Of a stretch of DNA of 64,000 bases, positions 1 through 64,000 are shown one piece after another (the stretch's first letter is position 1; each line of letters starts with the position of its first letter). The notes beneath the pieces are model-generated. The model worked only from the letters and a program-made list of their open reading frames with translations. It did no database searches and had not been told where the DNA came from. Position numbers and translations under genes: made by a program. The stretch is from a bacterium (GTDB taxonomy: Bacteria > Spirochaetota > Leptospiria > Leptospirales > Leptonemataceae): contig JANSYA010000003.1 of NCBI GenBank assembly GCA_024742665.1, forward strand, positions 310,001 through 374,000, read 5' to 3'.

Positions 1-3000
1 AGCGGGAGCTTCGGGGCGAAGCCGGGCCTCTACGAAATGAATCAAATCGTCCAGACTCAAACTGCTTGAAAAATCAGCGGGAGTAAATTCAATCCCCAGA
101 CTTCGCCGAATCTTGCCGCGCAGTTCGACGCCCATGAGCGAATCGAAACCAAGCAATTGCAGCGGCAGCTCACGATGCAGGTCCACGTCAAGATCCGGTA
201 AAACCGTCTGCAATGCGCGACAAATAAAATCCGATCCGTTTTCGCCGCTTGCATCGCCGGCTTTGCCGGCATTGCCAGCATTGTTAAAAACGGATCGCCC
301 GATGCGACGAGGCTCATCACTTCCCTTTAAGTCGCTCTCGCCCCCGCGATGGGCCAGCACGTCCAGGTCCGGAGCCGGCGAAGATCGCAGGCGCAAACGT
401 CCGGGCAAAGCGAAGCGGCGCTCATCGCAAAACGCGCAAATCAGAGTCTGACCGCTTTCTACGGCGAAGGGCGAATCGCCCGGTAGCAATGCCGCCCGCT
501 GAAAGCCGTTGGCGACCAGGGCCGACTGCCAGCTTGACGCCTCCAGCAGGGGAATATCCTCGCGCCACCGATCGCGAAATTTCTGCCAGCCCTCGACCAA
601 TGCCGTGCTGGCGTCGAAACGAATTCCGTACTCCGTCATCTCGTTTAATAGAAGCAGCCCGCGATGCTGCAACGCCTGACGCAGATACCCGAGCGTAAGA
701 TCCAGATCGCTGACGGCGTGCACCACGTTCGTCGCGACCACCAGATCGAAAGTGTTCGCCGCGAATTCTGCATGCTGGGTTTCGAATGGAGTTTCCAGAT
801 CCAGTCGCCGATAGCGTAAGAAATCAAAGCCGGCGAATTCTTCGCGGGCCCGCTCCAGAAAGAGCTCCGACAGATCGGTAAAATAATATTCGCAGGGCGT
901 ACCGCTGAGCACCTCGACCAGGCTCGCGGTGGTCGCCCCGGTTCCGGCGCCGACTTCCAGGATACGCAGGGGCCGACCGGGTTCCGCCAGACTCGCCAGC
1001 TCGCGAACGACCCGGGCGATCATGCTATTGAAAAATTGCGCCGGCGGCCAGCGACGATACATCGCATCGGCCACGCGATAGGAACCGTCGGGAAACAAAA
1101 TATCAAGCGCGCTGCGTTCTCCGCAAACCAGTTCCGCGAGCGCCCGCCCCGAATGCTCCAGATATTCGAATAGCTGCAACGCGTCGCCGGCCGCCGCACG
1201 ACCGGCGCCTTCCAATCGCAGTCGTTCCCGTTCGAGGAATGCGGGCGAAGGCACAGGAGAGACGTCCCTTCGCTCCGGCGCCCGGGCAATACCGAGGTGC
1301 TCCAGCCAGCGTCGATACAGTCCGGCGAAGTGGGTAAGCACCGGCCGCTTTCCGGACTCAATTTTCTGAACCGCGACGGCGATAGAAACGCGGGCCAACT
1401 CGTCGCACAATGCATGGAAGCGTCCGAGATCCAGGTCCGGATGCGCAGCGCGGATTTCAAGTTCCAGCTGCGCCGTCTGTCCATCGACGCGACTCAGCAA
1501 TTCAGAAACGGCGGCGGAAGTCGAAGTGAGCGGCGCCAATCTCAATTCGCGACGATCGAATTGATAAACCGGCAGAGAAATAACGCGGCCGGCCCCCCGG
1601 GCCGATTCCAGCAACTGATCGCAGCCGGCGCAGGCCAGCCGCGCGAGCGCGCTTTCGATGGCCGTCAGTTCGTCCAGATCGGAACGCAGACTCGCAGAAT
1701 AAAGAAACGCGGGATTCGCGGCTTCGACCGTCCGGGCCAGTCCGGCCCCCGGCCCAATTTCCAGAAAGGATGAAAAATATTCGCCCGCGTTCCGGACCGC
1801 ATCATAAGCGCGAACGGGTTCGCGTAAATTTCGCGCCCAGTATTCGGCCTGAAGCTCACTCCCATCGAGCGGCCGGCCGTCGAGCGTTGAAAACAAAGAG
1901 ACCCGCGCGGGCTGCGTCGCCACCCTGCCCAATGCGGCCCGCAAAACGCGCGCCGGCTCATCCATAGCAGGGCTGTGACTGGCGAAGAGCACGCCTTCCA
2001 GTAAACGCGAACGTTCGCCCCTTTCGGCGACGAGCCCGGCGCAGCGTTCCATCGCATCCGGCGCGCCGGACAGTACGGTCTCCTTCGGTCCGTTTACGGC
2101 CGCCACGCTGACTCGCGCTGCCAGACCGGCGGCAAGCAGCAGGTCTTCGGCTTCGGCGGCCTCAAGACTCGTTACGAGCATCGCGCCTTTGCCCGATTGG
2201 GAACGAATCGCGGCCGAACGCTGCACGAGTACGCGCAGGGCCTCCTGCCGACTCAAAATTCCGGCGCCGTACGCCGCGGCAATTTCGCCGACGCTCTGAC
2301 CGATGACCGCCGCCGGACGCAGGCCGAAGTCCTGCCACAAATCGGTGAGCGCGATTTGAAAGACGATGAGAGCAGCGTGTATCGTCTCCTGATCGGGATC
2401 GCTTTGAACCCGGGCCAGGCGTTCGCTCAGATGAAATCCCCATTGCCGGTATAAATACGTTTCGCACTCCTCGACTGACTGCTGGAAGACGCGATAGCGC
2501 TGCGCGAGCCGGGCTCCCACTGCGGCGTTGAACTCCCCCGTTCCCGAATACAGAAATACGACCTGCGAATCGCCGCTGGAAGATTTGGCTTCGTCCTGCT
2601 GGAACGGGGGCGCCGGTTCGGTCCCCGCGGAGAGCGCCCCGGCCGCCGCCCGCAAGCGCCGCGGCAGGGTCGCGTCAATCGCCCGGTCGCCGGGAAAAAA
2701 CGGCAGTGCGAGACGTTGCCGATAGCGGGTGCGTCGCGCAAGCGTCGCCGCCAGGTCGCCGTGCATAAGGGCCGGATTCCGTTCTAGAAAATCCGCAAGG
2801 CTTCGCGTCTGGCGCGCAAGGTCGCCAACAGTGGGCGCCGATATTAGAGCGAAGACCGAGCGCCCGGAACGCGCGACCGGCTCCCCCGGCGCGCTGCGTT
2901 CCAGTACGACGTGCGCGTTTGTGCCTCCGAAGCCAAAGGCGTTCACCCCGATGCGCCGCGGCGGGTCGGAGCGCCGGACGCGCGGACCGATCACTTCAAG

Positions 3001-4182
3001 ACCGAGCGCGGCAAAGTCGATGTGCTGGTTGCCGGTTTCAAAATGCAAACTGGCCGGCCAGGCGGCCGAGGAAAGCATGATCGCTGACTTGATTACGCCG
3101 GCGATACCCGCGACCGCCTCGCTATGACCGAGATTGCCTTTCACCGAACCGATGCCCAGCGGCGACTGACGACCGTCAGCCTGTCCGAGCACCCGGCCCA
3201 GCGCGCGCGCTTCGATGGGATCACCAAGCGCGGTTCCGGTGCCGTGCGCCTCGACATAGTCGACCGACGCCGGGGCGATGCCGCCCGGACCATAGATTCG
3301 TTCGAGTAAACGCGTCTGGGCCCTGGTGTTGGGAGCCATCAAATGCGCCGAACGCCCATCCTGATTCATCGCCCCGGCGCGCAAAACGGCGTGCACCCGG
3401 TCGCCGTCCGCCAGGGCATCGTCGAGGCGTTTGAGAATCAGAATCCCGCCGCCCTCGGCCCGCACGATCCCATCGGCCGCAGCGTCGAAGGGTCGACAGC
3501 GGCCGCCGGGCGCCAGTACCCCCGCGCCGGCCATGACCAGCGAACTGGAAGGATCCAGCATTAAGTTTACCGCTCCCGCGAGCGCCAGGTCGCACTCGCC
3601 GCCGGCCAGCGAACGCGCCGCGCTCAACAAAGCAACCAGACCGGAAGAACAGGCCGTATCGCAGGTAACCGCCGGGCCATGCCAGTCGAAGAGATAGCTG
3701 AGTCGCGCGGAAAGAATGCTCTGATTCAATCCGGTGGCCGAGGACGCATCGATGTGTCGATTTTCCAGCGCGCGCATGGCGTCCAGAGTCGACGCGCCGA
3801 TAAAGACGCCGTTTTCGCCGCCCTTCAAGCTCTGAGTCGCCAGAGACGCGTCGTCGAGCGCCTCCTGAGCCAATTCAAGCAGCAGCCGCTGCTGGGGATC
3901 CATTTGCAGGGCTTCGCCGGAGCTGATCCCGAAAAACTCCGGATCGAAATCGTACACGCGCTCAATAAATCCGCCGGTTTCGATCAGGGCGCGCAAAGCG
4001 GCGTCGAGCGATGGGTCTTCTTCCCAGCGATCCGAGGGAAGCGGCCCGACACAGTCTGCGCCGGACACTAATATCCGCCTATATGATTCTAAGTCCGCGG
4101 CACCCGGGAAACGACAGCTCATTCCGACGATCGCGATGGGCGGATCGAAGGCCGCCCGGCTTCCTGTCTGTCTCATTCCCAT
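1..4182 (-). CDS. Type I polyketide synthase, KS-AT-MT-ACP (3' end outside window)
   Basis: This is a modular polyketide synthase read from the minus strand; 1394 codons are visible and the frame stays open to the window edge. Domain order is a ketosynthase (about residues 15-440; Cys178 in DTACSSGL, His313 in EAHGTGT, His353 in NLGHSEA), an acyltransferase (about 540-840; Ser630 in GQSVGE, where Gln replaces the usual His), a SAM-dependent methyltransferase with LEVGAGTGATT near 1075, and an acyl carrier domain with Ser1348 in GFDSLMGV. No ketoreductase, dehydratase or enoylreductase fits between AT and MT, so this module should extend and C-methylate without reducing, unless the missing C-terminus adds domains. 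The ATG at 4182 was chosen; GTG 4194 and ATG 4176 are in-frame alternatives. It lies 22 bases after the ACP gene, downstream of an acyl-AMP ligase. The family is certain, the product unknown. Confidence 0.93.
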   Translation of the reverse strand, partial: MGMRQTGSRAAFDPPIAIVGMSCRFPGAADLESYRRILVSGADCVGPLPSDRWEEDPSLDAALRALIETGGFIERVYDFDPEFFGISSGEALQMDPQQRLLLELAQEALDDASLATQSLKGGENGVFIGASTLDAMRALENRHIDASSATGLNQSILSARLSYLFDWHGPAVTCDTACSSGLVALLSAARSLAGGECDLALAGAVNLMLDPSSSLVMAGAGVLAPGGRCRPFDAAADGIVRAEGGGILILKRLDDALADGDRVHAVLRAGAMNQDGRSAHLMAPNTRAQTRLLERIYGPGGIAPASVDYVEAHGTGTALGDPIEARALGRVLGQADGRQSPLGIGSVKGNLGHSEAVAGIAGVIKSAIMLSSAAWPASLHFETGNQHIDFAALGLEVIGPRVRRSDPPRRIGVNAFGFGGTNAHVVLERSAPGEPVARSGRSVFALISAPTVGDLARQTRSLADFLERNPALMHGDLAATLARRTRYRQRLALPFFPGDRAIDATLPRRLRAAAGALSAGTEPAPPFQQDEAKSSSGDSQVVFLYSGTGEFNAAVGARLAQRYRVFQQSVEECETYLYRQWGFHLSERLARVQSDPDQETIHAALIVFQIALTDLWQDFGLRPAAVIGQSVGEIAAAYGAGILSRQEALRVLVQRSAAIRSQSGKGAMLVTSLEAAEAEDLLLAAGLAARVSVAAVNGPKETVLSGAPDAMERCAGLVAERGERSRLLEGVLFASHSPAMDEPARVLRAALGRVATQPARVSLFSTLDGRPLDGSELQAEYWARNLREPVRAYDAVRNAGEYFSSFLEIGPGAGLARTVEAANPAFLYSASLRSDLDELTAIESALARLACAGCDQLLESARGAGRVISLPVYQFDRRELRLAPLTSTSAAVSELLSRVDGQTAQLELEIRAAHPDLDLGRFHALCDELARVSIAVAVQKIESGKRPVLTHFAGLYRRWLEHLGIARAPERRDVSPVPSPAFLERERLRLEGAGRAAAGDALQLFEYLEHSGRALAELVCGERSALDILFPDGSYRVADAMYRRWPPAQFFNSMIARVVRELASLAEPGRPLRILEVGAGTGATTASLVEVLSGTPCEYYFTDLSELFLERAREEFAGFDFLRYRRLDLETPFETQHAEFAANTFDLVVATNVVHAVSDLDLTLGYLRQALQHRGLLLLNEMTEYGIRFDASTALVEGWQKFRDRWREDIPLLEASSWQSALVANGFQRAALLPGDSPFAVESGQTLICAFCDERRFALPGRLRLRSSPAPDLDVLAHRGGESDLKGSDEPRRIGRSVFNNAGNAGKAGDASGENGSDFICRALQTVLPDLDVDLHRELPLQLLGFDSLMGVELRGKIRRSLGIEFTPADFSSSLSLDDLIHFVEARLRPEAPA

Positions 4183-4204
4183 GGCAGCATCCACGATCAG
4201 GCTT

Positions 4205-4469
4205 TCAGGTATCGGCGCCCTCGGACGCCGCCTGGCGACGAATCAGTTCTCCGGCCAGCTCTTCGATGGTCGGGAATTCGTAGGCGATGGTCGCTTCAAT
4301 TTCCATATTGAGTTGCTGTTCAATTTTGCCCGCCAGTCGCACGGCCTGGCGCGAAGAAATTCCAAACTCGAACAGGGACCGACCCGGATCGATCTGATCG
4401 GCGGGGATTTTTAAGACCGTACCGAAGTACGCCTGCAGCCATTTACGCATCGCCGCTCGCTTCATTTGA

Positions 4470-4477
<8 letters not shown>
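4205..4477 (-). CDS. Acyl carrier protein (phosphopantetheine-binding)
   Basis: This is a free-standing 90-residue acyl carrier protein. The phosphopantetheine attachment serine is probably Ser42 in FGISSRQAV, which replaces the common DSL motif; a similar SSR form occurs in carrier domains that work with fatty acyl-AMP ligases. The predicted four-helix pattern and the length fit the family. The start is the ATG at 4477, which overlaps the last eight bases of the ligase gene and suggests translational coupling. By position it should receive the acyl chain from the ligase and hand it to the polyketide synthase that begins 22 bases downstream. The role as the loading carrier is inferred from gene order. 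Confidence 0.9.
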
Positions 4478-6251
<1,774 letters not shown>

Positions 6252-6304
6252 GATTTGGATCGTCTTATTGCTGCTCTGAGTCCTGGGCTATAAACGCTTC
6301 GCAT

Positions 6305-7282
6305 TCAACCGCCGGCATCCGCGGCGAGTCTTCGCTCCCGACTGCGCGCAAGCATTTCCGGCGTCGGCGCCTGGATGTCGCGGGCCAGCCCCAGCCGGCC
6401 CAGCACTTGAATCACCAGGCCGCTCGCGTCGAACTGCCACCAGCGGAATTGATTGGAAGCGGCCGCGGGAAACGCGTGGTGGTGGTTGTGCCAGCCTTCG
6501 CCGAGGGCCAGGAAAATCATCAGCGCGTTGTTCCGCGATTGGTCCCGGGTAAAAAGCGGACGGTCTCCGAACATATGGCAAAGGGAGTTGATCGCCCATG
6601 TCACGTGCTGCACGACGAAGACGCGCAGCAAACCGCCCCACAGAAAACCGCTGAGGATTCCCATCGCGGTTCCGGAAAGCAGCCCGCCGATCAGAGCCGG
6701 CAGCGCCAATCCCAGCAAGACCCAAAAAAAATACTGGCGATGGATCGCGAAGGCGACGCGATCCTTGAGTAAGTCCGGAATGAAAAACAGCCAGTCGGCG
6801 TTTTCATGGCCGAAGAACCAGCCGCTATGCGCATGCCAGAAGCCCTGCCAGGCAGACAGGCGGCGCTCGCCCTTGAAGACGGGCGAATGCGGATCGCCGG
6901 CCTGGTCCGACTTCTGATGGTGCAGTCGATGCGTCGCCGCCCACCAGAGCAGCGGTCCCTGCGCCGACATCGATCCGAATATATAGAACAGGGCCGCCAG
7001 CGCGCCGTGGGTGCGAAAAGCCCGGTGAGTCGCAAGGCGGTGAAAGCCGATCGTCGTACCAAAAACGGTCAGCACGTAGCCTGCGGCCAGGAGCCAGAGG
7101 TCCACGCTGCTCACTCCAAAAGTCATAGCATGCACGCCGGTCGCCAGAGCGCCGAGAGTCGGCAGCGCGACCACGAACAGCGCGAGAATTTTTTCGCCCT
7201 GATTGATTACAGCGGCGCTGGAGCTGCCGGCCGGCGAAGCGGCGGACTCAGTACCAGAATTCTTTTGCTCGGTGCGGGCCAC
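6305..7282 (-). CDS. Membrane fatty acyl desaturase (delta-9 type)
   Basis: This 325-residue integral membrane di-iron desaturase carries the three histidine boxes of the stearoyl-CoA desaturase family: HRLATH (residues 81-86), HRLHH (118-122) and HNHHH in the EGWHNHHHAF segment near 268. Hydrophobic spans lie around 30-55, 62-80, 92-110 and 175-220, giving the expected four-helix topology. A Ser/Ala-rich leader of about 25 residues precedes the first span. The start is a GTG at 7282. It should introduce a cis double bond into an acyl chain at the cytoplasmic membrane. It lies 53 bases upstream of the acyl-AMP ligase on the same strand, so it may belong to that operon, and it is preceded by repeated TTACGAT-type half-sites. 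Substrate and position of the double bond cannot be read from sequence. Confidence 0.93.
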   Translation of the reverse strand: MARTEQKNSGTESAASPAGSSSAAVINQGEKILALFVVALPTLGALATGVHAMTFGVSSVDLWLLAAGYVLTVFGTTIGFHRLATHRAFRTHGALAALFYIFGSMSAQGPLLWWAATHRLHHQKSDQAGDPHSPVFKGERRLSAWQGFWHAHSGWFFGHENADWLFFIPDLLKDRVAFAIHRQYFFWVLLGLALPALIGGLLSGTAMGILSGFLWGGLLRVFVVQHVTWAINSLCHMFGDRPLFTRDQSRNNALMIFLALGEGWHNHHHAFPAAASNQFRWWQFDASGLVIQVLGRLGLARDIQAPTPEMLARSRERRLAADAGG

Positions 7283-7308
7283 GTCGATCTACTTTTTACG
7301 ATCCAGGC

Positions 7309-7325
7309 TTACGATCAGTTCGTAA
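7309..7325. promoter_or_regulatory. Inverted repeat upstream of the desaturase, putative operator
   Basis: The 17 bases TTACGATCAGTTCGTAA form a perfect TTACGA-N5-TCGTAA inverted repeat 27 bases upstream of the desaturase start. A direct half-site TTACGAT lies at 7295-7301 and an inverted one, ATCGTAA, at 7383-7389. The spacing resembles a binding site for a dimeric repressor. Which regulator binds, if any, is not visible here. Confidence 0.4.
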
Positions 7326-7530
7326 GCTCTTTGCGCCGCTGCCGCATAAACTCTATTTCGGATTACGGGCCTGACGCTGATGATCGTAACAGGACGCAGC
7401 ATAGCCCCGCCCGGACATCGCTTCCACCGCCTGGATCCAGCCGGATTCTTTTCGCATGCAAGTAGAGCGAATGAGCGGCTTCAGAGAATCGCATGAAAGC
7501 GGAGGCGTTTTTAGAATCCCGGCGATTTGC

Positions 7531-10074
7531 TCAAGGCTGCCGGGCGGCCGCGAGATTTCTGAGGGCCTGGATCAACAGACGACGTTGCAGGGGTTTCGCC
7601 AGATGCGCGTCGCAGCCGGCCGCCATCATCTGTCGGATTTCGTCGGGCATCGCGTGCGCGGTGAGGGCGATAATCGGAATGCGCTCGCGTCCCGACTGTT
7701 CTTCCAGTTTTCGAATGCTGCGGGTCGCCGCATAGCCGTCGACCCGGGGCATTTGCATATCCATTAGAATCAAATCATACTGCCCGCTCGCGTACTTCTC
7801 GATCGCGATCTCGCCGTCCTCGGCGAAGTCGATTTGAACCGGATGCTTCTGCAAAAACGCGGACAGCAGAGCCTGGTTATCATGATTATCTTCCGCAACC
7901 AGAATCGACAGCGGTCCTAATTCGGGCGCGGATTCCTGCACCTTTTCTTCGGCGGAAGATTCTTTACGATCCAGGGCCGCTTTCCGGCAGGGAATGCGAA
8001 AGTGAAAACGACTGCCGACCTCCGGCTGACTCTCGACTCCCATCGAACCGCCCATCAGCTCCACCAATCGATGACAGATCGTGAGCCCCAGACCGGAACC
8101 GCCGTACAGTCGGGTGGTTGAATTATCCGCCTGCGTGAAGGCGCTGAAGATGGACTCAAGTCTGTCAGCGGGAATGCCGCGACCTGTATCGCTGACTTCG
8201 AATTCCAGCTCATCGCTATCGCTATCGCCGTCGCCGTCGCGATCGCTTTTTTTTATCAGACGAACGTGAACTGCAATCGAGCCCCGGTCGGTGAATTTTA
8301 CGGCGTTTCCAATCAGGTTCACCAGGATCTGACGCAGGCGCGTCGCGTCCGCCGCGATATGCTCCGGCACGTCTTCTTCGATTCGCAAAGACAACGATAA
8401 ACTTTTCTGAAGGGCCTGAGTTTCCATCATCTCGACGACGGCGCGCAGAGTTTCCGGAAGATCGAGAGCCGCCTCCTCGATTTCCAGACGTCCCGCTTCC
8501 ACCCGGGCCAGATCGAGAATATCGCCGAGCAGGGCGAGCAGGGTTTCGCCGGAGCGTCGAATGATTCGAATGAAACGCGTTCGCTCTGCCAGGCCGGGAT
8601 TGTCCGCCAGTAAATCGGCCATCCCCAGGATTGAATTCATGGGAGTGCGAATCTCATGACTCATATTGGCCAGGAATTCCGACTTGGCCCGACTGGCCTT
8701 CTCCGCCGCGTCGCGTTCGCTGCGCAATTCATCGACTTTGCGTTTTTCGACTAAAGCGCGACGCAGTTCCCGCGAGACCGAGTCGAGTTCGTTAAAGGCT
8801 CCATGAAAGCGAGCGGCCAGAATCGAGGCCTGCGCGAAAATAAATAGGAAAAGTCCCGCCGGCGAAAGCAGCGGCGTCTGTACGATTTCGTTCGAGCGCA
8901 AAATATCGTTGAGAACGCTCAGCAACAATACGGCCCAGCCAATCAGAAAAAATCTGGCTCCTTTCGCGCGACGGATCGTCGCGACGACGCCGACTCCAAT
9001 CACGAAAATTCCGACGACCAGAGTAAAGGCCTGACAGGCCAGCGACACCCGGGTCAAGAGATCGGTGGGACAAACGAGCAGACTCAAACAGAACAGCACG
9101 CCGATTGTCTGGACGACGCGCAAGACGCGGCGCGAAAATTGATCCGGAAAAAGCCAGGCGACGAAGGTCGCAAACAAAGGAACCGACGCAAAAAATGTCA
9201 GGAATTCGATTCGATACAGCGCCTCGAAAGGCACGCCCGGAAAGAACTGCATAAAATAGCGTTCGCCGGTTAACAACATCCGCAGCGCGACGTTCAGACA
9301 GATTAAACCGAAGAACAGCGTCGTACGCTCGCGCGGACGCATCGCGAATAATCCGAAATGATAGAGTCCGAAAATGCTCAGGGTGCCGAGCATAAACATA
9401 TCGAGAATCAAGCCTCTTTCGCGCCAGCTGCGAACCTGAGCTTCGGGACCGAAGCGCAGCGGAAAAAACAGGCCGCCGTTGCGATCATGGAAATTCGCGA
9501 CCTGGATGGCCAGCACCAGAGTCCGGGGCTTTTGCGAATCCGGCGTAAGATCCTTACTCGCTAATTCCACGACCTGCGGCAAATAGTACGGCTGCGTGCT
9601 TTCCGCGTTCGGGCCGACCGTTCCGTTGGATGCGAGCAGTTCGCCGTCGACATAAACGCGGTGCGCCGATTTTTGATCGCGAATATAGAGGGTTGGTCGC
9701 TTCAGTTCCGGCGGCAAAATCAACCGCAGCATATAGGTATGCGCGCCGGACGCCGGCAAAGGGACTCCGGCAACGCTCTGGGAATTCCAGGAACGCGGAA
9801 CTCGAATGAATCCATCGGGATCCCGCTCCAGATCCTCTGGATCCGAGAGCAGCTGATCGCGATAGAAAGCCCAATCGCCCTCAAGAGAAATCGAAGCGGC
9901 CTGGTCGAAATCCCAATCACGCAGATCCAGCACGCCGTCTTTGATTAAAGGCAGAGAGCCCGCCGCCGCGTCGGGCTTCGGAACCGGCGCGCCTCCGCAG
10001 CCCGCGAAGCTGAGCCAGATCAGCAGGGCCGCCGCAATCGCTGGCGAGCGCACAGGAAGACGCAGAAAGCCCAT
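7531..10074 (-). CDS. 7TMR-DISM hybrid sensor histidine kinase with receiver domain
   Basis: This 847-residue membrane sensor begins with a signal sequence ending in a lipobox-like LSFAGCGG, then an extracellular jelly-roll sensor domain of 7TMR-DISM type ([11 protein letters not shown] near residue 70), a seven-helix block (about 210-420), a short coiled coil, a HisKA domain with His473 in [10 protein letters not shown], an HATPase domain ([23 protein letters not shown]) and a C-terminal receiver with Asp772 in LMDMQMP. It should sense an external small molecule or surface signal and autophosphorylate, passing phosphate to its own receiver. An Asp/Ser-rich hexamer-coded linker ([10 protein letters not shown], bases about 8210-8245) sits inside the ATPase domain. 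The ATG at 10074 was chosen because it starts the signal peptide; the frame is open for 66 more codons upstream. No cognate regulator is adjacent. Confidence 0.93.
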
Positions 10075-10413
10075 CGTAAACCAGTGGAAGCCTCTGTCTG
10101 AATTTTGCAAGCGATTCCGATGCGCTCGCGACGACTGCGCTGCGCATCGCAACGCCGTGCATCGCCCGGAACGATCACTGAATGGTTTCGCGTGGCTATC
10201 GCCCGAATCGAATTCCGCGAACTCTATCTCGATTCGGAGAGGGCCGCGTTGAGCGCGACTTCCATACAACAAAGAACCCAGGCGCAGTCCGATTCACATA
10301 CAGGCAACATAGCATTGAACCCGCGTTTCGAGCGGGATGCCGAAGCCAGCGAGTACATAAACTCATGCTATGGGCTGGCTGAGGATTTCGCCACCAGAAC
10401 TGGACGAAGAAAA
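10075..10413. other. Non-coding stretch upstream of the sensor kinase
   Basis: I see no convincing gene in this stretch, which leads into the hairpin array. It holds a small hairpin with CCCGC and GCGGG arms near 10320-10340 and a wider pair of AGCCAGC and GCTGGCT arms at about 10335-10371. The promoter of the sensor kinase should lie here, but I cannot point to a clear -10/-35 pair. Confidence 0.4.
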
Positions 10414-10660
10414 ATTACCGTCGGCGATTGGACTGGAGGAACCTGCGGTCCCTGAATTCACAGCAATTTATCGCCGTCGGCGATAAAACCAGAAAAACTC
10501 TGCGAGTTTTTCTATTCACAGCATTTTGTAGCTCTGCTACAAATCGGAAAGATGCCTGGCGGCATCCTTCATTCACAGCAATTTATCGCCGTCGGCGATA
10601 AAATCGGAAGAACCTGCGGTTCTATTATTCACAGCATTTTGTAGCTCTGCTACAAAATGC
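10414..10660. repeat. Tandem array of small hairpins with a constant linker, 3' of tRNA-Asn
   Basis: The linker ATTCACAGCA occurs four times, at 10456, 10514, 10571 and 10627, spaced 58, 57 and 56 bases. Three linkers are followed by two short hairpins and the last by one. The first hairpin alternates between two forms: TTTATCGCC-GTC-GGCGATAAA at 10467-10487 and 10582-10602, and TTTGTAGC-TCT-GCTACAAA at 10525-10543 with an extended 12-bp version at 10634-10660. The second hairpin differs each time but stays paired: AGAAAAACTC/GAGTTTTTCT at 10491-10513, GATGCC/GGCATC at 10551-10566 and AGAACC/GGTTCT at 10609-10623, mostly with a TGC loop. A decayed unit lies at 10414-10453. The arms change while pairing is kept, which indicates selection on structure. 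The last hairpin ends on the tRNA discriminator base. No function is assigned. Confidence 0.85.
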
Positions 10661-10732
10661 TCCCCCGGTTGGACTCGAACCAACGACCAATTGATTAACA
10701 GTCAACTGCTCTACCGACTGAGCTACAGGGGA
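10660..10732 (-). tRNA. tRNA-Asn (anticodon GTT)
   Basis: The 73-base sequence folds as a standard cloverleaf: acceptor TCCCCTG pairing with CGGGGGA (one G-U pair), D arm GCTC/GAGC, anticodon stem GTTGA/TCAAT with loop CTGTTAA giving anticodon GTT, and T arm GTTGG-TTCGAGT-CCAAC. The discriminator is G73. CCA is not encoded, as the next bases are CAT. The 3' end coincides with the base of the last hairpin of the adjoining array. Confidence 0.96.
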
Positions 10733-10962
10733 GTGTCAGTATGCACGGCAAACTCGTTGCAAATCCGCCGTATATGGGACAAAAATCCCGGGCCAGGGAT
10801 CGTGTCAAGCCGGACACAAAAATGAGCGCAGGGCCCCCGCGCCACGTGCCTGGAGGGGCGAAGCGTCGGCCGCAGGGGGGCGCCCAAAACAATCGTCGGA
10901 ATCCGTAGTCGTTCTTTGCTCGACTCGCAGATCGCCTCCGTTGATATATTCCCGATCTTTCC

Positions 10963-11388
10963 GTGTCCGTAAGAATTCCCAAAAATCCCGATTCGGCCGG
11001 CTCTGACGGTCGCTCGCCCGCCTTTGCTCAGTCGCTGCCGATCGACCGCGAGTCGATTCATCGCCTGGTGCATATATTTTACGGCCGGGTTCGAGAGAAT
11101 TTTTCCCTGGGGCCGATCTTTGAAGGCGTGATCGGTCGGGATCCGCGCGATTGGGACGCGCATCTCGCGAAGCTCTGCGATTTCTGGGAGACCGTTCTGC
11201 TCGGCGTCGTAAAGTACAAGGGCCAGCCGATCTCCATCCATCGTAAGATGCAGGGCCTGGAGCCCGCGCACTTCACCGCCTGGTTGAATTTATTCGATCG
11301 CACGGCGCGCGAAATTTTCGCGCCGGAAGACGCGGAACGCATTCTGAAGATGGCGGCACGGATGGCCGTCGCGATCCAGCGGCGCTGA
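10963..11388 (+). CDS. Group III truncated haemoglobin
   Basis: This 141-residue protein resembles group III (P-type) truncated globins, which bind haem and oxygen or nitric oxide in the cytoplasm. Evidence is the helix pattern IHRLVHIFYGRV, the F-to-G region with DWDAHLAKLCDFWETV, the GQPISIHRKM segment with the likely proximal-side histidine, and AHFTAWLNLFDRTAREIF near the C-terminus. The start is a GTG at 10963; the N-terminal 25 residues are low in structure and a later start cannot be excluded, but no internal ATG occurs before residue 95. It stands alone between tRNA-Asn and a convergent lipoprotein gene. A role in nitric oxide or microaerobic metabolism is family knowledge only. Confidence 0.85.
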   Translation: MSVRIPKNPDSAGSDGRSPAFAQSLPIDRESIHRLVHIFYGRVRENFSLGPIFEGVIGRDPRDWDAHLAKLCDFWETVLLGVVKYKGQPISIHRKMQGLEPAHFTAWLNLFDRTAREIFAPEDAERILKMAARMAVAIQRR

Positions 11389-11403
11389 GGCGCCCGGCGG
11401 CGA

Positions 11404-11994
11404 TCACTCTCGCGTGACCGATCCGATCGGCGCGGTCAGCTTCCCGCTCCGATCGATGCGACCCCACTCCCCGCCGACCACGACGCGGTGTTCGCCTTCG
11501 GCTTTGAGTTCGCATTTCATACAGACCGCGGCCGTTCCGGATTTCTCGAAGGGCTCCGCGAAATCGTAGGCGGCGGGGATTTCAATTTCGCCCGCCGAAT
11601 TAAAAAAGCCCATGCGTCCCCGCTCATCCACAAAACGCGCCAGAGCCTGCCGATAGGGATCCGGACCGTTATCGAAAACGAAGGGTCGTACGAAGACTGC
11701 GCCGCGGGCGTCGATCATCGCCCAGCCGGAATCGTCGACGACGCCGGCCAGAGCGCCGCGAAAGTCTCCGGCGATTTGATACGCGGGCTCGATGACGACC
11801 GCTCCCTCCGGATTGCGATAGCCCCACAGACCGGAGGCCTCGTCTTCGAAAGCCTCAAGCGCGGCCGCTGTAAAATCGGCGGAGGCGTCTTCGCCGTCGA
11901 CTTCGGAATTTCCCGGAGCGCAAGCGACCGCAATAATCGCTAAAAAAAACAAAGCCGCGGACAAGCTGGAACGATGAATCAACAAAAGACGCAT
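11404..11994 (-). CDS. WG-repeat lipoprotein
   Basis: This 196-residue protein has a lipoprotein signal (MRLLLIHRSSLSAALFFL then AVACAP) and WG-type repeats: GLWGYRNPEGAVVIEPAY, SGWAMIDARGAVFVRP, GRMGFFNSAGEIEIPAAY and a final EWGRIDRSGKL. Such repeats form small beta units in bacterial surface and periplasmic proteins of mostly unknown role. The ATG at 11994 starts the signal peptide; the frame is open 20 codons further up. It follows the PQQ-propeller lipoprotein gene on the same strand, separated by a strongly structured 157-base gap. It is probably anchored to the inner or outer membrane. Confidence 0.82.
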   Translation of the reverse strand: MRLLLIHRSSLSAALFFLAIIAVACAPGNSEVDGEDASADFTAAALEAFEDEASGLWGYRNPEGAVVIEPAYQIAGDFRGALAGVVDDSGWAMIDARGAVFVRPFVFDNGPDPYRQALARFVDERGRMGFFNSAGEIEIPAAYDFAEPFEKSGTAAVCMKCELKAEGEHRVVVGGEWGRIDRSGKLTAPIGSVTRE

Positions 11995-12058
11995 AATAAA
12001 TCCTACAAAAACGATACGAATAGTACAACCAACAAGAGCAAGGCCCCACGTCACTCGC

Positions 12059-12147
12059 GGCGGACAGGAGGTCCGCCGGGCCCGTCGACTCGCGCATATC
12101 GCAAGACCGCGCGTCGACGGGCTGACGTGCGGCCTTGCGATATGCGC
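12059..12147. repeat. Interleaved inverted repeats in the gap between two lipoprotein genes
   Basis: Three perfect inverted repeats overlap here. GGCGGAC (12059-12065) pairs with GTCCGCC (12071-12077) around an AGGAG loop. GCCCGTCGAC (12080-12089) pairs with GTCGACGGGC (12113-12122). GCGCATATCGCAAG (12092-12105) pairs with CTTGCGATATGCGC (12134-12147), and that stem can extend inward over the arm at 12113-12122. The last two are interleaved as A-B-A'-B', so they could form a pseudoknot or two exclusive hairpins. No T-run follows on either strand, so this is not a standard terminator. Confidence 0.7.
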
Positions 12148-12151
12148 TCGA

Positions 12152-13459
12152 TCAGAAAATCTCTTCGAGCACGTAGAACATATTGCGATCGGTGCCGAAG
12201 AGCATGCGTTTGCCCGAGATGACCGGCGCGCTCAACACGGCGCCTTCCAGATCCATTTCCCAGAGCACGTCCCCCGTGCGAGCCGAAAGGCAGACCAGCT
12301 TCGGCAGAGCTTCGATCACGCCGCCGCTGCGTTCGCGTTCGTCTCCGAGCACGCCGAAATAAATGCGGTCCCCCGCGATGGTCGGCGCGCTCGAAGTATG
12401 ATAGTCGAACTGCCGCGTCCAGGCGATGTCGCCGCTCTCTTTATAAAAAGCGCGGACCGTTGAATCGCCGCTGGTATAAATCACCAGATCGCCCCACAGA
12501 GACGGCGCCATATAGTCGAGCAGGTCGACGTGGCGATAAAATATATTGTCCGCGTTCTGAGCGGAAAAGCGGCTCCAGTCATACTCGCGTTTTTTTTCCC
12601 AGACCTCGGCTCCAGTCACGCGATTCAGGGCGTAGTACTGCAGGGTCGATCCGCGGCCGGTGAAGAAATTGCTGGCGTAATAGACGTTCTCTTCGTCGAT
12701 CGCGGGGAATGAATACCATACGGGATAGTTGATATTCACGCGCACGTTCCACAGAAACTTACGCTTCTCAATATCGTAGGCGCCGAAACCGCGCAGGCGC
12801 GGGGCCCAGTAGACGATGCCGTCGTATACCTGGAAAGTATGATGCGACCAGACCGGATTCGGTATCTTATGCTGGAGCTTGCCGTTTAAATCCAAAAAGA
12901 AAGTCGCGCCGGTATCGCTGGTAAAGATGACGTTGTCCCCGTAGCGTAAGATCAACGACTGCACCGTGTTGCCGGTGGCGAAGCGCCAGCGCTCTTTGCC
13001 GTCTTCGATATTCACGGCGTAGACCGTGCCGTCGTTGCTGCCGAAGTACACCGTATCGTCGTCGGCGAAGGGCACCGAATTCACGGCGTTCTTCGTGGGG
13101 AAAATCCAGCGCATATAGCCGGACTCCGCGTCCAGGGCGTAGAAATTCCCGTCGCTCGATCCGAAGAAAATCGTTTCGCCTTTGATGATCGGCGGATTAA
13201 ACGAAGCGGCCTCGTCGCCCTTAAACTGCAGGCGCAGCTTCCAGCGCAAACCAAGCGGCGGATACAGCGCGTTGGTCGTGGCGCCGGAGCCGTCCTTCCC
13301 GCGGTACTCCAGCCAGTCCAGCTGGGGCTGGCAGCCCGCCGCAGCAGCGATCATGGCGAGAGCGCCGATGAAAAGGGCCGCCGGACCTGGCCGTGGATTT
13401 CGCCGCGAAGGCGAAGTCCGGGCGGCCCGCTTCGCGGGAGTCGTAATTCGCCGCGGCAT
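12152..13459 (-). CDS. PQQ-type beta-propeller lipoprotein (BamB-like fold)
   Basis: This protein has a basic N-terminus, a hydrophobic segment ending in MIAAAAGCQP (lipobox), then repeated propeller blades seen as FFGSSDGNFYALDAESGYMRW, VYFGSNDGTVYAVNIEDGKERW and IYTSGDSTVRAFYKESGDIAW, the usual PQQ-like repeat signature. It resembles BamB and related scaffolds but BamB identity is not established. The ATG at 13459 is used; an upstream in-frame TTG at 13486 would overlap the stop of the transglutaminase gene as TTGA. The close spacing places it in the MoxR-DUF58-transglutaminase operon. It is likely lipid-anchored outside the cytoplasm, perhaps as a substrate-binding or assembly scaffold for that system; this last point is inference. 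Confidence 0.85.
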   Translation of the reverse strand: MPRRITTPAKRAARTSPSRRNPRPGPAALFIGALAMIAAAAGCQPQLDWLEYRGKDGSGATTNALYPPLGLRWKLRLQFKGDEAASFNPPIIKGETIFFGSSDGNFYALDAESGYMRWIFPTKNAVNSVPFADDDTVYFGSNDGTVYAVNIEDGKERWRFATGNTVQSLILRYGDNVIFTSDTGATFFLDLNGKLQHKIPNPVWSHHTFQVYDGIVYWAPRLRGFGAYDIEKRKFLWNVRVNINYPVWYSFPAIDEENVYYASNFFTGRGSTLQYYALNRVTGAEVWEKKREYDWSRFSAQNADNIFYRHVDLLDYMAPSLWGDLVIYTSGDSTVRAFYKESGDIAWTRQFDYHTSSAPTIAGDRIYFGVLGDERERSGGVIEALPKLVCLSARTGDVLWEMDLEGAVLSAPVISGKRMLFGTDRNMFYVLEEIF

Positions 13460-13482
13460 TCTCGATATATTCAGACTACCGT

Positions 13483-15936
13483 TCAATAGTACAGACTCCG
13501 TAAACTCAAGAGACGCCGCGCGATCGAAAAGACGCCGGGGCGGCGTAGTTCTTTCAGCGCGCCGCGATGCTGTTCGTCCAATTTTTTCCAGAGCTCGTCT
13601 TCTTCGCCGGGGGCGTAGTTCGACTTAAACAGCAGAGTCGTATAGCTCGCGGCGAAGGGTCGCAGCGCCGCTCGTTCTTCCGCGTATTCCAAACCGGTTT
13701 GGTAGGGAGCCTTGATCGGCTGGCCGTCTCTGGCGAGCTGCATCAGCAAGTACGTAAAGCGGGCTTTCAGCGCCCGGCGGCTGCGTCCGCGCGAGGCGAA
13801 ATAATAGTACCACTCGCGACCAAGCCGCAGAATATACAGCAAGACGAGCACGCCGACGACCGCCACCGCCAGAATCTGCAGCGCCAGACGCACCGGGAAC
13901 TGAAACTCGGGTTTGGTTTGCGGGACGGGCTGTTCTTCAATCAATGGAATCAGCACGTCCATATTATTGGCGTTCTTATCCGGCTCGGGCGGAATCGCGA
14001 AGGCGGTCGATTCGAAATCGATCCAGCCGAAGCCCGGCAAAAAGAACTGCACCCAGGCGTGGCGGTGGGCATTCGTTACGAGATACAGCTGCTCCATCGG
14101 AAAATCTTGCAGCGGCTTGATCCGCTTGCGCAGCTCATGCATACCGCGAATATGCGCCGGAGTCTGCATATCGTCCGATGCCAGAAAGCCGATCACGACC
14201 CGGGAGGGAATGCCGTCCATACGGGCCAGCACCGCGGCGGTGTGGGCGAACTCGGTGCAGTCGCCGGTTTTTGTTTTCGATAAAAATTCGGCCAGCTTAA
14301 CGGCGCGCGTATCTTCGTCGAAGCCCCGTTCATACTGGTGTTTTTCGAAGCTGCGCAATATCGCTTCAATGCGTTCGAAGTAGCTCTGATCGGCTTTGCG
14401 CGCGCGGCGCAGGTGGGCGCGAAATTGTTTTTCAATCGCAGGAGCCACCTCTACGTAGAGATCGTCGGCCATGCGTTCTTTTTCGACGGCGTTTAGATCG
14501 CGCACCAGCTTCCAGTCTTTCGGCGAAGACATGCTGACGCGGGAAATCGCATGATACGATAAATTAAAGGGATGGTAACGCGTATCCTGGACCGTCGGTA
14601 AAATCTTAAAGGGGCGATAGGCGGTCGCACGTTCGCTCAGAGTCGAAAGATAGTAGATGTCGACGGGTTCGCGTTTGTCGTCGCGACTGCTTACCTGATC
14701 CTGCCAGGTCTCGACCAGATGCCGGGTGGTCAGTTCGTTCAGCGCTTCGCGCTCGACCGGAGTGCGAGCGAATCCCTGCTCCTGATCGAAGTCCCCCCAG
14801 TATTCCGTGGCGGCGTACACCGGGTCGACGGGGCTGGCGATCACCATCACGGCTTCCTGATGAGTCCCGCCCCCTTCGCCGCTTTGCTCGCGTTTGTCCC
14901 ACTGATCGGCGGGAATGCCTTCGACCTTCTGATCGTTTTCGCCGGCCTGCCCGTCCCGGGGCGTGCCGCCGCCGCGATTCTGGCGACGCTGTTGGTCTTC
15001 CTGGTTTTCATCGCCTTCGCCCTGCTGCTGATTCGGCCGTCCGCCGCCCTGGCCCTGGCCTTCTTGCTGACGCCGCTGCTGTTCAGCGCCGGAGCCCTGG
15101 CCGCCGCGATTTTCATCGGGACGTGTGCCCTGCTCCGGCCCGTCTTCCTGCTGCTGATCGCCGCCGCCCTGACGTTCGGATGGATATTTCTCTTCGCCTT
15201 CGCCGAGCGGCAGGCCGTTGCGGGTGTCTTCGCCTTCGCCGCCCTGCTGGCCCTCCAGACCTTCGCCTTCGTTATCTAATGGTCGGGGCTCGGGCTGCTC
15301 ACGGTCGTCGTTTAAGGCGATTTGATTTTGAACGTAGTCCAGGGGAATCAAGAAAGTCGCGAAGGCCAGCACCACGCCGAATACCAAAAACGCGGCGACT
15401 TCTTTGCGCCGGCGGTCGCGGCTGCGATCGGGAAAGGCCGCCAGGTACAGAACCAGGCTGTGAATCAAAAACGAAACGACGGCCAGCACCAGCAGAAACT
15501 TAATCAGCCCGGCGTTGGCCGTCGCGATCTCTTCGGCGGAGCGCGTGAAACTTAAAATCTTAAAATAGACCAGACCGAATAAAAATAATTCGAGGGCGGC
15601 GAGTCCCAGGCCCCGCTGTCCGAAGACCAATCGCGTCAGGACGTACGAGCCGACGCCCGCGCCGATATAGAGCAGCATCACGCTGAACTCGAAGCCGGCG
15701 AGCACCGCCATCGCAAACATCAACAGGCCGACGGCGGTCGCCGGCCCGGCCCACCAGGCGAAGCGCGGCGGACGTAAAAAATACGCGGCGCACATCATGG
15801 CCGGCACGAGAAAGAACCAGGTGAATTTCCCTGTGCGATCATAGGCGACGACGACCGCGTCGCTGATCAAATAAGGAACGGCAACGAGAGTCGCGTACAA
15901 CGCCAGACGGGTAAAAAACAGTAGAGTTTGCATCAT
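13483..15936 (-). CDS. Membrane transglutaminase-like protein (TgpA type)
   Basis: This 817-residue protein has about six membrane spans in residues 1-200, a charged Gly/Gln/Glu-rich segment without hydrophobic residues from about 210 to 355, a periplasmic transglutaminase-core domain with Cys560 in TGDCTEFAHTAAVLARM, His626 in HRHAWVQFFLPG and Asp in GWIDFEST, a further span near 690-715 and a cytoplasmic tail. The layout matches TgpA-type proteins, which usually sit beside a DUF58 protein and a MoxR ATPase, as here. It should act on a protein or peptide outside the cytoplasmic membrane. The start is ATG 15936 or the adjacent ATG. The long disordered segment is unusual. The substrate is unknown. 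Confidence 0.9.
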   Translation of the reverse strand: MMQTLLFFTRLALYATLVAVPYLISDAVVVAYDRTGKFTWFFLVPAMMCAAYFLRPPRFAWWAGPATAVGLLMFAMAVLAGFEFSVMLLYIGAGVGSYVLTRLVFGQRGLGLAALELFLFGLVYFKILSFTRSAEEIATANAGLIKFLLVLAVVSFLIHSLVLYLAAFPDRSRDRRRKEVAAFLVFGVVLAFATFLIPLDYVQNQIALNDDREQPEPRPLDNEGEGLEGQQGGEGEDTRNGLPLGEGEEKYPSERQGGGDQQQEDGPEQGTRPDENRGGQGSGAEQQRRQQEGQGQGGGRPNQQQGEGDENQEDQQRRQNRGGGTPRDGQAGENDQKVEGIPADQWDKREQSGEGGGTHQEAVMVIASPVDPVYAATEYWGDFDQEQGFARTPVEREALNELTTRHLVETWQDQVSSRDDKREPVDIYYLSTLSERATAYRPFKILPTVQDTRYHPFNLSYHAISRVSMSSPKDWKLVRDLNAVEKERMADDLYVEVAPAIEKQFRAHLRRARKADQSYFERIEAILRSFEKHQYERGFDEDTRAVKLAEFLSKTKTGDCTEFAHTAAVLARMDGIPSRVVIGFLASDDMQTPAHIRGMHELRKRIKPLQDFPMEQLYLVTNAHRHAWVQFFLPGFGWIDFESTAFAIPPEPDKNANNMDVLIPLIEEQPVPQTKPEFQFPVRLALQILAVAVVGVLVLLYILRLGREWYYYFASRGRSRRALKARFTYLLMQLARDGQPIKAPYQTGLEYAEERAALRPFAASYTTLLFKSNYAPGEEDELWKKLDEQHRGALKELRRPGVFSIARRLLSLRSLYY

Positions 15937-15997
15937 TCCACAACCTTTCCGATCATTTACAAAATGCGGCGAAGCCTGAGTTCGCCGGCCGCATTCT

Positions 15998-17347
15998 TCA
16001 TAATAGCGACACTTTCAGACGTTCTTCAATCAAACGACCGCCCCGCCCGGCCACGGCGGCGTTCACATCGCTGCCGGCGACATGGTCCGCCCCGTCCCGC
16101 CGGAACAACCATAGCCCCGGATACGGCACGCGATGTTCTAACGGTAGAAATCGCACGCGGCGAATTTTCTTTTCGTCGGCCGCCCGTTCGCCGCTGGCGG
16201 AAGCGCGCGTGGTCGTGCGAAATACGCTATAGATTACGCCGGGCTGTAGCGCTCCGGCCAGGCCTTTATCGTACGGCGTGCTGAAAATAAATTTCTCGGA
16301 CGCTCCCGCCACCCCGCTCCCCTGAGCGAGAACCCCGCCCCGCACGAAAGCGATCGACGCCAGTCGGTTGGCGAAATCGTGAACGTCGGACTCGGACTCG
16401 ATCAAAATCACGTCCTGGGCCGTCACGATCCGAAAGCGGAACTCCGGATGATCGCGTTTAATCTGGCTGATAAAAGCAAGCAGCCAGCTCTTCGCGAAAT
16501 TCAGGTGCAGCAAGGCCGCGGGAGTATCGAGGGGCGCGCTCGTAAAATTACGAAATTCGACGTGCAGCAGCCGGGATTCTTCCGGCGACTTCGGCGCGAT
16601 GCGCGTAATCATTTCGCCGATGCGAAAGCTGGCCTTCCAGTTCAAATCTTTCAGCCGGTCGCCGGGCTGGTATTCGCGCATATAATATTTTTCTTCGTCG
16701 GCGTTGCGCATGCGGCGAGTGCTTTCAAAAGAAGCGGCGTTGCGAAAGTGCAGCGGCGGTTTGCCCGGCAAAAGCGGCGGCTGCACATGAATCGTGCGAT
16801 ACTGCTCGCGGCCGAGGCGCGCGCGAGTCAAACCGAAGACGTCTTTCAAATACATGCGCCCCACGACCCGGGCCACGCCCGATACGGGAAAATACAGCGG
16901 GATATCGATCTCGCTGCCGCGCGACGAAGCGCCCTCTTCGCGCAAAAGAAAGCTGGTGTCGCGGCCCGCTTCGAAAGGTCCGCGAATCACGAAGTGAAAG
17001 CGATAGAACCAGTGCGGCTGTCCCGTGCCGAGATGCAGGCGCTGCTTGATGTCGGTCAGACGGGCGACGATCGGCCCGGAATTTTCCCAGACCACGTCCG
17101 GGTTCTGCAAACGCAGGGCCTGCAGTCGACCGTCCAGCACCAGCACGAATAAGATCAGCAGCGAAAGCGTCGAGAAGACGGCGGCGAAGACGTTCAGAGT
17201 GCCGAAGGTATAGCCGACCAGATACAGGCTGACTGCGAACAGGATGCTGCCCGTAATCGTCAGCGGATAATAATAGGCGATCGTATACCAGAAGCCGGAA
17301 GCGGAAGATTCGCCGGCTTCAGATTGCCTGTCCTGGGAGTCGTTCAT
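15998..17347 (-). CDS. DUF58 domain membrane protein
   Basis: This 449-residue protein has two membrane spans near residues 28-75 and a DUF58 domain marked by YQPGDRLKDLNWKASFR at about 230-246, the family signature. DUF58 proteins are partners of MoxR AAA+ ATPases and are thought to bind them through a von Willebrand-like region. The gene lies between the MoxR gene (67 bases upstream) and the transglutaminase gene (61 bases downstream), all on the same strand. The C-terminal 60 residues, after the GVAGASEKFIFSTPYDKG segment, are Arg/Ala-rich and less conserved-looking. The start is the ATG at 17347. The molecular role within the trio is not known in general. Confidence 0.9.
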   Translation of the reverse strand: MNDSQDRQSEAGESSASGFWYTIAYYYPLTITGSILFAVSLYLVGYTFGTLNVFAAVFSTLSLLILFVLVLDGRLQALRLQNPDVVWENSGPIVARLTDIKQRLHLGTGQPHWFYRFHFVIRGPFEAGRDTSFLLREEGASSRGSEIDIPLYFPVSGVARVVGRMYLKDVFGLTRARLGREQYRTIHVQPPLLPGKPPLHFRNAASFESTRRMRNADEEKYYMREYQPGDRLKDLNWKASFRIGEMITRIAPKSPEESRLLHVEFRNFTSAPLDTPAALLHLNFAKSWLLAFISQIKRDHPEFRFRIVTAQDVILIESESDVHDFANRLASIAFVRGGVLAQGSGVAGASEKFIFSTPYDKGLAGALQPGVIYSVFRTTTRASASGERAADEKKIRRVRFLPLEHRVPYPGLWLFRRDGADHVAGSDVNAAVAGRGGRLIEERLKVSLL

Positions 17348-17414
17348 AGATCATCGGATCCGAAGCGGGCGCGCGCTATAATCAGAAAGGCGAGCGCCCG
17401 ACGACGGCTGCGCG

Positions 17415-18398
17415 TCACGCAGTGATTTCTTTTTCGATCCGCCCCAGAACTTCCGCCGGGCTCTGGCCGGGATCTTCCAATTCCAGACGATGTGCGAGGG
17501 CCGGTTCAATCAGCTCTTTGACGAGATCGATCGATACGTAGTTCACGCCGCGCACGAGCGCGAGGGCCCGCGCCAGACGCGAAAGCTTGATGCCCGCCCG
17601 CGGGCTGCAGCCGGTTACGACGCCGGGATAGCCGCGGGTGCGACGCGTAAAACGCACGATATAACTAACGACGTCGTCATGAATCGAAACTTCGTCGACC
17701 AGCTTTTGCCAGGCGATCAGCTCCGAAACCTCGGCGACCGGCGCGAAGCCTTTCCAGGAATCTTCGACGCCGTGCTTTTTTACGATGTCGATTTCGCTCG
17801 CTTCGTCGGGATAACCCATCGAAAGCTGAACCATGAAACGGTCGAGCTGCGGCGCCGGCAGCGGAAACAGATGCGCGCCGCGCAGGTTCATCGTCGAAAT
17901 AATAAAAAACGGATCGGGCAATTCGTAGGTCTGCCCTTCGATCGAAACTTTCTGTTCTTCCATCGCCTGGAAAAACGACCCCTGGGTTTTCGGCGTCAGC
18001 AGGTTGATCTCGTCGCACAAAACGAAATGCGCGAAGATTGGACCGCTGTTAAACACGTAGGTGTTGTTGTGCATGTCGAAGCGGTTGAAACCCAGAATAT
18101 CCTGGGGCAGCAAATCGACCGTGCACTGAATGCGATTGAAGTAGCGCACGTCCACGCCCTCGGCGGTTTTGTCGTCGGAGCCCCAGCGAATGGAACCCGC
18201 CAGAGCCCGCGCGAGACTGGTCTTACCAACGCCGTGGGAATCGGCGAGCATCACATGACCGCCGGCGATCTTCGCGGCGATGATGTGCTCTAATTTGCCT
18301 GGATCAATTGTGATGACGGAGTGGATATTCTGACTGACCCGGGCGATGCCTTCGCAGGCCGCGGCGAAAATTGCGGGATCGATACTGGATGAATTCAT
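17415..18398 (-). CDS. MoxR family AAA+ ATPase
   Basis: This 327-residue AAA+ ATPase has a Walker A motif SHGVGKTS (about 54-61), Walker B as VLCDEINLL, a sensor region FFIISTMNL and the arginine-containing PAPQLDRFMVQLSMGYP segment typical of MoxR proteins. The conserved DEIN is kept. Start: ATG 18398 follows a CAGG ribosome-binding core at good distance; the frame continues upstream to a TTG at 18416. It leads the operon with DUF58, transglutaminase and PQQ-propeller genes, a common MoxR arrangement. The family acts as a chaperone-like remodeller in assembly of metal centres or protein complexes; the client here is unknown. Confidence 0.93.
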   Translation of the reverse strand: MNSSSIDPAIFAAACEGIARVSQNIHSVITIDPGKLEHIIAAKIAGGHVMLADSHGVGKTSLARALAGSIRWGSDDKTAEGVDVRYFNRIQCTVDLLPQDILGFNRFDMHNNTYVFNSGPIFAHFVLCDEINLLTPKTQGSFFQAMEEQKVSIEGQTYELPDPFFIISTMNLRGAHLFPLPAPQLDRFMVQLSMGYPDEASEIDIVKKHGVEDSWKGFAPVAEVSELIAWQKLVDEVSIHDDVVSYIVRFTRRTRGYPGVVTGCSPRAGIKLSRLARALALVRGVNYVSIDLVKELIEPALAHRLELEDPGQSPAEVLGRIEKEITA

Positions 18399-18463
18399 GG
18401 ACACCTGGAGTTGCAAACCGGGGATATTTGCGGAGTTTCTTTATGAAAACCAGGCGGGGCTGC

Positions 18464-19375
18464 TCATGGCAACCGTTCTTTTCCGGAATTGCCCGCACGA
18501 GATCGCGTTCCCGACCTTCTCAGATCCGCTCGAATTCGATCGCGCTCCAATCGCAGTAGATAGTCCGCCATCCCGCGACGGAATTCCAGAATCGCTTCTT
18601 CAAACTGCAGCAGGCCGCGATTGCGACTGCCCGGATTCATCTCGGGCCGGCTCGCGGGAAAGGCCAGCCGTTCGAGTTCGTCGATCAAAAGCAGGCGCAG
18701 TCGGCGCGAAAAACGATTTCGCAGAAATTCCTCCAGCTCCGGCGTCGCGTGCACGAGAACATGGGCCAGCACGTTGGGCGTATTGCGGGCGATCATCTGG
18801 TCGGCGTCGAAGGGCGACCAGCGCAGCAGATCCGAAGGCTGCGGCGGCGCTTCCGGAACCGACAGGCCATCCCCGTCCGACGCGGGTCCCGTGCCACCGG
18901 CATTCGAAACAGAACCCGCGCTCAGGAGCGCCTGGAAAAGCGGCAGACTGCTTTCGCCCGGCGGCTCGGCCCGGCTCAGAAAATCGCCGAGAGATTGGGA
19001 TTGCAGGGCCCGGCACAGACCCACCTCGGACATATGCAGCAGGCCCTGGATTTTCAGCCCCCCGTCCGCCGCCTTCTGGCGGGTCAGGTAGCTCTGGGTA
19101 TTAATCAGGATCGAAACGCTGGCCCCGCCTGGAGTCTTCGCCGCAGCCTCCAGCCGAAACAGCTGGTCATTGGTTTTGATCAGGGCGAATTTGCCGCCGG
19201 TCGGCAGCTCACCGGGCGGGGCATGCCGAATTACGAGGAATTTTTCGAGTTTGTCCCGCAGCTCTCGCAGCAGCTGATCCAGGCGTTCGTCCGGTCCGAG
19301 ATCGGAATCCCCGTCGGAATCGGGGTTCGTACGCCGCCTGCGTCCGCCGCCAAAAATACGCCGCCAGATAGACAT
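18464..19375 (-). CDS. Uncharacterised protein, possibly FliG-C-like
   Basis: This 303-residue protein starts with a short basic segment (MSIWRRIFGGG RRRR) and is predicted soluble. I do not recognise it firmly. A stretch near the C-terminus, NTPNVLAHVLVHATPELEEF then LRNRFSRRLRLLLIDELERL and a final EEAILEFRRGMADYLLRLE, has the rhythm of the C-terminal FliG/MgtE-N type helical repeat (a set of short helices with SRR and ELERL positions). The middle contains a Pro/Gly/Ser linker at about 175-200. Start: ATG 19375; the frame is open 28 codons upstream. It lies 65 bases upstream of the MoxR gene on the same strand and may be cotranscribed. Flagellar or motor function is only a suggestion. Confidence 0.6.
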   Translation of the reverse strand: MSIWRRIFGGGRRRRTNPDSDGDSDLGPDERLDQLLRELRDKLEKFLVIRHAPPGELPTGGKFALIKTNDQLFRLEAAAKTPGGASVSILINTQSYLTRQKAADGGLKIQGLLHMSEVGLCRALQSQSLGDFLSRAEPPGESSLPLFQALLSAGSVSNAGGTGPASDGDGLSVPEAPPQPSDLLRWSPFDADQMIARNTPNVLAHVLVHATPELEEFLRNRFSRRLRLLLIDELERLAFPASRPEMNPGSRNRGLLQFEEAILEFRRGMADYLLRLERDRIRADLRRSGTRSRAGNSGKERLP

Positions 19376-19450
19376 AATCCAGAGGCGCACGGCGTACGCA
19401 AAAAGGCAATTACTTATGACCCGGCGAGTCGGGCTGGCCGGGCAAGCTGA

Positions 19451-19495
19451 AAGACTCACGGGGACGGCCGGACCGCCCCCGAAATACAGAGTCTT
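19451..19495 (-). terminator. Hairpin at the rpmE stop codon, possible terminator
   Basis: The arms AAGACTC and GAGTCTT (19451-19457 and 19489-19495) enclose a second stem of CGGGG and CCCCG. The structure begins within the stop codon of the L31 gene and is followed by only a short TTTC on the minus strand, so termination is plausible but not typical. Confidence 0.4.
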
Positions 19496-19694
19496 ATTTC
19501 ATCTTGTATTTTTTCTTGAAGCGATCGACGCGACCGGCGGAGTCGATGATCTTCTGGGTGCCGGTGTAGAAGGGGTGACAGTTGGAGCAGATCTCCACGT
19601 TCATATCGCCCCGGGTGGACCGGGTTTTGTATTCAGCGCCACACGCACACTTAATGTTCACGTCGACGTATTCGGGATGGATGCCTGCTTTCAT
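19494..19694 (-). CDS. rpmE: Ribosomal protein L31 (zinc-binding form)
   Basis: This 66-residue protein is large-subunit ribosomal protein L31. It begins [19 protein letters not shown] and carries CACG with a second pair in [12 protein letters not shown], the zinc-binding C+ form, and ends in a basic KKKYKMK tail. The start is ATG 19694; the frame is open 34 codons further but those residues are not L31. rpmE is often close to rho, and rho lies about 2.6 kb away here on the same strand. A C+ form fits growth with zinc available; the zur-znu operon of this window could be relevant, but no second zinc-free copy is seen. Confidence 0.97.
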
Positions 19695-19878
19695 GGTGTA
19701 GCTCCTGATTTTCTCACCTGCGTCTGGTGTCAATCCTATATATAGAAGACAATCCGTTCTCGGGTGGTATTGCATTAGATGCGAGCCGGCTCTCATGGTT
19801 ACGCCTCAGCCGCGAGAATTCCGGCAAGCGTCCAGGGCTCCCGCAGGACACGACTTTCACGGCATCTCGTTGGGCGGC

Positions 19879-21129
19879 TTATTCAAGCGGGTTGAGGCCG
19901 GCCTGGCCAAAAGCGCAGCGGCCCCTCAGATTCGACCAGTTTGCCGCGAAAGAGAGCGGCCTGAGCGCACCGGCTGCTCCGGCCCGGGTCGGATGATCGC
20001 CAGTGGGGTTTTCGCCGCCCTGCTCACGGGAAAGGGCCTCGCGCAGATAGCCCACGCGCTCCGCATCCGCCGGGTGGGTGCTCAGAAAATCGGGCAGCGT
20101 CCGGCCGAATTCTTCCAGCCAGATCTCCGCGTCCTCCCCAAGCGACAGGTCCAAATCTTCGGAAACTTCCGCATCTTCGGACTCAGCATCGGGCACTCGC
20201 CGCGCGAAAAAGTCCAGCAGACCCTGCCCGCTCAGCCCGGCGTCGCGCAGCAAATTGATGCCGTGCAGGTCGGCTTCTTTCTCGAAATCCCGGGAGTACT
20301 TAAAAAAGACCGCCAGGCTCGCCAGCTCGCTGATGGTTTCAGCGGCCTCGAATTCTTCGAAACCCGCCCCGAGCAGCATCGTCGCCAGATAGGTAAAGCC
20401 CACGGCCTGGATCAGCTGACGCATCGAGTGGCGCTCCTGAATGTGACCGATCTCGTGGGCCAGCACTCCCGCGACCTCGGCGGGCGTTTCGCTTTCCTCC
20501 AGCAAACCGCTGAATAGATAGATGCCCCCGTGAGGCAGCGCGAGCGCGTTCACTTCGGATTGCCGTACAATTTGCACCGTGTACTTTTCGCGCCCGGCCT
20601 CGCCGACCAATCGCGTCATCATTTCCGCGACCGCATCGTTTAAGACCGGATCTTCGCAGATCTCCATGTCGCTTTCCAGATACACGGCGGCCTGTTCGCC
20701 CAGCCGGCGATCCGCAGACTCGGGCACGAAAATATGCGCGCCTTCAAGGCCGAATAAAAAGGCGCCGATCGAAAGCGGGAGCATCAGCGCGCCCACGAGC
20801 ACTTTGCGCCCCGTGGACCAGCCTCCGAACGATAGCAGCGCTTTGCGCAGGCCGCCGGAGTTTTCGCGCTGCATTCGCCGCGCATACTCCAGCAGACCCC
20901 GATCGGCGAAGCGCAGCTCGCGACTCTCGGCCGCGTCGATGAAGATCGTTATCCGACAGTCGGAGCCGCTGGCCGTGGCTTCCGTCATCTGCGCGAAGCT
21001 GAACTGGATCGTCTCCGTCGCAGCACCCGGCCCGACTGCAAAGCGCAGGCCGCTGGCAGTGACTGTCAGCACACCGGCAATCGCGTTGGGACTGATCCCA
21101 TCGAAATATTTCGCCGGCGCGCTTTTCAT
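19879..21129 (-). CDS. Membrane-anchored M48 zinc metalloprotease
   Basis: This 416-residue protein has one membrane span near 115-140, then an M48 peptidase domain with HEIGH in GVLAHEIGHIQERHSM and the third zinc ligand in DFEKEADLHGINLL. An acidic insert (DAESEDAEVSEDLDLSLGED) lies between the ligand helix and the STHPADAERVGYL segment. Residues 1-110 form an N-terminal domain of unknown role. Start: ATG 21129, eight bases after the stop of the DUF898 gene, so the two are coupled; the frame continues upstream inside that gene. It should cleave membrane or periplasmic proteins in quality control, like BepA or HtpX, but its clients are unknown. The last 30 residues are low-complexity. Confidence 0.9.
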   Translation of the reverse strand: MKSAPAKYFDGISPNAIAGVLTVTASGLRFAVGPGAATETIQFSFAQMTEATASGSDCRITIFIDAAESRELRFADRGLLEYARRMQRENSGGLRKALLSFGGWSTGRKVLVGALMLPLSIGAFLFGLEGAHIFVPESADRRLGEQAAVYLESDMEICEDPVLNDAVAEMMTRLVGEAGREKYTVQIVRQSEVNALALPHGGIYLFSGLLEESETPAEVAGVLAHEIGHIQERHSMRQLIQAVGFTYLATMLLGAGFEEFEAAETISELASLAVFFKYSRDFEKEADLHGINLLRDAGLSGQGLLDFFARRVPDAESEDAEVSEDLDLSLGEDAEIWLEEFGRTLPDFLSTHPADAERVGYLREALSREQGGENPTGDHPTRAGAAGALRPLSFAANWSNLRGRCAFGQAGLNPLE

Positions 21130-21136
21130 CTCTGAA

Positions 21137-22096
21137 TCAGCCCAGGATCGTGCCGACCGCGTCGGCCGCGTCGCCGATGCCGTCCGAAAGCGAAGAGGCT
21201 CCGCCGTCTTTGCGACCTTCGATTTGGTCGAGATCAACGGCGCCTTCCAGCGCTGTGGTTTCAAGATACAGCTTTTGAAGCATAACGATCGCCCACGGGA
21301 AAGCGAGTCCCAAAGAGAATACAATCATCAGCAGGGTCAGGATCGTCGTGCCCAGAATCTGGCCGCCGGTAATATCGGAGCGGAAATTTTTACCCTGCAC
21401 GCTGGTATTCTCTGCGAAGTAGCGAATCAGACTCGCCTGCAGCCAGAATGAATAAATTCCCAGGGTCACGATCGTCAGCAAAAAGCCGACCAGATAAATC
21501 TTAAACAGCTCCATACCGTCGCCTTCGAAGCGAAAGGCTTGATTGCCGTAGTTCGATTTATTCGTAAAAAATTTGCGCATCTTAATCGTAAACCAGGGGC
21601 CGTAGATACCCAGAGTTACGATCGTCAGCAAGACGCCGGTGTAGAAATCTTTCTGCAGTTCCGCCGGCGTGCCGCTGAAGTGGAAACGCAGATTGCGCCA
21701 GGAAGAGCGCGAAAGATGGAAGCGCGTGCTCCCGATAATCAGGAACGGCAGGGCCCCGATGATCGCCGCATACAGCAACAGCAAGGCCACGAGGCCGCCG
21801 CTTTCGCCCATCAGCATGGTCAGAACGTACGCCACAAGCGTATATACCAGCATCGCGCCGATTACGACAGCGGCGCCTTTCAGGAAACCGAGGAAAAGCT
21901 CCTGGCCCGTCGCGTGATAATCGAAATTTTCGTTGAGAAAATAAGTCTTTTGGTACAGGTATTTTTGAATTTTCACCCGCGCCCAGAAACTGTAGATTCC
22001 GAGGGTCACTCCCGTAAGAATTATATTCACGATATAAATCCCGAACAGTTCGCCGCCGCTGCCGCGGAAACTAAAGCGTTGTTCCCTGTCTGCCAT
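21137..22096 (-). CDS. DUF898 (YjgN-like) membrane protein
   Basis: This 319-residue protein has about six membrane spans in three repeats of a two-helix unit; each repeat carries the family signature TLGIYSFWARVKIQKYLYQK or TLGIYGPWFTIKMRKFFTNK or TLGIYSFWLQASLIRYFAEN, followed by a region with F-x-G-D/S. This is the YjgN/DUF898 family, found in many bacteria, function unknown. The start ATG 22096 has a GGAG ribosome-binding core eight bases upstream. It is the first gene of a two-gene operon with the M48 protease, with a plausible promoter at 22126-22153. In other genomes the same pair occurs, so the protein may be a partner of the protease; this is inference. Confidence 0.9.
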   Translation of the reverse strand: MADREQRFSFRGSGGELFGIYIVNIILTGVTLGIYSFWARVKIQKYLYQKTYFLNENFDYHATGQELFLGFLKGAAVVIGAMLVYTLVAYVLTMLMGESGGLVALLLLYAAIIGALPFLIIGSTRFHLSRSSWRNLRFHFSGTPAELQKDFYTGVLLTIVTLGIYGPWFTIKMRKFFTNKSNYGNQAFRFEGDGMELFKIYLVGFLLTIVTLGIYSFWLQASLIRYFAENTSVQGKNFRSDITGGQILGTTILTLLMIVFSLGLAFPWAIVMLQKLYLETTALEGAVDLDQIEGRKDGGASSLSDGIGDAADAVGTILG

Positions 22097-22125
22097 TCAA
22101 TAGCTCCATCAATTAGTTTTCACTT

Positions 22126-22153
22126 TTTATAATTCAAGCCCGTCCGACGACAA
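22126..22153 (-). promoter_or_regulatory. Putative sigma-70-type promoter of the DUF898-M48 operon
   Basis: On the minus strand TTGTCG (22148-22153) and TATAAA (22126-22131) are spaced by 16 bases, about 30 bases upstream of the DUF898 start codon and just below the rho terminator. The match is fair, and position supports it. Confidence 0.4.
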
Positions 22154-22187
22154 ATGATATTTTCATTATCGTGCAGGAAATTTATAC

Positions 22188-22230
22188 AAAAGCCCGGATT
22201 CAGAGAGCCAATGACTCGCCGAATCCGGGC
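22188..22230 (-). terminator. Intrinsic terminator downstream of rho
   Basis: GCCCGGATTC (22192-22201) and GAATCCGGGC (22221-22230) form a perfect 10-bp stem. On the minus strand it is followed by TTTT then GTATAAA, as expected for a factor-independent terminator about 95 bases after the rho stop. Confidence 0.8.
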
Positions 22231-22273
22231 CGGACGGTAAATTGATGCAGGCGTGCTATTGGCTCGCCTGCCA

Positions 22274-22325
22274 TTAGCTCGACGGCACGTTCATGGAGGC
22301 GAGCCACTGGCCTGCCTCATTCCGC

Positions 22326-22354
<29 letters not shown>
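22274..22354 (-). repeat. Imperfect duplication of the rho 3' end
   Basis: The last 29 bases of rho (22326-22354, coding LASMNVPAS and stop) recur at 22274-22302 with about 23 of 29 bases matching, 52 bases downstream. The copy would encode ASMNVPSS then a stop in another frame relative to rho. It looks like a local tandem duplication that moved the original tail behind a second one. Confidence 0.6.
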
Positions 22355-23846
<1,492 letters not shown>

Positions 23847-24202
23847 ATGAACTCCTGAAAATGAAAATGCTGAAAAGATTAGGAATGAGAAAGTGAGAAA
23901 AGCCGATTCTGTCGCCTGGTTCGTCGCGGCGCGGCGGGGATGCCGCGGATTCGGGGGACGGGAAGATCGTCGCTTATGAAAGTTTCCTGGTTAGAGGTAC
24001 TGATCGATATGTGGTTGATCCTGAATCTCTGACTGATTCGCGACAGAAAGACGCGCGGTCAGGCAAATGCGATCGCCGAACGCTTGATACTTCGAAGTAA
24101 AGAACGTTCCAGCGACGACTCAACAGGGCGGGTGACTGTGAGAAACCCCACGCCCCGCCATCCGTCAAGAAAAAAAGAAAGCAATCATCGCGTCTGAATC
24201 AA
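23847..24202. other. Non-coding stretch upstream of rho
   Basis: I see no gene in these 356 bases between the M23 gene and rho. A perfect 12-base palindrome TACTTCGAAGTA lies at 24088-24099. Rho leaders are often autoregulated, but I cannot assign a promoter or attenuator here. Confidence 0.4.
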
Positions 24203-25288
24203 TCAGAAGCGTACGTATCGCCGCGGGTTTACCGCGCGATTGTTTTTGATTACTTCAAAGTGCAGGTGCGCGCCCGTAGAGCGGCCGGTGTTTCCGGACG
24301 TCGCAATGCGACTCCCGGCTTTCACAAACTGCCCCGGCTTCACGTGAGTTCGGCTGAGGTGCGCGTATAAAGTCTTAAAACCGCCTTCATGGCGAATAAT
24401 AACAGCTTTGCCGTAGCTACCGAGATAGCCGGCGAACATTACCTGACCGTCGCGGGCCGCACGCACGCGTCTGTACGCGACGCCGATGTCGATGCCGGTA
24501 TGCAGATGGCGCCGACCGAGAATCGGATGACGGCGATAGCCATAGCGCGAAGTAATTCGACCGCCGACGACCGGACGCATCCAGATCACCGGCGGAGCGG
24601 GAATCTTCGCGTTCGGCAAAAAGAGCGACTGGCCGGGCTCGACCAGGTCCAGGTCCGCGACTTCCGGATTGTCGATCATCACGTCTTCGATCTTCACCGA
24701 GTAGTGCTGAGCGACGGCCGCCAGGGTATCGCCCTTCTTGAATTTATACACCAGGCCCGGGCGATCGGGAATCGTCAGCTCCTGGCCCGTAGACAGCGTG
24801 GAATGGATTTTAATATCGGATGCGACGGCGATCATGCTCGCCGGAACGCGGTGGCGCAGGGCGATCTGAGAAAGCGTATCGCCGGAACGTACTTTGTATT
24901 TAATGAATTTCACTTTGCCGCTTTTGCGGGTCTCTTCTTCTTCCGTCTTGACCAGGCGGTCTTTCAATTCGTCAGAAGCCTGCTCCAGCTCTTCGAAGCG
25001 CCCTTCGGCTTCGAGGCGTTTGAGCTCATTGCTCTGGGTGATCGGATCCGCCGTGCCCGAACCGGACATCAGGGTGATCATCATGAAAAAGAAGGTGCTG
25101 AAAGCCACGGCGCCCAGACCGCGATTGCGGAATTTTTTACGACCGAGCTCGATTTTTCCCACAATGGGATATTTGCGGCCGGGGAAGCTATAGAGGAAAG
25201 TCCCCCCGCCGAGATGCATCAGGGAAAAACGCCCCTGATAATTGAAGATACGCCGACTGGACTTATTTTTAAAACGGCGTTGGTGCAT
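24203..25288 (-). CDS. LysM-M23 family endopeptidase (cell wall hydrolase)
   Basis: This 361-residue protein has a basic N-terminal cytoplasmic segment, one membrane span at about 60-80, a short coiled coil (ELKRLEAEGRFEELEQ), two LysM peptidoglycan-binding domains (YKVRSGDTLSQIA and YKFKKGDTLAAVA), and a C-terminal M23 peptidase with SRYGYRRHPILGRRHLHTGID, then HEGGFKTLYAHLS and GAHLHFEV, keeping the zinc ligands. It should cut peptide cross-links in peptidoglycan. ATG 25288 is the start; the frame is open 13 codons further. A bactofilin gene is next to it on the same strand (236 bases upstream), a pairing known for shape and wall growth control in several bacteria. Confidence 0.95.
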   Translation of the reverse strand: MHQRRFKNKSSRRIFNYQGRFSLMHLGGGTFLYSFPGRKYPIVGKIELGRKKFRNRGLGAVAFSTFFFMMITLMSGSGTADPITQSNELKRLEAEGRFEELEQASDELKDRLVKTEEEETRKSGKVKFIKYKVRSGDTLSQIALRHRVPASMIAVASDIKIHSTLSTGQELTIPDRPGLVYKFKKGDTLAAVAQHYSVKIEDVMIDNPEVADLDLVEPGQSLFLPNAKIPAPPVIWMRPVVGGRITSRYGYRRHPILGRRHLHTGIDIGVAYRRVRAARDGQVMFAGYLGSYGKAVIIRHEGGFKTLYAHLSRTHVKPGQFVKAGSRIATSGNTGRSTGAHLHFEVIKNNRAVNPRRYVRF

Positions 25289-25468
25289 TGATTTTCTTTC
25301 TCGGACAGCGGAGTCAGCACCCGGCACGGGCCCCGACTCAGTCCCCTAATGTTATCCTAACATTCCCCGCGTCATTCCGTAGAACGGTGAGCGTGAAGTA
25401 AATGGTCTTTTTCTGTGTATTTCCCGGATTCCGGCTCTGTATTTGCCTCGGCTGCTGGCTTTCACTGC

Positions 25469-25491
25469 TCCAGAACTTTTATAGTTCTGGA
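25469..25491. repeat. Isolated hairpin downstream of bactofilin
   Basis: TCCAGAACT and AGTTCTGGA form a 9-bp stem with loop TTTAT, preceded on the plus strand by TTCACTGC, which resembles the ATTCACAGCA linker of the hairpin array at 10.4 kb. It lacks a T-run after the stem on either strand, so it is not a normal terminator. Confidence 0.5.
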
Positions 25492-25524
25492 AGCCCATGC
25501 CGCCAACCGGTAGGAATCTCTGTA

Positions 25525-25923
25525 TTATTTATCGGACAGTTTCAGGCCGCCGTAGGACTCTTCGATGACCTTTTTTACGTCTTTTTTCTGACCGCCGGTG
25601 ATGGTGATCGTGCCCTGGGCGACGACGCCCGGCGCAATATTCAGAATCGGCGCCTGAATATCGCCCAGGAGCTTACCGCTCTTCTCCAGGCGAACTTCGC
25701 TTTCGGCGGCGATATTGCCGATCATGGTGCCGGCTACGATGACTTCCCGGGCGCTGATATTGGTCTTGATCTTACCCGTTTCGCCCACCATCAGAGCGTC
25801 TTCGGTTTTGATTTCGCCTTCGAATTTCCCGTCGATCCGTAGAGAGCCCGAGATATAGAACTTCCCTTCGAAAATCGACCCGGGGCCGATCACGCTGTTC
25901 AGAGAGTCGTTCTTTATCGCCAT
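25525..25923 (-). CDS. Bactofilin
   Basis: This 132-residue protein is a bactofilin, a bacterial cytoskeletal protein that polymerises without nucleotide. The central right-handed beta-helix is seen as repeated six-residue turns: GPGSIFEGKFYISGSLRIDG, GEIKTEDALMVGETGKIKTN, REVIVAGTMIGNIAAESEV and GKLLGDIQAPILNIAPGVV, with short non-helical termini. Bactofilins scaffold wall-modifying enzymes at curved or growing sites. The start is ATG 25923. It stands upstream of the LysM-M23 endopeptidase gene on the same strand, as in other bacteria where a bactofilin controls an M23 enzyme and cell shape. A role in helical shape is inference. Confidence 0.96.
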   Translation of the reverse strand: MAIKNDSLNSVIGPGSIFEGKFYISGSLRIDGKFEGEIKTEDALMVGETGKIKTNISAREVIVAGTMIGNIAAESEVRLEKSGKLLGDIQAPILNIAPGVVAQGTITITGGQKKDVKKVIEESYGGLKLSDK

Positions 25924-26121
25924 TCCGCTAAGGACCGGGTCGGTACGTTCCCTGACAAGGAATTTTTGAAAACGGCCTTCCAGAATGGGGAAACCCTGTG
26001 GATTTCAGCCAGGCGGGGCTGATTTCGGCCGGCGCGGGCGGATTGCGCGTCGCCGCCGTGGGCGATTGGCGGCGACCCCGGACGCATGCCGCGAAGAATG
26101 CTGCCGGCGAAGATCGATCGC

Positions 26122-28176
26122 TCAGCGCTCGAAGCGCGGATCCAGCAGGGGCTTGCGCAGGCGGCCGTCCCCCAGAGTCAAATTGATCCGATCGATGTTG
26201 TCCCGGGCCCGGGTGATCTGCGCCCCATCGCCGCGAGAAATGACTTCGCGGTACAGGCTCAGGGCTTCCGGAAAACGGCGGGCCTGGACCGAAAAGAAGG
26301 CCAAACGCTCCAGCACACCGCTGACGGGCAGACTGCGCAGACGAGCCCGCAAGAAACCGGCCCGCTCCTGGGCCGCCGGTAGATCCAGCCGCTGGAGCTG
26401 GTAGTACCGCCGCTGGAGGGCCGGATCTTCCCGGTTCAGCAGCGCACGTTTTACTTCTAATATAGAGGACTGTGCCGCGCGCTCCGCGGCGATCGCCGCC
26501 TCGTATTCCGTTTCGATTTCGGCATAGGCCGTCCGGGCGGCGTTCAGCGCTTCGCGTTCCTGCTCCCCGCGATAGTTGCGGCGACGGATGGCTGCCAGGC
26601 GATCCTGAATCCGGAAAGTCTCGGCGTGAAAGCGGGCCCGCGCTTCAAAGGCCGCCGGCCCGGCGGGAGCGTCGCCCCGCGCCGCCAGCACTGTTTGATA
26701 CAGCTCTTCGGCTGCCGGCAGTCGGCCCGTATGTTCGAAGTGCAGATCCGCGAGGCCCAGCTGAATCTGTAGGAACTCCGACGTGCCCCGCTCGGCGGCC
26801 GGGGCCCGATCCAGATATTCCTGGAAGGCTGTGGCGGCGCGAATCCGATTGCGTTCGTCAGAATACATGCCGCCCAGCCGCAGATAGTGACGATGCAGAT
26901 CGGCAACGCCGGGATTTCCGGCGGTATTTTGGGCGGCCAGGGCCAGCTCCAGAAAACGTTCCTGAAAGGCGATCGCCGGTCGCAGGCGCCGGCTGGTCCG
27001 AAAGTCTTCGGTCAGCAGATCCAGATAAGTCAGATTGAGCGGGTCCAGCCCGTGAGCCAGCTGCAGCAGCATTCGATAGCCGGGAAAATCGCGGTGGGGC
27101 GTGCGATCGATTCCCGCCTGGTCGCCAATCCCGCGTTTGTAGGAACTCCGACGCTCGTTGCGCTCGCGGTTCTTATTGCCCAGTTCCAGGTCCCGGCTCA
27201 GCAGCGCCATGCGGTACGCAACATCGCCTTCGATCCGGCGATCCCGATCGCGGTATTCCTGATAGGGCCCGGTGCGAATCCCTTCTAAGTCGGCCGAAAG
27301 CTGATCGAAGCGGGCCTGGGTTTGCGCGAGCGTCGCCCGGGCCTGCGCAACGGTCGGCACGCCGGGAATCCGACGCACGGCCGCCGCTTCGGCCACGCTG
27401 ATTCCGCGGATCGCCTCGGACAGCTCGGGCTTGAGCAGCCGGTACTGATCCAGCAGCACGCGAAAATTCCGGGCGGCCTCCGCCACATTTGCATTCGACT
27501 CCTGAGCTATGCGATTCGGATCAGCAAAACCTCGCAGCATGGCCATATAGATTCGTTCCCGGGCGATCTGGCGGTCGGCCGGCACTCCGGTGGCCACGGG
27601 ATTCGCTGCGGGATCGGGAGCTCCGTCCGCCGTCGGCAAAACCGGCGTGCCGATATTCGCCAGCAAAGCCGGCAGCGGACGACCGGTATAGCGCAGAGCC
27701 GCGGCGTACTCCCGGAGAGCCCGCCGAAAATCGGGAGCATAGCCCGGTTCGGAATACACCCGTCCCAGAATCCGATGCAGCCGGAATAGATAGGGCGATT
27801 CGCCCTGGAATTCAGAGCGGGCGTACTCCTGGTCCTCGCGCAGAATCAGCAGCCGCAGAGCGTTCGCGTCCAGATTGCCGTAGCTCAGACTCGGATCGCG
27901 GCGTTCGTCCGCGGTTCGCTTTTCATGAATGAACTGCGCGTAATAACGATCGAGCTCGGCCCGGGCCGTCGACTGGATTTGCTCGTAGTCCGGCGCGGCG
28001 CCCGCCAGATCCTGCTCCAACTGCGCGACAACCGCACCGTCGATCAGGTCCTGGGGACTCTCGTACAGCGCAGCCCGGCTTTCAGGGTCCAGGGGAGTCT
28101 GGGCGCGCAGGGACCCAACGATGGCCGCGCCCGCGTATGACAGGATCAAGACGAGATATAGAACGGGCGAACGCAT
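26122..28176 (-). CDS. Large secreted helical-repeat protein of unknown function
   Basis: This 684-residue protein starts with a clear signal peptide (MRSPVLYLVLILSYAGAAIV ending near LRAQ) and is then mostly alpha-helical, rich in Arg, Ala, Glu, Leu and Tyr. Several segments look like TPR or related helix pairs: LHRILGRVYSEPGYAPDFRR, RHYLRLGGMYSDERNRIRAA, LGLADLHFEHTGRLPAAEEL and FFSVQARRFPEALSLYREVI, with coiled-coil stretches between. No catalytic motif is visible. The start ATG 28176 fits the signal peptide. It is the only gene between bactofilin and the divergent GlsB-like gene. It likely acts in the periplasm as a scaffold. Confidence 0.75.
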   Translation of the reverse strand: MRSPVLYLVLILSYAGAAIVGSLRAQTPLDPESRAALYESPQDLIDGAVVAQLEQDLAGAAPDYEQIQSTARAELDRYYAQFIHEKRTADERRDPSLSYGNLDANALRLLILREDQEYARSEFQGESPYLFRLHRILGRVYSEPGYAPDFRRALREYAAALRYTGRPLPALLANIGTPVLPTADGAPDPAANPVATGVPADRQIARERIYMAMLRGFADPNRIAQESNANVAEAARNFRVLLDQYRLLKPELSEAIRGISVAEAAAVRRIPGVPTVAQARATLAQTQARFDQLSADLEGIRTGPYQEYRDRDRRIEGDVAYRMALLSRDLELGNKNRERNERRSSYKRGIGDQAGIDRTPHRDFPGYRMLLQLAHGLDPLNLTYLDLLTEDFRTSRRLRPAIAFQERFLELALAAQNTAGNPGVADLHRHYLRLGGMYSDERNRIRAATAFQEYLDRAPAAERGTSEFLQIQLGLADLHFEHTGRLPAAEELYQTVLAARGDAPAGPAAFEARARFHAETFRIQDRLAAIRRRNYRGEQEREALNAARTAYAEIETEYEAAIAAERAAQSSILEVKRALLNREDPALQRRYYQLQRLDLPAAQERAGFLRARLRSLPVSGVLERLAFFSVQARRFPEALSLYREVISRGDGAQITRARDNIDRINLTLGDGRLRKPLLDPRFER

Positions 28177-28295
28177 ACACTAGTTTTATCGACCATTCGC
28201 AAAGAAGCTCAAGCCCGATGTTCGGGGCCTGAATCGAAAAACCTTTACAGATCCGGCAGGAAAGCGAAAGCTCGGTGCAGGAGTATATCTGCATA

Positions 28296-28538
28296 ATGGA
28301 AAGTTTATTGTTATTTCTTCTGATCGGTCTGGCCGCCGGCTGGCTGGCGGGACGCATCGCGCGCGGCGCTGGATTCGGTCTGGTCGGGAACCTGATTGTG
28401 GGCGTGATCGGCGCGCTGCTCGGCGGCTGGCTCTTTGGTCTGTTGGGAATCGGCGGATTCGGTTTGATTGGCAGCCTGGCCGCGGCGCTGGTCGGCGCGC
28501 TATTGCTGCTGTTCTTACTGCGATTCGTTAAGGGTTAA
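28296..28538 (+). CDS. GlsB/YeaQ/YmgE family membrane protein
   Basis: This 80-residue protein is a small glycine-rich membrane protein of the transglycosylase-associated (GlsB/YeaQ/YmgE) family. It has three hydrophobic spans with GLAAGWLAGRIARGAGFG, NLIVGVIGALLGGWLFGLLG and LLLLFLLRFVKG. Despite the family name no enzymatic role is shown; members are stress-linked. The start is ATG 28296, with an AGGAG at 28279-28283, 12 bases upstream; an in-frame GTG at 28275 is the alternative. The 3' end overlaps the last bases of the convergent STAS gene. Confidence 0.88.
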   Translation: MESLLLFLLIGLAAGWLAGRIARGAGFGLVGNLIVGVIGALLGGWLFGLLGIGGFGLIGSLAAALVGALLLLFLLRFVKG

Positions 28539-29017
28539 GACTCGTGCGGCGGGGGGAAGGCCGCCACGGCCTCCGCCCGCGTATTAAAAATGGTAATAAA
28601 ATTCTGCAGCTTGCTGAGTTTGACTACCGCCTCCACGTTCTTCGGGACGTTCGTATAAAAAATATGACCGTCAACCGCGTGAAAACGTTTTTGCGCGGCG
28701 ATCAGCAAACCAAAACCGGCGGAATCCACGAAAGGCACGTCCGCCATATCCAGCACCAGTCGCCGGTGGCCTTGCTCAAACAGGCGATTCAATTCTTCTT
28801 CCAGCTCCCCGTCGTTGTACAGATCGATCTGACCGCTGATGATCAACACCATCGCCGGCCCGTGCTTTTCGATTCGAATGTCCAGAGGTAGAGGATCGTG
28901 CTGCAAAACGAATTTCCCGCTTCCGTTCGCTCGGATTTCTGAATCCAGCAGAAACGTCGCGCTACCGCGACTGAAATCGCGGGGCCGGTCGGCGTAACTA
29001 CTGGCTCTGAGTGCCAT
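28535..29017 (-). CDS. STAS-domain protein (anti-sigma factor antagonist-like)
   Basis: This 160-residue protein has a STAS domain from about residue 45: VLIISGQIDLYND, then RRLVLDMADVPFVDSAGFGL with the serine that is phosphorylated in SpoIIAA-type proteins. The first 40 residues are a less ordered extension. It probably works as an antagonist of a kinase-type anti-sigma factor or in a related partner-switching signal. No RsbW-like kinase or PP2C phosphatase is adjacent, so its partner lies elsewhere. Start ATG 29017. It ends against the convergent GlsB gene with a four-base overlap. Confidence 0.9.
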   Translation of the reverse strand: MALRASSYADRPRDFSRGSATFLLDSEIRANGSGKFVLQHDPLPLDIRIEKHGPAMVLIISGQIDLYNDGELEEELNRLFEQGHRRLVLDMADVPFVDSAGFGLLIAAQKRFHAVDGHIFYTNVPKNVEAVVKLSKLQNFITIFNTRAEAVAAFPPPHES

Positions 29018-29114
29018 GACGGCGAACTCACGCTATCGTGACAAATAGATAAACCGGCCCTGAGTGAAACTCAGTGAGTGATCGTGGCGCGAGATGACAA
29101 TCCCGTGTCTGGAG

Positions 29115-29843
29115 TCAGGAACCGCTTGCCAGACGTTGCAGACGTTCGGCGCGCAGCACGGAAAAATTCGAAAGGTGCGGCCAGATTCCAGTTTCGTCCT
29201 GCAGAGCACGCAGTTGGCGCGTCGCCGCCGCCCGATCACCCGGGGCGTCCCGATCCAGACGGCACTCGGCCGAATCCAGCAGATAGGCCGCCAGAGCGTC
29301 GTACGACTCCAGCCGCAAACCCTCTGTCGCCCGCCACACGCCCTGGGTCATGCTGTACTCCGACTCTGCAGCCAGGGCGATCATCGCATAGGTCCCGACC
29401 CGCACCACGCACTCGATGCTGGCGGCGCCGTCGCTGTCCGAGGCGGCTTCGATCGCCAGAATCGGACTGCAGATGAGCGCGCCCACCGCGAGGCCGCCGG
29501 TCGTATACAGCAGAGTTTCGGTGACGGCGATCGAGCCCGCGGCCGCGTACGAAGCGGTGGTCCCGGCCAGACGTTTGGTCTTCTGGCTGAGCTGACTCAT
29601 GCTCCGGGCTTCGGCGTACTTTTCATAATCCGCTTCGCAGCGTCCCGGGTCGCTCATCCGCTGACCAGAGCTCTCGCTTTGTCCGGACCTGGAATCCGCG
29701 GCTGAGCTCTCCGCACCGCGCTGCTCCTGAACGGTCGCGCTCTGGCACCCGACCCCGCCGCCCGCAAGCAGGAGGCAGACTGCAGCCGGCAAGGCGATTG
29801 CCGGGAGCTGAAGTTGAAATCGGAGTCGAGATGGTGTACGCAT
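29115..29843 (-). CDS. Hypothetical lipoprotein
   Basis: This 242-residue protein has a signal sequence (PAIALPAAVCLLLAGGGVGC, lipobox Cys at about 33), a Ser/Gly/Glu linker of 30 residues, then a helical region with two hydrophobic stretches (GTTASYAAAGSIAVTETLLY and GGLAVGALICSPILAIEAAS) and a C-terminal helix rich in Leu, Arg and Glu. I do not recognise a family. The start is ATG 29843. It is divergent from the phosphonate gene and 97 bases upstream of the STAS gene on the same strand. It is likely anchored to a membrane by its lipid. Confidence 0.7.
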   Translation of the reverse strand: MRTPSRLRFQLQLPAIALPAAVCLLLAGGGVGCQSATVQEQRGAESSAADSRSGQSESSGQRMSDPGRCEADYEKYAEARSMSQLSQKTKRLAGTTASYAAAGSIAVTETLLYTTGGLAVGALICSPILAIEAASDSDGAASIECVVRVGTYAMIALAAESEYSMTQGVWRATEGLRLESYDALAAYLLDSAECRLDRDAPGDRAAATRQLRALQDETGIWPHLSNFSVLRAERLQRLASGS

Positions 29844-29875
29844 AGCCTGTGTCTATTGGACGAGGAAAGCCGTGA

Positions 29876-29902
29876 ATCGGTTTGCTATCGGTTTGCTATA
29901 AT
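29876..29902 (+). promoter_or_regulatory. Extended -10 promoter with an 11-base tandem repeat
   Basis: TGCTATAAT (29894-29902... TATAAT at 29897-29902) is an extended -10 element. It sits at the end of two exact tandem copies of ATCGGTTTGCT (29876-29886 and 29887-29897). No good -35 hexamer is seen at 17 bases, as expected for an extended -10 promoter. It should drive the phosphonate-degradation gene, whose ATG is at 29956. Confidence 0.5.
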
Positions 29903-29955
29903 AGAAAAAGCTGTCCATTCTTTTGTCGCCGGAAATTCTGACGCCGGTTTTTAAC

Positions 29956-31974
29956 ATGATGCAAGCTGATTCTCAGTCTCCCGGTGACGGGACCAATCCA
30001 ACTCCATCCTCCGGAGCCGGAGATTCAAATGCGCACCCCGTCCAGGCCGTAATTCTCGACTGGGCCGGCACCGCCGTAGACCATGGATGCCTGGGACCGC
30101 TTGCGCCGTTCGTGGACGCTTTCGCGGAGCACGGCGTCGAGATCACGATCGACGAAGCCCGCGGTCCGATGGGCCTGCCCAAGCGCGATCACGTCGAACA
30201 GATTTTCGAACTTCCCGCGGTTCAGGAACGCTTTCGAACCAAACACAATCGCGACCCGGGCGCCGCCGATATCGATTCGGTCTATGCCCGCACGGAACCG
30301 CTGATGATTGAAAACGCGCCGAAGTACAGCGAACCGATTCCCGGCTGCGTCGACTTCGCCCGGGCCGTACGCGAACGGGGCATCGCCCTGGGCTCCACGA
30401 CCGGTTATACCCCGGCGATCATGAAAGTCGTGGCTCCCGTCGCAAAAGACCACGGCTACGCTCCCGACTGCATCGTGACTCCGGCGGACGTGGGCGACGC
30501 GGGCCGACCCGCGCCTTTCATGTGCTACGAAAACGCGCGCCGCCTCGGGCGCTATCCATTAAGCGCCTGCATCAAAATCGGCGACACAATTTCGGATATT
30601 CAAGAAGGCCGAAACGCCGGCATGTGGACTGTCGCCGTAACTCGCACTGGAAATGAGTTAGGGCTTTCGCTTACGGCGAGCGCGTCCGAACCCGGCGTGG
30701 GCGAACGCATCGCCGCGATCGCCGGTCGTTTCCAGGCGGCCGGCGCCGACTACGTGATTGAGAGTATCGCCGACGCGGCCCCCCTGCTCGACGTAATCGG
30801 CGAGCGCATTCGCGCGGACGATCGCCCCGGCGGGCAGCCGAACGCGGGCGACGAAAATCCATACCTGCTGCTGACTCCGGGTCCGCTCTCCACGTCCCGG
30901 GGCGTGCGCCGCGCGATGCTGCGGGACTGGTGCACCTGGGACGACGAGTACAACGCGATCGTCCAGGAAATTCGCGGCGAGCTCGCGCAGTTGGCCTGCC
31001 TGAAGTCCGGCGCCGGCGATGAATACAGCGCGGTGCTGATGCAGGGCAGCGGCACGTTCAGCGTCGAGTCTGTGATCGGCAGCGTCATTCCGCAGGACGG
31101 CACGCTGCTGGTGCTCGCGAACGGCGCCTACGGCCGGCGCATCGCGGGCATCGCCCATGCTCTGGGGATCGAAAACATCGTGCACGATTCGCCGGAAGAC
31201 GCGCCGCCGGATCTTGAGCGCCTGGACCAGGCGCTGCGCACCGACCCTTCGATCACTCATGTCGCGGTAGTTCACTGCGAGACCACCACGGGGATGCTCA
31301 ATCCGATCCAGGCCATCGGCGAAATCGCGCACAAATACGACTGCGTGTACATCGTCGACGCCATGAGCAGTTTCGGCGGCGTGCCGTTGGACGTGCGCGA
31401 ACTGGGAATCGACTATTTGATCTCCAGCGCGAACAAGTGCATTCAGGGAGTGCCGGGCTTCGGATTTACGATCGCGCGTCATGCGTCCTATCAAATGCTC
31501 GCAGAAAATAAAATCCGGCCGCGCTCGCTCTCCCTGGATCTGTACGACCAGTGGCAGACGATGGAAAATCTGGGCGGCAAGTGGCGCTATACTTCGCCCA
31601 CCCACACCGTGCGCGCTTTCCGACAGGCCCTGATCGAACTCGCCGCAGAGGGCGGGATCGAAAAACGCAGCCAGCGCTACATCGCCAATCAGAGCGCGCT
31701 CGTCCAGGGGATGGAACGGGCCGGCTATCCCGCCTTCCTATCGGTCGAAAACCAGTCCCCGATCATCACGGCCTTTCGCTATCCCGCGGATCCGGCCTTT
31801 GAATTTCGCGGCCTGTACGAGCGCCTGAAATCGGCGGGTTTCGTGATCTATCCGGGCAAAGTCAGCACGGCGCCCACTTTTCGAGTCGGCACGATCGGCG
31901 AGGTCTACATCGAAGATGTCCAGGCCTTGCTTGCGGCGATCGGCGATCCTTCGAAAAAATCGCCTGGAATGTGA
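29956..31974 (+). CDS. phnXW: Fused phosphonoacetaldehyde hydrolase / 2-aminoethylphosphonate aminotransferase
   Basis: This 672-residue protein joins the two enzymes that degrade 2-aminoethylphosphonate. Residues 30-290 are PhnX, a HAD-family phosphonatase: nucleophile Asp35 in VILDWAGTAVD and Schiff-base Lys76 in MGLPKRDH. Residues 305-672 are PhnW, a PLP aminotransferase with LLLTPGPLSTS, VHCETTTGMLNP and Lys494 in SSANKCIQGVPGF. PhnW transfers the amino group to pyruvate, giving phosphonoacetaldehyde; PhnX then splits the C-P bond to acetaldehyde and phosphate. Fusing them would pass the reactive aldehyde directly. Start: ATG 29956, with an adjacent ATG; a TTG at 29923 is in frame upstream. 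No phosphonate transporter or PhnR gene is nearby, so substrate entry or internal recycling of phosphonolipids is open. Confidence 0.94.
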   Translation: MMQADSQSPGDGTNPTPSSGAGDSNAHPVQAVILDWAGTAVDHGCLGPLAPFVDAFAEHGVEITIDEARGPMGLPKRDHVEQIFELPAVQERFRTKHNRDPGAADIDSVYARTEPLMIENAPKYSEPIPGCVDFARAVRERGIALGSTTGYTPAIMKVVAPVAKDHGYAPDCIVTPADVGDAGRPAPFMCYENARRLGRYPLSACIKIGDTISDIQEGRNAGMWTVAVTRTGNELGLSLTASASEPGVGERIAAIAGRFQAAGADYVIESIADAAPLLDVIGERIRADDRPGGQPNAGDENPYLLLTPGPLSTSRGVRRAMLRDWCTWDDEYNAIVQEIRGELAQLACLKSGAGDEYSAVLMQGSGTFSVESVIGSVIPQDGTLLVLANGAYGRRIAGIAHALGIENIVHDSPEDAPPDLERLDQALRTDPSITHVAVVHCETTTGMLNPIQAIGEIAHKYDCVYIVDAMSSFGGVPLDVRELGIDYLISSANKCIQGVPGFGFTIARHASYQMLAENKIRPRSLSLDLYDQWQTMENLGGKWRYTSPTHTVRAFRQALIELAAEGGIEKRSQRYIANQSALVQGMERAGYPAFLSVENQSPIITAFRYPADPAFEFRGLYERLKSAGFVIYPGKVSTAPTFRVGTIGEVYIEDVQALLAAIGDPSKKSPGM

Positions 31975-32008
31975 TTGCGATTCAGAGGGACAGCCAGAAG
32001 ATTTCCGC

Positions 32009-32398
32009 ATGGCCCGTAAATCCCTCAGTCGCATTCTGTATGTCGAAGACGAACTCGACATTCAAGAAATCGCCAGGATGTCTCTGGAAACCGTCGGCGG
32101 ATTCACGGTTAAGACCTGCAGCTCCGGACAGGAAGCGATCGAGGCCGCGCCAAAATTCAAGCCGGACATAATCCTGCTCGATGTAATGATGCCCGGCATG
32201 GACGGCGTGACGACCATGGGCAAGCTGCAGGAGATCGCGGCCCTGGCCGAGACGCCGATCATCTTCGTCACCGCCCGCGTCCAGGCCCATGATATCCAGG
32301 AATATCTGCGCAAAGGCGCGACCGCCGTGATCACGAAACCCTTCGATCCCATGCAGCTGCCGGATGAGGTGCGGGGAATCTGGGACAAAGCCCTCTGA
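32009..32398 (+). CDS. Stand-alone response regulator receiver
   Basis: This 129-residue protein is a single receiver domain: ILYVEDELD acidic pocket, phosphoacceptor Asp in IILLDVMMPGMDG, Thr in PIIFVTAR and Lys in AVITKPFDP. No output domain follows. ATG 32009 is the start; the frame is open 31 codons upstream inside the phosphonate gene. It is 86 bases upstream of the adenylate cyclase gene, with a hairpin at 32427-32444 in between, and the next gene after that has an HPt and a kinase domain. It may shuttle phosphate to or from that HPt; this is inferred from position. Confidence 0.93.
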   Translation: MARKSLSRILYVEDELDIQEIARMSLETVGGFTVKTCSSGQEAIEAAPKFKPDIILLDVMMPGMDGVTTMGKLQEIAALAETPIIFVTARVQAHDIQEYLRKGATAVITKPFDPMQLPDEVRGIWDKAL

Positions 32399-32426
32399 AA
32401 ACTTACGGGAGACCTTACAGGAAATT

Positions 32427-32444
32427 CTACAGGACACCCTGTAG
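32427..32444 (+). other. Small hairpin between receiver and cyclase genes
   Basis: CTACAGG and CCTGTAG form a perfect 7-bp stem with loop ACAC in the 86-base gap. No T-run follows. It may modulate readthrough from the receiver gene into the cyclase gene. Confidence 0.4.
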
Positions 32445-32484
32445 CCTGGCCGGGTTCTTAAAGCGGCACGCTCCGGCGGCGGCT

Positions 32485-35169
32485 GTGCTGATCGCCTGCA
32501 ATCTCGCCTTCCATGCGCTGAACATCGCCGCGCCCGATCTGCATGCGCAGTCTCCGGAGATTGCGGAACTTTCCGGAGATGAAACGAAGCTGATCTCGCA
32601 GGGCTGGGAATATGTTTATCCCGACGCGGCCACGAATACGGAGCTGGACGAATGGATCGATCGGCTGCCGCAAACTGCGACGGCGGGCGTCGCAATTCCG
32701 GAGCCGCTCAAGCGCAGCGCGACCGATTGGCGTCCCGTTGAAATTCCTTATAACCCGCCCGCCCCGGAGCGGAGCGCGGGCGAGGCCGATTCGAATCCGA
32801 CCAGAACCGTCTGGCTGCGGGTGCAGCTGCCGGCTTTCGCGTACGACGAACAGGCCACGCTCTTCGTCGCGGGCATCGACCAAATCGTCGACGTATTCTC
32901 CGCACCGAGCGGAGATCAGGGGGACCAGGACGAATCGCTGCGACGCATCTATCGCGCAGGCGAAATCGATCCAGCTTCCGGCGCGGTTCGTTTCGCCGGC
33001 TATCCATGGCACTTGCTGCCTCTGTCGGCGAGCGACTCCGGGCGGGCGCTGTACTTTCGCGTGCGTTCGAGTCATATCAATATCGGCGTGCTGGGCGAAC
33101 CGGTGCTGGGGCCGCGTTCGGCGCATCTCGTTCGCATCGTTCGCAAAGATTTCAGCCGGGTGCTGGTCGCGATCATCATGTTGTTTTCCGGCGCGCTTCT
33201 GCTTGCCCTCTATATCTGGAATCGCAAACAGAATTTATTCTTCGCCTTTGGATTGACCTGCCTGACGACCGGCGGCTATATTTTTACGCGCACTTTCGTA
33301 AAACAGATTCTGATCGACGCGCCCGTCGGCTGGATTGGAACCGAACTGATTTGCTTTTTCGCGATGCCCGTCGGCCTCTACCTGTATTTCGAATTCCTGC
33401 TCGGGGCGGGTCCGTACCAATTTTTGCGTCGCGGCTGGCAGGTGCAGCTCGCGTACTCGGCGATCGCCTTCATCGCCTGCGCCGCCGGCCTGGTGAATAT
33501 GCTCGACACTCTGCTGCCGGCTCAGGTGCTCTTCGTGGTCTGTTTGGTATCGGTGACGGGCCGGGCTCTGGTCGCGGCGATCGGCGGCAACAAAGACGCG
33601 CGGGTCGCGGGAGTCGGCATCGCGCTTGCGACCTGCTTCGCCGTGTACGACGTGCTCGTGGCCACGGGGATTATCGTGGCCGCGACCGCCGCCTCCGGGG
33701 CGATTCTCGCGCACTACGGCGCGCTGCTCTTCGTGCTTTCCCTGGTCGTTATTTTGATTCGTAAGATCGCCGTGACGAGCAGTATGCTGGATCGCACCAG
33801 CAAATATTTAAGCCGCGTCATCCAGGAGCTGGACGACACTGTGGAACGCCGAACTCTGGCGCTTCAGGAAAGCCGGGACGAAATCGAAAAGATCAGCGAA
33901 GTCGCCAGGCAGGTCAACGCGACGGTGAAGCTGGATGAAATTCTCGACCAGGTATTCGAATACTTCAAACAGGAGTTCAACATCGAAGCGGTGATTCTGC
34001 AATTCGTGGATCCCAAAACATCGGAGCTCTATTCTTATAAGACCACGGCTCCCGCCAACGCGACCGATGCGATGATCGAATACAGTCGCAAGCTACGCGT
34101 GCCGCTGACAACAGAGGGCGGCGGGATCCTCTTTCGCACGTACGAACGCAAGCGGCCCTTCTATCTGGCGAAGGTCGATGATCGCGCTTTCCCGGGCGGC
34201 ACCGATCGCGAAATCATCGACACCCTCGAACTGACTTCGTTTTTATTGGTGCCGCTGCTGATTCAAAACGAAGTCATCGCGATCGCTCTGTTTACGTCGT
34301 ACAATCACCGCCTGACTCTGTCTCGCGAAGATATCAATCAGGTTTCCCGCTTTTGCGATCAGATCGCGGGGGCGATCCACCACTCGAATTTGCTGCGGGC
34401 GGTGGAAGAAGAACGTAAAAAATCGGACAATCTGCTGCTGAATATTCTGCCGGAAGCCATCGCCGACGAGCTGCGCGTGCACGGCAACGTCGAGCCGATG
34501 TTTTATGAATCGGTGTCGGTTTTATTCACCGACATCAAAGGTTTCACTCGCATCGCCGAGACGATGGCGCCCCAGGAACTCGTCCACGAACTCGATCAAC
34601 TCTTCGAACAATTCGACCTGATCTGCCAGAAGTACGGCATCGAAAAGCTCAAAACCATCGGCGACGCCTATATGTGCGCGGGCGGCCTGCCCGCCGGCAA
34701 TCGCACCCACCCCGTCGACGCGGTGCTCGCGGCCCTGGAAATCCAGGCCTTCATGAAACAGACCGGCGAATTGACGCGCCAGGTTTCGGGAAAAGATTTT
34801 TATCAGCTTCGAATCGGCATTCACAGCGGGCCGGCCATGGCCGGGATTATCGGCAAACACAAATTCGCTTACGACGTATGGGGCGACGCGGTCAACGTGG
34901 CTTCGCGCATGGAAACCAACGGCGAAGCCGGCCGGGTGAATATCTCCAGGGACGTATACGAAATCGTAAAGTATTTCTTCGAATGCGAATACCGCGGCAA
35001 AATGGAAGTGAAGAACCGCGGCGAACTCGACATGTACTTCGTAAACTGCATTCGGGCGCCGCTGTCCATCGACGGCGAAGGACGCGTGCCGAACGATAAA
35101 TTTAATTTAGTTTACGAAAAACTACGGGCCGGGCGCAAGATACGATTTCGCAGCGAAGTTCAGAACTAG
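32485..35169 (+). CDS. 7TMR-DISM / GAF / class III adenylate cyclase
   Basis: This 894-residue membrane cyclase starts with a signal-like segment, an extracellular sensor region (about 25-230), a seven-helix 7TMR-DISM block (about 235-440), a coiled coil, a GAF domain (about 480-640) and a class III cyclase domain (about 660-870). The cyclase keeps both metal Asp residues (FTDIKGFT and IGDAYMCAGG), the adenine-selecting Lys in EKLKTIGDAY and Asp in YDVWGDAVNVASRM, so cAMP is the expected product. The GTG at 32485 is used, but the hydrophobic start seems cut short: an upstream in-frame run of KRHAPAAAV suggests a start further up, possibly CTG 32446. The stop is directly followed by the ATG of the next gene. 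Confidence 0.93.
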   Translation: MLIACNLAFHALNIAAPDLHAQSPEIAELSGDETKLISQGWEYVYPDAATNTELDEWIDRLPQTATAGVAIPEPLKRSATDWRPVEIPYNPPAPERSAGEADSNPTRTVWLRVQLPAFAYDEQATLFVAGIDQIVDVFSAPSGDQGDQDESLRRIYRAGEIDPASGAVRFAGYPWHLLPLSASDSGRALYFRVRSSHINIGVLGEPVLGPRSAHLVRIVRKDFSRVLVAIIMLFSGALLLALYIWNRKQNLFFAFGLTCLTTGGYIFTRTFVKQILIDAPVGWIGTELICFFAMPVGLYLYFEFLLGAGPYQFLRRGWQVQLAYSAIAFIACAAGLVNMLDTLLPAQVLFVVCLVSVTGRALVAAIGGNKDARVAGVGIALATCFAVYDVLVATGIIVAATAASGAILAHYGALLFVLSLVVILIRKIAVTSSMLDRTSKYLSRVIQELDDTVERRTLALQESRDEIEKISEVARQVNATVKLDEILDQVFEYFKQEFNIEAVILQFVDPKTSELYSYKTTAPANATDAMIEYSRKLRVPLTTEGGGILFRTYERKRPFYLAKVDDRAFPGGTDREIIDTLELTSFLLVPLLIQNEVIAIALFTSYNHRLTLSREDINQVSRFCDQIAGAIHHSNLLRAVEEERKKSDNLLLNILPEAIADELRVHGNVEPMFYESVSVLFTDIKGFTRIAETMAPQELVHELDQLFEQFDLICQKYGIEKLKTIGDAYMCAGGLPAGNRTHPVDAVLAALEIQAFMKQTGELTRQVSGKDFYQLRIGIHSGPAMAGIIGKHKFAYDVWGDAVNVASRMETNGEAGRVNISRDVYEIVKYFFECEYRGKMEVKNRGELDMYFVNCIRAPLSIDGEGRVPNDKFNLVYEKLRAGRKIRFRSEVQN

Positions 35170-37773
35170 ATGGGCGACGATATAGAAAATTTCCAGGCGA
35201 AGCTTTCGAAGGTTCGAGAGCGCTTTCGGGCCGGCCTGAAAGAAAAACTGCCGCAGATGCGCGCCCTCGGCGAAAAGCTGATCAATGAAAAGCTGTTCGT
35301 CGAGGAACCGCCGGTCGAAGCGACCCCGGAGCAAAGCTTCGATATGAACGCGGCGCGCAAGCTGCGCCAGCTCGCCCACAGCCTGGCCGGCTATCCAATC
35401 GGCGTAGCGCATCCCGAAATGAATCGCCGGGCGACTCTACTCGAAACGATCCTGCAGTCGATTTTGCAAAACGCCCCGGACGACGATGAAGAAGAAGAGG
35501 CTTCCGAAACGGAACGCGTGAATCCCGCGGAATACATTCCGGAAATTCACGACCTGGTGCTGTCGATTGAACGCTACGCGGCGATGCCGGTTGAGCCGGA
35601 ATACGAATTTTCGCCGCCGGTGCTGGAACACGACGCACGCTCTCTGTATCTGGTCGACGACGATCAGGAATTCGCGACGAACCTGGCCGACCAACTGGAT
35701 CATTTCGGCTACGAAACCACGATCTTTTCGCATCCGGATCAAATGGAACGCAGCCTGGCCCAGGGCACCCGACCCGCGGCCATTCTGATGGACATCGTTT
35801 TTTTCGAAGACACCGAAGCAGGCCTCAAATCCGCCAAACGCTTGCGCCGCGGTAAAATCGCCGGCGTCGAATCCATTCCGCTGATTTTTCTTTCCGCCCG
35901 GGACGACTTACAGGCCCGCCTTGAAGCGATTCGCGCGAAGGGCCGCGCTTATATTACGAAGCCGCTCTATGTAACCGCGCTGATCGACAAACTCGACGAA
36001 CTGCTCGACGTCGTTTCCGAAGATCCCCTGCGCGTGCTGATTGTAGAAGACGACGCTGTGCTTGCCGCCTACTATTCGTTAATTCTCGAGCAGGCGAACT
36101 TAAAGACGCACATTCTAAAAATTCCGGATCAAATCTTCGACGCCCTGATCGATTTTCGCCCGGACCTGATCGTCATGGATCAGTATCTCGATAACGATTA
36201 TCTCGGCAGCGACCTGGCCCAGGCGATCGCCCAGCACGAACAGTTCTTTGACGTGCCCGTCGTCTTTCTTTCGACGGAAACCAGCATCGAAATTCATTTC
36301 GATATTCTGGCCGCCGGCGGAGATATCTTTTTGAGCAAGCCGGTTCGACCGGATCATTTGATCTCCGTCGTCACGACGAAAGCCGAACGTTCGCGCAAGC
36401 TGCACGCCCTGGCGATCCGAGACAGCCTGACGGGCCTGCTCAATCACGCCGCCGCGAAAGAGGAGCTCGTCGGCCTGACGGCCCAGGCGCGGCGCCTGAA
36501 AAAAACCGTTTCGGTGGCGATGCTGGATCTGGACTATTTCAAAAGCGTCAACGATACCCACGGCCACGCGACCGGCGACCGCGTGCTGCTGGCCATCGCG
36601 CGCATTCTCAAACAGCGCCTGCGCAAGTCTGATATTATCGCACGTTACGGCGGCGAAGAATTCATGGTGGTCCTGCCGTACACGCCCGCCTCCGCCGCGG
36701 CGCAGGTGATGGACGAAATTCGCGAGCACTTCTCATCCGTCGAACTCGCCGGCCAGGGTCCGCGCAGATTCCACGCGAGTTTTAGCTGCGGGGTCGCCGA
36801 TCTGGAGCAGGTTCCGGACGCGCCGGAGCTCATCGACGCCGCCGACCGCGCTCTGTACGCGGCGAAAAAGGCCGGTCGCAATCAGGTCGCACTCTACGAT
36901 CCGGCCACAGACCAGATCCCGCTTTCCCCCGAGCAAAAGCCCGACGGCGAAAGCACGGGCAGGCCTGCAGGACTGCGCGGCGAAGATCGGCGACACCCCG
37001 ACGCGATGATCATCGGCGCCACGGGACACGGAGATGCGGCGAACTCCGTCGATCGTTTGAAAGACGAATTCATTTCGGCGGTCAGCCATGAACTGCGAAC
37101 GCCCCTGACCGGTTTGCGCGGCGCGGTCGGTCTTTTATTGGGCGGGGCCGCCGGCGAATTGCCCGAACGCGCCCGGGAGCTGCTGTTGATGGCGGAAAGC
37201 CAGGGCGGCCGTCTATCCCGCCTGGTGCACGATCTGCTCGATATGGAATCTATGGAATCCGGACGGATTCGCTATCGCTTCGAAGCCTGCGATCTCGCGC
37301 ATCTGGTGCGAGCAGCGGTACGCGAAGCGCATGTCTTCGCCCAGGCAAGCTCCGTTTCCGTTGAGATTGCGGAATCGCCGGATGAATTGGAGCTGCCAAG
37401 ACTCGATCCGGTTCGCATACGCAAACTGCTCGACAATCTACTGCACAACGCCGTAAAATTTTCGCCGACCGACGGGACGGTGACCGTGCGACTCACGCGC
37501 TTCCAAATTCGTAACGAAGCCCGGGTGCGCTTCGCCGTTACCGATCAGGGTCCGGGGATTCCGGAAGACTTTCGCGACGAAGTCTTTAATAAATTTTCCC
37601 AGGCCGATGGTTCCGCTTCCCGCAGTCTGGGAGGGATCGGCCTGGGTCTGACCATGTGTCGCGCGATTGTCCGGCGACACGGCGGCACAATCAGTTTCGA
37701 AAGCGACCCCGAGCGCGGCACGACCTTTTTCTTCGAACTAAAAGACGCGCATCAACCGGCGGGTTCGCCGTAG
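35170..37773 (+). CDS. HPt-REC-REC-GGDEF-histidine kinase multidomain signalling protein
   Basis: This 867-residue cytoplasmic protein carries, in order, an HPt-like domain (His70 in RQLAHSLAG), an acidic linker, receiver 1 (Asp208 in ILMDIVF, Lys in YITKPL), receiver 2 (Asp337 in VMDQYL, Lys in LSKPV), a diguanylate cyclase domain with active GGEEF at 494-498 and the RxxD inhibitory site RKSD at 485-488, and a histidine kinase unit with His640 in AVSHELRTP, NLLHNAVKF, DQGPGIP and GIGLGLT. It can in principle accept and pass phosphate and make c-di-GMP. Its ATG at 35170 directly follows the adenylate cyclase stop, with no gap. The combination of diguanylate cyclase and kinase ATPase modules in one chain with an HPt is rare. 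It overlaps the convergent gene by 22 bases. Confidence 0.93.
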   Translation: MGDDIENFQAKLSKVRERFRAGLKEKLPQMRALGEKLINEKLFVEEPPVEATPEQSFDMNAARKLRQLAHSLAGYPIGVAHPEMNRRATLLETILQSILQNAPDDDEEEEASETERVNPAEYIPEIHDLVLSIERYAAMPVEPEYEFSPPVLEHDARSLYLVDDDQEFATNLADQLDHFGYETTIFSHPDQMERSLAQGTRPAAILMDIVFFEDTEAGLKSAKRLRRGKIAGVESIPLIFLSARDDLQARLEAIRAKGRAYITKPLYVTALIDKLDELLDVVSEDPLRVLIVEDDAVLAAYYSLILEQANLKTHILKIPDQIFDALIDFRPDLIVMDQYLDNDYLGSDLAQAIAQHEQFFDVPVVFLSTETSIEIHFDILAAGGDIFLSKPVRPDHLISVVTTKAERSRKLHALAIRDSLTGLLNHAAAKEELVGLTAQARRLKKTVSVAMLDLDYFKSVNDTHGHATGDRVLLAIARILKQRLRKSDIIARYGGEEFMVVLPYTPASAAAQVMDEIREHFSSVELAGQGPRRFHASFSCGVADLEQVPDAPELIDAADRALYAAKKAGRNQVALYDPATDQIPLSPEQKPDGESTGRPAGLRGEDRRHPDAMIIGATGHGDAANSVDRLKDEFISAVSHELRTPLTGLRGAVGLLLGGAAGELPERARELLLMAESQGGRLSRLVHDLLDMESMESGRIRYRFEACDLAHLVRAAVREAHVFAQASSVSVEIAESPDELELPRLDPVRIRKLLDNLLHNAVKFSPTDGTVTVRLTRFQIRNEARVRFAVTDQGPGIPEDFRDEVFNKFSQADGSASRSLGGIGLGLTMCRAIVRRHGGTISFESDPERGTTFFFELKDAHQPAGSP

Positions 37774-38936
37774 TTGACGCCGTAGCTTTCCGGCTGCAAT
37801 CCCAGATAATTCATAAACGCGCGGCGGTCTTTCAGGAGATCCGGCTCCACTTTGCGAATCGGAATCGGGTCGATCTTCTGACAGAAATTCTGCGGTCCTT
37901 CCGGATTCGCGTCGAAGCCGCTGCGGCGGGGCGTGGCAAGCACGGGACTGACGCCCACGTTACCTTTGCGATCGATGATCAGGATTTTCGCCTGACGGTC
38001 TTTGTGCACGTTGATCTTGAATTCCGTTCCGCTGCTCCAGCGACTGAAGGCGCCCCGATAATCAAGGCCGATGCTGAAGACCTGAAAATCGCCGGCGAAG
38101 ACGCCGTCCGGATCGCTCAGAGTGCCTTTCACGCAGGCCACATGCGGATACGGCTCGTCGAAATTCCACCAGCTCATGCCGTCGATCGCAAAGATATGCG
38201 CTCCGACCGCCGCCATCTCCGGGTTCACCCATTCTCCCTCGCCTTCCCCATCAAGAAAGGTCTCATCGCCCGCGGGCACAATCGCGTCCTCTGCGTCGGG
38301 CGACGTGGTTCTGGCGGCTTCCCCGCGACGCACCCAGGCGCCGTCGGCATTCGTTCGATAGATTTGAAAATCGCCCGGCTGCACGTTCGGAAAATGCACG
38401 ATGATCTTTTGATTCGGCGCCAGTATCAATTCATCCCCGCCTTTCGTTGCCTGCACATGAAACATACCGCCGGATTGAAACCATTCGCGCCGCCCGTTTT
38501 CAGTATACTCCAGACCGATCGGCGCGACTAGAAAATCAAAAGCATCGATGACTTCTCGCAGAACGATCGTAACCCGGCCTTTCACTTGCGCGCCGGTCTT
38601 CGTTACGAAAGCATTCGGGGGGATACTCAAGCGCGTGCCGCGCAGACCGGTCACCACGCCGCCGGCCGCCGCATCCAGATCAAATTCGCTTTTCGGCGGC
38701 GCGAATCGCCGCAGTACGGGATGCAAAGCGCCGAAGTCGGCGACCGCTTCGCGACTCTCGACCTCGCCGTAGTCCAGCACGCCCCGCGGCAGATATTTTT
38801 TATCCGGCTCCGCCTGCGCCCGGCCGGGGCTGACGAAGGCGATCGCGAAAATGATTCCGGCGATCGCCAGACGCGCCAGATGCATCGCCTGGCGCGAGCC
38901 GTGAAAATTTCCGGTGATTCGATTTCGTGTTTGCAT
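37752..38936 (-). CDS. Secreted protein with a ZU5-like beta domain, function unknown
   Basis: This 394-residue protein has a signal peptide (hydrophobic LARLAIAGIIFAIAFVSP, cleavage near GRAQA) and a region GLRGTRLSIPPNAFVTKTGA then QVKGRVTIVLREV, a pattern of a Gly-Thr-x-Leu-x-Ile-Pro-x-Asn-Ala-Phe motif found in ZU5-like or carboxypeptidase-regulatory-type beta domains of surface proteins. The middle carries GDFQIYRTNADGAWV and a DNFDEPYPHVACVKGTL-like segment. I do not know a function. The start is ATG 38936; the ATG 17 codons further in would shorten the basic segment. Its 3' end overlaps the signalling gene by 22 bases on the opposite strand. Confidence 0.72.
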   Translation of the reverse strand: MQTRNRITGNFHGSRQAMHLARLAIAGIIFAIAFVSPGRAQAEPDKKYLPRGVLDYGEVESREAVADFGALHPVLRRFAPPKSEFDLDAAAGGVVTGLRGTRLSIPPNAFVTKTGAQVKGRVTIVLREVIDAFDFLVAPIGLEYTENGRREWFQSGGMFHVQATKGGDELILAPNQKIIVHFPNVQPGDFQIYRTNADGAWVRRGEAARTTSPDAEDAIVPAGDETFLDGEGEGEWVNPEMAAVGAHIFAIDGMSWWNFDEPYPHVACVKGTLSDPDGVFAGDFQVFSIGLDYRGAFSRWSSGTEFKINVHKDRQAKILIIDRKGNVGVSPVLATPRRSGFDANPEGPQNFCQKIDPIPIRKVEPDLLKDRRAFMNYLGLQPESYGVNYGEPAG

Positions 38937-38972
38937 CTTTTTATTCCAGAAAGCTTCGCGTTTTTTTACAAC

Positions 38973-39944
38973 TCAGCGAGGTCTGCTTTTGATCGAAGCG
39001 CGCAGAGCGTCGGTCAAACCGTTCACGGGGTTGATGCGATCGGCCCGATTTAAATCCGACAGCGCGCCGCCGGGATCGTTCAGTTTCGCGCGCACCACCG
39101 CGCGATGATAATAGAGATCGAAAAATTCGCGGTTCAACTCAACGCCCCGATCGAATTCTCTCAGGGCGGCTTTGTAGTCGCGGCGCATCGTGTGCACGCG
39201 CCCCATATACAGGCGCGCGTAAAAGTCTTTGGGCGCATCGGCGATGACCGCCGTGAAAATTTTTCCGGCTTCGTCGAAACGCCGGCCGTTGAACAAAAAT
39301 ACGCCGAAGTTCAGGCGGCTCTGAATGCTCAAAGGATCCAGGGCGAGAGCCCGATCATGATGATCCCGGGCTTCATTCAGCTTGCGCAGATACGCATAGG
39401 CCACCGCCAGATTCGAATGAGTTCGCGCGGTCGCCTCGATGCGAATGGATTTTTGAAAGGCCGCGACCGCCTCTCGATAGCCGCCGAGGGACATGCGCAC
39501 CACGCCGAGGGCGTTCCAGCAGCCGTGACTCTGCACGGACCCGCACAGATCTTCGTAGATGGCCGCCGCTTCGCGCAGCCGGTCGCGATCGAGCAGCAGT
39601 CGCGCTTTCATCAGACGCGCCGCGTCCGTAAGCTCGCCTTCCGGCAGCCCCTCGATCAGACTCAGGGCCTTGCCGCTGGCGCCCGCATCGCGCAGTTCCA
39701 TGATACGGCTTTCGCATGCGGCGAAACTCACGCAGGCTGACTGCACTGACTGCCCTGAGGCCGACGACTTATTATCGTTTGCGGGTTGGGCCGACAGCGT
39801 GCCACAAAAGAGCAGCAGCGCGGCAAGCCCGGTCGCCGGGACGCCTCGCCCGGGCCGGGGATTTTGCCCGGTCACGCGGGCGCAGTGACTCACGGAATCG
39901 ATATTCGCTTTCGTATCATTCTTCGTTTTCTTCGCTGTCTTCAT
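38973..39944 (-). CDS. Secreted TPR-repeat protein
   Basis: This 323-residue protein has a signal-type segment (GLAALLLFCGTLSA) after a basic leader, then at least six TPR-like helix pairs: REAAAIYEDLCGSVQSHGCW, YREAVAAFQKSIRIEATAR, LNEARDHHDRALALDPLSIQ, FDEAGKIFTAVIADAPKDFY, YKAALREFDRGVELNREFF and PGGALSDLNRADRINPVNG. TPR domains mediate protein contacts. A cysteine pair ACVSFAACES lies before the repeats. The start is ATG 39944. It is transcribed with or before the ZU5-like gene on the same strand, and is divergent from the OmpA-type lipoprotein gene. Confidence 0.82.
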   Translation of the reverse strand: MKTAKKTKNDTKANIDSVSHCARVTGQNPRPGRGVPATGLAALLLFCGTLSAQPANDNKSSASGQSVQSACVSFAACESRIMELRDAGASGKALSLIEGLPEGELTDAARLMKARLLLDRDRLREAAAIYEDLCGSVQSHGCWNALGVVRMSLGGYREAVAAFQKSIRIEATARTHSNLAVAYAYLRKLNEARDHHDRALALDPLSIQSRLNFGVFLFNGRRFDEAGKIFTAVIADAPKDFYARLYMGRVHTMRRDYKAALREFDRGVELNREFFDLYYHRAVVRAKLNDPGGALSDLNRADRINPVNGLTDALRASIKSRPR

Positions 39945-39997
39945 TCTACCGGACTATTTTCGGAGCTGAGCGCTATCCGACTCCCTGTTCATCGACC

Positions 39998-40019
39998 GCG
40001 TTCATAAAAACATGAACGC
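39998..40019. promoter_or_regulatory. Palindrome in the divergent TPR/OmpA promoter region
   Basis: GCGTTCAT (39998-40005) and ATGAACGC (40012-40019) form an 8-bp inverted repeat with AAAAAC between. A further direct half-site GTTCAT lies at 39988-39993. It sits 53 bases above the TPR start and could be a regulator site for the divergent pair. Confidence 0.35.
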
Positions 40020-40164
40020 CGCGCGGCATTTTCGATCTAATTTTCAGGCGAAGTCCGGCGACCAGAGCCGTCTTTTCCCACGGCCGTATTAAGTTCCGGA
40101 GCGCGCAGCCGATGCGTTTCCAGGGCTTCGGCCGCCGAAACAGGATATTCGCGGGGCGAATCAT

Positions 40165-40992
40165 ATGAACAGCAATATGAACCAACAGATTCAAAACATC
40201 TCCGGAAAAGGGAGCGGGCTGGGGCACGACTTCCCGCGCCGGCCCTCGGGCATGATCGCCGGCATCCTGCTTCTGGCAATCAGCGCCGCCCTTGCGCCGG
40301 CCTGCGTCTCTCAGTCGAAGTATGACGATCTCACGGCTCGTCTAAACGAACGGGAAAACGAGCTGGCCAACCTGAGTAAAGAGCGCAGTATGATGGCAAC
40401 CGCCCTCTCGGATTTCGAAAGCCGCAACGCCCAGGCGGACGCGCGCATTCAGGAATACAACGCTTTGATCCAGCGCTTCCAGAAGTTGATCGACGCCGGC
40501 AAACTGAAAATCAAGATTGTCGACGGACGCATGGTCGTCGAGCTGCCGTCGGATATCCTGTTCGCCAGCGCACAGGCGACTCTGTCCCGGGACGGTCATA
40601 AATCCATTCGCGAAATTGCAGCCGTGCTGGCGGAAGTTCCGGACCGCAAGTACCAGGTCGAGGGCCACACGGACGATTGGCCGATTCAAACTGTGCGCTA
40701 TCGCAACAACTGGGAGCTTGCGGCGGCCCGGGCGATTACCGTCGTGCGTACGATGATCGACACGGGACTCGCGCCGGAGCGGGTCAGCGCGGCGGGCTAC
40801 GGCGATACGCGTCCCGTGGGAGACAATGAAACGCAGGACGGGCGCGCGCAGAATCGGCGAATTGAAATCGTCATCGTGCCGGATCTATCGGGATTGCCGG
40901 GCTTCAACGAACTAAATGAAATCGACAGCGCAGAACAGCGATCCGAATCGCCGGCAGTCGAAGCCGCCGAAACAATCGAAGCCGGCAATTGA
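40165..40992 (+). CDS. OmpA-family lipoprotein
   Basis: This 275-residue protein has a lipoprotein signal (MIAGILLLAISAALAPAC), a coiled coil (ARLNERENELANLSKERSMM), and an OmpA-type peptidoglycan-binding domain: LFASAQATLSRDG, VEGHTDDWPI, NWELAAARAITVVR, RVSAAGYGDTRPV and NRRIEIV with the expected Asp and Arg. It ties the outer membrane or an envelope lipid anchor to peptidoglycan. The ATG at 40165 is the first; ATG at residue 30 would give a more typical short signal peptide. Its last 77 bases overlap the mnmC start in another frame. The C-terminal 35 residues after the domain are low-complexity and coincide with that overlap. Confidence 0.92.
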   Translation: MNSNMNQQIQNISGKGSGLGHDFPRRPSGMIAGILLLAISAALAPACVSQSKYDDLTARLNERENELANLSKERSMMATALSDFESRNAQADARIQEYNALIQRFQKLIDAGKLKIKIVDGRMVVELPSDILFASAQATLSRDGHKSIREIAAVLAEVPDRKYQVEGHTDDWPIQTVRYRNNWELAAARAITVVRTMIDTGLAPERVSAAGYGDTRPVGDNETQDGRAQNRRIEIVIVPDLSGLPGFNELNEIDSAEQRSESPAVEAAETIEAGN

Positions 40993-43186
40993 AAGCCCGC
41001 GGATTCGCTTCGAAGACGGCGTTCCCGTTTCCGAAAATTTCGACGACGTCTATTTTTCCAGAGCGGGCGGCCTGGCGGAAACCCGGGCGATCTTTCTCGA
41101 CCAGAACCGCCTGCCGGAACGCTGGCAGGCCCTGCATGATGATCCGAATCCGAATTCGCGCCCGCTCTTCAGCATAGGCGAACTCGGCTTCGGCACGGGT
41201 TTGAATTTTTGCGCCACAGTCCAGGCCTTTCGCCGTCACGCTCCACCAAACGCGCGCCTGCGATTTTATAGCTGCGAACAACATCCGCTGCGCCGGGATG
41301 ATCTGGTCCGGGCCCTGACCCACAGCGCGGGCGAAATCGCAGACGCGGAGATCGAAGCGCTGCTTGCAATCTATCCGCCCGAAATCTCCGGCGTGCATGT
41401 CTTACCGCTGCCCCTTCAGGATCGCGTGCAGCTGATCCTGCTGTACGGCGACGCCCTGGAAATGCTGGCCGCGCTGCCGTCGCCGCCGTCATCGCCGCCG
41501 TCATCGCCGCCGTCATCGCCGTCCAGGGAGCACGAAAATTCAGACGACGAAAGCAAGATCAGCGGAACGAACTGCGGTCCCGGCATTGACGCCTGGTTTT
41601 TGGACGGCTTCGCTCCCGCACGCAATCCGGAAATGTGGCGGCCGGAGCTGTGGCAGGAAGCGGCGCGGCTATCGGCGCCCGGCGCGACCTTCGCCACGTA
41701 CACCGCCGCGGGGGCGGTGCGACGCGGGCTCATCGCCGCGGGTTTTGAAGTGGAGAAGGTGCCGGGCTTCGGTCACAAACGCGAAATGCTCCGGGGCCGC
41801 ATGAAAGCAGTTCAGAGACAGCGAACGACGCCCGCACGAAGACTTTCAGACGAACAGCAACCAGAAGAAGAAAGCGGTGCGCAATCTCCGGCGAAGCAAG
41901 CGATCGTCGTTGGAGCCGGACTGGCGGGAACGGCGGCGGCGCGGTCTTTGGTTCAGCGGGGTTACGAAGTCCTGCTGATCGAACGCGAAGAGACGATCGC
42001 GTCCGGGGCTTCGGGCAATCCACTGGGCATCGCGGCGCCTGCAGCGACGGCGGCCGCGACGCCTCTGTCTCGACTCACCCGGGCCGGCCTGTACTATCTG
42101 CGCGCGACTCTGGCCGCCTTAAAAAATCATGCTAACATCACTTCAATAGAAACCAGCGAACAGGGGGCGCTGCTGCTCGCCCACACGCCGGAGCTGGAAC
42201 GACGCTTCGCGGCCTTCGCCGAAAGCGCGCTTCCAGATCCGTCCGGAGGCTTCGTGCGCTTCGTAAGCGCAACGGAAGCCGCCCGGCTCTCCGGCGCGCA
42301 AGTCGCTCACCCGGCGCTCTTCTTCGAAGACGCCTTTTGTCTATCGCCGCCGGACCTGTGCGCCGCTCTGCTGGATGCGGCGAAACAGGAATCCCGGCTG
42401 CGGGTGCTATTATCAACAGAGGCGATCCAACTGCAGGCATGCGCGACCGGATGGCGGCTGCTGGGCGTCGACGGAGAATTGATCGCGGAGGCGCCGGTCG
42501 TGGTGCTCGCGAACGGGCCCGACGTGCTGCGATTTGAACCCACGGCGTGGATGCCCCTGGAAAGCGTGCGCGGACAAACCTGCGCTCTGCCTGCGGGGCC
42601 GCACCTGCCGGAACTTAAAGCGGCGCTCTGTTACGACGGCTATATCACGCCCCCGGCGAAGACGGCCGGCGGCCAGGGCCCGCACTTTCAAATTGGCGCG
42701 ACCTTCGAGAAGTGGAATGCAAACCCCGCCGTCGAGCCCGCGCAAAACCACCGCCTGCTAGAACGCCTGGCCGCCGTCGCGCCGGACTTCCGGGCCGCGA
42801 CTCCCGATCCCGCGACGCTTGCCGGACGCGCGGCCTTTCGCACCGCGAGTCGCGATCGATTTCCTTTGATCGGACCGGCGCCCGACACCCGGCGCTGGGC
42901 GGAGCATGATCGACCCCGCGCCGACGGCAAGAGCGGCGCGCCGGAGTTCCACGCGAATCTCCCGGGGCTGTTCGTCTTTACGGCCCTGGGATCGCGGGGT
43001 CTGGTCTTCGCCGGAATCGGCGCGGAGCTGCTCGCGTCCTGGATCACGGGCGAAGCGATTCCGATCGAGGCGGATTTGCTGCGCGAACTGAGCCCGGATC
43101 GTTTTTTACGACGCGCCGCGCGACGCGCTGCCGGCGCCCGGAGCGGCCGCGTCCAAAAGCCGCGAAATCCATCGCCCGAAAATTGA
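40916..43186 (+). CDS. mnmC: Bifunctional tRNA mnm5s2U biosynthesis protein MnmC
   Basis: This 756-residue enzyme finishes the mnm5s2U modification at the wobble base of tRNAs. The N-terminal methyltransferase half has VPVSENFDDVYFS, FSIGELGFGTGLNF and DAWFLDGFAPARNPEMW; the C-terminal FAD oxidase half has the GxGxxG IVVGAGLAGTAAARSLVQRG and ends with a GLVFAGIGAELLASW segment. The FAD domain removes the carboxymethyl group, then the N-half methylates. An added linker of about 35 residues in the methyltransferase half carries 12-bp repeats coding PPSS (41481-41516). The ATG at 40916 gives 30 residues before the conserved start and a 77-base overlap with the OmpA-type gene; a later non-ATG start is possible. 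Confidence 0.93.
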   Translation: MKSTAQNSDPNRRQSKPPKQSKPAIESPRIRFEDGVPVSENFDDVYFSRAGGLAETRAIFLDQNRLPERWQALHDDPNPNSRPLFSIGELGFGTGLNFCATVQAFRRHAPPNARLRFYSCEQHPLRRDDLVRALTHSAGEIADAEIEALLAIYPPEISGVHVLPLPLQDRVQLILLYGDALEMLAALPSPPSSPPSSPPSSPSREHENSDDESKISGTNCGPGIDAWFLDGFAPARNPEMWRPELWQEAARLSAPGATFATYTAAGAVRRGLIAAGFEVEKVPGFGHKREMLRGRMKAVQRQRTTPARRLSDEQQPEEESGAQSPAKQAIVVGAGLAGTAAARSLVQRGYEVLLIEREETIASGASGNPLGIAAPAATAAATPLSRLTRAGLYYLRATLAALKNHANITSIETSEQGALLLAHTPELERRFAAFAESALPDPSGGFVRFVSATEAARLSGAQVAHPALFFEDAFCLSPPDLCAALLDAAKQESRLRVLLSTEAIQLQACATGWRLLGVDGELIAEAPVVVLANGPDVLRFEPTAWMPLESVRGQTCALPAGPHLPELKAALCYDGYITPPAKTAGGQGPHFQIGATFEKWNANPAVEPAQNHRLLERLAAVAPDFRAATPDPATLAGRAAFRTASRDRFPLIGPAPDTRRWAEHDRPRADGKSGAPEFHANLPGLFVFTALGSRGLVFAGIGAELLASWITGEAIPIEADLLRELSPDRFLRRAARRAAGARSGRVQKPRNPSPEN
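41481..41516 (+). repeat. 12-bp minisatellite inside mnmC
   Basis: CGCCGCCGTCAT occurs three times in tandem, coding repeated Pro-Pro-Ser-Ser in a linker of the methyltransferase half of MnmC. The unit is a multiple of three, so copy-number change would keep the frame. Confidence 0.8.
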
Positions 43187-43255
43187 GGCGAAAAAGCGCG
43201 GCTCCCTCGCGGAAAAACGTTGCGTAACGCAAGCGTCGACGCAAGAGTACGTGCC

Positions 43256-44083
43256 ATGCTTCTTACTGCTGTCGCCCCCCCGGCCTTTCAATGGATCGCC
43301 CTGCTGGTCGGCGCGTATCTGGCCGCGGGTCTGATAGCGACAGTGATCCTGTACTGCCTGGGCGATCGAGGGCTGGGCGCCTTCGATCCCCACGCCGGGA
43401 GTCCGGAAACCGGCCGCGCAAGCATCGGCTTTCGCGTTTTGATCTTTCCGGGGATGATCGCTCTATGGCCCTGCGTCTTGTGGCGACGCTTGCGCGCGAC
43501 GAGCAACGCAAGCCTGGAATTTCTGGAACGCCGCAGCCGCGAAGCCCGCCCCCTGATCAGCCGCCGGCATCGCATTAACATCGTGCTGCTGCTGATTTTT
43601 TTACCGCCCTTTTACGCTCTGGCCCTGCTGCCGGGACGCGCCGCCGGACCGCCGCTCGACGCTGCGCTGCTTACAACGATGGACGAATCGACCGGCCTGC
43701 CCGTGGCCCGCGCGCTCGTCGTCGTTGATTTAGAAAACGATTTTGTGCCGCGCCTTGAGCTGGAGCTTCTGGCGGTGCGCGAAGGCGGCGCGAATTTGTA
43801 TCTATATACGCGTTCCGAACTGGAAGTTCTGCCGCCGGACACGCTGCTGTACTGGTCGGCGCAAAACGATGTGGATCCGCAGGCAACGCAGGATTCCAGC
43901 AGCGCGGAAATGGCTTCGGCCTATTTGCTGGGACCGCTGCCCGCCGGTCCGGGACGACTGCCCTTTCCCGCCGCAGCCGAAGAGCCGACCGCCGGACGTA
44001 TCCTGGGCTACAGTCTCGCCCATCAGCAAATTTTATTTCGGGCCAAACTGCGGCCGGTCACTGCGTCCCGGGCGGTTCAGTGA
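43256..44083 (+). CDS. Hypothetical membrane protein, first gene of a redox operon
   Basis: This 275-residue protein has about three membrane spans (FQWIALLVGAYLAAGLIATV, VLIFPGMIALWPCVLW, INIVLLLIFLPPFYALALLP) and a soluble C-terminal half of beta character (LVVVDLENDFVPRLELELLA). I do not recognise it as a named family, but the N-terminal segment with GFRVLIFPGMIALWPCVLW looks like short membrane proteins found next to Rieske/ferric-reductase genes. The start is ATG 43256; the frame is open 12 codons further to a TTG. It lies 69 bases after mnmC and 100 bases before the Rieske gene, same strand, likely one operon. Function unknown. Confidence 0.72.
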   Translation: MLLTAVAPPAFQWIALLVGAYLAAGLIATVILYCLGDRGLGAFDPHAGSPETGRASIGFRVLIFPGMIALWPCVLWRRLRATSNASLEFLERRSREARPLISRRHRINIVLLLIFLPPFYALALLPGRAAGPPLDAALLTTMDESTGLPVARALVVVDLENDFVPRLELELLAVREGGANLYLYTRSELEVLPPDTLLYWSAQNDVDPQATQDSSSAEMASAYLLGPLPAGPGRLPFPAAAEEPTAGRILGYSLAHQQILFRAKLRPVTASRAVQ

Positions 44084-44183
44084 AGGCGTTCTCAAAACAA
44101 ACCAGAGCAAACGAATCGAAACGATGCGAAACGAAATACGAGCCGGTCGGCGGCCGACTGAATTCGCAGGAGTCTAATATCGA

Positions 44184-45275
44184 ATGAGTGCAACTTACAT
44201 GGCGGTCGGCTGGAACCGGCAGAAAAAAATCTACGATCGCGTCATCGCCGTCGGCGTCGTGGTCTATCTGGCTCTGTTTATCGGAATTTCGGCGGTTTTA
44301 TTTCCCACGGCCACGGCGGAAACGCTGCTGATTCGCGCGACGGGCACGGCCGCAGTGCTCTTACTGCACATCATTCTCGCCATCGGCCCCCTGGCGCGCA
44401 TCGACGCACGCTATTTGCCATTGCTGTACAATCGACGGCATCTGGGAGTGAGCATGTTCCTGCTCGCTCTGATCCACGGCGTCATTTCTATGATTCAATT
44501 TCATGCCCTGGGCGACGCGAATCCGATCGTGAGTCTGTTTTTCGGCCATACCGACTACGATCGATTCGTCGACTTTCCCTTTCAAACCCTGGGATTCGCC
44601 GCCCTCTTGATTTTCTTTTTGATGGCCGCGACCAGCCACGATTTCTGGCTGGCGACTCTGAGCCCGCCGATCTGGAAGGCCCTGCATATGCTGGTCTATC
44701 CGGCCTATGCTCTGGTCGTGATGCACGTCGCGCTGGGAATTCTGCAGGATACTCGCAACCCGGCCTTCGCAATCATCATCGGCATCGGCATGATGTGTAT
44801 TCTGACTCTGCACCTGCTGGCCGCGAGACGCCCGAACCACAGCCCGCTGCCGCAAACTAAAGAGGACGAGGCAAGCACCGTCCAGAACGTGCCGGCCGGC
44901 TATCACTACGTCGCGCGCGTCGGCGAAATCGAAGCGAACCGCGCGAAGACCGTTAAGATCGACGACGAACGGATCGCTGTTTTTCGCGTCGTAGAAAATA
45001 CAGGCGACGCGAATCGACAAGTCGAAGATGAACAGAATCGAGTCGCGGATTCGAGCATTCATGCGGTCTCGGCCGTTTGTCGCCATCAGAACGGCCCCCT
45101 GGGCGAAGGGCGCATCGTCGACGGCTGTATCACCTGTCCCTGGCACGGCTTTCAATACGATCCCGCGTCCGGCAAAGCGCCGCCGCCTTTTACCGAGCGG
45201 ATCGCGGTATTCCCGGTTCACATTACGAAAGATCTGGAGATCTACGTTTCCAGCGTTCCAGTGGAGGCTCCATGA
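44184..45275 (+). CDS. Ferric-reductase-like membrane protein fused to a Rieske domain
   Basis: This 363-residue protein has about six membrane spans (1-215) with conserved His in LLLHIILAIGPLARI, LLALIHGVISMIQFHALGD and LVVMHVALGILQD, as expected for haem-binding ferric-reductase-like domains, and a C-terminal Rieske [2Fe-2S] domain with CRHQNGPLGEG and CPWHGFQYDP, where two Cys and two His hold the cluster. It should carry electrons across the membrane between a soluble donor and an unknown acceptor. The gene is followed by an ATGA overlap with the next gene and preceded by a membrane protein gene. No molybdenum or haem-copper partner is visible, so the pathway is open. Confidence 0.92.
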   Translation: MSATYMAVGWNRQKKIYDRVIAVGVVVYLALFIGISAVLFPTATAETLLIRATGTAAVLLLHIILAIGPLARIDARYLPLLYNRRHLGVSMFLLALIHGVISMIQFHALGDANPIVSLFFGHTDYDRFVDFPFQTLGFAALLIFFLMAATSHDFWLATLSPPIWKALHMLVYPAYALVVMHVALGILQDTRNPAFAIIIGIGMMCILTLHLLAARRPNHSPLPQTKEDEASTVQNVPAGYHYVARVGEIEANRAKTVKIDDERIAVFRVVENTGDANRQVEDEQNRVADSSIHAVSAVCRHQNGPLGEGRIVDGCITCPWHGFQYDPASGKAPPPFTERIAVFPVHITKDLEIYVSSVPVEAP

Positions 45276-46102
45276 GTGCAAATCGCAACTCTGAATTTTA
45301 CGTCGGCTATCAGCATCACGCGCCGCCGGGACTGGCTTCGTTTCTTACGCGGCGGGTCTTAATTATCGCCGTGCTGGCTCTGACAAGCGGCGTTCTAATC
45401 GCGGTGACGCAGAACCGTTTCGCGCCGGCGGTTTTTGAATTCGGCGAAGTCCGGGAATTTGAAGGCGTCGTGCGCGAAGATCCCTATCCACGATTGAAAG
45501 TGCTCCGGCCCGGTCGCACGCCTGGACTGCACTATAAGTCGAGCTACTATCTGGTGGACCCCTTTAAGTTCAGCGCGGCGCCGTACGTAAAGGGCATGGA
45601 CGGCAAACGCGTGCGGCTGCGCGGCGAACTACTGTACCGCGAAAATCAAACCATGCTGGTGCTCGACCCCGAATCGGTGCAGGAAATCGAAGGCGACGCT
45701 TCAGGAGTCACGCAAACAGCATTCGATTCGAAATTAGCGAACGAGACCGGCGCGCCTCTTGAAGAAGAATATCCGGGCGCATTGATTCCTCCGGGACCGG
45801 CCACCCTGACCGGCGAAATCATCGACAGCAAATGTTATCTGGGCGCGATGAATCCCGGCGAACGCAAGACGCATCGCGCCTGCGCCATTCGCTGCATAAG
45901 CGGCGGCATTCCGCCTCTCTTCGTAGTGCGCGCCCCGGACGGCGGCATTCAGCACCTGCTGCTGGTTTCGCCGGAGGGCAAGGCGATCAATCAGGAAGTG
46001 CTCGCATACGTGGCGCTGCCACTGCGGATCACCGGAGAAGTCCGGTACGCGAACGGAGTGTACACCCTCTTCGCCGACCCGCAGCGCTTCGAACGACTCT
46101 AA
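45272..46102 (+). CDS. Anchored protein of the Rieske operon, function unknown
   Basis: This 276-residue protein has one membrane span (LIIAVLALTSGVLIAVTQNR) and an extracytoplasmic region with VREFEGVVREDPYPRLKVL and a conserved block GEIIDSKCYLGAMNPGERKT then HRACAIRCISGGIPPLFVV. The cysteines and histidine in that block suggest a metal or redox site. The beta-rich parts resemble OB-type folds. The start ATG 45272 overlaps the stop of the Rieske gene as ATGA, so the two are coupled and probably act together. I do not know the family's function. Confidence 0.78.
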   Translation: MSANRNSEFYVGYQHHAPPGLASFLTRRVLIIAVLALTSGVLIAVTQNRFAPAVFEFGEVREFEGVVREDPYPRLKVLRPGRTPGLHYKSSYYLVDPFKFSAAPYVKGMDGKRVRLRGELLYRENQTMLVLDPESVQEIEGDASGVTQTAFDSKLANETGAPLEEEYPGALIPPGPATLTGEIIDSKCYLGAMNPGERKTHRACAIRCISGGIPPLFVVRAPDGGIQHLLLVSPEGKAINQEVLAYVALPLRITGEVRYANGVYTLFADPQRFERL

Positions 46103-46121
46103 CGCCGACAGCTCCAATATA

Positions 46122-46142
46122 ATTCACAGCTTTTGGAAGCTG
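46122..46142. repeat. Linker-plus-hairpin copy between convergent genes
   Basis: ATTCACAGC (46122-46130) is followed by TTTTGGAAGCTG, so CAGCTT and AAGCTG pair around TTGG. The first nine bases match the linker of the array at 10.4 kb. It lies between the convergent Rieske-operon and MFS genes and may help stop transcription. Confidence 0.5.
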
Positions 46143-46167
46143 CACCTGCCGCGGCGCCGCTTCACAA

Positions 46168-47397
46168 TCAGTTCGCAGGCGCGGCGCGATGCCTTTCGTT
46201 CGTATAGCCGCGCAGCTCCGGCGAAAGCAGCATGCCGAGCAGCGCCGCCGCCGCGATAAAGGCGCCGGCGATCCAGAGCGCGTTTTCCAGGCCGAAGCGA
46301 TCCGAAACCAGACCGATGGTAAATCCTGAAATCGCCGGCGTCGCCTGAAAGGCCAGGGTATAAAAACTCAAAACCCGCCCGCGAATTTCGTCGGGAGCGG
46401 CCCCCTGCAGCAGCGAAGGGATCAGCGTGGAAACGATGCCGCCGAAGACGCCGGCCGTAATCAAAAGCGCGGCCATCGGATAGGGTTCGCGCACGAAACC
46501 CGTCACGGACAGGATCGCGCCGATGGCGAAGCAGCTGATCATAATCCAGCGGCCGTGATGTCGCGCGCGCCGGCCCATCGCATGAGCAAGCATGCCCCCG
46601 ACGAATAAACCAATGCCCAGAGTCGCAAGCAGCACGCCCCGCCCCTGTTCGTCCATGCCCATGAGATCACGGGCGTAACGCGGCAGCACGACGAAGATCG
46701 GACCCACGACGAATAGACCGACGAAAGTAAAACCAAGCAGCTCCTGAATCAATCGGCTCGAACGCACGAAGGTCAAACCGTCGTGAAAGCGCCGATAGGC
46801 GGAAGCGCCGCCGACGTATTCCGTGGTATAGCTCGTTCGAATCGGAAAGAGCGTAACATAGGCGACGATCAACACCGCCGCGATTCCGTAAAAGAGCACG
46901 TGCCAGTCGTGGTACTGTTTGATCAGGCCAACGAAGACCGGAGCGATACCGAAGCCGACGATCACGAGAATATTCAGCACCATCGTCGCGCGGGGCACGC
47001 TGGAGGCGGGCACGATATTCGCGATCAATGCGAAACGCCCCGGTACAAGAAAGGCCAGGGCCGAACCGTTGACCAGAGCGACCATCGGTAGAATCCATTT
47101 GGTGCTTTCGCTGATCATACCAAAAGCGAGCATCGTCGCGAGACTGAGCGAAGTCGCGATAAAAAACGACTGAAAGATGTACACGACCGCCAGCCGCGAA
47201 TAACGATCCAGAATCGTGCCGGCGTAAAAACTCAAAAACAGAGTCGGCACGTAGTTCGTAAAATTGACCAGGCCGGTGAAGCCGTCGGAGTTCGCCGTAT
47301 CCGTCGACAAAATAATCAGCCCGTAGTTGAACATATTCCCGCCGATCAGAGCCAGGAAGGTGTTTATGTACAAAAACGAAAGCGAACGGGCGGGCAT
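46168..47397 (-). CDS. MFS transporter (MFS_3-like exporter)
   Basis: This 409-residue protein has 12 hydrophobic spans and the major facilitator signature between spans 2 and 3 (YAGTILDRYSRLAVV) and again in the second half (GGMLAHAMGRRARHHGRW). The sequence style is like enterobactin-exporter and macrolide-type MFS_3 members, used for small-molecule export. The ATG at 47397 is the start; a GTG directly before is in frame. It lies 136 bases from the zinc-uptake genes on the same strand but is probably separate. The substrate cannot be read from sequence. Confidence 0.88.
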   Translation of the reverse strand: MPARSLSFLYINTFLALIGGNMFNYGLIILSTDTANSDGFTGLVNFTNYVPTLFLSFYAGTILDRYSRLAVVYIFQSFFIATSLSLATMLAFGMISESTKWILPMVALVNGSALAFLVPGRFALIANIVPASSVPRATMVLNILVIVGFGIAPVFVGLIKQYHDWHVLFYGIAAVLIVAYVTLFPIRTSYTTEYVGGASAYRRFHDGLTFVRSSRLIQELLGFTFVGLFVVGPIFVVLPRYARDLMGMDEQGRGVLLATLGIGLFVGGMLAHAMGRRARHHGRWIMISCFAIGAILSVTGFVREPYPMAALLITAGVFGGIVSTLIPSLLQGAAPDEIRGRVLSFYTLAFQATPAISGFTIGLVSDRFGLENALWIAGAFIAAAALLGMLLSPELRGYTNERHRAAPAN

Positions 47398-47533
47398 CAC
47401 CCAGTTTTGAACGCGCCAGGCCGCGGGGTAGCATTATTTTCGCCCGGGCATAAAGGGCTCGCGCGAAAGTCCGGGATCGCCGGGCCTGCATGTGGATTCG
47501 CGAAAGGCGCGGGGCCTTCGCATCGGAAAATAT

Positions 47534-48352
47534 TCAGCGGCCGGGAGCGGCGACGAAAAACGAACGCACGCACAGACCGAACAAATATACGCCGCCGGCC
47601 AGAGCGACGATGGTCGCGCCGGAGCTCAGGTCCAGGATATACGAAAGCCACAGACCGCCCAGGTTAAAGATCGCGCCGAAGAGAATCGCGAGGGCCATCA
47701 AACGCTTCAAATCGAAGCTGAACCAACCGGCCATGGCGACCGGCACGGTCAGCAGCGCGATGACCAGAATCAATCCGGTAACCCGCATCATCAGCACGAT
47801 CGCGACGGCGATCAGAGCCGTAAGCGCAAGATAGAGCGCGGTAACCGGCAAATTGCGCACGGTCGTGAAAGTCTCGTCGAAAGAAATCGCAACGAGCTGT
47901 CGATAAGCGAGCGCTACCGTGAGCAAGATCACCAGGTCCAGGGCCAGCATCCACCACAGGTCGACGCCGGAAACCATCAGAATGCTGCCGAACAGATAGC
48001 TCATCAGATCGCCCTGGAAGCCGGGGCTGAGTTCTAAGAAGATGACGCCCAGAGCCATGCCGACGGCCCACAGCACGCCGATGATCGTATCGGCTCGTTC
48101 CCCCGCGCGACGCTGCACCAGGCCCATGCCGATCGCCGCACAGAACGTAAAAACGAACGAACTGAGCATCGGCGAGATTCCGAGAAAGACGCCGAGTCCC
48201 ACGCCGCCGTACGCCGCGTGAGCGATGCCGCCGCTTAAAAATACCATCCGATTCACAACGACGAAGGCGCCGATCACTCCCGTCGCGACGCTGACCAACA
48301 GCGCCGCCGCGATCGCGTTGCGCATAAATTCATATGAGAATAACTCAAGCAT
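47534..48352 (-). CDS. znuB: Zinc ABC transporter permease
   Basis: This 272-residue protein is an ABC-3 family metal permease: eight or nine hydrophobic spans, an early GAFVVVNRMVFLSGGIAHAAYGG block with the conserved region that contacts the ATPase, and a DETF segment in the cytoplasmic loop. It forms the membrane channel with ZnuC. Start ATG 48352 overlaps the ZnuC end by eight bases. It is the last gene of zur-znuA-znuC-znuB. Manganese or iron use by the same family is possible, but the zur-like regulator and His-rich ZnuA favour zinc. Confidence 0.92.
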   Translation of the reverse strand: MLELFSYEFMRNAIAAALLVSVATGVIGAFVVVNRMVFLSGGIAHAAYGGVGLGVFLGISPMLSSFVFTFCAAIGMGLVQRRAGERADTIIGVLWAVGMALGVIFLELSPGFQGDLMSYLFGSILMVSGVDLWWMLALDLVILLTVALAYRQLVAISFDETFTTVRNLPVTALYLALTALIAVAIVLMMRVTGLILVIALLTVPVAMAGWFSFDLKRLMALAILFGAIFNLGGLWLSYILDLSSGATIVALAGGVYLFGLCVRSFFVAAPGR

Positions 48353-49088
48353 TGTGTGTTTCGCCGGAGCCGCTCCCGATCAGCTGTTCCCTGAGTCGCC
48401 CGCTGATTTCAAACAGTCGGTCTCCCGCCTGAGCCGCCGCGCCGGCGTCGTGGGTGCTCATCAGGATCGTCAGCCCGCGCTCCTGTAGCCGCCGCAGCAA
48501 TCGATAGAAGCTCGCCGTAATTCGCGCGTCCAGATGCGTCACCGGTTCGTCGAGAATCAGCAGTCGCGGCGCGCTCACCAGTCCCCGCGCGATAAAGGCC
48601 CGCTGCAGCTGGCCGCCGGAAAGTTCGCGAATCGGCGCGCGAGCCCGGCCCAGCATACCGACCGCGTCGAGGGCTTCGTCGACGCGCCGCTTTTCTTCGC
48701 TGCGGTCGTACAGGCGCCGCATACCGGGGCCGAGACAACCCATCGCCACGAGTTCCGCAACGCGCAGCGGAAAGCGCGGATCGTAAACATTGCGCTGGGG
48801 CACATAGCCGATCGCCGTGCGGGCCTGAGCGGGAGTCGCTCCGCAAATTTGAATGCCGCCGTGATCGATGTCTATCAGACCGAGCAGCGCGCGAAACAGC
48901 GTGGTCTTGCCGCCGCCGTTCGGGCCGACGAAGATCGCGAAATCCCCCGCCTGGAGATTGAAGCTGATTTTCTGTAAAACTGTCGCGCCGTGATAGCGAA
49001 CGCTCAGCTCGTCGACTGCGACGATCGTTTCCGTCGATCCGGCGACCCCGCCCCCCGCAGATTCGAGGGATGTTCCGGTCGCAGTCAC
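48345..49088 (-). CDS. znuC: Zinc ABC transporter ATP-binding protein
   Basis: This 247-residue ATPase has Walker A GPNGGGKTTL, Q-loop YVPQRN, ABC signature ELSGGQLQRAF, Walker B LLILDEP and H-loop STHD. The start is the GTG at 49088, which overlaps the ZnuA stop as GTGA; a longer in-frame extension upstream lies wholly inside znuA and is not real. It powers zinc import with ZnuB and the binding protein. The first 25 residues before VDELSVRYHG are a short Ala/Gly/Thr leader. Confidence 0.93.
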   Translation of the reverse strand: MTATGTSLESAGGGVAGSTETIVAVDELSVRYHGATVLQKISFNLQAGDFAIFVGPNGGGKTTLFRALLGLIDIDHGGIQICGATPAQARTAIGYVPQRNVYDPRFPLRVAELVAMGCLGPGMRRLYDRSEEKRRVDEALDAVGMLGRARAPIRELSGGQLQRAFIARGLVSAPRLLILDEPVTHLDARITASFYRLLRRLQERGLTILMSTHDAGAAAQAGDRLFEISGRLREQLIGSGSGETHNA

Positions 49089-50056
49089 GGCGCAAGCGCC
49101 TCCGCGATTTGATCGGCGGTGTCGCACAGATTCTGAGCCCAGTCCGGCGCGAGCGGATCGATGGTTTCGACTCGCGCGTCGAGATCTCGCGCGACGACCT
49201 CTACGGAACGCGGATTGAAACCGGGTTCGGCGAAGATCGCCTTCACCCCCGCGGCCCGGGACAAACGCACCAATCGCATTAAATCGCGCGCGGAAGGTTC
49301 GTGTCCGTCGGCCTGGACGGCGATCATGCGCAGACCGTAATCCCGCGCGAAGTACTCCCATGAAGGATGATAGACAACAAGCAATTGATTCTTAAAGGGC
49401 GCGAGTCGGCGGCGAATATAGGCGTCGACCTGATCGAGCTCCGCGCGCAGCTCCCGGTGTCCGCGGGTGAAGCGCGCGCGACTCTCCGGCCGCAGCTCGA
49501 CCAGAGTACCCAGGATCGCATCGCTCTGCTCGCGCACAATCCGCGGCGAAAGCCAGGTGTGCGGATTGAGATGCCCCTTCCCGTGAGCATGTTCATGGCC
49601 GGAATCATTCGAAGAATCGTTCGAGGAATCGCCCGGGCCGAAATCGTCTCGCGTCGACGCGAAAGGTTGAATGCTTTGCGGCCCCAGATCGACGACTCGC
49701 AGGCCGGCGTTGATACCGCGCAGGCGACGCAGGCAGGATTTTTCGAATTCCAGGCCCTGACGAAAGTACACGACCAGGTCGCTCAGAATTCGCAGCTGTT
49801 CCGGCCCCGGTTCGTACGAGTGGGGGTCGACGCCGACCGGAATCAAAACCCGCACCTGAACGTCTTCGCCCCCGATTCGATCAACGAGATATTTTTGCGG
49901 AGCGACGCTCACTCCGACGCGGAGCGCGCCGTCCTTCACAGAATCTCCGGCGGCGTCGCATACCATAGAAGCGGCCGCGCACAGAATCGCCATGGCGTAG
50001 ACCGGCATGCGGCGCGCGAAGCGCTGGAGTCTGTATGCGATACTCCGGCGATTCAC
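49085..50056 (-). CDS. znuA: Zinc ABC transporter substrate-binding protein
   Basis: This 323-residue protein has a signal sequence (MPVYAMAILCAAASMVCDAA), the cluster A-I metal-binding fold (VLIPVGVDPHSYEPGPEQL with metal His), a His-rich loop GHEHAHGKGH then NPHTWLSPR, and HPSWEYFARDYGL with a further ligand. It captures zinc outside the membrane. The GTG at 50056, overlapping the zur stop as GTGA, is chosen because znuC uses the same overlap; ATG 50008 would leave the signal peptide without its basic part. It is second in the operon. Confidence 0.92.
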   Translation of the reverse strand: MNRRSIAYRLQRFARRMPVYAMAILCAAASMVCDAAGDSVKDGALRVGVSVAPQKYLVDRIGGEDVQVRVLIPVGVDPHSYEPGPEQLRILSDLVVYFRQGLEFEKSCLRRLRGINAGLRVVDLGPQSIQPFASTRDDFGPGDSSNDSSNDSGHEHAHGKGHLNPHTWLSPRIVREQSDAILGTLVELRPESRARFTRGHRELRAELDQVDAYIRRRLAPFKNQLLVVYHPSWEYFARDYGLRMIAVQADGHEPSARDLMRLVRLSRAAGVKAIFAEPGFNPRSVEVVARDLDARVETIDPLAPDWAQNLCDTADQIAEALAP

Positions 50057-50580
50057 TGACAGCTCGCACAATAACCGTAAACTTCGAAGGCGTGATTGAT
50101 TACGCGAAACTCCTGACGCTCCAGGTCCTGAAAGAAATTCTCGGGCAGCGGGCAAACGCTCAGGCAGATCGAACCGCCGCAATTCAAACACACCGCGTGG
50201 TGGTGATGATGCCCGGCTCCCTGGAATTCATAGACCAGATCCGCGCCGTGCAATTTGATTTGCGACAGCACGCCCAGATTCGCCAGGGTGCTCAGCGTGC
50301 GATACACCGTATCCAGACTGATGGCCCGGTGCTTCTTGCGAATTTCCTGAAAGACCGCCTGGACCGAATGGCTGCCCTTGCGCTTCGCCAGCAAACCCAG
50401 GATATCTTCGCGCTGGGGCGTAATGCGAAAGCCCTCGGATTTCAGCAGATCCAGAGCAGCCTGCACGGCGTCCGGGGCGGCCCCCTTCGAGCCCGACGCC
50501 GGACCTTTCTTCGGCGTCCTCGAATTGCCGGGCCCTGGCGCGGTCTTGCGCGGGACCTTCGAATTTTTATTGTCTGCCAT
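50053..50580 (-). CDS. zur: Fur-family regulator, probably Zur
   Basis: This 175-residue regulator has a 35-residue basic, Gly/Pro/Ser-rich leader and then a Fur fold: winged helix EGFRITPQREDILGLLA with LDTVYRTLSTLANLG, a His-rich GAGHHHHHAVCLNCGG metal block and two Cys pairs (CLNC, CASC) for structural zinc. Its position in front of znuA, znuC and znuB marks it as Zur, a zinc-sensing repressor, though Fur or PerR types cannot be fully excluded. The start is ATG 50580; the AGGAGG at 50603-50608 is 22 bases away and lies within the palindromic control region instead. Confidence 0.9.
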   Translation of the reverse strand: MADNKNSKVPRKTAPGPGNSRTPKKGPASGSKGAAPDAVQAALDLLKSEGFRITPQREDILGLLAKRKGSHSVQAVFQEIRKKHRAISLDTVYRTLSTLANLGVLSQIKLHGADLVYEFQGAGHHHHHAVCLNCGGSICLSVCPLPENFFQDLERQEFRVINHAFEVYGYCASCQ

Positions 50581-50596
50581 TGGAAGTGAATCCGAC

Positions 50597-50624
50597 CGGA
50601 ATCCTCCTAGTTAGGAATATTCCG
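50597..50624. promoter_or_regulatory. Nested palindromes upstream of zur, putative Zur operator
   Basis: Three overlapping inverted repeats lie here: TCCTA-GT-TAGGA at 50605-50616, GGAATATTCC at 50614-50623, and outer arms CGGAAT (50597-50602) and ATTCCG (50619-50624). It lies 17-44 bases upstream of the zur start, so autoregulation of the zinc operon is likely. Confidence 0.5.
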
Positions 50625-50639
50625 ATTCTGGCAGGTTAC

Positions 50640-50667
50640 AAAAAGTCGGCCTCCGGTCAAGCCGGAG
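50640..50667 (-). terminator. Terminator of the downstream DUF1554 lipoprotein gene
   Basis: On the minus strand CTCCGG-CTTGA-CCGGAG (50651-50667) is followed after six bases by TTTTT (50640-50644). It lies just after the stop at 50677 and before the zur control region. The paralogue has a related sequence at about 52090-52112 that pairs less well. Confidence 0.6.
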
Positions 50668-50676
50668 AACGCGACG

Positions 50677-52062
50677 CTATTGTTCGACGCAGATCAGGTG
50701 GGTCGGCGTCGCGCAGAGCGGAGTGGCGGACTGAATCGCAGCGCCGTTGGTCGCCGTGGGGTCGCCCGTGCCCCCGTTGCCGCCCGTCGACGACCAGCCG
50801 GAACAGTTCAAGCCGGCCCTCACCACCCAATCATTGCGCAGGCCCGTCCAGTATAAGCCGGCGCTCGCTTCGAAGGAATTCGAGAAGGCTCCGAAAACAA
50901 AGATGCCGTTCGCATCGGCCGTAAATACGGGCGTCGTGCCGTCCTGGCGATAATAATTTAGATTCGGTGAAAGCACCCAGTCGGTCTGACCGTCGCCCAG
51001 GTTCGGCGTCAGGGATCCGATCCGGGCCGGCGCCGGAGTTGTCTTGCTCAGCAGCGCCCTGTAAGTTGAAGTATTCGGCCGATTCGCGTCGGCCGTACAA
51101 AAGGCGTCCGCCTCGGCGATGCCGGATCCGTCGCCGTTGCCGCCCAGCAGCGGGTCGTTGTCAAAGTCGCCGTTGTGCGTGGCGGCCGTGCGAAATACAA
51201 ACTTATCATTATCGATTACGGCCGGATTCACGTTAATGATTCCGATGCCGTTATAGTTCGCGTCGGTGCTGGTCGCGGTGTGCGTAAAAGTATAGCCGCG
51301 GGGTCCTTCCGCGACGGCGTCATCAACGGCGGCGACCGTCACAGTCTGAGCCGTACACCAGTCGCCCGGCCCGGGACAGGCACCCACCGTAAAATTCAAC
51401 CCGATCGGGAGCACCGAAGCATTCGCCGAAACCTGAGCATTCGGCGTGATCGTCACGGTCACCGGAAAGGTCGGCGGCTGGGTCAACACGACAGTGTACG
51501 TATCCGTCGCGCCGCCTTCGGTGGTGATCGTGCTCAGTCCGGTTTCCGTGATGATCACGTTCGGAGATTCATCGTCCAGCACAACGACCGCGACGTTCGA
51601 GGGATCCTGACCGTTATAGTTGAGGTCGGCGCTGACCGCGGCGCCCAGGACCGCGCTCACGGTTTGATTGGTATCGACAGCCGCGTCGTCCAGTCCGGTC
51701 ACCAGCACGGCCTGGTTGTTGTTCCAGTTGGCCGGTGTAAAGGTCAGGGAGGTCGAGCCGACCGAAATTTCGGTCGCGTCACTGCTGCTGATGGGGATGG
51801 ACACGTTGGCCGTCGGCGCCTCGTTCAGGCGAACGGTGAACAAATCGGCCGTGCCCGTTTCGGCGACGGTTAAGGTTCCGCCGGAAACCGTGAAGGATCC
51901 CGTGGGCGTAAAGGGGGTTTCTGTCGCAACCGGTGCCGATTGCACGCCCAGGGCCAGCAGCGAACAGACCGGTCCGCAGTCGTCCGGCAAAGGCGGAATG
52001 CAGGCCGCCAGGCTCAGAATGCTTGCCGCCACCAGCCGACATATTTTGCGTTGCCTGACCAT
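50677..52062 (-). CDS. DUF1554 lipoprotein with Calx-beta-like repeats (copy 1)
   Basis: This 461-residue lipoprotein has a short signal ending in SILSLAACIPP (lipobox), two beta repeats of about 110 residues of Calx-beta or cadherin-like type (GGTLTVAETGTADLFTVRL and NVIITETGLSTITTEGGATD), and a C-terminal DUF1554 domain with FRTAATHNGDF, GIAEADAFCTADANRPNTST, LNCSGWSSTGG and a final LICVEQ. DUF1554 proteins are surface lipoproteins mainly known from Leptospira; their role is not established but display and adhesion are plausible. It follows the near-identical copy upstream by 60 bases. Start ATG 52062. Confidence 0.9.
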   Translation of the reverse strand: MVRQRKICRLVAASILSLAACIPPLPDDCGPVCSLLALGVQSAPVATETPFTPTGSFTVSGGTLTVAETGTADLFTVRLNEAPTANVSIPISSSDATEISVGSTSLTFTPANWNNNQAVLVTGLDDAAVDTNQTVSAVLGAAVSADLNYNGQDPSNVAVVVLDDESPNVIITETGLSTITTEGGATDTYTVVLTQPPTFPVTVTITPNAQVSANASVLPIGLNFTVGACPGPGDWCTAQTVTVAAVDDAVAEGPRGYTFTHTATSTDANYNGIGIINVNPAVIDNDKFVFRTAATHNGDFDNDPLLGGNGDGSGIAEADAFCTADANRPNTSTYRALLSKTTPAPARIGSLTPNLGDGQTDWVLSPNLNYYRQDGTTPVFTADANGIFVFGAFSNSFEASAGLYWTGLRNDWVVRAGLNCSGWSSTGGNGGTGDPTATNGAAIQSATPLCATPTHLICVEQ

Positions 52063-52122
52063 TTTCTAGACTTAAGACAGATTCGCCAAAGTCGGTTCCC
52101 GGTCAAGCCCGAGAGGGCAATG

Positions 52123-53544
52123 CTATTGTTCGACGCAGATCAAATGCAGCGCCGTGGCGCAGCTCGTGGGCGGCCCGCCGACCTGCAAAGCGGTGCCGTC
52201 GGTCGCAAAGGAATCTCCAACGCGCGCATTGCCGCCGCTGGAAGACCACCCGCTGCAGTTGAGGCCCCCCAGAGTCCGCCAATCGTTGCGCAGTGCGCTC
52301 CAGTGGTTGCCGGCGGCAGCGGCGAAGGAATTAGTCATAGCGCCGAATACGAAAATGCCATTAGCATTCGTCGTAAACAGCGGCGTCGTACCGTCCTGGC
52401 GAAAATAGTTCAGGTTCGGCGCCAGCACCCAGTCGACCTGGCCGTCGCCCGCGTTCGCCGTGACGGAAGCGGTTCGCTCCGGCGCCGGAGTCGGATCCGC
52501 GAGCAGCGCCTTATACGTGGAAGTATTCGGTCGATTCGCGTCGGCCATGCAGAAGGCGTCCGCTTCGGCGATGCCCGAACCGTCCCCGTCGCCGCTTAAA
52601 GTGGCGTCGTTGTCAAAGTCGCCGTTGTGGGTCGCGGCCGTGCGAAACGTGAATTTGTCGTTATCTATTACCGCCGGGTTCACGTTTATGATCCCGATGC
52701 CGCTATAGTTACCGTCGGCGCTCGCTGCAACGTGAGTAAATGTATACCCGCGCGGCCCTTCCGCGACAGCGTCATCGACGGCGGCGACAGTCACTGTTTG
52801 AGCCGTGCACCAGGTGCCCGGACCGGGACAGGCGCCCTGCAGGAAGTTCAGTGCCACCGGCAACACCGACGCGTTCGCCGAAACCTGCGCGTCCGGATTC
52901 ACTGTAACGGTGACGTTGGCTGTCGGCGCCTGGGTCAGCACAATCGTATAGGTGTCGGTCGCACCGCCTTCGGTGGTCACCGTGCTCAGCCCGGTTTCCG
53001 TGATGATCACATTCGGCGATTCATCGTCGAGCACGATTACCGAAACGTCGGCAGGATCCTGACCGCCATAATTCGCGTCGGCGCTGGTCGCCGCTCCGAG
53101 CACCGCGCTAACCGTCTGGTTGGAATCGACAGCCGCATCGTCGAGGCCGGTAACGAGCACGCTCTGATTGTTATTCCAGTTCGTAGTCGTGAAAGTCAGC
53201 GAAGCCGAGCCGACCGAGATCTCGGTCGCGTCGCCGCTGCTGACTGGCACCGTAACGTTGGCCGTCGGCGCCTGGTTCAGGCGAACGCTAAAGAACGCCG
53301 ACGTGCCCGTTTCGGCGACTGTCAGGGTGCCGCCGGAAACGGTGAATGCACCAGTGGGAGTGATAATAGAGCCGTCATCACTGGCGGCCGCGTCAGTATT
53401 CAGAGCCAGCAGCGTGCAGACTTCACCGCACTCGGCGGGCAATGCGGGAACGCAGGCGGTCGCAGTGAGCAGCATGCCCATCACCACCAGCCAACGGGCG
53501 ATGCGGACAATGCGAGAATTGCGGACGAGGCGAACCAGGCCCAC
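52123..53544 (-). CDS. DUF1554 lipoprotein with Calx-beta-like repeats (copy 2)
   Basis: This is the tandem paralogue of the next gene, with the same order: lipoprotein signal (MGMLLTATACVPALP), two beta repeats and DUF1554 ending in LICVEQ. I judge most positions identical by eye, with differences in the signal region and in patches such as the SAFFSVRLNQAP segment. The start is uncertain: a GTG at 53544 gives a good basic and hydrophobic signal; the frame is open up to a GTG at 53637, and ATG 53487 or 53481 would lack the basic part. Similar 3' flanks in both copies show that the duplication included the end of the gene. Confidence 0.85.
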   Translation of the reverse strand: MGLVRLVRNSRIVRIARWLVVMGMLLTATACVPALPAECGEVCTLLALNTDAAASDDGSIITPTGAFTVSGGTLTVAETGTSAFFSVRLNQAPTANVTVPVSSGDATEISVGSASLTFTTTNWNNNQSVLVTGLDDAAVDSNQTVSAVLGAATSADANYGGQDPADVSVIVLDDESPNVIITETGLSTVTTEGGATDTYTIVLTQAPTANVTVTVNPDAQVSANASVLPVALNFLQGACPGPGTWCTAQTVTVAAVDDAVAEGPRGYTFTHVAASADGNYSGIGIINVNPAVIDNDKFTFRTAATHNGDFDNDATLSGDGDGSGIAEADAFCMADANRPNTSTYKALLADPTPAPERTASVTANAGDGQVDWVLAPNLNYFRQDGTTPLFTTNANGIFVFGAMTNSFAAAAGNHWSALRNDWRTLGGLNCSGWSSSGGNARVGDSFATDGTALQVGGPPTSCATALHLICVEQ

Positions 53545-53820
53545 GAACGACGATAGGCCCTGCGCAGGGACGTCCCGTCGCGAACGCGGAAATCCATTTG
53601 TTCCGGCGCAATGCTGTGTTGGTTCGAGGACGATCACTTCCGAGTCCGTACGCGGCGGAATATCGCCACGTAGAACTACGCAACCGGCTCAAGTGCTTAT
53701 TTTGCCAGCACTTTTCGTCACATGTTTGCCATATCCGGCAATAGTTGCAATTTTTTAGCACAAAGTGATGATATTGAAGCACCGTTCATGAGATATGTCA
53801 CAGTTTTCTGTTTCGCGCGC

Positions 53821-55539
53821 TCAGTCCTTGAGCCACTCCACACGATACAGATCCAGCCGGCGGTCCCGGAAGTTGCGCACGCTGCCCTGGTAGCGCAGGT
53901 CTTTCAACAGGTCCAGGTTCAAATCCGAAACAAGGGTCATTTCCGTATTGGGAGTCGCCTCGGCGATGACCGCATCGTGAGGAAAGGCGAAGTCCGCCGG
54001 CGAAAAGACCGCGGCCTGGGAGTACTGGATATCCATATTTTCGACTTTGGGTAAATTGCCGACGCTGCCGGTCATCACGACGTAGCACTCGTTTTCGATC
54101 GCGCGCGCCTGGGCGCAGCGCCGCACGCGCAGATAGGCGTTCTTCGTATCGGTCCAGAATGGCACGAATAGAATCTTCATGCCCTGCTCCGCCAGAATGC
54201 GCGAAAGCTCCGGAAACTCGACGTCGTAACAGATTAAAACGCCGATCTTGCCGACGTCGGTTTCGAATACCGAAAGCTCGCTGCCGCCGGTCAGACCCCA
54301 GGAGGCCTGCTCGTCGGGCGTAATGTGAATCTTGCGCTGGGTCGCGTAGGTCCCGTCGCGACGACAAACGAACGAAACATTATAAATTTTTTCGTTTTCG
54401 GAATCGAGCACCGGCATGCTGCCGGCAATAATATTGATATTATAAGCCAGCGCGAGCTCGACGATCTTTTCCCGCAAAAGATCGGTATAGCCGGCGAGAT
54501 GTCGAATGGCAACGCCCGGCGTGCGGTCGTTGGACTCGGCCATTAAAGGCCCGTTAAAAAATTCCGGCAGCAGCACGAAGTCCGCTTTATAGCCGGCGAT
54601 GGCGTCGACGAAGTACTCGATCTGATCGACGATATCCTGAGGACTCTGCACGCGCCGCATCCCCCACTGGACCGCGCCCACTCTTACGACGGTCTTACGC
54701 TGCGTGAAGACGTCCAGTTCGCGCTCTTCGTAATAGATATTGATCCATTCCAGTAAAGTCGCATGCGAATGTGATTCTTTATCTTCGGGAATATAGTTGC
54801 GTATGATTCGGCGAACGTGAAAGTCGTTGGCGAGCTGAAAGCTCAGCACCGGATCGTACAGCTCGGAGTTCTTAACTTTCTGTATATATTCTTTAACGGT
54901 CAGCGAGTCGGCCATGCGCTGATAGCCGGGGATGCGACCGCCGGCGATGATGCGCCGCAGATTCAGTTCTTCGCACAGATTTTTGCGCGCGTCGTACAGG
55001 CGACGCCCCAGCCGCAGCCCCCGGTATTCCGGATGCACGAAGACGTCGATGCCGTAAATCGTATCGCCTTTGGGATCGTGAGTTTCGAAGCTGCCCCCCG
55101 CGACGATCTGGTCGTACGAATGTTTGTCGCCGAATTTACGATAGTCGACCTGCAAGCTCAGGGCCACGGCCACGACTTTGCCATTGTCCTCGATGGCGAT
55201 CTGGCCTTCGGGAAATCGGTCGATCAGCGAATCCAGTCCGGGCCGCGCCCAGGCCCCGGCCATCTGGGGATAGACGAGATCCATGATCTCTTTTAGATCG
55301 TCGTAGTCGTCTTTCTGTAAACCGCGCAGGACCAGGCGGTGCTGGAGCGCCGGAGAACTCTCATCGCCGGCGCTTTCATCCGCGGAGCCGTCGAGCGGCA
55401 CCGATGGGGCCTGCGCTGCGGAATCCTGCGCGGTCGATCCCACAGCGGCGTCTGAAGCGGCGCTGGAAATAGCTTCCGAAGCTGAATCCGCAGCAGCGCC
55501 GGGGGGCGCGGTCGAGTCTGGCGAGAGTGAATCGGACAT
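53821..55539 (-). CDS. GNAT N-acetyltransferase fused to a nitrilase-type hydrolase
   Basis: This 572-residue protein has an Ala/Ser/Asp-rich leader of about 60 residues, a GNAT domain (IYGIDVFVHPEYRGLRLGRR with the acetyl-CoA loop, about 75-230) and a carbon-nitrogen hydrolase domain (from about 280) with the catalytic Glu in VLLPEFF, Lys in RKIHITPDE and Cys in VLICYDVEFPE. Such GNAT-nitrilase fusions are known in many bacteria with no firm substrate; they may acylate and hydrolyse an amide. The ATG at 55539 starts the leader; an upstream in-frame ATG at 55566 is possible. It stands alone, with plsC divergent. Confidence 0.92.
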   Translation of the reverse strand: MSDSLSPDSTAPPGAAADSASEAISSAASDAAVGSTAQDSAAQAPSVPLDGSADESAGDESSPALQHRLVLRGLQKDDYDDLKEIMDLVYPQMAGAWARPGLDSLIDRFPEGQIAIEDNGKVVAVALSLQVDYRKFGDKHSYDQIVAGGSFETHDPKGDTIYGIDVFVHPEYRGLRLGRRLYDARKNLCEELNLRRIIAGGRIPGYQRMADSLTVKEYIQKVKNSELYDPVLSFQLANDFHVRRIIRNYIPEDKESHSHATLLEWINIYYEERELDVFTQRKTVVRVGAVQWGMRRVQSPQDIVDQIEYFVDAIAGYKADFVLLPEFFNGPLMAESNDRTPGVAIRHLAGYTDLLREKIVELALAYNINIIAGSMPVLDSENEKIYNVSFVCRRDGTYATQRKIHITPDEQASWGLTGGSELSVFETDVGKIGVLICYDVEFPELSRILAEQGMKILFVPFWTDTKNAYLRVRRCAQARAIENECYVVMTGSVGNLPKVENMDIQYSQAAVFSPADFAFPHDAVIAEATPNTEMTLVSDLNLDLLKDLRYQGSVRNFRDRRLDLYRVEWLKD

Positions 55540-55692
55540 ATTCACAAAATATACAGGCCGGCCCAATTGGTCAGCATGATTTCGAAAACTCCGACGCCGG
55601 TCCAGGCGCTTCCGGCTCCATTGCGGCGCGTCCTGCCGCCGATCTGCAAAAAGGCTTGCTGGCGCACGGGGCGATTGGATTAGAATAGTCGC

Positions 55693-56484
55693 GTGCGTTC
55701 TTTGTTTTTATGGATCCTGGCGGCGGTGATCTTTCTGTCGTATGCGGCGGTGCTCGTGCCTATTCTGTGGCTCCGGCCGCAGAATCTAATTCATCGCGCG
55801 GCCCGCAGCTGGTCGCTCCTCGTCTGCCGACTGGCCGGCGTGCGGGTCCAGGTGGAACGCCCGACAGACGATCCGCGGGCCGAGTCCGCGGGCCGAAAAA
55901 ATCAAGCGAACCATCCGGTCGGAAATGCGAGTGAAAGTCCGATCGGAAACCCGCTCAGGGACCCCCTGGTGGTCATATCGAATCATCTGAGTCTCTTTGA
56001 TATGGTCGTGATGTACTGCGTGCTGCCTGACCTCCAGTTTCGCTGGCTGGCAAAGGCATCGCTCTTTAAGATTCCGATCTGGGGCTGGGGCATGTGGGGC
56101 GCCGGCTATATTCCCGTGAAGCGCGACAACCCCGCCAACGCCCGGGAGTCCATGCAGGCCGCGGCCGAACATGTGCGCGGCGGTAAGTCCGTGATCGTCT
56201 TCGCGGAAGGCACACGCGGTCCGGGCGGCGGACGCATGCTGCCGTTTAAGAAAGGCGGCTTCGTCCTGGCGAAACGGGCGGGCGTGCCCATCCAGCCGAT
56301 GACCATTCTCGATTCGGACAAAATTATACCGCCGAAGAAAAAACGGTGGATCCAACCGATTCACAAAGGCGTGATCCGGGTAATTCTGCACAAACAGCTA
56401 AGGCCCGCAGAAATTGAAAAGCTGTCGACGGAAGAGCTGCGCGAAACTTTGCGCACGACGATCGGCGCGCCGCTGAATTCTTGA
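55693..56484 (+). CDS. plsC: 1-acyl-sn-glycerol-3-phosphate acyltransferase (PlsC-like)
   Basis: This 263-residue enzyme has one N-terminal membrane helix (FLWILAAVIFLSYAAVLVPI) and the acyltransferase motifs NHLSLFD (the HX4D pair), the GYIPVKRD block, FAEGTRGPGGGRMLPFKKGG and VPIQPMTI. It should add the second acyl chain to lysophosphatidic acid in phospholipid synthesis. A 35-residue linker rich in Asn, Pro and Ser before motif I is longer than usual. The start is GTG 55693. It is followed after eight bases by a lipoprotein gene, so the two may be cotranscribed. Confidence 0.92.
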   Translation: MRSLFLWILAAVIFLSYAAVLVPILWLRPQNLIHRAARSWSLLVCRLAGVRVQVERPTDDPRAESAGRKNQANHPVGNASESPIGNPLRDPLVVISNHLSLFDMVVMYCVLPDLQFRWLAKASLFKIPIWGWGMWGAGYIPVKRDNPANARESMQAAAEHVRGGKSVIVFAEGTRGPGGGRMLPFKKGGFVLAKRAGVPIQPMTILDSDKIIPPKKKRWIQPIHKGVIRVILHKQLRPAEIEKLSTEELRETLRTTIGAPLNS

Positions 56485-56491
56485 GCCACTT

Positions 56492-57592
56492 ATGCCAACG
56501 AAGCACGTTTCAAATCCAGATTCCACTAGAGAAAATCTGATCAAAGCAAATCTAATCAAAGCGAAAGCTATCCAGGCGAGTCCGATCAAAGCAGTTCACG
56601 GCCGGGCCAATCGACGCCTGATCGCGGCGGGCGCGCTGGGAGCGGTTCTGTTTTTGATTGCGGGCGGCTGCCGGCTGCCGGGCGAGGCCCGGAACGCCGG
56701 AGACAAAACGCAGCAGCCGGGTCCGGTTGCGCAGCCTGCCACCAACGCGCCGGCGCAGGGCCGGCCCCTGAGCGAGGCGCACCTGGCCGATCTCTTCGCG
56801 TGTATGCTCCAGCGAGTCAAAACCGACTGGATGTTCGACCAGCAGGCCAGGCCCGTCCTGGACTTCCGGGGTAAATCCATCGGCCTCTTTCTCGGCGGCG
56901 CGCAAACTGTGCGCCACGATTCCCGATTTCTGATTTGTGCGGGCGAGCTATCGGGCACGAACGAGCGCGAACGGAAAAAATATCGAGAGCGCTATCGCGA
57001 CGACGATCTCAAGCGCGACCGGGATCCGCCCCGTCTGCGCTACGGCGGCTATTTACACGCGATCGCCGAGCTGGCGGGCTTGCCGCTCTATCAGGAGCGA
57101 CCGGCGTCTCAAAAAGAGAACGCGGACGAAGCCAATTATATTAATCCGGATTTGATTCGCTGGGCAGAAGCCAATCTGATTCCGGCGTCCGACGCCAGGA
57201 TTCGCGGGACTGTCCGCTACCAGATGGTTTACGACCGCGTTTTGATTCGCAGCGCCCGGATTCTCGCCCGAACCTATTTGTATTTATTAGAGGAAAATCG
57301 CTTTGAAAAGATGACCGCCGAGTACGCCGCCGGCGATCACTGGAGCCGGGCCACCATGCGCGGCCGTTTCGCCGACGCGAATATCGACGACGATTATTCC
57401 AACGACCGCTACGACTTAAATTTCGACGCCGGTCACGCCGGCACCTTCTGGCTGCGGCGCGGAATGGACGGCACCGCCGACCTGGTCTGGTCGCTGGTCG
57501 TCGCCGCCCTGCGCGACTTCGATCCGGAGATGCACGCCGAAATCAAAGCGCGCCAGCCGGGCGATACGGCTTCGTTACCGAGCGTACGGTAG
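56492..57592 (+). CDS. Hypothetical lipoprotein downstream of plsC
   Basis: This 366-residue protein has a long leader with a repeated Leu/Ile-Ile-Lys-Ala motif (NLIKANLIKAKAIQASPIKA), a signal helix ending in FLIAGGCRLPG (lipobox) and a globular domain with GLFLGGAQTVRHDSRFLICA, a charged RERKKYRERYRDDDLKRDRD helix, LIRWAEANLIPASDARIRG and a final GHAGTFWLRRGMDGTADLVW. I do not recognise the family. The start ATG 56492 gives a longer than usual basic region before the signal. The gene directly follows plsC. Confidence 0.72.
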   Translation: MPTKHVSNPDSTRENLIKANLIKAKAIQASPIKAVHGRANRRLIAAGALGAVLFLIAGGCRLPGEARNAGDKTQQPGPVAQPATNAPAQGRPLSEAHLADLFACMLQRVKTDWMFDQQARPVLDFRGKSIGLFLGGAQTVRHDSRFLICAGELSGTNERERKKYRERYRDDDLKRDRDPPRLRYGGYLHAIAELAGLPLYQERPASQKENADEANYINPDLIRWAEANLIPASDARIRGTVRYQMVYDRVLIRSARILARTYLYLLEENRFEKMTAEYAAGDHWSRATMRGRFADANIDDDYSNDRYDLNFDAGHAGTFWLRRGMDGTADLVWSLVVAALRDFDPEMHAEIKARQPGDTASLPSVR

Positions 57593-57681
57593 CAGGCGCC
57601 ACCCGGTGTCGCCGCCCAAAGACGCAAGATTGAGACACGGTCGGCGATTCAGGCATTCGTCGCGGTTTCTTGCTTGACTCA

Positions 57682-59577
57682 ATGCGTCCGGGCCTCGCAT
57701 CTCTTCGGTGCATGCAATCCGCTTCGTTTCATAAACTCGACCTGATCGCGCTGGGCGTTCTGGCGGCGAGTCTGATCGGCCGACTGATCTTGAGTCTGGA
57801 TATCCCCCTCGTCGCCGACGAAGCCTACTACTGGGAGTGGTCCCGACAGCTCGACTTTTCGTATTATGACCAGGGGCCGGGCGTGGCCCTGTACATTCGC
57901 GCCTTCACCGCCCTCTTAGGCGATACCCACTTCGCATTAAAGGTGGCCGCCATCACCGCCGCCTTGATCAGCGTCCTGTTTTTTTACGCGACCACCTGGC
58001 GCCTGGGCTTCTCGCCGATGCGGCGCATGCTCGCCTTAATCATCGTAGTCCTGCTGCCCGGCTATTTCGCCGGCGCGATCCTAATCATGCACGATTCGCC
58101 CTTTATGATCGCCTGGGCGGCGGCGCTCTATTTCACAGTCGCTTATATTAAGAGCGGCGATGATACCGCCGGTCGTCGTCCGCTCTATTTGATATTGCTC
58201 TTCGTCGCGGTCGGTCTGGGCGAGCTTTCCAAACATACGATGGCCTTTTTCGCGCTTTCGTTTGCGCTGTGGATGTTCACGGACCGGCGCGAACTGAAGC
58301 TGCTGTTTCAGTGGTATTTCTGGGCGGGCTGCGCCCTGAGTCTCTTAATCGTAAGTCCGATTTTAATCTGGAACGCCGGTCACAACTGGGACGGCGTCAC
58401 GGCGATTTTGTATTTGCGATCGTCTCTGGGCAGCTCCGGCGGCGCGGAAACCGCGATCAATTATTTGATCGGCCAATTGCTGACCTTCTCGCCCCTCTGG
58501 CTGATTGTCTTCGTCGGCCTGGCGATCGTTTCGGCGTCGCGAAGCATTCGCGCGAAATACAAAAACTTTCGCGCGCGACGCGCAGCCGCGAAAGCTGCAA
58601 GCGACGACGGCCGGGGGAAAGCCACGCAGGCGCCGGGCGACGCGGTCAACAGCGAAAACCCGGAAGCGCAGGGCAAGATCCCGGCGCAAGCAGCGAGCAC
58701 TCCGCCGGAAATTCGTTTTCTGTGGATCAACGCTCTGATTCTGCCGGTGTTCTTTTTATATCTCTCCGCTTCGCGCGAAATTCAGGGCAACTGGACCTTC
58801 GCTTCGTATCTGGCCTGCGTGCTTTTGCTGGTACGAGCGCTGCCGGAGAATTGGGCCGGCGCGAGCCGCTCCGCGAAAATCGGCGTGGCGGCCTTCGCGG
58901 CCGGGACTGTGCTGACGTTGGCGCTGAACGTGCTCTCATATTTTTCGATTCCAATCGTAAAATTCGCCGAAGGCCAGGGATACAAAGTCGAGTCGTACTT
59001 CGTGCCGGGCTATCGACCGGTGGGCTTCGCCGAAGCGATCGCCGAGATTACGGCCTTTCGCGACCGCGAAGCTCCGGAGGCGGGCATCGTCGCTTCGAAC
59101 CGCTATCAGGACGCGGCCGTGGCCAGCTGGCATTCGCCGGGCAAACCCTTCGTGACTTCGATGAACGTCATGCAGCGCAATCAATACAACTACTGGCCGG
59201 GACTCGAAAAGGGTCGCGACTACGTCGTTTACTATATTCACGAAAAGACCTGCGAACGTTCGGAAGTCTTTATTTTGCCGACCCTGGGTTTCATGTTCGA
59301 CGAAGTCGAAGAGTTTCCCGAACAGGACGTGATCGTCGACGGCGCCGTCGTCAAGCGCTACCAGGTGTACATCGCCCGCAACTATCGCCGCAGCTGGGAA
59401 GACATGGTGTACAATTATTTCGTGCGTCGTTCGATCCAGGACATGATGCCGAATTTGCGCGGCTATTTTTCGAAGGTCGATACCAAAGCCGGCCAGGCCG
59501 ACGCGATGCTTGCGCTGCAACGCCTGCGAGCGGCCCGCGCCGGGGGCGACGGCTGCGGTTTTTTAAGCGGCCTTTAA
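57682..59577 (+). CDS. GT39-type membrane glycosyltransferase
   Basis: This 631-residue protein has an acidic catalytic loop DEAYYWEWSRQLDFSYYDQG just after the first membrane helix, as in ArnT/PMT-type polyprenyl-phosphate-sugar transferases, and about ten membrane helices up to residue 460, followed by a soluble C-terminal domain. A cytoplasmic or periplasmic charged loop (about 295-355) is Ala/Lys/Arg-rich. It should transfer a lipid-linked sugar to a lipid or protein on the outer face of the inner membrane. The ATG at 57682 is used; TTG 57670 and ATG 57712 are alternatives. Its stop lies inside an 11-bp tandem repeat (59562-59594). Confidence 0.9.
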   Translation: MRPGLASLRCMQSASFHKLDLIALGVLAASLIGRLILSLDIPLVADEAYYWEWSRQLDFSYYDQGPGVALYIRAFTALLGDTHFALKVAAITAALISVLFFYATTWRLGFSPMRRMLALIIVVLLPGYFAGAILIMHDSPFMIAWAAALYFTVAYIKSGDDTAGRRPLYLILLFVAVGLGELSKHTMAFFALSFALWMFTDRRELKLLFQWYFWAGCALSLLIVSPILIWNAGHNWDGVTAILYLRSSLGSSGGAETAINYLIGQLLTFSPLWLIVFVGLAIVSASRSIRAKYKNFRARRAAAKAASDDGRGKATQAPGDAVNSENPEAQGKIPAQAASTPPEIRFLWINALILPVFFLYLSASREIQGNWTFASYLACVLLLVRALPENWAGASRSAKIGVAAFAAGTVLTLALNVLSYFSIPIVKFAEGQGYKVESYFVPGYRPVGFAEAIAEITAFRDREAPEAGIVASNRYQDAAVASWHSPGKPFVTSMNVMQRNQYNYWPGLEKGRDYVVYYIHEKTCERSEVFILPTLGFMFDEVEEFPEQDVIVDGAVVKRYQVYIARNYRRSWEDMVYNYFVRRSIQDMMPNLRGYFSKVDTKAGQADAMLALQRLRAARAGGDGCGFLSGL

Positions 59578-59594
59578 GCGGCCTTTAAGCGGCC
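59562..59594 (+). repeat. 11-bp tandem repeat over a stop codon
   Basis: TTTAAGCGGCC occurs three times in tandem across the end of the glycosyltransferase gene; the stop TAA lies in the second copy. Copy change by one unit would change the reading frame near the stop and so the C-terminus by a few residues. Confidence 0.7.
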
Positions 59595-59637
59595 TTTTAA
59601 TACGCCATTAAGAAACGGGGAATCGGGAGCACATCAC

Positions 59638-60132
59638 TTGAACGCACATACAAAACGCAATCTTCGAATCCTCGACGCGCCCCCGGCCGACCGGCCTGCG
59701 CCGCTGTCGCGCGCGATGCTGATCGCGCTTGCGGTATCGCTTGCATTGATCGGCGGCTGTCGAGAGCCCAAACCTGAGTTGCCGTCCCCGACAAATTATC
59801 CGGAGTTCGTAAAGGCCGGCGCCGAGGCCATCTGCATCAGACTCAAACACTGCACCACAAAAATCATTCGCACGCTTTCTCCGGGTCTACAAAATCGCGT
59901 CACCGTCGACGGCTGCGTCGAAACCGCCCTCGACAACGCCGAGGCGAAGCTCGCCGTGCATACCCCCGAAATGATTCAGTTCTCCGTGCTGTGCTACCAG
60001 GCGATCGTCGAAGCGCCCTGCGATCAGCTCGCCCTGATGGCCTACTGGCACCCCGCCTGCACTCAGCTGCGCCAGATCAGCAACGAACGCTTTCGTATCT
60101 ATCCGGTCGCGGAACCGCCGAATTTCGACTGA
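59638..60132 (+). CDS. Small lipoprotein with conserved cysteines
   Basis: This 164-residue protein has a lipoprotein signal (AMLIALAVSLALIGGCREPK) and a small domain with four to six cysteines: AEAICIRLKHCTTKI, VDGCVETAL, SVLCYQAI, APCDQLA and HPACTQL, suggesting disulfides outside the cytoplasm. The TTG at 59638 is used because a GGGAG core lies eight bases upstream; ATG is only found at residue 27. I do not recognise the family, but the CIRLKHC pattern looks like small spirochaetal lipoproteins I cannot name. It is followed by a convergent glycosyltransferase gene. Confidence 0.75.
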   Translation: MNAHTKRNLRILDAPPADRPAPLSRAMLIALAVSLALIGGCREPKPELPSPTNYPEFVKAGAEAICIRLKHCTTKIIRTLSPGLQNRVTVDGCVETALDNAEAKLAVHTPEMIQFSVLCYQAIVEAPCDQLALMAYWHPACTQLRQISNERFRIYPVAEPPNFD

Positions 60133-60213
60133 CTCGATCGTAGCGCTTGCATGCCGTGCGCTTCCATCCAGCGCGCCAGCGCGGCGCTGTCCGATTCGCT
60201 GCGATTCGATTCG

Positions 60214-61785
60214 TTAAATAAAGTTTCGCAGATCGTCGAGGATTTCGACCGGCGACAGACGGGGCCCGCGACAGACGTAAATCGTAATCTCCGTGGCATT
60301 GCTCAGACAGTATTCGCAGCGGACCGTGCCGGCCGGCCGCACGTCCGCGAAGTATTTCTGGAGTCGCTCTTCGTCAAAGCCCAGAGCGACGATAATCATT
60401 CCTGATTTACCGAACACTGGCCCCTCTGAGAAAGACCGCAGCTTCGCCAGACTCCAGAGATAGAAGTTGTTGTGTCCGCTCACGACCGGAATTTCCAGAC
60501 CCTGCCGACGCGCGCTGTATTCGACGCTGCCCGCAAAGCCATAGCTGCGGCCGAGTACGACCGCGTGCTCCCGCTCTTCCGGCGACAGAGACTGGAAGAC
60601 CTCGATCGCCGCGCCGGATTGATCCGGAAAGCCAAACATACTCGCGAAGTGCTGCGGCATTTTCGAAAGCGCCTGCTTTTCCAGCTTCGGCGCTTTCAAT
60701 CCGAGAAATCGTTCGTAGGCCAGGTAGTTCTCCGGCGACAGCAGCGGCAGACTGAGCGGAGCCAGCGCCGCGCCCCCCAGAGCGATCAGTATAAGCACGC
60801 CGGTCTGTAAAGATCGCAGAACAGTGTTCGCAGTTTGATTGGGGCGCGATTTCGCCGCCGCGAATTCCAGACCGCGCTCCAACCAAACGGCTCCTCCCGC
60901 GTAAAGCACCGGATAGATCGGCGACAGATAATAAGTCTTGCCCTGCATGGCGACGAAGAGCGCGAACAGGCTGATATAAATCCAGGCGATCATGCGAAAG
61001 CGCAGAGCCGCGCGCGCGAAGGCGAAGTACAGCAGCCCGCCGAACCAGAGCGGCAACAGCAGCGGATGCTGCTGCAATATCTGGGCGCTGACGAATTCGC
61101 CGAGAGCGAAATAGTTTTTATGACGGCGCGCGTTGTCCATGAACTCCAGGGTCGGCCAATCGTTTGCGAACTGCCATAGAATATGCGGCGCGAAAATCGC
61201 GAAGGCAACCGCTCCGGCGATGTACGGACCCCGGCCGAGCAGGCGTCGACGCTCACCGGTCGCAAGCAGCGCCACACCCACGCCAAATCCCAAAAAGAGC
61301 ATGGAGTGTTTGTTCAAAAGCCCCGCGCCGAGGACGCATCCCAGAGCGAACCACATAACGCCCGGCGCGTTCTCTCGATTTAATATGCGCAGCAACAAAT
61401 AGATCGCCAGAGTCCAATAAAAGATCTCGAAGCTATTGGTCGTAAAAAATTTATCAACGCCCGGATAGATGGGAGCCGCGATGATCGCGAGCGCCGCCGT
61501 CGCCTGAGCGAAACGACCGCCGCCGATTTCCCGCGCCATCATGCCGCTCAAAAACACCGTGCCCGCGCCGATCAGCATGACGGGAATCCGCAGGGCGAAA
61601 ATCGATTCGCCGAAGAGCGCGCGGATCGCGCTCAAAACGAAGACGGCCAGGGGCGGATGATCTACATAACCCCAGGCCAGCCGTTCGCTACAGGCAATAT
61701 AATAGTACTCGTCGACGAAGATGCCATACTGATTCAGCGCCGGCAAGTGCAGCAAAATTTTCGCGAGCGCCAGCAATAGCGGCAC
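60214..61785 (-). CDS. GT39-type membrane glycosyltransferase, N-terminus interrupted by a poly-A tract
   Basis: This protein has the acidic loop VDEYYYIACSERLAWGYVDH after its first membrane helix, about ten more spans and a C-terminal soluble part with CEYCLSN, as in PMT_2-type transferases. The open frame starts at a GTG at 61785, which cuts the first helix short. An ATG at 61822 followed by MKREFFF would give a full first helix, but the run of 11 A at 61800-61810 puts it one base out of frame; ten A would join them. The gene is thus either phase-variable through this tract, inactive in this cell, or affected by a sequencing indel. A hydroxylase gene lies 95 bases upstream on the same strand. 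Confidence 0.88.
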   Translation of the reverse strand: MPLLLALAKILLHLPALNQYGIFVDEYYYIACSERLAWGYVDHPPLAVFVLSAIRALFGESIFALRIPVMLIGAGTVFLSGMMAREIGGGRFAQATAALAIIAAPIYPGVDKFFTTNSFEIFYWTLAIYLLLRILNRENAPGVMWFALGCVLGAGLLNKHSMLFLGFGVGVALLATGERRRLLGRGPYIAGAVAFAIFAPHILWQFANDWPTLEFMDNARRHKNYFALGEFVSAQILQQHPLLLPLWFGGLLYFAFARAALRFRMIAWIYISLFALFVAMQGKTYYLSPIYPVLYAGGAVWLERGLEFAAAKSRPNQTANTVLRSLQTGVLILIALGGAALAPLSLPLLSPENYLAYERFLGLKAPKLEKQALSKMPQHFASMFGFPDQSGAAIEVFQSLSPEEREHAVVLGRSYGFAGSVEYSARRQGLEIPVVSGHNNFYLWSLAKLRSFSEGPVFGKSGMIIVALGFDEERLQKYFADVRPAGTVRCEYCLSNATEITIYVCRGPRLSPVEILDDLRNFI

Positions 61786-61799
61786 GCTCCAGGCTACAG

Positions 61800-61810
61800 A
61801 AAAAAAAAAA
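61800..61810 (-). repeat. Homopolymer A11 (T11 on the gene strand), candidate phase-variation tract
   Basis: Eleven consecutive A lie between an ATG at 61822 and the open frame of the glycosyltransferase. One base less would give a continuous frame reading MKREFFFSVAWSVP into the first membrane helix. No other homopolymer of this length stands out in the window. Confidence 0.8.
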
Positions 61811-61916
61811 CTCGCGCTTCATTCGAATGATCGGACCTTAACAGAGGACTCGCAGCGGGTCGGCCGCCTGCAATCTATCGAGGATGCGCAATCATCGTCG
61901 CGACCGCAAGCGAAAT

Positions 61917-62948
61917 TCAGACGCCGCTGTGAATCGCACCGCTGCGATCGCCGCCGGCAGCGCTCACGTTCTTCGCCAGCAGGCCGCCGGGAATCAGCGG
62001 TCCGATCAATTCTCCGACGAGTCCGTCCCGGACGGCCGGCTTGATCACGCCGACGCGCTCCAGTCGATACTGATCGGGATGGCGAAAGCTGCCGAAGACC
62101 ACATCCCAGACGCTCAAAATATTTCCGAAGTTGCTGTTCCCGAGATCCATGCGCGTCGAGTGATGCAGATGATGCACCCCCGCCGTATTTAATATATAGT
62201 GCACGAAGCCTGGCATCCGGTAGCGAAAATTCGCATGAGTTAATGTACCGAAAATATTCGTCGCCGCTGCGTAAGCAATAAACAGAGCCGGCGGAGCGCC
62301 GAGAGCGACCGGCAGAGCGAATTTCAACATCGTGCCGACGATGCCGCTGAACCAGTGCACCCGCCCGGCCTTGAGAACGTGCATGCGCGTCGGGTTGTGG
62401 TGGATATAATGAAAGCGCCAGAGCACGGGCACGATGTGCATCAGGCGATGCCACCAATAGCTGGCGCATTCCATGTATAATAGAAAGACCAAAAACTGCG
62501 CGGCGATATGCCAGCCCCCGAGCCACGACGCAGCCCACAGACTGGCGGACTGCCTGCCCGAGACTTCGGCCGCGGCCAGGGCGAGCAGCACGGACAGCAG
62601 CATCCGGCCGACGTTGCCCGCCAGCACCGAACCGGCAATGCTGTGAATCAAATCGCCCACGACGGAGCGGTCCGTATGCAGGGCCCACTCGCGACGTTCC
62701 GGCCGCAGCGCTTCCAACAAAGCGATCACCAGGATATTCAGGACCGACTGAGCGAAGAGCACGACTCCCGCGGAATAGCCGGCTCGCAGGGCCATAAAGA
62801 CCCCGCCCAGAGACAGGCCGAGCAGCGCCGGCCAGATCAAATAATCGAGGCTCGTTTGCGCGAGACGAGCCCCGGAGCGATTCGCCGCCGGGCTCGCGCG
62901 CGGCGGCGAAACCGGATGCGTTTTATTTTCGTAGGTTCGATCTATCAT
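61917..62948 (-). CDS. Sterol desaturase / fatty acid hydroxylase family membrane protein
   Basis: This 343-residue protein has four or more membrane spans and the histidine boxes of the family: WWHRLMHIVPVLWRFHYIHH (HxxxH and HxxHH), then AGVHHLHHSTRMDLGNSNFG (HHxxHH). It should hydroxylate or desaturate a lipid using a di-iron centre and oxygen. The ATG at 62948 begins MIDRTYENKTH; the frame is open 59 codons further up through a tandem-repeat region and is not coding there. Its 3' end is near the glycosyltransferase gene, so they may be cotranscribed and act on the same lipid; this is inference. Confidence 0.9.
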   Translation of the reverse strand: MIDRTYENKTHPVSPPRASPAANRSGARLAQTSLDYLIWPALLGLSLGGVFMALRAGYSAGVVLFAQSVLNILVIALLEALRPERREWALHTDRSVVGDLIHSIAGSVLAGNVGRMLLSVLLALAAAEVSGRQSASLWAASWLGGWHIAAQFLVFLLYMECASYWWHRLMHIVPVLWRFHYIHHNPTRMHVLKAGRVHWFSGIVGTMLKFALPVALGAPPALFIAYAAATNIFGTLTHANFRYRMPGFVHYILNTAGVHHLHHSTRMDLGNSNFGNILSVWDVVFGSFRHPDQYRLERVGVIKPAVRDGLVGELIGPLIPGGLLAKNVSAAGGDRSGAIHSGV

Positions 62949-63092
62949 AGCTTCGCATGATACCTCAAAAGGCGGCGGCCGTGGTCCGGCGCGATCCAGG
63001 CGGACCGCGCTTCGCAGTCCGTATCGATCGATTCGAACTTTTCCGCCGGGCAGTCGATCCCGATTGTGCTTGCGATCGACTCCGGAGGTTTT

Positions 63093-63138
63093 CGCATGGG
63101 GTTTTTCGCATGGGGTTTTTCGCATGGAGTTTTTCGCA
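63093..63138. repeat. 14-bp tandem repeat between divergent genes
   Basis: CGCATGGGGTTTTT occurs three times and is followed by a partial fourth copy; the third unit has one change. It lies in the divergent region between the hydroxylase gene and the AraC-type regulator and may affect spacing of promoter elements. Confidence 0.75.
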
Positions 63139-63211
63139 GATCTCCGCCTGAAGATGTCCGGGTGCGAATGCGACCGACCGAAAACGGGAACGCGCGCCGA
63201 TCGATAGAGCT

Positions 63212-64000
63212 ATGACGACCGCACAGATATTGATCGCCGGCCTGGTGACCCTGGGCGCCGGCCTGAGTTTTCTGAACGCCCTGGGCGCGTGGCTGACTCC
63301 CCGGCGGCGCTATCCGGACGTGTGGCTCGTAAGCTGCTTGTTCGTATGCCTGGCCCTGTTTCTTATGCGCGGCGTCCTGGAGCTGACCGGGCAGCTCACT
63401 CGATATTCCGAATTCGGCGCGCTGCAGTTCACCTGGTCGTATCTGATCGGGCCGCTGATGTATCTCTGGTTTCGCGCGACGGTTACCGGCGGCTTTCAGC
63501 TGAGCAGACGCCACTGGCTACTGCTGGCCATAGTTCTGCCCTTTCTCTTGCTTGATGTCTCGGCGGCCATGCAGCCCGAAACCCACGCGGAGTATTTCGA
63601 TACCTGCCTGTTGGCGCGGCTGACCGGCGATTCTTCGGTGAATTATATGCGTCTGAGCGCAATCGCAGCCATCGCCGTATACGCAAGCAACGGCGCGCTC
63701 TTTGTCGCGACTCTGCTGCAGCTGCGCGATCTCTGGCGCGTCTCCGAAATGCCCCCTCGCGTGCGCCTGCTCTGGATTTTTCTGGCGGGCGCTCTCGTCG
63801 CACAGCCGCTGCTGCTGATTTCGGATCTGCTGGTGTGGCCTCTGCTGGGTCATGCGGGACTTGCCGCGATTTCTTTGATGTTCGCGGCGCAGTATCTGGC
63901 ACGCATCCGCGATCCGGAGCTGGTGCAGGAACTGCGCGCCACGACCCAGCGCAAAAGCTACGAGCGCTCCGCCATTCAAGGCGTCGACGCGGCGGCGGCC
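63212..64000 (+). CDS. AraC-type transcriptional regulator with membrane N-terminus (3' end outside window)
   Basis: 263 codons of this gene are visible and the frame is open to the window edge. The visible part has seven hydrophobic helices (for example QILIAGLVTLGAGLSFLNAL, SYLIGPLMYLWFRATVTGG, HWLLLAIVLPFLLLDVSAAM, LLWIFLAGALVAQPLLLISD) and ends with QRKSYERSAIQGVD, a segment that in spirochaetal membrane AraC-type regulators leads directly into the DNA-binding helix-turn-helix part. The DNA-binding domain itself is outside the window, so the call rests on this linker. The start is ATG 63212. It is divergent from the hydroxylase gene and may control it. Confidence 0.7.
   Translation, partial: MTTAQILIAGLVTLGAGLSFLNALGAWLTPRRRYPDVWLVSCLFVCLALFLMRGVLELTGQLTRYSEFGALQFTWSYLIGPLMYLWFRATVTGGFQLSRRHWLLLAIVLPFLLLDVSAAMQPETHAEYFDTCLLARLTGDSSVNYMRLSAIAAIAVYASNGALFVATLLQLRDLWRVSEMPPRVRLLWIFLAGALVAQPLLLISDLLVWPLLGHAGLAAISLMFAAQYLARIRDPELVQELRATTQRKSYERSAIQGVDAAAA

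Follow-up and report, generated by a model that had tools for sequence, protein, structure and literature searches.

A tandem hairpin array directly behind tRNA-Asn in Leptonemataceae as a candidate repeated terminator and 3' trailer

The rtT/tyrT distal repeats of enterobacteria are about 178 bp long and include part of the tRNA 3' end. Integron attC sites carry R boxes (RYYYAAC/GTTRRRY), and DnaA boxes share a conserved TTATNCACA core. rtT RNA has been listed as a variable-number tandem repeat (PMC2658671), and tRNA trailers of the 3'ETS-leuZ type sponge sRNAs (PMC7154689). These systems, together with intrinsic (Rho-independent) tRNA-operon terminators and REP/BIME palindromes, were compared with an array of hairpins lying directly 3' of a tRNA-Asn gene in a 64-kb window (i.e., the whole stretch of DNA analysed).

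The array occupied window positions ~10416-10661 on the minus strand, as did all features listed here, behind tRNA-Asn (GTT; 10660-10732 by Rfam, 10659-10732 by ARAGORN). Reading out of tRNA-Asn the order was: A1, linker, B1, A2, linker, B2, A3, linker, B3, A4, linker, B4, and a decayed half unit. The AGCA at the 3' end of tRNA-Asn forms the 5' foot of hairpin A1 (10633-10661, 13 bp), which takes in tRNA bases A72 and G73 and the following CA; most of its pairs had a probability of about 1 in the fold ensemble of the window. The first hairpins alternate: A3 (10525-10543) has the arms of A1, and A4 (10467-10487) is identical to A2 (10582-10602, 9 bp), copies that appear to show block duplication. 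The second hairpins all differ, with unlike arms and with loops TGC, TGC, TGC, and TGGC on the plus strand: B1 (10609-10623), B2 (10547-10570; 10 pairs including one G-U), B3 (10491-10513; 10 bp, with the most terminator-like tail of the window's array), and B4 (10437-10453; 7 pairs including one G-U on the tRNA strand). Linkers 1 to 4 (TGCTGTGAAT on the tRNA strand in linker 1) lie at 10627-10636, 10571-10580, 10514-10523, and 10456-10465; the copies of ATTCACAGCA start at 10456, 10514, 10571, and 10627, with spacings of 58, 57, and 56. The decayed half unit (A5) forms the distal end at 10416-10433.

An earlier note on this DNA had described four constant linkers spaced 56-58 bases, alternating first hairpins, second hairpins with varied arms and a mostly constant TGC loop, and a last hairpin (A1) containing the discriminator. 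All of these were recovered, and A1 also contains the last acceptor base. The count of seven short hairpins that it had claimed was borne out: all lie in 10467-10661 and are perfect, with arms of 6-13 bp. Of the two hairpins called decayed, the distal half unit is decayed, but B4 is intact if one G-U is allowed on the tRNA strand. Per 253 bases the window averages 0.31 perfect hairpins with 6 bp or more, whereas the array has seven, and an equal density occurred nowhere else in the 64-kb window. Counted over 250 bases, tRNA-Asn of the window had 7 such hairpins and the other tRNAs checked in the window's genome (G000) and in G013 had 0-3. The array transcript folded far better than shuffled sequences (z = -7.0 when the tRNA was included, -5.6 when it was left out). 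The array is real and the original observation is confirmed.

Each described system shared some features with the array. Like rtT/tyrT repeats, it is tandem, directly 3' of a tRNA gene, presumably part of the transcript, and variable in copy number; unlike them, its units are 57-62 bp, hairpin-built, and without a tRNA-end piece. An rtT-type repeat was rejected: contact with the tRNA end is confined to the first unit, and there is no further tRNA-end copy in the window. Like a 3'ETS-leuZ trailer the array would be the 3' external spacer of a tRNA precursor, but it is repetitive, highly structured, and without a known target. Integron attC sites (PMC8946536) likewise have ~60-base units, imperfect palindromes, a varying middle, and strand asymmetry; the array has no genes between its units and was rejected as an attC array, R boxes being absent on both strands. 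Integron integrases gave no match above the TIGR02249 cut-off in the four array-bearing genomes, with below-cut-off matches as in all control genomes. REP/BIME palindromes (PMC3733652, PMC2817692) are also short palindromes grouped in intergenic DNA, but the array sits at one locus without dispersed copies and no copy was found outside it in G000. A DnaA-box cluster was rejected by eye, the linkers of relatives breaking CACA (CAAA, CCCA, CATA) and keeping the adjacent GCAA. In Rfam the tRNA itself was the only match above the gathering score, and the literature search found no description of such an array. Intrinsic terminators resembled it in the B stems with G-C pairs, the GNRA-like or short loops, the position of the first B hairpin within ~50 bases of the tRNA end, and, in part, the mostly T-rich tails. 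They differed from it in that the array is tandem, has an A hairpin joined to the tRNA end and a conserved pairing linker, and has weak tails in the window.

Using BLAST and a covariance model, no second array copy was found in the 6.03-Mb genome. The earlier note's suggestion of a mobile hairpin repeat was dropped, as there is one locus per genome. The search of genome and relatives that it had proposed gave no copies elsewhere in the genome, but three of the family's 22 genomes, all belonging to a second genus (g2), had the same architecture behind tRNA-Asn: 2.5 units in G013, 2 units in G016, and one unit plus a remnant in G001, with units of ~62 bp. Altogether, copy number ranged from 1 to 4.5 across four genomes with units of 57-62 bp, and the distal units were decayed in all four arrays. 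A model (R1) built without the G001 unit recovered that unit at E = 1.7e-7 and was convincing only at the tRNA-Asn 3' end or a displaced fragment of that end. Model searches of 48 genomes of the class and 393 of the phylum gave no convincing addition, the weak matches inspected being terminators or unrelated sequence. Phages, plasmids, and viral contigs gave no match, or matches without a tRNA or hairpin array. Because the genus of the window and g2 were not sisters in a Rho tree, either the array is ancient in the family, with losses or gaps in assembly elsewhere, or it was transferred. Several relatives within the window's own genus had no good tRNA-Asn match or had other DNA directly behind tRNA-Asn, so that absence of the array from them is uncertain.

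The tRNA-Asn gene is an integration site, with the array on the chromosomal side. In G001 a serine-recombinase gene followed tRNA-Asn, and beyond an island of ~17 kb came ACAACCGGGGGAGCA, a fragment of the tRNA end directly preceding the array. In G016 tRNA-Asn was separated from the array by a second tRNA end and about 110 bases. A WYL regulator gene, convergent with the array, lay beyond it in both genomes. In G013 the array touched tRNA-Asn and the next gene encoded a convergent EPTP/DUF6242 protein, the WYL gene being elsewhere; the gene beyond the window's array encodes a histidine kinase and is co-directional. Since the downstream genes differ among the four genomes (three contexts), the array is associated with tRNA-Asn and not with a downstream gene. 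Under either of the two leading interpretations considered below, it marks the tRNA-Asn integration site in this family (Leptonemataceae).

The array is most likely a tandem, mostly bidirectional terminator and 3' trailer of tRNA-Asn, an interpretation given about an even chance of being right. It is read in this way because the B hairpins resemble intrinsic terminators and because G015 (genus g4 of the same family) has a single plain terminator just behind tRNA-Asn, with a stem, a GCGA loop, and a T run, without A or linker. All nine B hairpins of the four arrays pair on the tRNA strand as stable GC-containing stem-loops. In a TransTermHP-type tail test, with weights and a threshold of -2.5 as quoted in PMC12306157, 7/9 B hairpins passed on the tRNA strand and 9/9 on the opposite strand, random tails passing at 18%. 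Terminators of other tRNA genes served as controls, and the best tails scored close to them. In the window three of four passed (one barely, one moderate, one good) and one failed, and these weak tails count against a terminator. So do hairpin A and the linker, which are additions that a plain terminator does not require. A further point against is that in G001 the array is not needed next to tRNA-Asn, the two being parted by ~17 kb.

As terminator and trailer, the array would work as follows. Hairpin A1, on the tRNA 3' end, may shape 3' processing or trimming of tRNA-Asn. Behind it, one to four and a half tandem modules (linker, B stem-loop, U-rich tail) would be transcribed and would stop transcription leaving tRNA-Asn, with termination at the B hairpins; the symmetry of the modules suggests that they could block incoming transcription from the opposite side as well. 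Repetition may make up for the leakiness of single copies. The array of the window, which is the longest, faces a co-directional gene and the shorter arrays face convergent genes, which fits insulation in the four cases available. Such an array would offer a clear example, in nature, of terminators multiplied behind a tRNA that doubles as an integration site; their arms would have been rewritten from one species to another without loss of structure. The earlier note had listed a termination or processing region and a structured RNA among its possibilities; both stay as leading readings, and a structured array reading out of tRNA-Asn is supported.

Pairing of the arms was kept across genera. 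In all four genomes the first A hairpin has an outer AGCA/TGCT, the AGCA being the tRNA end, but the remainder differs, with 5 to 10 two-sided changes and no one-sided change per genome pair (single bulged bases were set aside by hand). Across the nine B hairpins, 53/54 inner cells were paired (98%). Their covariation score was 0.97 compared with 0.26 in shuffles (0/500 as high), with loops trimmed to three bases for the alignment, which leaves the counted pairs unaffected. An arm-swap control on the hairpins gave 0/100,000. As the hairpins were chosen because they were paired, the slid and shuffled controls outweigh the raw pairing percentage. The covariation proposed by the earlier note was thus found, also in relatives, but its claim that changed arms with kept pairing are evidence of selection on structure proved weaker than stated, since arm copying could contribute. 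One-sided intermediates are nearly missing; the arms may therefore have changed in one step, for instance by template switching, and covariation alone is not full proof of selection. That two-sided rewriting could happen without selection also counts, as a suggestion, against the terminator reading. The strand bias of wobble pairs and the conserved linker, considered next, are better arguments for selection than covariation.

The linker had been taken for a constant spacer; it is instead half of a longer hairpin. The extended hairpin was recognised because RNAalifold, run on the raw unit alignment, reported a linker/5'-arm helix as the only helix. Linker GCTGTGAA is able to reach over hairpin B and base-pair with the following A hairpin's 5' arm (TTTGTAGC, TTTGTGGC, TTCTCAGC, and so on). 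The resulting hairpins reach 20 pairs: E1 (linker 1, B1, and the 5' arm of A2; 10595-10635, weak), E2 (linker 2, B2, and the 5' arm of A3; 10535-10580, 20 pairs with a 2-nt bulge), and E3 (linker 3, B3, and the 5' arm of A4; 10480-10522). Inner A hairpins and extended hairpins are mutually exclusive: E2 excludes A3, and in the ensemble of the window E2 reached about 0.75 and A3 about 0.2. Folded alone, the extended hairpins had more G-U pairs on the tRNA strand (23) than on the opposite one (4), although the helix came from an RNA program that allows and so favours G-U. Their summed energies were -148 and -126 kcal/mol, respectively. In a fixed register 54/64 cells paired, most misses belonging to the decayed row W4 or to one or two positions in the middle, with 15 G-U and 2 A-C (both A-C cells in the decayed row); as the units share descent these counts are not independent and the significance of the extended hairpin is weakened. 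The outer helix is conserved, not covarying. The excess of wobble pairs on the tRNA strand points to the RNA level.

These observations bear on the idea of an independently functioning structured RNA, released by cleavage from the tRNA-Asn precursor, whose two exclusive folds would present or hide UGCUGUGAAU to an RNA or protein; this is possible but rather unlikely. The linker is nearly constant between the window's genus and g2, whose Rho proteins share 78% identity, and the arms are not. The exchange of the A 5' arm between its own 3' arm and the preceding linker, the wobble bias, and a repetition that would suit a sponge or multi-site scaffold also agree with it. The linker centre changes, however (GCTTTGAA, GCTGGGAA, GCTATGAA), copy number varies, Rfam yielded a chance-level match only, and no partner is known. 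An RNA acting in trans would represent an undescribed tRNA-linked RNA family. A more specific form, a new tandem two-state family from the tRNA-Asn precursor with a constant element hidden or shown by hairpin exchange and with a regulatory target, is doubtful.

A DNA-level element, with single-strand hairpins at the tRNA-Asn integration site used or left by site-specific recombinases, is improbable. It would account for the serine-recombinase gene and duplicated tRNA ends of relatives, for an array starting exactly at the integration point, and for perfect palindromes without one-sided changes. In G001 and G016, nevertheless, attR has the array on its chromosomal side, no recombinase was seen among the neighbouring window genes scanned, the window holds no second tRNA end, attC boxes are absent, and arms that vary leave no arm sequence to serve as a binding site. 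Least probable is a functionless relic, i.e., a tRNA terminator tandemly duplicated with palindromes kept by template-switch correction. The distal decay, the exclusively two-sided A-arm changes, and the block duplication favour it; against it stand a linker conserved between genera outside the short palindromes, a strand bias of wobble pairs, and an array that stays with tRNA-Asn despite changing neighbours.

Additional features were seen around the array and at other tRNA loci. Just past the array, before the histidine kinase gene, a further hairpin (AGCCAG...CTGGCT) lies at 10344-10382, and a gene for transcription termination factor Rho (22329-23846; Pfam Rho_RNA_bind, Rho_N) lies about 12 kb away. 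Several genomes from outside the family carried repeats of the tRNA-Asn 3' end together with its downstream flank, recalling the tyrT tRNA-end repeats. In G000 (C9:520246-525505) about 20 tRNA-like genes, some low-scoring, occurred in ~5 kb, possibly a phage- or plasmid-like tRNA array. In G005 (C1:1207124-1215956) three tRNA-end copies with related flank followed tRNA-Asn within 9 kb in both orientations, with an apparent serine-recombinase C-terminus (by eye), suggesting nested or repeated integration.
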